From an uncultured Flavobacteriales bacterium (GTDB lineage Bacteria; Bacteroidota; Bacteroidia; Flavobacteriales; Crocinitomicaceae), in contig CAMLIF010000093.1 of NCBI GenBank assembly GCA_946479985.1, positions 1 to 15,722 on the forward strand: DNA of 15,722 bases, read 5' to 3'. The notes below the pieces were generated by a model. The model searched no databases, was not told the DNA's origin, and saw nothing but the letters and a program-made list of their open reading frames with translations. A program made the position numbers and the translations under genes. Position 1 is the stretch's first letter; every line of letters starts with the position of its first letter. This document shows positions 1-15,722 of the stretch, piece after piece.

Positions 1-47
1 GACCACCGAGATCTACACTCTTTCCCTACACGACGCTCTTCCGATCT
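1..47. other. Illumina TruSeq P5 adapter remnant (sequencing artefact)
   Basis: The first 47 bases match the 3' end of the TruSeq universal (P5) adapter. They run from the part just after its first 11 bases through the sequencing-primer end CGACGCTCTTCCGATCT, and genomic sequence follows directly at base 48. This is recognised from the known adapter sequence. It means the left edge of the window is a contig end assembled from an untrimmed read, not a natural boundary. No biological feature should be called here, and the junction at 47/48 should not be treated as genomic. Confidence 0.97.
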
Positions 48-126
48 ATTTAACTACGCAAATTTATTTTGAGATTTTATCTGCAACTCTGAATATTTAT
101 TGTGTTTTTGATAGTGTGGCTGACTA

Positions 127-1176
127 TTAAAACGCTGTGATAGACCTGAAAGGGTAGAGCGAATATTTTCTTCCACCTTTTTTCTCTGGCTCACTTAACA
201 ACCAGTAAGGAAAAGTGAAATAAGTCAGGATCTGAAATCCTTCAAAAGTTTCCGCTGATCCCAATTCATTTGGAAAGCCGAAAGAAATGGTAATCGTGTC
301 TCCCGGATTTAGAAAATAATCTTCCTGGAGCACTTGAAAAGGATATCCTGAGTCTGTACCGAGTAAATCCCATGTGTCAGTTCGTGATTGCATGTAGATG
401 ATTCGTTTGGCCGGCGCAATTTTATGGCCTTTCGGAAAGTAATAGCCGGTTTCTGAGCTATTCTTCAGTTCAACGATATACTGAATAGAATCAGATACAT
501 ATTCTGTTTTTCCGGAAGTCAGCTGAATATCGTCTTTAGTTTCCAGCCACAGTTTCGAAAGTTCTGTGACACAACTAGTGAATTGGTACTTCTGAGCCAG
601 ATTCTGCAAAACTCTCCAGTTGTTCCAGTTATTTTTGCCTTTAGCCAGGTGTTTATAAACATCAACGAGTAATTTCTGACTGGTAGTATCACTTAAACAA
701 ATCATAATTAACTCTCTGCACATAAATAAATTAGAGTAATCATATATTTTACCGATTCCTTCCACAGAAATGTATTTATTAATAGTAGAAGGTAGGCTGC
801 GAATTTCGTTGCCATTGTAATTGTGTTCAACAATCGTAATCCATTCTTCATGAAACCTTATGCTATCAACGAAATTTACTTCGTAAGCAGTATGTCCGGA
901 AACTAAAAACTCATAAATTGTGTCTTTCCGGTAAGAATCTACTTTCTTTTTAGTGACCGGAATGTAAGTCGGTTCAAACCAGTCAAATTTCACAACTGTA
1001 GATTCATTGACAGTATCAAAGAAAAAAATGGTCTTTACCATGCTTTTGTTGGTTCCATCCATTGTAAGTCGGAATAAGCCGCTGGTAAGGTTGTAGTTCC
1101 CGATGAAATAGGCTTCAGATTGAGAGTGGGCAAGGGACACGATTGATAAAAAGAGTAATAAGACACATTGTTTCAC
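127..1176 (-). CDS. Secreted protein of unknown function
   Basis: I do not recognise this family. Read from the GTG at 1176, the protein is 349 residues. It opens with a typical signal peptide (one Lys, a Leu/Val/Phe-rich core, then SLAHSQ as a likely cleavage region), so the mature protein should be exported. An in-frame ATG at 1236 would add 20 hydrophobic residues before the signal peptide and begin only 10 bases from the end of the preceding gene. I prefer the GTG because it gives a normal signal peptide. The mature part is rich in aromatic and polar residues, looks largely beta-stranded, and lacks a T9SS C-terminal domain. There is no clear lipobox. It lies downstream of the MerTP gene on the same strand with a gap of about 70 bases, so co-transcription is possible but unproven. 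No terminator is seen between its stop and the adapter. Confidence 0.7.
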   Translation of the reverse strand: MKQCVLLLFLSIVSLAHSQSEAYFIGNYNLTSGLFRLTMDGTNKSMVKTIFFFDTVNESTVVKFDWFEPTYIPVTKKKVDSYRKDTIYEFLVSGHTAYEVNFVDSIRFHEEWITIVEHNYNGNEIRSLPSTINKYISVEGIGKIYDYSNLFMCRELIMICLSDTTSQKLLVDVYKHLAKGKNNWNNWRVLQNLAQKYQFTSCVTELSKLWLETKDDIQLTSGKTEYVSDSIQYIVELKNSSETGYYFPKGHKIAPAKRIIYMQSRTDTWDLLGTDSGYPFQVLQEDYFLNPGDTITISFGFPNELGSAETFEGFQILTYFTFPYWLLSEPEKKGGRKYSLYPFRSITAF

Positions 1177-1245
1177 GAACAATGTTACAAACAAGAAGTA
1201 GATTGGTTCAACCCTAAAAAAAAACGCAGGAGTCATTCCCGGTCG

Positions 1246-1845
1246 TCACTTTTCTTTTGCAAAAAGCACGTTGTAACCAGTATTGTTTATTGCTTTCTCA
1301 ATTTCGGATACTGTTGTTTTTGTGTGATCATATTCCACAATAGCGTTACCGCTGGCATAAGAGGTGTTTGAACGAATAATCCCGAACAGGGCATTTACTT
1401 CATAGCTGATATGCTCTTCACAAGCCGTACAGGTCATCCCTTTAATTTGGAACTCCACTTTTCGAATATCAGATTGATTAATCCCTATTAAATTCTGACC
1501 TGTATCAGGATAAAATATATGTGCATACGCGGGAAAGGCAAGCATGAGTCCTGCTAAAACTGTCATTAACCCGAAAAAGGCTTTACTGTGAGTGAATGTA
1601 GGCCGCTTGTTCATTTCCATTTTTCTGAACATCCGTTTTTTTGGTTTCACCTTCTGATACCAGGCCAGCGAAAGTACCAAAACGGTTAAACAAATTAAAT
1701 AGGGTCTTACGGGTTCTACCCATGAAAAGACAGAAGCAAAACCACTTTTTCCTGAAACCAGTGCCAGAACCGGCGTTATACAACACAGTGATGCAATAGT
1801 TGCAATCAGAATTCCAGCCCACATGAGTTTGTATTCAATCTTCAT
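1246..1845 (-). CDS. merTP: MerTP-type mercuric transport protein (MerT membrane part fused to HMA/MerP-like domain)
   Basis: This 199-residue protein would import Hg(II) across the inner membrane, normally to hand it to cytoplasmic mercuric reductase MerA. Predicted membrane segments are about residues 8-30, 46-63 and 88-107. The first carries the vicinal cysteine pair C21-C22 followed by I-T-P, the MerT metal-transfer signature. Residues about 128-197 form a heavy-metal-associated domain with the motif GMTCTAC (136-142, C139 and C142), corresponding to MerP. Such fusions are known in Bacteroidota. The loop between segments 2 and 3 (about 64-87) has no cysteine, whereas MerT proteins usually carry a second pair there. 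No merA, merR or arsR-like gene is nearby. It could act on another thiophilic metal, or be a remnant of a lost mer operon. Family call is strong; substrate is inferred. Confidence 0.88.
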   Translation of the reverse strand: MKIEYKLMWAGILIATIASLCCITPVLALVSGKSGFASVFSWVEPVRPYLICLTVLVLSLAWYQKVKPKKRMFRKMEMNKRPTFTHSKAFFGLMTVLAGLMLAFPAYAHIFYPDTGQNLIGINQSDIRKVEFQIKGMTCTACEEHISYEVNALFGIIRSNTSYASGNAIVEYDHTKTTVSEIEKAINNTGYNVLFAKEK

Positions 1846-1919
1846 AAAGTACAGTTGTGAACTAATATATGAAATGAGTTCTTATGAAATTCCCGAGATT
1901 ATCAATCACAACTTTATGA
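1842..1919 (-). promoter_or_regulatory. Potential leader hairpin enclosing the MerTP start codon
   Basis: Bases 1842-1849 (TCATAAAG) and 1855-1860 (TTGTGA) are exactly complementary to 1912-1919 (CTTTATGA) and 1906-1911 (TCACAA). Together they give 14 base pairs interrupted by a 5-base bulge (1850-1854), with a loop of about 45 bases. In the minus-strand transcript the 3' arm contains the ATG of the MerTP gene (1843-1845), so the structure could mask translation initiation. This is seen in the sequence. A regulatory role is inference, since long loops and AT-rich sequence make chance pairing possible. Confidence 0.33.
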
Positions 1920-2065
1920 GAAAAAACAGTGTTGAATATCAATAAATTGATTTTTTGCGGATTAATATAAACAGATTTCCAGGTTGAATAAGCCGGGCAA
2001 TATGCACCACGAGCAATTCTGACGGGGAGTGATATCTTATCTTTTCTTCCTGATTCCTGAAACAT
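1862..2065 (-). CDS. Doubtful small ORF between the VOC and MerTP genes
   Basis: An ATG at 2065 begins 4 bases after the stop of the VOC-family gene, a spacing typical of translationally coupled genes, and opens a 67-codon frame. The product is basic and hydrophobic, with no signal peptide, repeat or motif that I recognise, and the frame overlaps the possible MerTP leader hairpin. It may simply be an open frame in intergenic DNA or the relic of a lost gene. The only support is the start spacing and the open length. Confidence 0.18.
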   Translation of the reverse strand: MFQESGRKDKISLPVRIARGAYCPAYSTWKSVYINPQKINLLIFNTVFSHKVVIDNLGNFIRTHFIY

Positions 2066-2069
2066 TTTA

Positions 2070-2462
2070 CTACTCCATCAACAGCACATTAAATTTATGG
2101 CCGTCAGGATCGGTAAACGCAAAGCCAAAGTGGCTGGTTTCGTCTCTGCCCACCACGTGAGAAATATTACCTCCGGCACCTTTCACTTTATGAATCCATT
2201 CTTTGACTTCCGTAACCGTTTCTGCAGAAAGGGTGAATATCACTTCGCCTGACTGTATCCCCGATTCAGAAGGTAAATATTCATCTATCTGTGAACCTTG
2301 CTCGAAGAAATGAATCACAAAATTATCATCACCGAACAGAAAACTGGCCAACTTCGGATGATCGTTCGGCTCATTGGGAGTAAAACCCAATTGCGTATAG
2401 AATTGATTCGTAGCGCTGATATCTTTCACGCTAAAGTTAGCCCATATTTTTTTCGCTCTCAT
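2070..2462 (-). CDS. VOC (glyoxalase/bleomycin-resistance fold) family protein
   Basis: This 130-residue protein has the usual length and layout of a single-subunit vicinal-oxygen-chelate protein. It has a first beta-alpha unit with the pattern V-x-D-I-x-x-x-x-x-F-Y-x-x-L-G-F (about 12-27), a strand ending in IHFFEQ (about 50-55), and the characteristic closing strand with D-P-D-G-H-K-F (118-124). Members of this superfamily include glyoxalase I, dioxygenases and antibiotic-sequestering proteins, usually cytoplasmic dimers. The residue at the first metal-ligand position of classical glyoxalases appears to be Asn or Phe rather than His, so lactoylglutathione lyase activity is doubtful. A sequestering or unknown enzymatic role is equally possible. 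There is no strong tie to its neighbours. Start at 2462 is the only reasonable ATG. Fold assignment is strong; function is unassigned. Confidence 0.85.
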   Translation of the reverse strand: MRAKKIWANFSVKDISATNQFYTQLGFTPNEPNDHPKLASFLFGDDNFVIHFFEQGSQIDEYLPSESGIQSGEVIFTLSAETVTEVKEWIHKVKGAGGNISHVVGRDETSHFGFAFTDPDGHKFNVLLME

Positions 2463-2537
2463 ATCTATTGAATTTTGAAAAGAAGTTATGTAATTCCCGG
2501 GGTCCGGGCAAATATTATAGTATATAATTGCAAAAGA

Positions 2538-2568
2538 AAATCCCGATATCTTTTAGAAACCGGGATTT
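2538..2568 (-). terminator. Hairpin terminator downstream of the LpoB/CsgG-like gene
   Basis: AAATCCCG (2538-2545) and CGGGATTT (2561-2568) form a perfect 8-bp stem with a 15-base loop. Read on the minus strand, the stem is followed by a T-rich run (TTTTCTTTTG). It lies 23 bases beyond the stop codon of the gene ending at 2591, the expected place for an intrinsic terminator. Confidence 0.62.
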
Positions 2569-2581
2569 GATTCATGAATCA
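2568..2581. repeat. Perfect 14-bp palindrome
   Basis: TGATTCATGAATCA is a perfect palindrome lying between the stop codon at 2591 and the terminator hairpin at 2538-2568. No function is assigned. It may be chance in AT-rich DNA or an extension of the termination region. Confidence 0.4.
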
Positions 2582-2590
2582 TACTGCATA

Positions 2591-3208
2591 TTAAACTTCC
2601 AATCGTTTGAACATCTTTCTGGACGATTTTCTGAAAGTATCTCTCAAACTCTGATCATCGCTTCTCACAGCAGAAGTTGTTCGAACAAAACCTCTGCTAA
2701 ACAAGGTAGTACCCGCGCTTTCTTCCAAAGTATTAATCAGATTGATTTGAGAAGTGATATTGATCACATGCTGATTGGTTATTACACCAATCGCAGTCAT
2801 TCCAAGCGACATTTCATCACTCATAATAAAGGTTCTGGTTGCAGTTCCGCGAATAACGTGTGTTACACCTAAACTATCGGCAATTTGCTCATTAGTCATG
2901 GTTGCGAGCTGTTGGTAAGTCATTTTTTTCAACAGGAGCAATCCCTCCATCTGTCCTAAACTCAGAACCGTAACATCTGCTGCCAGGTTTGAGCGTTTTA
3001 AGCTGATTCGGGTCAGGCTGTTGATCATGGAGCTCTGATAATTCTGCCCGTCCTGCTCCTGCATCTCCGCAATCATTTCAGGAGTATATTTTTGAGGAAC
3101 CCGGCCTTCATAAGAAATAGCATAAGGAAGAACGGCAATAGTTGTTTGTGCAGAGAGCGGAAGCAGTCCACCAACAAAAAGAATCGAAAGTAAAAGTATT
3201 TGTTTCAT
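2591..3208 (-). CDS. Exported LpoB/CsgG/TolB-N-like protein, function unknown
   Basis: From the ATG at 3208 the product is 205 residues and starts with a clean signal peptide (MKQILLL through LSAQ, residues 1-21). A longer open frame to 3349 exists, but its first 47 residues do not look like a protein start, so the internal ATG is chosen. The mature chain begins with T-I-A-V-L-P-Y (about 22-29) and contains the pattern IADSLGVTHVIRGTA (about 109-123). This is the strand-helix arrangement of small periplasmic or outer-membrane proteins of the LpoB/CsgG/TolB N-terminal fold (A-x-x-L-G-V-x-x-V-I-x-G). No lipobox Cys is present, so it is probably soluble in the periplasm. A role in envelope assembly would fit the fold, but this is inference. 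It is followed by its own terminator and looks monocistronic. Confidence 0.72.
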   Translation of the reverse strand: MKQILLLSILFVGGLLPLSAQTTIAVLPYAISYEGRVPQKYTPEMIAEMQEQDGQNYQSSMINSLTRISLKRSNLAADVTVLSLGQMEGLLLLKKMTYQQLATMTNEQIADSLGVTHVIRGTATRTFIMSDEMSLGMTAIGVITNQHVINITSQINLINTLEESAGTTLFSRGFVRTTSAVRSDDQSLRDTFRKSSRKMFKRLEV

Positions 3209-3249
3209 GGCACTAAGGGTGAATGTTTTCTTGCAGGGGACAATTTTAG

Positions 3250-3264
3250 TGCCAAATTTTGGCA
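3250..3264. promoter_or_regulatory. 15-bp palindrome upstream of the LpoB/CsgG-like gene, possible operator
   Basis: TGCCAAA (3250-3256), one central T, then TTTGGCA (3258-3264) form a perfect inverted repeat 42 bases upstream of the ATG at 3208. Position and symmetry suit a binding site for a dimeric regulator or the base of a leader hairpin. No matching -7 element was found for this gene, so its relation to the transcription start is unknown. Confidence 0.38.
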
Positions 3265-3362
3265 GATTGCTAACAAGGAAACACGTTACCTGCCTGTATT
3301 CGGTTTGTTTGTTACGCGACCGAAATGAATTATTGACCTGATATTTCAATCAATCAATGAGA

Positions 3363-3398
3363 ACGTAAATAATTTACGTACATCGTATAGTAAGTTTG
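3363..3398 (+). promoter_or_regulatory. Candidate Bacteroidota promoter with overlapping palindromic operator
   Basis: TAAGTTTG (3391-3398) fits the Bacteroidota -7 consensus TAnnTTTG. Just upstream, ACGTAAAT (3363-3370), A, ATTTACGT (3372-3379) is a perfect 17-base palindrome covering the region where the -33 element would lie. No good TTTG -33 box is visible at the usual spacing, as might be expected of an activator-dependent promoter. It points toward the 1449-residue T9SS protein gene at 3811, implying a leader of about 400 bases. Confidence 0.45.
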
Positions 3399-3810
3399 CA
3401 TTAAGATGGGGAACTATATCACTAACTATCAATCATTTATTTTAACCGAACGAAACAAGACAAACGAATCACAAAATAATCACACAGGCAACACCTTATT
3501 TTAACATAATCCTTGAAATAAAATCCTTAAACTTGTTTACCATTTTTTATTCACTTATTCATTCACTCATTCACTAAATAAATCAACATCTCAAAAAAGA
3601 AACAATCACTGTTAAAAAGAACCCCACTCCTTTTTTATTCACTTAATACAATTATACCACAGTACAGAAATTATTCTATCACATTGTCGTGTTTGCAACG
3701 GGATGTTGTGATCTGCGACCAAACAAACAAATATCATATTCACTTTCAATACATCCGTTCCATGAACCACTAATACATGGTTTTGAATGTGTTGAACAAT
3801 TTCAAAAAAA
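3399..3810 (+). other. Intergenic region: long G-poor putative 5' leader of the large T9SS gene
   Basis: No convincing gene is seen on either strand. The stretch is AT-rich and strikingly depleted of G on the plus strand: between 3481 and 3660 I count 7 G against 43 C. It includes runs of ATTCACT-like units (3549-3575) and a duplicated 15-mer. The few bases before the ATG at 3811 are A-rich without a Shine-Dalgarno sequence, as is usual in Bacteroidota. If transcribed from the candidate promoter at 3391, it would be a largely unstructured leader. Confidence 0.5.
3543..3645 (+). repeat. Direct repeat of a 15-mer in the leader region
   Basis: TTTTTTATTCACTTA occurs at 3543-3557 and again, identical, at 3631-3645, with starts 88 bases apart. 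The first copy runs into further ATTCACT/ATTCATTCACT units up to 3575. Function unknown. It could be a slippage-derived simple repeat or a repeated protein-binding site. Confidence 0.5.
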
Positions 3811-6800
3811 ATGAGAAAATATCTATTATTACTGGGTGTACTTATATCCGGTTTATCTATTCTCTATGCGCAGCCAGGATTGGCCCGACGGAATATTGAA
3901 TGGCAACCAACTACACCCGCTTCAAATACAACAACAATTTCACGCACAGGTTTCGTTGGTTTCAATACACCACAAACGCAGATTAAGAGTGGGGAAGATT
4001 GGTGGTACGATGTAAAACCGGTTACGGGATCAACTCCAGGATACATTGCTTGTGGTTTCACAACTTATTTAAATCTTGCCTTTGATGAATCAACGCTTAC
4101 ACCGAAAGGGTTCCTTCCTGCAGCCCCCACGGGCACGCCAATTACTGATACAACTTCTGCTTGTAATAGACGAGTACTTGGGAACAATACCATTTCTGGT
4201 TATGTCTCAACTATCGCTTTTTACAATTTATCTGGAGAGCAGGTTTGGATAAAAACCGTTCATACAGGAGGAGCGTTAAATTCAATTATTCAAACTGCCG
4301 ACGGAGGTTTCTTGGCAGTTGGAGATTGCAGAGCAGCATACAAATCAGATCTGCAACCGTACGTATACAATCCACTTACGTCCAGTACGCCAAATATACT
4401 AACGAAAGTAAAACCTCCTGGAAGTCCTGGTATACCAGATAATTACTACTCTCAAAATGACAAACTTTGTGCTATTAAAATGGATGCAAACGGAGTTATT
4501 CAATGGTCTTATCTATATGGATATGAAGATCTAACAGGAACGTTAGACGAAAATTCGGATGACTACCATTTTCAAGGCATATACGGTGTAGATTTGGATA
4601 TAAATCCTTCAGGAGGCTATACTTTACTTGGCCTAGGAGCATGGTCCGGAACATTAGGCTATTATAGCCCAGTTGTTTTTAATATAGACAATAATGGAAT
4701 GTTATTAGCAAAAGAAACCTATCCTGCAACATATCCAGCAACACTTCCGGATACAGACGGAACAGTTCATTCATGGAGCAAAGCATTGGATTGTGAAAGT
4801 GGGAACTGTGTGATTTCAGGAGGCTATATCATAGTATCACCAGGAGCAGACAATGGAGGAGGACCAGGCTATTTGTTGAAATTTAATCAAAACACATTAG
4901 TTGAAGATCCTACAATTCTGTACACAGGGGCAAGTAGCTCGATTCTGGAAGATGTAATATTAAATCCGGATAACACTATTGTTTGCGCTGCTCTCAAAGC
5001 GAATACAGGCGGATATTATGGTGGCGATGATAATTACGGAGAGGGCGTTATTCTCAAGTTTAGTTCAGGAGGTTCTGTTTTGAGAGAGAAGGGATTTGGT
5101 GATGTACGAGCATACGATTTGAGATTGGGAATAACAAAACTTCAATCGGGAGAATATGCTGTTGTAAGCTCCAAAAGAGCGGGAGTAGTTGCATTAACGA
5201 TTCCACCGTATAGTTCAATAATATCCAATTATACAACTCAAGCGGGAGGGTTTAACTGTATTGACAACTGGAACTACAGTTCAGACTACTGGAATGCAGA
5301 TACTTATGTTGCTAAATTCAAGGAACCGATATTACCTGCAAATCAATTTGAGCTTGTCTGGCAAAAACAATTTGACGCAGATGGTCTTGCTCCTGTAAAT
5401 CATCCGGGCGATTTTAAAAAACAGGAATGTATGTACCGTATTGCTCAGGGAGCCGATGGTGGTTTGTTCGTTGTGGGTAATAGTTCTCACAATGCAGATG
5501 ACTATTTCTCCGCGAAGCTTTTCAGCGATTGCCAGAATTATGCTTCTTACACCTATGCAAGTGGTTATACAGTGCCTGTTGGTACTACCAATTGGTCTTC
5601 CGGTACCAGAAAAATCAAAGGATTGCTTACAATTCCTGCTGGGGCAACACTTACTATTTCAGGTTCCACAACAACGGTTGAGTTTGCTGATACCCGCAGA
5701 GTAGGAACTCGCACAGGTATTGTGATTCAACCGGGAGGAAAATTGGTTTTATCCGGTGGTGCTACATTAACCTCCATTCAAGGATGTCCCGGAGAAAAAG
5801 CTATGTGGGATGGAATTGAAGTACAGGGTAATTACAATCAGAATCAAACACCGAATTCGAATCAGGGAGTATTTGAAATCTTACCAGGTACCGGTAATCT
5901 TGGTGGAAACGTAGTAGATGCCAGAACAGGTGCCACAACCACAGCAAAATTATCTGATGGATCAACAGACTGGGCACACACAGGCGGAGGAATTATGAAG
6001 ATTAATAAAGGACATTTCCTGAACAATGGACGTGCTTTCGAATTCCGTGCGTTTACAAATCCAAGCGGAGCAAATGATGCTTCGTATATTGTGAACAGTA
6101 CTTTTGATGTAACCAGTACTTACGGCGACGGATCTTCTACAACGGGTGGATTATTCGCGCAAATCACTATGAATGCTACTAAAAACATTCTGATCAAAGG
6201 AAACTCATTCAATGATCAAAGACCGATCACAACTGCATTGCCGCTTGATAAACATACAATGGGAATTTATGCAATTGATGCCGCGTTCGAATTGAAAACT
6301 TATTGTACAAGTGGTTTTGAGCCTTGTGCTGTGAGCTATCAGGTAAAAAACACTTTTTCAAATCTATCGCATGGTGTTTATGTGAGCGGTGGTGTCTCAA
6401 ATGCTATTGTTAAAATTGATCAGGCAACGTTCACCAACAACATGATCGGAGTGCGTATTGAAGGAGCTCATTACGGATACATTCAGAGATGTACGTTCGA
6501 TGTTCCGAAACTTGTTCAAACACTATCAACACCTATGGGCGTGGGAGTGTATTATTCAAGTGCTTATGGAATAAACATCGACGAAAACATCTTTAATTCT
6601 ACAGGTGCCGGAGTAGCTAATTCTCAAAGTATGGGAGTTTACATTAATAACTCAGATGATATGTACGGTGGTTTATCACATTACCGAAATACGTTTAATA
6701 ACTTAACAATCGGTACACAAGCAGCAAATGAGAACAACGCTCTTCGGATAGACTGTAACTGGTTCAACAAGCAAACCAACGGAAAAGTGGATATTCACGT

Positions 6801-8160
6801 TCCGGTAGGAAACCTTGCAGATCAGGGGAGTTGTTTCCCGGTCAGCCCGGTAGCGAATAAGTTCACAGGAACTTGTAATAATACAACGTTGTTACAGATC
6901 CAAAACGGGATGTCGCATTACCTAAGATATTACACCTATCCGCTGACATCAATGGGATTATCCACTTCTTGTGTTACAAACAGCCCAAGCAGCAGCTCGG
7001 TTTTAGTTTCTACGTGTTCTACATACAACGAAGCAACTGCCTGTCCAACTCATTTTCCAAGCGAAGGTGGCGGTTCATCCGGATTAGCTCCTCATGTAGA
7101 TCCGCTTGTAATAGCAAACGAGATCAAAGCGAAAGAACATCAATTGCCTTCGGACGCTGTTATAGAAGAAGCAATCAGCAATTTACCTGATGCAGAGGCT
7201 TTAAACACGATACTGTCAGGTTCACCATATATTTCGGCAGAACACTTGAAAACCGTTATTGATGTAAATGCTCCGGTTGAAACGAAAAGAACAATCTTAC
7301 TTGCAAACATGCCGCTTCCACAGGACGTGATTGATTACGCAGGAAGCTCTTCATTACCTGAAGATGTAGTGAATGAGATTACAGTTACAGGTCAATCGCC
7401 CGCAGAAGAGTTAGCAAGCCAGATAGCTGCGCTGAAAGTAGAAAAACAGCTTTTGGATAATGAGATCGTACTCGATTTCCTGGATAAAAACCAATTGCAA
7501 AATGCAAGACAGTACCTGGCTGATCAGAAAACGATTCCAACTTTAATGCAGTTGATTTCTATTAGTATGCATGAGCCAGCTGATGTTATCAACGCGCTTT
7601 TCGCAGAATTGAGAGCCGAAAGAAACAAGCTAACTGCAAATGACGCGAAAATGGTTTCGAACATCGATCAATTCCTGCATTACTACACATGGAGAGCGGA
7701 ACACCTGAATGCTGATCATATTTCTTTGAGCGATTACCAGGCAATGGCGGCTTATTACAAGGAAAATGACATTTATTCAGATCTTCCGAACGGAATTCTT
7801 TATTACATCACTGAAAATGTGCTTACTAAGCCGGTTTACGAATTGGATTACAAAGCCACTCAGGTAGTAATTGAAGAAGAAAACACAGAAGAGGTAAATG
7901 AGTTTGATAATTTGGTGATTTATCCGAATCCAACTTCAGGAGAGCTTTCTATTGATGTTGCAAATGCTGATGAAAAAATAACAAGTATCAAAGTTTACAG
8001 TTTTGATGGTAGAATGCTGCATGAAGTATCGAACATTTCCGAATCAAAATTAACATTTGAAATTCCGGTTATGTACACCGGTTTAGTAATTGTTGAGATT
8101 CACACGAAACTGGCAGATACAAACAACGTAGTTTTCAAAAAGATCATGATCAAAAAATAA
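3811..8160 (+). CDS. Large secreted T9SS-sorted surface protein with beta-propeller-like, parallel beta-helix and helical stalk regions
   Basis: This 1449-residue protein is exported by Sec and then the type IX system. Residues 1-21 are a signal peptide ending in LYAQ. Residues about 30-580 hold recurring blade-like strands of the type A-D-G-G-F-L-A-V-G (near 165) and A-D-G-G-L-F-V-V-G (near 550), suggesting a beta-propeller. From about 591 to 985 short beta turns repeat (starting with T-I-P-A-G-A-T-L-T-I-S-G), typical of a right-handed parallel beta-helix. Residues about 1090-1360 are helical and Glu/Lys/Gln-rich, like a stalk. From about 1367 the motif V-I-Y-P-N-P-T-S-G-E-L-S opens a type A C-terminal sorting domain ending in F-K-K-I-M-I-K-K. 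It is likely surface-attached or released. The beta-helix could mean adhesion or polysaccharide binding/cleavage, but no catalytic residues could be identified. Terminators follow the stop codon. Confidence 0.9.
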   Translation: MRKYLLLLGVLISGLSILYAQPGLARRNIEWQPTTPASNTTTISRTGFVGFNTPQTQIKSGEDWWYDVKPVTGSTPGYIACGFTTYLNLAFDESTLTPKGFLPAAPTGTPITDTTSACNRRVLGNNTISGYVSTIAFYNLSGEQVWIKTVHTGGALNSIIQTADGGFLAVGDCRAAYKSDLQPYVYNPLTSSTPNILTKVKPPGSPGIPDNYYSQNDKLCAIKMDANGVIQWSYLYGYEDLTGTLDENSDDYHFQGIYGVDLDINPSGGYTLLGLGAWSGTLGYYSPVVFNIDNNGMLLAKETYPATYPATLPDTDGTVHSWSKALDCESGNCVISGGYIIVSPGADNGGGPGYLLKFNQNTLVEDPTILYTGASSSILEDVILNPDNTIVCAALKANTGGYYGGDDNYGEGVILKFSSGGSVLREKGFGDVRAYDLRLGITKLQSGEYAVVSSKRAGVVALTIPPYSSIISNYTTQAGGFNCIDNWNYSSDYWNADTYVAKFKEPILPANQFELVWQKQFDADGLAPVNHPGDFKKQECMYRIAQGADGGLFVVGNSSHNADDYFSAKLFSDCQNYASYTYASGYTVPVGTTNWSSGTRKIKGLLTIPAGATLTISGSTTTVEFADTRRVGTRTGIVIQPGGKLVLSGGATLTSIQGCPGEKAMWDGIEVQGNYNQNQTPNSNQGVFEILPGTGNLGGNVVDARTGATTTAKLSDGSTDWAHTGGGIMKINKGHFLNNGRAFEFRAFTNPSGANDASYIVNSTFDVTSTYGDGSSTTGGLFAQITMNATKNILIKGNSFNDQRPITTALPLDKHTMGIYAIDAAFELKTYCTSGFEPCAVSYQVKNTFSNLSHGVYVSGGVSNAIVKIDQATFTNNMIGVRIEGAHYGYIQRCTFDVPKLVQTLSTPMGVGVYYSSAYGINIDENIFNSTGAGVANSQSMGVYINNSDDMYGGLSHYRNTFNNLTIGTQAANENNALRIDCNWFNKQTNGKVDIHVPVGNLADQGSCFPVSPVANKFTGTCNNTTLLQIQNGMSHYLRYYTYPLTSMGLSTSCVTNSPSSSSVLVSTCSTYNEATACPTHFPSEGGGSSGLAPHVDPLVIANEIKAKEHQLPSDAVIEEAISNLPDAEALNTILSGSPYISAEHLKTVIDVNAPVETKRTILLANMPLPQDVIDYAGSSSLPEDVVNEITVTGQSPAEELASQIAALKVEKQLLDNEIVLDFLDKNQLQNARQYLADQKTIPTLMQLISISMHEPADVINALFAELRAERNKLTANDAKMVSNIDQFLHYYTWRAEHLNADHISLSDYQAMAAYYKENDIYSDLPNGILYYITENVLTKPVYELDYKATQVVIEEENTEEVNEFDNLVIYPNPTSGELSIDVANADEKITSIKVYSFDGRMLHEVSNISESKLTFEIPVMYTGLVIVEIHTKLADTNNVVFKKIMIKK

Positions 8161-8180
8161 TCAGAATTCAACTGATTGGA

Positions 8181-8213
8181 AATGGGGTTCGGGAAATCGA
8201 GCCCCATTTTTTT
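8181..8213 (+). terminator. Intrinsic terminator after the large T9SS gene
   Basis: A stem formed by AATGGGG-T-TCG (8181-8191) and CGA-G-CCCCATT (8198-8208), containing one T-G wobble pair, closes a 6-base loop. A T tract (8207-8213) follows. It begins 21 bases past the stop codon at 8160. Confidence 0.85.
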
Positions 8214-8306
8214 AGTATTCGTCTTTATCAAATTCTTCTGGGGTTTCCCCGAAAGTAAAAAATGTATTAACCCACCGGGACAGTGCTACTATTAAGTTTC
8301 CTGCAC

Positions 8307-8344
8307 AAAAAAACCGTCTCAATCAATTTTAAGACGGTTTTTTT
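8307..8344. terminator. Bidirectional intrinsic terminator between convergent genes
   Basis: AAAAAAACCGTCT (8307-8319) and AGACGGTTTTTTT (8332-8344) form a perfect 13-bp stem with a 12-base loop. The A tract on one side and T tract on the other make it able to stop transcription from either direction. It lies 18 bases beyond the stop of the minus-strand gene ending at 8362, and backs up the terminator at 8181 for the plus-strand gene. Confidence 0.9.
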
Positions 8345-8361
8345 AATTCAGTGCGGATTCC

Positions 8362-10662
8362 TTAACGGGTCAGCATAATTCGTTGGTTCAATAAACCATT
8401 GTCAATTGAACGCAGCCAGTAAATACCATTCGACAAAGAACCTAAATCTACAGTGGATTCGATGGATTTTTCCAATTCCAAAACTTTGATAACATGGCCT
8501 ACCATATCTGTAATCACATATTCACCGGAGTTCGAAGAAATGATGTTCACTAATCCATTTGTAGGATTCGGGTAAATGATGGCAAGTTCTAAAGCAGTTT
8601 CAGACAATCCTACTGTAGAAATGGCCACACAATCAGAAGTATCAGCACAATCGTTAGACATCAATATCACCGCATAATTTCCATTGGCAGCAGGAGTGAA
8701 GCTTGCATTAGTTGCTCCTTGAACTGCCTGACCGTTTGAACAATCAATCCACTGATAAGCTGCATTGCTTTCGTTGGCTGTAATGGTAATTCCGTTTACG
8801 TTAGTAGTATTGTCGATTGTTAGTATGCTTACAACAATGGTTTCTGATTCCGAACAACCGTTTGCCTGAGTCACTTCCACAGAGTAGCTGCCCGGAGTGT
8901 TTACGGTTATCTGCTGCTGTGTATCACCTGTACTCCATTCATAAGTACTACCAGAATTCTGCGCATCCAATAAAAGCAGATTTCCTGCACAAAGTAAGGT
9001 GTCATTACCCAAATCAATAACTGGGATAGAAAGTATTGTTACCTCAATTGTATCAGCCTTTTCACACCCCATCATATCAGTAACCATTACACTGTATGCA
9101 CCTGCAGTATTCACACTAATCGTCTGACTCAATGAACCATCATTCCAAAGAAACGATGAACCGGCATTTTGAGCATCTAACTGAGTTGAAGTGCCGTCAC
9201 AGATTGAAATATCCGATCCAAGATAAACAACCGGGAGTGAATTTATCTGGATAATAATGGTGTCAGCAGAAGAACACAAGTTCACATCTGTTACTGAAAT
9301 GGAATAAGAACCTGCAGTCATTACACTGATTTGCTGAGTCATATCACCTGAATTCCATTGATAAACCGCTCCGGTGTTTTGAGCGTCAAGCATTAAAGTA
9401 CTTCCTTCACAAAGAGACGTGTCATTACCTAAATCAACAATAGGTAAAGAATTGAATGTAACGGAAATCGTATCTCTTTTGGCACAACCTGTAGGGCTAA
9501 GAACTTCTACCCAATAAGAACCGGAAGTTGCAGGGCTTAACGTTTGGTTTACAGAACCATCGCTCCAGCTATAAGTAAAGCCAGGGTTTCCGGCATCCAA
9601 TGTAAGTGGAAGGTTTTCGCAAAGAACAGCATCCGCCCCCAAATCAACAACCAATGCATTATAGGAATTGAGATCGGTCAAAGTTGGTTCTATGGGTGTA
9701 TACTTTCGCACTTTAATGATTTTGGAAAATCCGTCATAACCTATTGCATAAGAAGAATACCCAATGAAGAAATCGGTGCCTGAATAGGAATTCAAACTGG
9801 TTAAAGTGGTATTACAATTAGCAGTTGTTGTATTGCAGTATTCGCTAACCTGAATAGTAGAACCGTTCATCCCGGCAACAATTTTATAATCATAAAAAGT
9901 AGACGGATCAGCTGAGGCAGGAAGTGTAGGATAATTCATGTCAAACCATGCATTTCCTCCGGAAACATCCGGATCTTCCGTGCAACCTAAATCAGTGCCG
10001 GCTGTTCGGAATGTATACCGATTATCCGAACCGCTATAACCCATCAGAAAACCAAAAGAACCTCCCGCATATTTCGAGTTTGTTTCCTCAATAACAACCT
10101 GTTGTGTGAAATGGACATTGCTGCGAATGTATTCCCAATTGTTATTTCCGGATAAATTCAGCATTCCGCCGGATAAACTCAGATTGGGAGTACCTCTTAC
10201 TTCCCATTTTGCTAAATCGAGTGCAGATCCTTCAAAATCATCAAAAAACTCAAAGGTATTGTCACCGCTGCTTTGTGCAACTGCCGCCGGATTACCGTAA
10301 AACATGTGAATTGTATCTACTGCATTGGCCGCAACAGTGGATAGCTTTACCCAGACATTGGTAGTTGGAGTGTTGATTCCATCCTCAATCCAGTAGCTCA
10401 GGTTGTCACTGCAATCGCTTGTAAAACGCAGGTCACTTCCATCTGCATTCATTTCATTTGCTGCAATCAGTGCCTGACTGTTAAATGTGATTTTAATCTG
10501 ATGCCCGGTAAGTGCCTGAGCATTTGTTGAGTTGTCAATTTCAATTGATTGTGCATTTGACCAGTCCAGATTATATGAGCAAGGCATACAGGTCTGAGCA
10601 TTCAAATTAGAAACAAAGAGCAATGCTCCAATTGATAAGGTGAGTCGTTGAAAAATTTTCAT
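8362..10662 (-). CDS. Secreted T9SS-sorted protein with DUF2341-like/lectin-like N-terminus and tandem Ig-like repeats
   Basis: Starting at the ATG at 10662, the product is 766 residues. An upstream ATG at 10686 would lie inside the likely -7 promoter element, so it is not used. Residues 1-23 are a signal peptide ending in LNAQ. Residues about 30-140 match the DUF2341 pattern: ligand-like beta sandwich, W-V-K-L-S, I-H-M-F-Y-G-N-P, then F-F-D-D-F-E-G. Residues about 140-325 look like a concanavalin/laminin-G-like sandwich. Four Ig/PKD-like units of exactly 70 residues follow (about 337-616), each with two conserved cysteines, then a diverged fifth unit (about 617-685). From about 695 the motif I-I-Y-P-N-P-T-N-G-L-V opens a T9SS type A sorting domain ending in R-I-M-L-T-R. 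Probably an adhesin or glycan-binding surface protein; that role is inferred from domains only. Confidence 0.9.
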   Translation of the reverse strand: MKIFQRLTLSIGALLFVSNLNAQTCMPCSYNLDWSNAQSIEIDNSTNAQALTGHQIKITFNSQALIAANEMNADGSDLRFTSDCSDNLSYWIEDGINTPTTNVWVKLSTVAANAVDTIHMFYGNPAAVAQSSGDNTFEFFDDFEGSALDLAKWEVRGTPNLSLSGGMLNLSGNNNWEYIRSNVHFTQQVVIEETNSKYAGGSFGFLMGYSGSDNRYTFRTAGTDLGCTEDPDVSGGNAWFDMNYPTLPASADPSTFYDYKIVAGMNGSTIQVSEYCNTTTANCNTTLTSLNSYSGTDFFIGYSSYAIGYDGFSKIIKVRKYTPIEPTLTDLNSYNALVVDLGADAVLCENLPLTLDAGNPGFTYSWSDGSVNQTLSPATSGSYWVEVLSPTGCAKRDTISVTFNSLPIVDLGNDTSLCEGSTLMLDAQNTGAVYQWNSGDMTQQISVMTAGSYSISVTDVNLCSSADTIIIQINSLPVVYLGSDISICDGTSTQLDAQNAGSSFLWNDGSLSQTISVNTAGAYSVMVTDMMGCEKADTIEVTILSIPVIDLGNDTLLCAGNLLLLDAQNSGSTYEWSTGDTQQQITVNTPGSYSVEVTQANGCSESETIVVSILTIDNTTNVNGITITANESNAAYQWIDCSNGQAVQGATNASFTPAANGNYAVILMSNDCADTSDCVAISTVGLSETALELAIIYPNPTNGLVNIISSNSGEYVITDMVGHVIKVLELEKSIESTVDLGSLSNGIYWLRSIDNGLLNQRIMLTR
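8815..9654 (-). repeat. Four in-frame 210-bp units encoding 70-residue Ig-like repeats
   Basis: Within the T9SS protein gene, the sequence encoding P-(I/V)-V-(D/Y)-L-G recurs with starts at 9654, 9444, 9234 and 9024, exactly 210 bases apart. Each unit carries L-C-x-x and L-D-A-(Q/G)-N, a Y/F-x-W-(N/S)-(D/S/T)-G core, (A/P)-G-(S/A)-Y and a second Cys. The units are diverged in nucleotide sequence, so this is an old duplication with conserved length. Confidence 0.85.
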
Positions 10663-10683
10663 GTAGTATCTTAAAAGTGTGGG

Positions 10684-10691
10684 CAAAGGTA
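10684..10691 (-). promoter_or_regulatory. Bacteroidota -7 promoter element for the DUF2341/Ig-repeat gene
   Basis: On the minus strand this reads TACCTTTG, a full match to TAnnTTTG. It places a transcription start roughly 15 bases before the ATG at 10662, a short leader. No convincing TTG -33 element is present at the usual distance. Confidence 0.5.
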
Positions 10692-11045
10692 ACTAAACTA
10701 AAACAATAAGTGACAGGTTCTTTTTAAGGGCCGTTAGCTTCTGTTTTTCAGTGATTTGACAAACTTTTTTTTATCAAAATATAGTCGTTAGAATCAGTCT
10801 CCCAAACTATCGAGTGAAACAATTGAAAGGTATACCAAGGAGTTAATCCGTAGGAAAGAGATCATTGATTTCTTCACCGAAAAAGGAACGATTTGACGTG
10901 GAGCGGTTCATTCGTATCTGATTTCATGTAGAATAGGTTTTACGCTGGGCCCCTGATATTACTAGCTTTGAATATTATTTTCATATCGATTACCCAATGC
11001 CTGCTTTGAAAAAAACACATGAATTACCCATCTTTCACTTGTGGA
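10692..11045. other. Intergenic stretch with no confident gene
   Basis: About 350 bases between the promoter of the minus-strand T9SS gene and that of the dehydrogenase. Apart from a possible coding remnant at 10792-10896 and AT-rich sequence, I see no RNA gene, repeat or clear terminator. A short 32-codon ATG frame at 10997-11095 overlaps the next promoter and is not believed to be a gene. Confidence 0.5.
10792..10896 (+). pseudogene. Possible coding remnant (gene tail without a start)
   Basis: A 34-codon frame opens after a TAG at 10789 and ends in TGA at 10894-10896, with no ATG. Its product reads SETIERYTKELIRRKEIIDF and onward to FTEKGTI. This looks like a real amphipathic helix of a helical, charged protein rather than random AT-rich translation. 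The upstream part is interrupted by stops. I do not recognise the family; the C-terminus of a decayed gene is one reading, chance is the other. Confidence 0.22.
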
Positions 11046-11076
11046 TTTGCAAAAACGGACCAAGTAAGTATATTTA
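11046..11076 (+). promoter_or_regulatory. Candidate promoter of the SDR gene
   Basis: TTTG (11046-11049), 19 bases, then TATATTTA (11069-11076), which is one mismatch from TAnnTTTG. Spacing and sequence fit the Bacteroidota -33/-7 promoter and predict a start of transcription about 20 bases before the GTG at 11105. Confidence 0.5.
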
Positions 11077-11104
11077 CATCCTCTATTCACGTTAAGCTAA
11101 AGTT

Positions 11105-11884
11105 GTGGAAAATCGTTTTGAAGGAAAAGTTGTATTAATAACCGGCGGAACATCCGGGATTGGTTTGACCACGGCACTAGCATTTGCTAAGGAACGTGCC
11201 ACTGTAGTGGTTACTGGTCGTCGTGCCGAAGAGGGAGAACAAGCTGTTGCACTCATTAACGAAACAGGTTCAGAAGCTTTTTTTATTCAATGTAACATGA
11301 GTATTGCAAAAGAAGTTGAAAGTTGTGTTCAAAAGCTTTTGGCACGATATAATCGTTTGGATTGTTTATTCAATAATGCTGGAATAGCCGGACCGGTTCA
11401 ATCGTTACTTGATATTGAAGAAGATACCTGGGACAACATTATGAATGTAAATCTCAAAGGTGTTTGGCTGACTATGAAATATGCAATTCCTGCTATGCTT
11501 GCAAGCGAACCGAAAGGAGGGACTATCGTCAATATGTCATCCGTACTCGGACTAACGGGTGTAAATACCATGGGGTCAGCAATTTCACCATATATGGCAA
11601 GTAAGCACGGAGTTGTTGGACTTACAAAATCCGCAGCCTTGGAATTTATCTCTCAGAATGTAAGAATCAACGCGGTTTGTCCGGCATACATCCTTACACC
11701 TATGTTCGATAAAGTACTAAAAGAAAACCCTGAATTAGATCAGATACTCCGTTCTTTTCATCCAATTGGACGATTTGGAACACCGGAAGAAGTCGCAGAA
11801 TCGGTATTATGGCTGTGCTCTGATAAATCCTCATTCATGGTTGGATGTGCCATGCCGGTAGACGGCGGATACATGGCTAAGTAA
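11105..11884 (+). CDS. Short-chain dehydrogenase/reductase (SDR family oxidoreductase)
   Basis: This 259-residue protein has the length and motifs of a classical SDR, an NAD(P)-dependent alcohol/ketone oxidoreductase. Seen are the cofactor loop T-G-G-T-S-G-I-G (13-20), N-N-A-G (90-93), N-V-N (114-116), S145/S146, the catalytic Y163-x-x-x-K167, and a C-terminal V-D-G-G-Y. The residues after the second strand are T-G-R-R (R39, R40) with no acidic residue, which favours NADP(H). At 63-65 the usual C-D-V/M is C-N-M, an Asn where Asp normally contacts the adenine. S146 to Y163 is slightly longer than usual (about 4 residues). The start is GTG; a promoter fits just upstream. The substrate is unknown. 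Its position before the polyketide synthase suggests, but does not show, a tailoring or precursor role. Confidence 0.9.
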   Translation: MENRFEGKVVLITGGTSGIGLTTALAFAKERATVVVTGRRAEEGEQAVALINETGSEAFFIQCNMSIAKEVESCVQKLLARYNRLDCLFNNAGIAGPVQSLLDIEEDTWDNIMNVNLKGVWLTMKYAIPAMLASEPKGGTIVNMSSVLGLTGVNTMGSAISPYMASKHGVVGLTKSAALEFISQNVRINAVCPAYILTPMFDKVLKENPELDQILRSFHPIGRFGTPEEVAESVLWLCSDKSSFMVGCAMPVDGGYMAK

Positions 11885-12013
11885 CAGTAAAATAAAGGGT
11901 CATGCTGTATTAATTGGTGTTCCAATTACTAATCCTTCAGTTGAAATCTATCACACCTTTTCTATTAAGAATTAGCAAGTAATCGTCATCCCAAAACCAG
12001 TATTGGTTCTCAG

Positions 12014-12037
12014 CAATCAAAAACTCTTGTTTGATTG
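12014..12037 (+). promoter_or_regulatory. Perfect 8+8 bp dyad over the -33 region of the PKS promoter, possible operator
   Basis: CAATCAAA (12014-12021) and TTTGATTG (12030-12037) are perfect inverted copies separated by 8 bases. The -33 TTG (12027-12029) falls between the arms. Regulator binding here would directly block or assist RNA polymerase, so a dimeric repressor or activator site is plausible. Its role is inferred from symmetry and position. Confidence 0.45.
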
Positions 12038-12057
12038 ATACCTGTTCGTTATATTTG
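12026..12057 (+). promoter_or_regulatory. Promoter of the polyketide synthase gene
   Basis: CTTG (12026-12029), 20 bases, then TATATTTG (12050-12057), an exact match to the Bacteroidota -7 consensus TAnnTTTG. It predicts a transcript beginning near 12064 with a leader of about 85 bases before the ATG at 12149. This is the best promoter match in the window. Confidence 0.62.
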
Positions 12058-12148
12058 CCTTACAAAATCACTATGCACGAAAAGAAGCCCTATTCCTGAT
12101 ATAAGGTTGATTCTGCCATTCTTACATGGTGACGTTAAGTTTGAATCA

Positions 12149-15100
12149 ATGGAAAAGGTGTCATCGAACGTTGCCCCGGCAAACGCTCTCAAGCTACAAA
12201 CAGAAAGCACAGCAACTGCTGCAAGAGATATTGCGGTGATTGGTATCTCATGTCGTTTACCTGGAGCAAAAAACTACAATGAGTTCTGGCAAAACCTATT
12301 GAATGGGAACAATAGCATATCTGAAATTCCTGCTGATCGTTGGGATTGGAAGAAATACTATGGTAATCCGCAAACGGAGGAAAATAAAACCAATAGCAAA
12401 TGGGGTGGCTTTATAGAAGATATTGATTGCTTTGATCCGCTTTTCTTTGGTATCTCACCCAAAGAAGCCAATTATATCGATCCTCAGCACCGTATCTTCC
12501 TGGAAGAAGTATGGAGCGCAATTGAAGATGCTGGTTATAAAGCGTCAGATCTTTCCGGAAGAAAGGTAGGCGTTTATGCAGGGGTTTCTAAAAACGATTA
12601 CGCCGAGCTAATGGAAGGCATTGATGCTAATCCTTTTATTTCTACAGGAACTGTGCATTCCATTTTACCCAATAGAGTTTCATACCTCCTAAACTTAAGA
12701 GGTAAAAGTGAAGCAGTTGATACCGCTTGCTCAAGTGCACTTGTAGCGTTAAACAATGCTATTCGTGACCTTCTGGATGGAGAAACAGAAGCTGCAATTG
12801 TGGGAGGCGTGAATGCATTGCTCAGTCCGCGTATGTATTTATCACATGGGAAATCAGGTATGCTTTCCAGCGAAGGACAATGCAAAACCTTCGATGAGTC
12901 AGCGGATGGATATGTGAGATCAGAAGGTGTTGCAGTTGTTTTTCTAAAAACACTTGAACAGGCAAAGGCAGACGGTGATTCCATTATTGGAATAATCAAA
13001 TCTACTGCGATTAACCATGGCGGTAAAGGAAATTTTCTTACAGCACCCAATGTTATTGCACAATCCGAAGTTGTTTGTGATGCTTTGAACAAGGCTGGAA
13101 TCGATCCTGCAAGTATTGGATACATTGAAACACATGGAACTGGTACGCCTCTCGGTGATCCTATTGAGATCAATGCACTTAAAAAAGCGTATAGAGAAAC
13201 TTTTGAAAAAAGAGGTCAATTGCCCCAAAAAGGCTATTGTGCTTTAGGAGCTGTTAAAGGTAATATTGGTCACTTGGAAAGTGCGGCTGGAATGGCTTCC
13301 ATCATTAAATGCTTATTGGCACTTAAATACCAAAAACTGATTCCTGTACTTCATTTAAAAAAGATTAATCCTTCTATAGAAATTGACAATTCACCTTTTT
13401 ACATTCTTAATTCAGTAAATGACTGGAAGGCGCAAGAGGGTGAAAATGGTCCACTTCCCAGAAGAGCAGCGCTTAGTGGTTTTGGTATGGGTGGAGTCAA
13501 TGCTCACGTAATTATTGAAGAGGCTCCGCAAATAGAGCAGCAGCCAGAGACAGATTCTCCCCATTTGATTTTGCTTTCTGCAAAAAAAGGTCGATTGAAG
13601 GAGTATGTCAGCAAGTTTCGTGTATTCCTTCAATCAGATGACTCAAAAAATCTGTCAATCAATGATTTATCTTTCACTTTAGCTAACGGACGTGAATATT
13701 ACGAAGAACGGCTCGCGGTTACTGTAAGTAATCTTTCAGAACTCCGTGATGTCTTTGAAAGATATGTTATGGATGAACCTCATTCACAGCTTCATCAGGT
13801 AACGATCGATGAAAAAAAATACAAGAAAAAAACTTTAACCGTACAGTGTAATACCCCCGATGAAGTATTACAAGCTTGGATTTCAGGTGAACACTTCACT
13901 TTTAGCCAAAACTGTTTTACTGGAAAAAGGATTCCTTTGCCAACCTATCCGTTTCTCCGTCGAAAGTGCTGGTTTGATGCATCAAAAGCGGTTGCTGTTC
14001 CGTCAATCACAGATCGAACAACTGTTATTCAGCCAATACAGGAGATAAAATACAATGAGCAATTATCCCCATCTTCGGTAATCGTTCAGGATCATCGAGT
14101 ACAATCGGTAAAAACACTTCCGGGAGTAGGCTATCTTGCAATTTTACAGAAGGCACTAACCGATGCAAAGGAAACACAGGCATTCCAATGGCACTTCAAA
14201 GATGTTTTCTGGCTATCTCCAATCACATTTTTTGAGTCGGCTCATGAGCTAACAACTTCCGTTCTGGAAAATGGAGAATTTACCATGAGCACTGCTCTTG
14301 GTATACATTGCCAAGGTACAGTAACGAAAGAACCAGCTGCAATGGCAGTTAAATCTAAAGTGATTAACGAAGTTTTGAATAGATGTTCCAATGAAGTAAA
14401 TGAAATTTATGCGCTCTTTATTGCCAATGGATTACATTATGGTCCTTCTTTCCGTGGAATAGAAAGTATTCATTGGAATGATACAGAAGCAATTGCTAAA
14501 GTTGGGCCTTATAACGTTTCCAACAATTGGTGGAACGAGCCGGGTATTATGGATCTCGCGTTTCAAACTGCTGCAGCATTGAGTACCGTTAATAATAGAA
14601 CGAATAACATTCAGTGTGTGCCATATTTTGTGACGGAGGCTGTCTTTACAACGTTATCAGCTCCGTTGGCCTTTATTTATGTTACACAACACCCGGATGC
14701 GGGTAAATCAACACTTCGATTCGATATATCTCTTTTGGATATAAATGGCAATGAAATAGGCTATTTCAAGCAATTCACCAAACGAATACTTCACACGATA
14801 GCACCCGCACAGCAAAAAAAATCGCCTGTTTTTTATTACCAACCCGATTGGTTGAACGAAGATCTTCAGCCTTCTCAGAAAACAGAGGGAACAATTGTAC
14901 TGGCTAATATAACGGAGGAAGCGGTAAGGCCACATGTTCAGAATCCATTGACTTACCTATCAACAGAAAAATATACTGTTGCAACAGCTCCTGAACAAAT
15001 GAAGGAAGATTTCCTTGCTTTTTTCAACCAACAGAAAGCTGAAAATAGTTCACCGGCATGCTTCGTGTACCACTCGAAGCTTCGTGGTTCCGACAAAGAA

Positions 15101-15722
15101 ACGGATCTGATTGTGCTATTTCAACTGATTCAGGCAATTATGGAATCTAAACAACGTCAGGCCATTAACATATTGTATGTAAATGATTTAGTTACCGAAG
15201 CTGAACATCCATTTATCGCATCGGTTGCAGGTTTTGCACGAACGCTGTTGTTTGAAGCTCCAAAATTAACACTTGAAGTTATTTCAACAGATTCCCCCAT
15301 CACTGAATTTATACCGCAATTACTTCAGGAATGGCAAATGAAAACAAGTCCATTACATGAAGTTAAGTTTGAGAAAGGGAAGCGAATGGTTCGGGTTATT
15401 CGCTCAATAGAACAGAGCGAAATTCAAGACACACGGGCTTTTCAGCTAAAAAACAACGGTGTGTACATTCTCGCAGGAGGTTCCGGTGGTTTAGGAAAAT
15501 TATTTGCGATGCAACTTGCTGAGTCAGCAGCTGTAAAGCTTGTGTTACTTGGCCGACGCAGTGAAGACGAAGAAATTCGGAATCTGTTAGCACAAATTAA
15601 AGAAACTGGAAGTGAAGGAAGGTATATCTCACTTGATATTACTGATGAAACAGCAGTTTTAGAGGCCATGCAAGAGATACGGAATCAGTGGGGAAGCATT
15701 CAAGGTGTAATTCAGGCAGGTG
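12149..15722 (+). CDS. Type I polyketide synthase, trans-AT type: KS-DH-KR (3' end beyond the window)
   Basis: An open frame of 1191 complete codons runs from ATG 12149 off the right edge. Residues about 27-460 are a ketosynthase with an intact triad: C194 in D-T-A-C-S-S-A, H329 in E-T-H-G-T-G-T, H375 in G-N-I-G-H-L-E-S-A-A-G. A linker of about 140 residues follows, ending in L-P-T-Y-P-F (597-602), with no GHSxG or other acyltransferase motif, as in trans-AT systems. A dehydratase spans about 625-880, with H649 in D-H-R-V-x-x-x-x-x-L-P-G, Y-G-P-S-F (764-768) and D802 in M-D-L-A-F-Q. From about 893 a structural KR half begins, and the catalytic KR Rossmann loop A-G-G-S-G-G-L-G is at 1109-1116. 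KR catalytic residues, carrier protein and any later modules are outside the window. The module would extend a chain, reduce the beta-keto group and dehydrate it to a double bond. Malonyl units should come from a separate acyltransferase, not seen here. Confidence 0.93.
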   Translation, partial: MEKVSSNVAPANALKLQTESTATAARDIAVIGISCRLPGAKNYNEFWQNLLNGNNSISEIPADRWDWKKYYGNPQTEENKTNSKWGGFIEDIDCFDPLFFGISPKEANYIDPQHRIFLEEVWSAIEDAGYKASDLSGRKVGVYAGVSKNDYAELMEGIDANPFISTGTVHSILPNRVSYLLNLRGKSEAVDTACSSALVALNNAIRDLLDGETEAAIVGGVNALLSPRMYLSHGKSGMLSSEGQCKTFDESADGYVRSEGVAVVFLKTLEQAKADGDSIIGIIKSTAINHGGKGNFLTAPNVIAQSEVVCDALNKAGIDPASIGYIETHGTGTPLGDPIEINALKKAYRETFEKRGQLPQKGYCALGAVKGNIGHLESAAGMASIIKCLLALKYQKLIPVLHLKKINPSIEIDNSPFYILNSVNDWKAQEGENGPLPRRAALSGFGMGGVNAHVIIEEAPQIEQQPETDSPHLILLSAKKGRLKEYVSKFRVFLQSDDSKNLSINDLSFTLANGREYYEERLAVTVSNLSELRDVFERYVMDEPHSQLHQVTIDEKKYKKKTLTVQCNTPDEVLQAWISGEHFTFSQNCFTGKRIPLPTYPFLRRKCWFDASKAVAVPSITDRTTVIQPIQEIKYNEQLSPSSVIVQDHRVQSVKTLPGVGYLAILQKALTDAKETQAFQWHFKDVFWLSPITFFESAHELTTSVLENGEFTMSTALGIHCQGTVTKEPAAMAVKSKVINEVLNRCSNEVNEIYALFIANGLHYGPSFRGIESIHWNDTEAIAKVGPYNVSNNWWNEPGIMDLAFQTAAALSTVNNRTNNIQCVPYFVTEAVFTTLSAPLAFIYVTQHPDAGKSTLRFDISLLDINGNEIGYFKQFTKRILHTIAPAQQKKSPVFYYQPDWLNEDLQPSQKTEGTIVLANITEEAVRPHVQNPLTYLSTEKYTVATAPEQMKEDFLAFFNQQKAENSSPACFVYHSKLRGSDKETDLIVLFQLIQAIMESKQRQAINILYVNDLVTEAEHPFIASVAGFARTLLFEAPKLTLEVISTDSPITEFIPQLLQEWQMKTSPLHEVKFEKGKRMVRVIRSIEQSEIQDTRAFQLKNNGVYILAGGSGGLGKLFAMQLAESAAVKLVLLGRRSEDEEIRNLLAQIKETGSEGRYISLDITDETAVLEAMQEIRNQWGSIQGVIQAG

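Follow-up and report, generated by a model that had tools for sequence, protein, structure and literature searches.

A polyketide synthase without a seen AT domain at a contig end of a Bacteroidota genome, probably the start of a trans-AT line primed without a loading domain

The window, i.e. the whole stretch of 15,722 nucleotides analysed here, ends inside the gene of a type I polyketide synthase (PKS) that shows no AT in the part seen and whose protein opens directly with a KS. The question raised by this locus is how such a protein would obtain its first acyl group. An earlier note on this DNA had left two answers side by side, namely that the protein is not the first of its line or that it receives a preformed starter; as set out below, its relatives, above all the one from genome G1504, favour the second and not the first. 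The starting mode of trans-AT lines matters for product prediction because the substrate is read from the KS sequence.

The frame of the PKS is open from TTG 12035 or ATG 12149 up to the window end. Pfam profiles, run on the 1191 residues encoded by 12149–15721, recognize ketoacyl-synt (302 bits), Ketoacyl-synt_C (126), RhiE-like_linker (39.8 against a cut-off of 27), PKS_DH_N (33.9), PS-DH (49.4) and a KR (61 bits, profile positions 1–88 of 180), all above the curated cut-offs. The order is thus KS, KS-linker, DH and KR front (Table 1). The KS-linker closes with YPFLRRKCW, the DH motif reads HxxxSxxxxP with Ser in place of the usual Gly, and a match to PF21394 is taken by us to be the structural half of the KR. 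No AT lies between the KS and the processing domains: Acyl_transf_1 (PF00698) is not among the 10 Pfam families found in the window protein, and the AT motif GHSxGE was not found in it, including the KS-to-DH stretch. Counted from ATG 12149, the KS begins at residue 24, and neither an ACP nor a loading domain precedes it. Profiles and active-site residues hence bear out the earlier description of an intact KS, a linker free of AT, a DH and the beginning of a KR behind an N-terminal KS; the word intact does not apply to the KR, which is cut by the contig end, or to the protein as a whole.

Table 1. Positions of the PKS gene, its domains and signature residues, and a neighbouring gene in the window
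Feature	Position	Strand	Remarks
SDR-family oxidoreductase, candidate cluster member	11105..11884	+	upstream of the PKS, same strand
AT-less type I polyketide synthase, 5' part	12149..15722	+	ORF still open at the contig end; 1191 codons covered
KS domain	12218..13534	+	residues 24-462; catalytic C194, H329, H375
VSKN, first four positions of the dimer-interface (specificity) loop of the KS	12584..12595	+	residues 146-149
K186 within GKS	12704..12706	+	eight residues ahead of the active Cys
KS-to-DH linker without AT	13535..14038	+	RhiE-like linker; ends LPTYPFLRRKCWF
DH domain	14051..14776	+	residues 635-876; H649, D802, Q806
PF21394 match	15098-15301	+	Pfam
Catalytic KR, front half	15455..15721	+	NAD(P)H-binding AGGSGGLG at residue 1109; cut by the contig end

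In phylogenetic trees, the window KS falls in a clade of seven members that spans at least three phyla and comprises, besides itself, the KSs of G1504 and G1378 (both class Gammaproteobacteria), P0004 (Nocardiopsis sp. CNR-923), P0182 (Candidatus Thiodiazotropha), P0006 and P0129. Support for the node, taken from unrooted trees, is 0.993 in FastTree (605 KSs) and, in IQ-TREE sets of 48 and 50 KSs, UFBoot 100 with five members and 99 with all seven. KS identity drops little at the border of the clade (56–62% within it, at most 55.7% outside), and the next neighbours are unstable, being P0239 in IQ-TREE (90, 95) and P0188 and P0118 in FastTree (0.951, 0.91). The window KS belongs to the clade by tree position as well as by sequence motif. 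At the dimer-interface loop, which is the specificity loop in the sense of PMC11321453, all seven KSs read VSKNDY, and SKND occurs there in none of the 598 KSs outside the clade. Ahead of the active Cys, all seven carry G[KR]S, which was not found in the 598 others; Pro occupies the position of K186 in 467 of the 482 other KSs that are readable there (113 unreadable). The KS of PksJ (PDB 4na1, bacillaene synthase) has GTGNTGY and GPS where the window KS has GVSKNDY and GKS. VSKNDY is thus a strict and easily searched signature that could serve as a tag for finding such clusters. It was absent from all 59 loci of one genome-contig scan, which yielded no ortholog, and no clade member was found among the Bacteroidota loci fetched; in the searches of sampled genomes, no more than two candidates were scored from each genome, so that a missing match there means little.

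The six KS-first PKSs named above share with the window protein the clade, the signature, the N-terminal KS and the order KS-DH-KR, and those assigned to a taxon belong to phyla other than that of the window. In all seven clade proteins the KS starts at residues 2–24, and identity to the window protein over KS-DH-KR is 37–38% for G1504, G1378, P0004 and P0006. The relatives that are readable past the KR (5/5) run KS-DH-KR-[ACP]-DH2-ACP-KS, no AT domain was found in any of these five, and in each of them DH2 retains the DH fold, Pro and Gln while its catalytic Asp is replaced by Thr. We also considered that DH2 is an enoyl isomerase. PMC11672594 gives as EI signatures a change of Pro to a hydrophobic residue and of Q/H in DxxxQ/H to V/L; these are absent from DH2, and the assignment was rejected. 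Likewise, the idea that the relatives are stand-alone single modules was dropped once longer members turned up.

The genomic context is known for two of the relatives, and in both a discrete AT lies beside the PKS, in neighbourhoods that are otherwise unlike each other. The G1504 genome holds five KS_C matches, three in the KS-first PKS and one each in frames encoding 412 and 418 aa, as well as two ATs, of which one adjoins the PKS and the other lies in a 313-aa frame; genes for a TE-lipocalin and a PPTase adjoin the PKS. This PKS is the sole modular one found in the genome, and its KS is therefore without an upstream module. In G1378, an AMP-binding gene of the fatty-acyl-AMP-ligase type lies directly 5' of the KS-first PKS, and the locus continues with a second PKS, an ACP, a discrete KS, an HMGS, two ECH, an AT, a third PKS, a second AT and a sulfotransferase. 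No single starter type emerges from looser relatives: in six such proteins the KS is preceded by mixed units, namely an AMP-binding unit in P0226, P0118 and L007, an NRPS condensation-adenylation unit in L014, and only an ACP in the short pieces given of L022 and L009.

Altogether, the clade, the motifs, the N-terminal KSs, the domain order of the relatives and the lone modular PKS of G1504 indicate that the window protein is most likely a first subunit of a trans-AT line, primed directly by a starter supplied from elsewhere. The fuller reading, that the sequence seen opens the leading protein of such a line and that this protein takes its starter without a loading domain or an upstream module in cis, we consider probable. 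A separate carrier or ligase would then hand the starter acyl group straight to the N-terminal KS, which would condense it with malonyl-ACP, the malonyl unit being loaded by a free-standing AT, and KR and DH would convert the new beta-keto group to an alkene. By analogy with the relatives, the protein is predicted to continue as KR-ACP-DH2-ACP(-ACP)-KS, where DH2 would be a DH fold devoid of the catalytic Asp.

Other readings have to be weighed against this one. It is barely credible that the protein is a cis-AT PKS or a PUFA synthase whose AT is merely missing from the part seen. Partial model matches to the KS are what could suggest it (PKS_plus_SDR with 584.6 bits, cut-off 1740; PfaA TIGR02813 with 267.3 bits, cut-off 1010.1), yet none of the best 25 NCBIfam models shown reaches its cut-off on the window protein, and the linker between KS and DH matches the RhiE-like profile. 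In both IQ-TREE sets the AT-less KSs separate from all eight cis-AT KSs (UFBoot 99 and 100), and a 163-tip FastTree split around the window KS contains no cis-AT KS (0.892); an earlier, smaller tree had placed two cis-AT cyanobacterial KSs near it with a support of 0.277. A sequence search of the PDB gave the KS of PksJ as the top single stretch (535.7 bits) and 7zma as the top whole chain (982.4 bits over two stretches, the best 513.8), with the best presumed cis-AT chain, mycocerosic acid synthase, at 392.1. For the part seen, the earlier trans-AT reading is thus upheld, with a KS that groups with those of AT-less modules and apart from the cis-AT and PUFA types.

Within the trans-AT class, an ordinary mid-line subunit, the KS of which would receive its chain by docking from the last ACP of a PKS protein encoded elsewhere, seems unlikely. 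Such an N-terminal KS is not rare (67 of the 284 AT-less KSs of retrieved proteins begin by residue 60), six of the ten KSs closest to the clade follow a dehydrating module (DH or DH-KR), as expected for a mid-line KS, and the G1378 genome, with 16 KS_C matches and further PKS contigs, could encode an upstream module elsewhere. However, the KS is N-terminal throughout the clade, G1504 has no other modular PKS that we could find, the 12 kb to the left of the window gene hold no PKS, and the 23 residues ahead of the KS would hardly accommodate a docking domain. The preceding dehydrating modules would also suit a small iterative AT-less PKS, in which one KS-DH-KR-ACP module is reused to yield a polyene instead of starting a modular line. 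P0004 and P0006, the shortest of the relatives, do appear as KS-DH-KR-ACP proteins, and the G1504 PKS contains three KSs only. We nevertheless regard iteration as distinctly improbable: P0004 and P0006 stop in the linker before DH2, where their residues seem to run out of frame, and every relative readable further goes on to DH2, ACP and another KS.

If the window protein is indeed a first subunit, its priming can be set beside known starting routes. According to PMC8302727, trans-AT lines start by GNAT-like malonyl decarboxylation, from malonyl methyl ester or succinyl starters, or by transamidation; in these routes, as proposed here, the first acyl group is supplied to the first KS. In the aurantinin cases described in the same source, an ACP is loaded at the start of the PKS protein, whereas the clade KSs have no ACP ahead of them in their own proteins. 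The signature, the fixed N-terminal KS and the only modular PKS of G1504 together make a clean test case for direct priming of a KS free of a loading module. A bolder and, taken jointly, doubtful proposal is that the VSKN clade constitutes an undescribed self-starting trans-AT family over several phyla. Its rebuilt specificity loop, with Ser-Lys at the sites by which other KSs sense the alpha and beta positions, and Lys/Arg instead of Pro near the active Cys might permit direct priming by a starter that differs from the usual beta-processed chains (e.g. a charged acyl group, or a fatty-acyl group delivered by a stand-alone ligase), and the Asp-less DH2 that follows might process the first enoyl product in a novel manner.

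The kind of enzyme is already known, and the window by itself holds a contig-end fragment of it; the earlier expectation of an undescribed biosynthetic system is thus too strong for the window, although an apparently undescribed KS family is defensible. In the portion of the literature covered by our search, outside which most subscription papers lie, no description of the VSKN-clade KS family was found. As to the claim that such clusters are uncommon in Bacteroidota, published statements disagree: PMC9248904 calls trans-AT PKS clusters rare in Chitinophaga, yet it names the elansolid cluster of that genus; it also refers to a paper of 2010 on trans-AT PKSs in Bacteroidetes. By description, not by sequence, the elansolid-type PKS is of the same kind and from the same phylum as the window PKS.

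T9SS sorting domains on two proteins flanking the PKS support a Bacteroidota host, as given in the earlier note. No loading enzyme was seen next to the window gene. A Bacteroidota-type promoter pattern gave no match in its strict form and five in its loose form (4.5 expected), so that no such promoter is proposed, and sigma-70-like and terminator-like sites between 10600 and 12400 are near shuffle expectation; searches for Rfam families, tRNAs and tandem repeats yielded none. Among phage records, 28 had PKS matches, the five listed covering 33–36% of the query at below 27% identity, and plasmid records offered no best place at 60% identity or more. The SDR gene upstream of the PKS, a candidate member of the cluster, found one match, at 34% identity, in a Bacillus velezensis record when frames of 180–400 codons from 148 loci were compared.

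The open frame of the PKS gene runs from ATG 12149 to the window end (1191 codons; earliest possible start, TTG 12035), and the coordinates and domain order proposed for it in the earlier note are correct. C194, H329 and H375 of the KS, H649/D802/Q806 of the DH and the nucleotide motif of the KR are all present, the KS linker ends in LPTYPFLRRKCW, and Pfam finds no acyltransferase (AT) in the 1191 codons.

Features of the window and domains of its PKS (residues counted from ATG 12149)
Feature	Position	Strand	Remark
MerTP mercuric transport fusion	1246-1845		252 bits, cut-off 180
1449-aa protein with T9SS sorting domain	3811-8160
SDR	11105-11884	+	left of PKS, on its strand
KS	residues 26-403		Pfam
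RhiE-like KS linker	residues 476-540		Pfam
DH	residues 631-879		Pfam
KR, front part	residues 1104-1190		Pfam

The reading of this protein as a trans-AT PKS, already put forward in the earlier note, stands for the part seen, because PDB ranking, NCBIfam scores and KS trees support it. The best single PDB stretch is the KS of PksJ (535.7 bits) and the best whole chain is 7zma (982.4 bits across two stretches, the better one 513.8), while the first chain taken as cis-AT, mycocerosic acid synthase, scores 392.1 bits; the PUFA and other NCBIfam models shown for the PKS all stay under their cut-offs. In IQ-TREE analyses of 48 and 50 KSs, AT-less KSs, that is, those with no AT found directly after the KS within the sequence stretch examined, separate from every one of the 8 cis-AT KSs with UFBoot values of 99 and 100. 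In a FastTree phylogeny of 605 KSs, among which 170 have an AT next to them on the C-terminal side, the 163-tip split containing the window KS (support 0.892) holds no cis-AT KS. The window KS is placed apart from cis-AT KSs, and so does not show the clustering that the earlier note named as evidence against its claim. Two cyanobacterial cis-AT KSs stood near it at 0.277 in a smaller, earlier tree, a placement that did not recur in the later ones.

Protein searches and one genome search yielded six KSs that group with the window KS in a single clade (FastTree 0.993, IQ-TREE UFBoot 99): those of the retrieved proteins P0004 (Nocardiopsis sp. CNR-923), P0006, P0129 and P0182 (Candidatus Thiodiazotropha), and the first KS of the PKS from each of the genomes G1504 and G1378, two of 364 genomes searched in the class of a gammaproteobacterial MAG with no more than two candidates scored in each. 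Clade members are 56-62% identical to the window KS and the best KSs outside reach 55-56%, hence the clade is delimited by tree and motif, not by identity. Its nearest neighbours differ by tree, being P0239 in IQ-TREE (90, 95) and P0188 with P0118 in FastTree (0.951, 0.91). All seven KSs carry VSKNDY in one loop together with G[KR]S ahead of the active site; among 598 other KSs, none was found with SKND or G[KR]S, and Pro takes the variable residue of G[KR]S in 467 of 482 readable other KSs (113 more are unreadable). VSKNDY occurs in 4 of 244 retrieved proteins and 5 of 148 fetched loci, the five being copies of two genes, from G1378 and G1504; loci fetched from Bacteroidota genomes yielded none. 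No description of this clade was found in the literature searched, mostly openly accessible papers, and the clade looks like an undescribed variant within a known type of PKS.

According to the available text of PMC11321453, the first four residues of the KS dimer-interface loop (VMYH, TNGQ) contribute to substrate selection, which depends on the alpha and beta positions. Going by the shared G....DY frame, VSKN would fill these four positions; in other KSs the same frame reads VMYG (8) or VMYE (6), with 229 of 595 unreadable. The Lys of VSKN may face the substrate tunnel and could fit a charged starter.

The KS begins at residue 2-24 in all seven clade proteins, against 67 of 284 AT-less KSs of retrieved proteins that begin by residue 60, a background count in which incomplete proteins and members of the clade are included. 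Five relatives are readable beyond the KR, namely P0129, P0182, G1504, G1378 and P0001 (Thermoanaerobaculia; left out of the KS tree, its KS being cut). In each, the KR is followed by a second DH-like domain (DH2), an ACP and another KS, and no AT was found in any of these proteins. An ACP ahead of DH2 was detected in all except P0129. DH2 keeps His, Pro and Gln in all five, the catalytic Asp being replaced by Thr and the Tyr of the YGP motif by Val. P0004 and P0006 stop in the linker between ACP and DH2, which the five relatives read through; their final residues look like out-of-frame translation, which may reflect sequencing error, split genes or a real frameshift.

The contig that carries the G1504 PKS is 3,737,323 bases long, equal to the listed genome size. 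This PKS comprises 4614 aa (KS-DH-KR-ACP-DH2-ACP-ACP-KS-DH-KR-ACP-ACP-KS-ACP) and is adjoined by a thioesterase-lipocalin protein, a free-standing AT and a PPTase. Genome-wide there are five KS C-domain matches, three in this PKS and the other two in 412- and 418-aa frames (FabB/F size), and two AT matches, of which one adjoins the PKS and the other lies in a frame of 313 aa; as far as the sequence is complete, the first KS of this PKS therefore has no upstream PKS module in its genome. In G1378, one strand encodes, in this order, an AMP-binding enzyme, a KS-first PKS (3181 aa), a second PKS, an ACP, a discrete KS, an HMG synthase, two enoyl-CoA hydratases, an AT, a third PKS, a second AT and a sulfotransferase. 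The AMP-binding enzyme most resembles fatty-acyl-AMP ligases and a PKS/NRPS model related to them (it scores 285 bits, under cut-off, with PRK05850), and the genome has more PKS contigs, with 16 KS_C matches in all.

Beyond the domains, clade, motif and N-terminal position of the KS, which are observed, we infer from these relatives that the window PKS is primed without a loading domain, uses a free AT and continues past the contig end as they do; most likely it would stand first among the subunits of a trans-AT line. Against this, 6 of the 10 KSs closest to the clade stand behind dehydrating modules, as a KS in mid-line would. As a first subunit, the protein would receive on its KS a starter that is provided separately and would condense this starter with malonyl-ACP, for which a free-standing AT would be needed, whereupon KR and DH would leave an alkene. 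The putative ligase beside the G1378 PKS, and the AMP-binding unit that precedes the KS in 3 of the 6 looser relatives examined, suggest that the starter may be an activated carboxylic acid in some members.

Left of the PKS gene, Pfam and NCBIfam reveal no second PKS gene in the window. Besides the SDR, that side holds two large proteins whose T9SS sorting domains score 29.2 and 31.4 bits against a cut-off of 23, a glyoxalase-fold protein, the MerTP fusion and two proteins of 252 and 369 aa lacking a Pfam match. T9SS is a marker of Bacteroidota, and its domains on two flanking proteins support a Bacteroidota host. At 40.5%, the GC content of the PKS gene falls inside the range of the other seven window genes (37.5-42.7%). 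For the 1449-aa protein only six relatives were found (26-72% identity over 71-100% of the query), of which one is named hypothetical protein and five carry no source name.

Trans-AT PKSs in Bacteroidota are already known: the available text of PMC9248904 names elansolid clusters of Chitinophaga. The earlier note's view that they are uncommon in the phylum agrees with their rarity within that genus, stated in the same source, but not with PMC10394414, where the available text counts Bacteroidetes among the phyla typical for trans-AT PKSs. In the order of Sporocytophaga (G007), 6 of 390 sampled genomes match A2 over >700 model positions, where no more than two candidates per genome were scored; G007 itself has two AT frames on the contig with its AT-less PKS genes. 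A 1.2-Mb genome of this order holds a 3849-aa KS-DH-KR PKS frame with no AT in the part seen (locus L117, G442:C1:283312-287199) and may belong to a reduced symbiont that has a trans-AT cluster. Long PKS frames (~3200-3600 aa) are common to several smaller Bacteroidota genomes (G105, G212, G385 and others), and in two loci fetched from that group, L076 and L077, a domain scan gives the order KS-KR-DH. Among the other fetched loci, the Klebsiella grimontii plasmid pNY3A (L081; 361 kb, typed mobilizable, urine isolate) has 12 KS_C matches plus PKS- and adenylation-type genes, some without a listed gene. The 806-kb record of Bacillus velezensis plasmid pDMB05-1 (L080) may be chromosomal sequence that was misassembled, since the housekeeping genes rnjA, def and ktrC accompany its PKS cluster.
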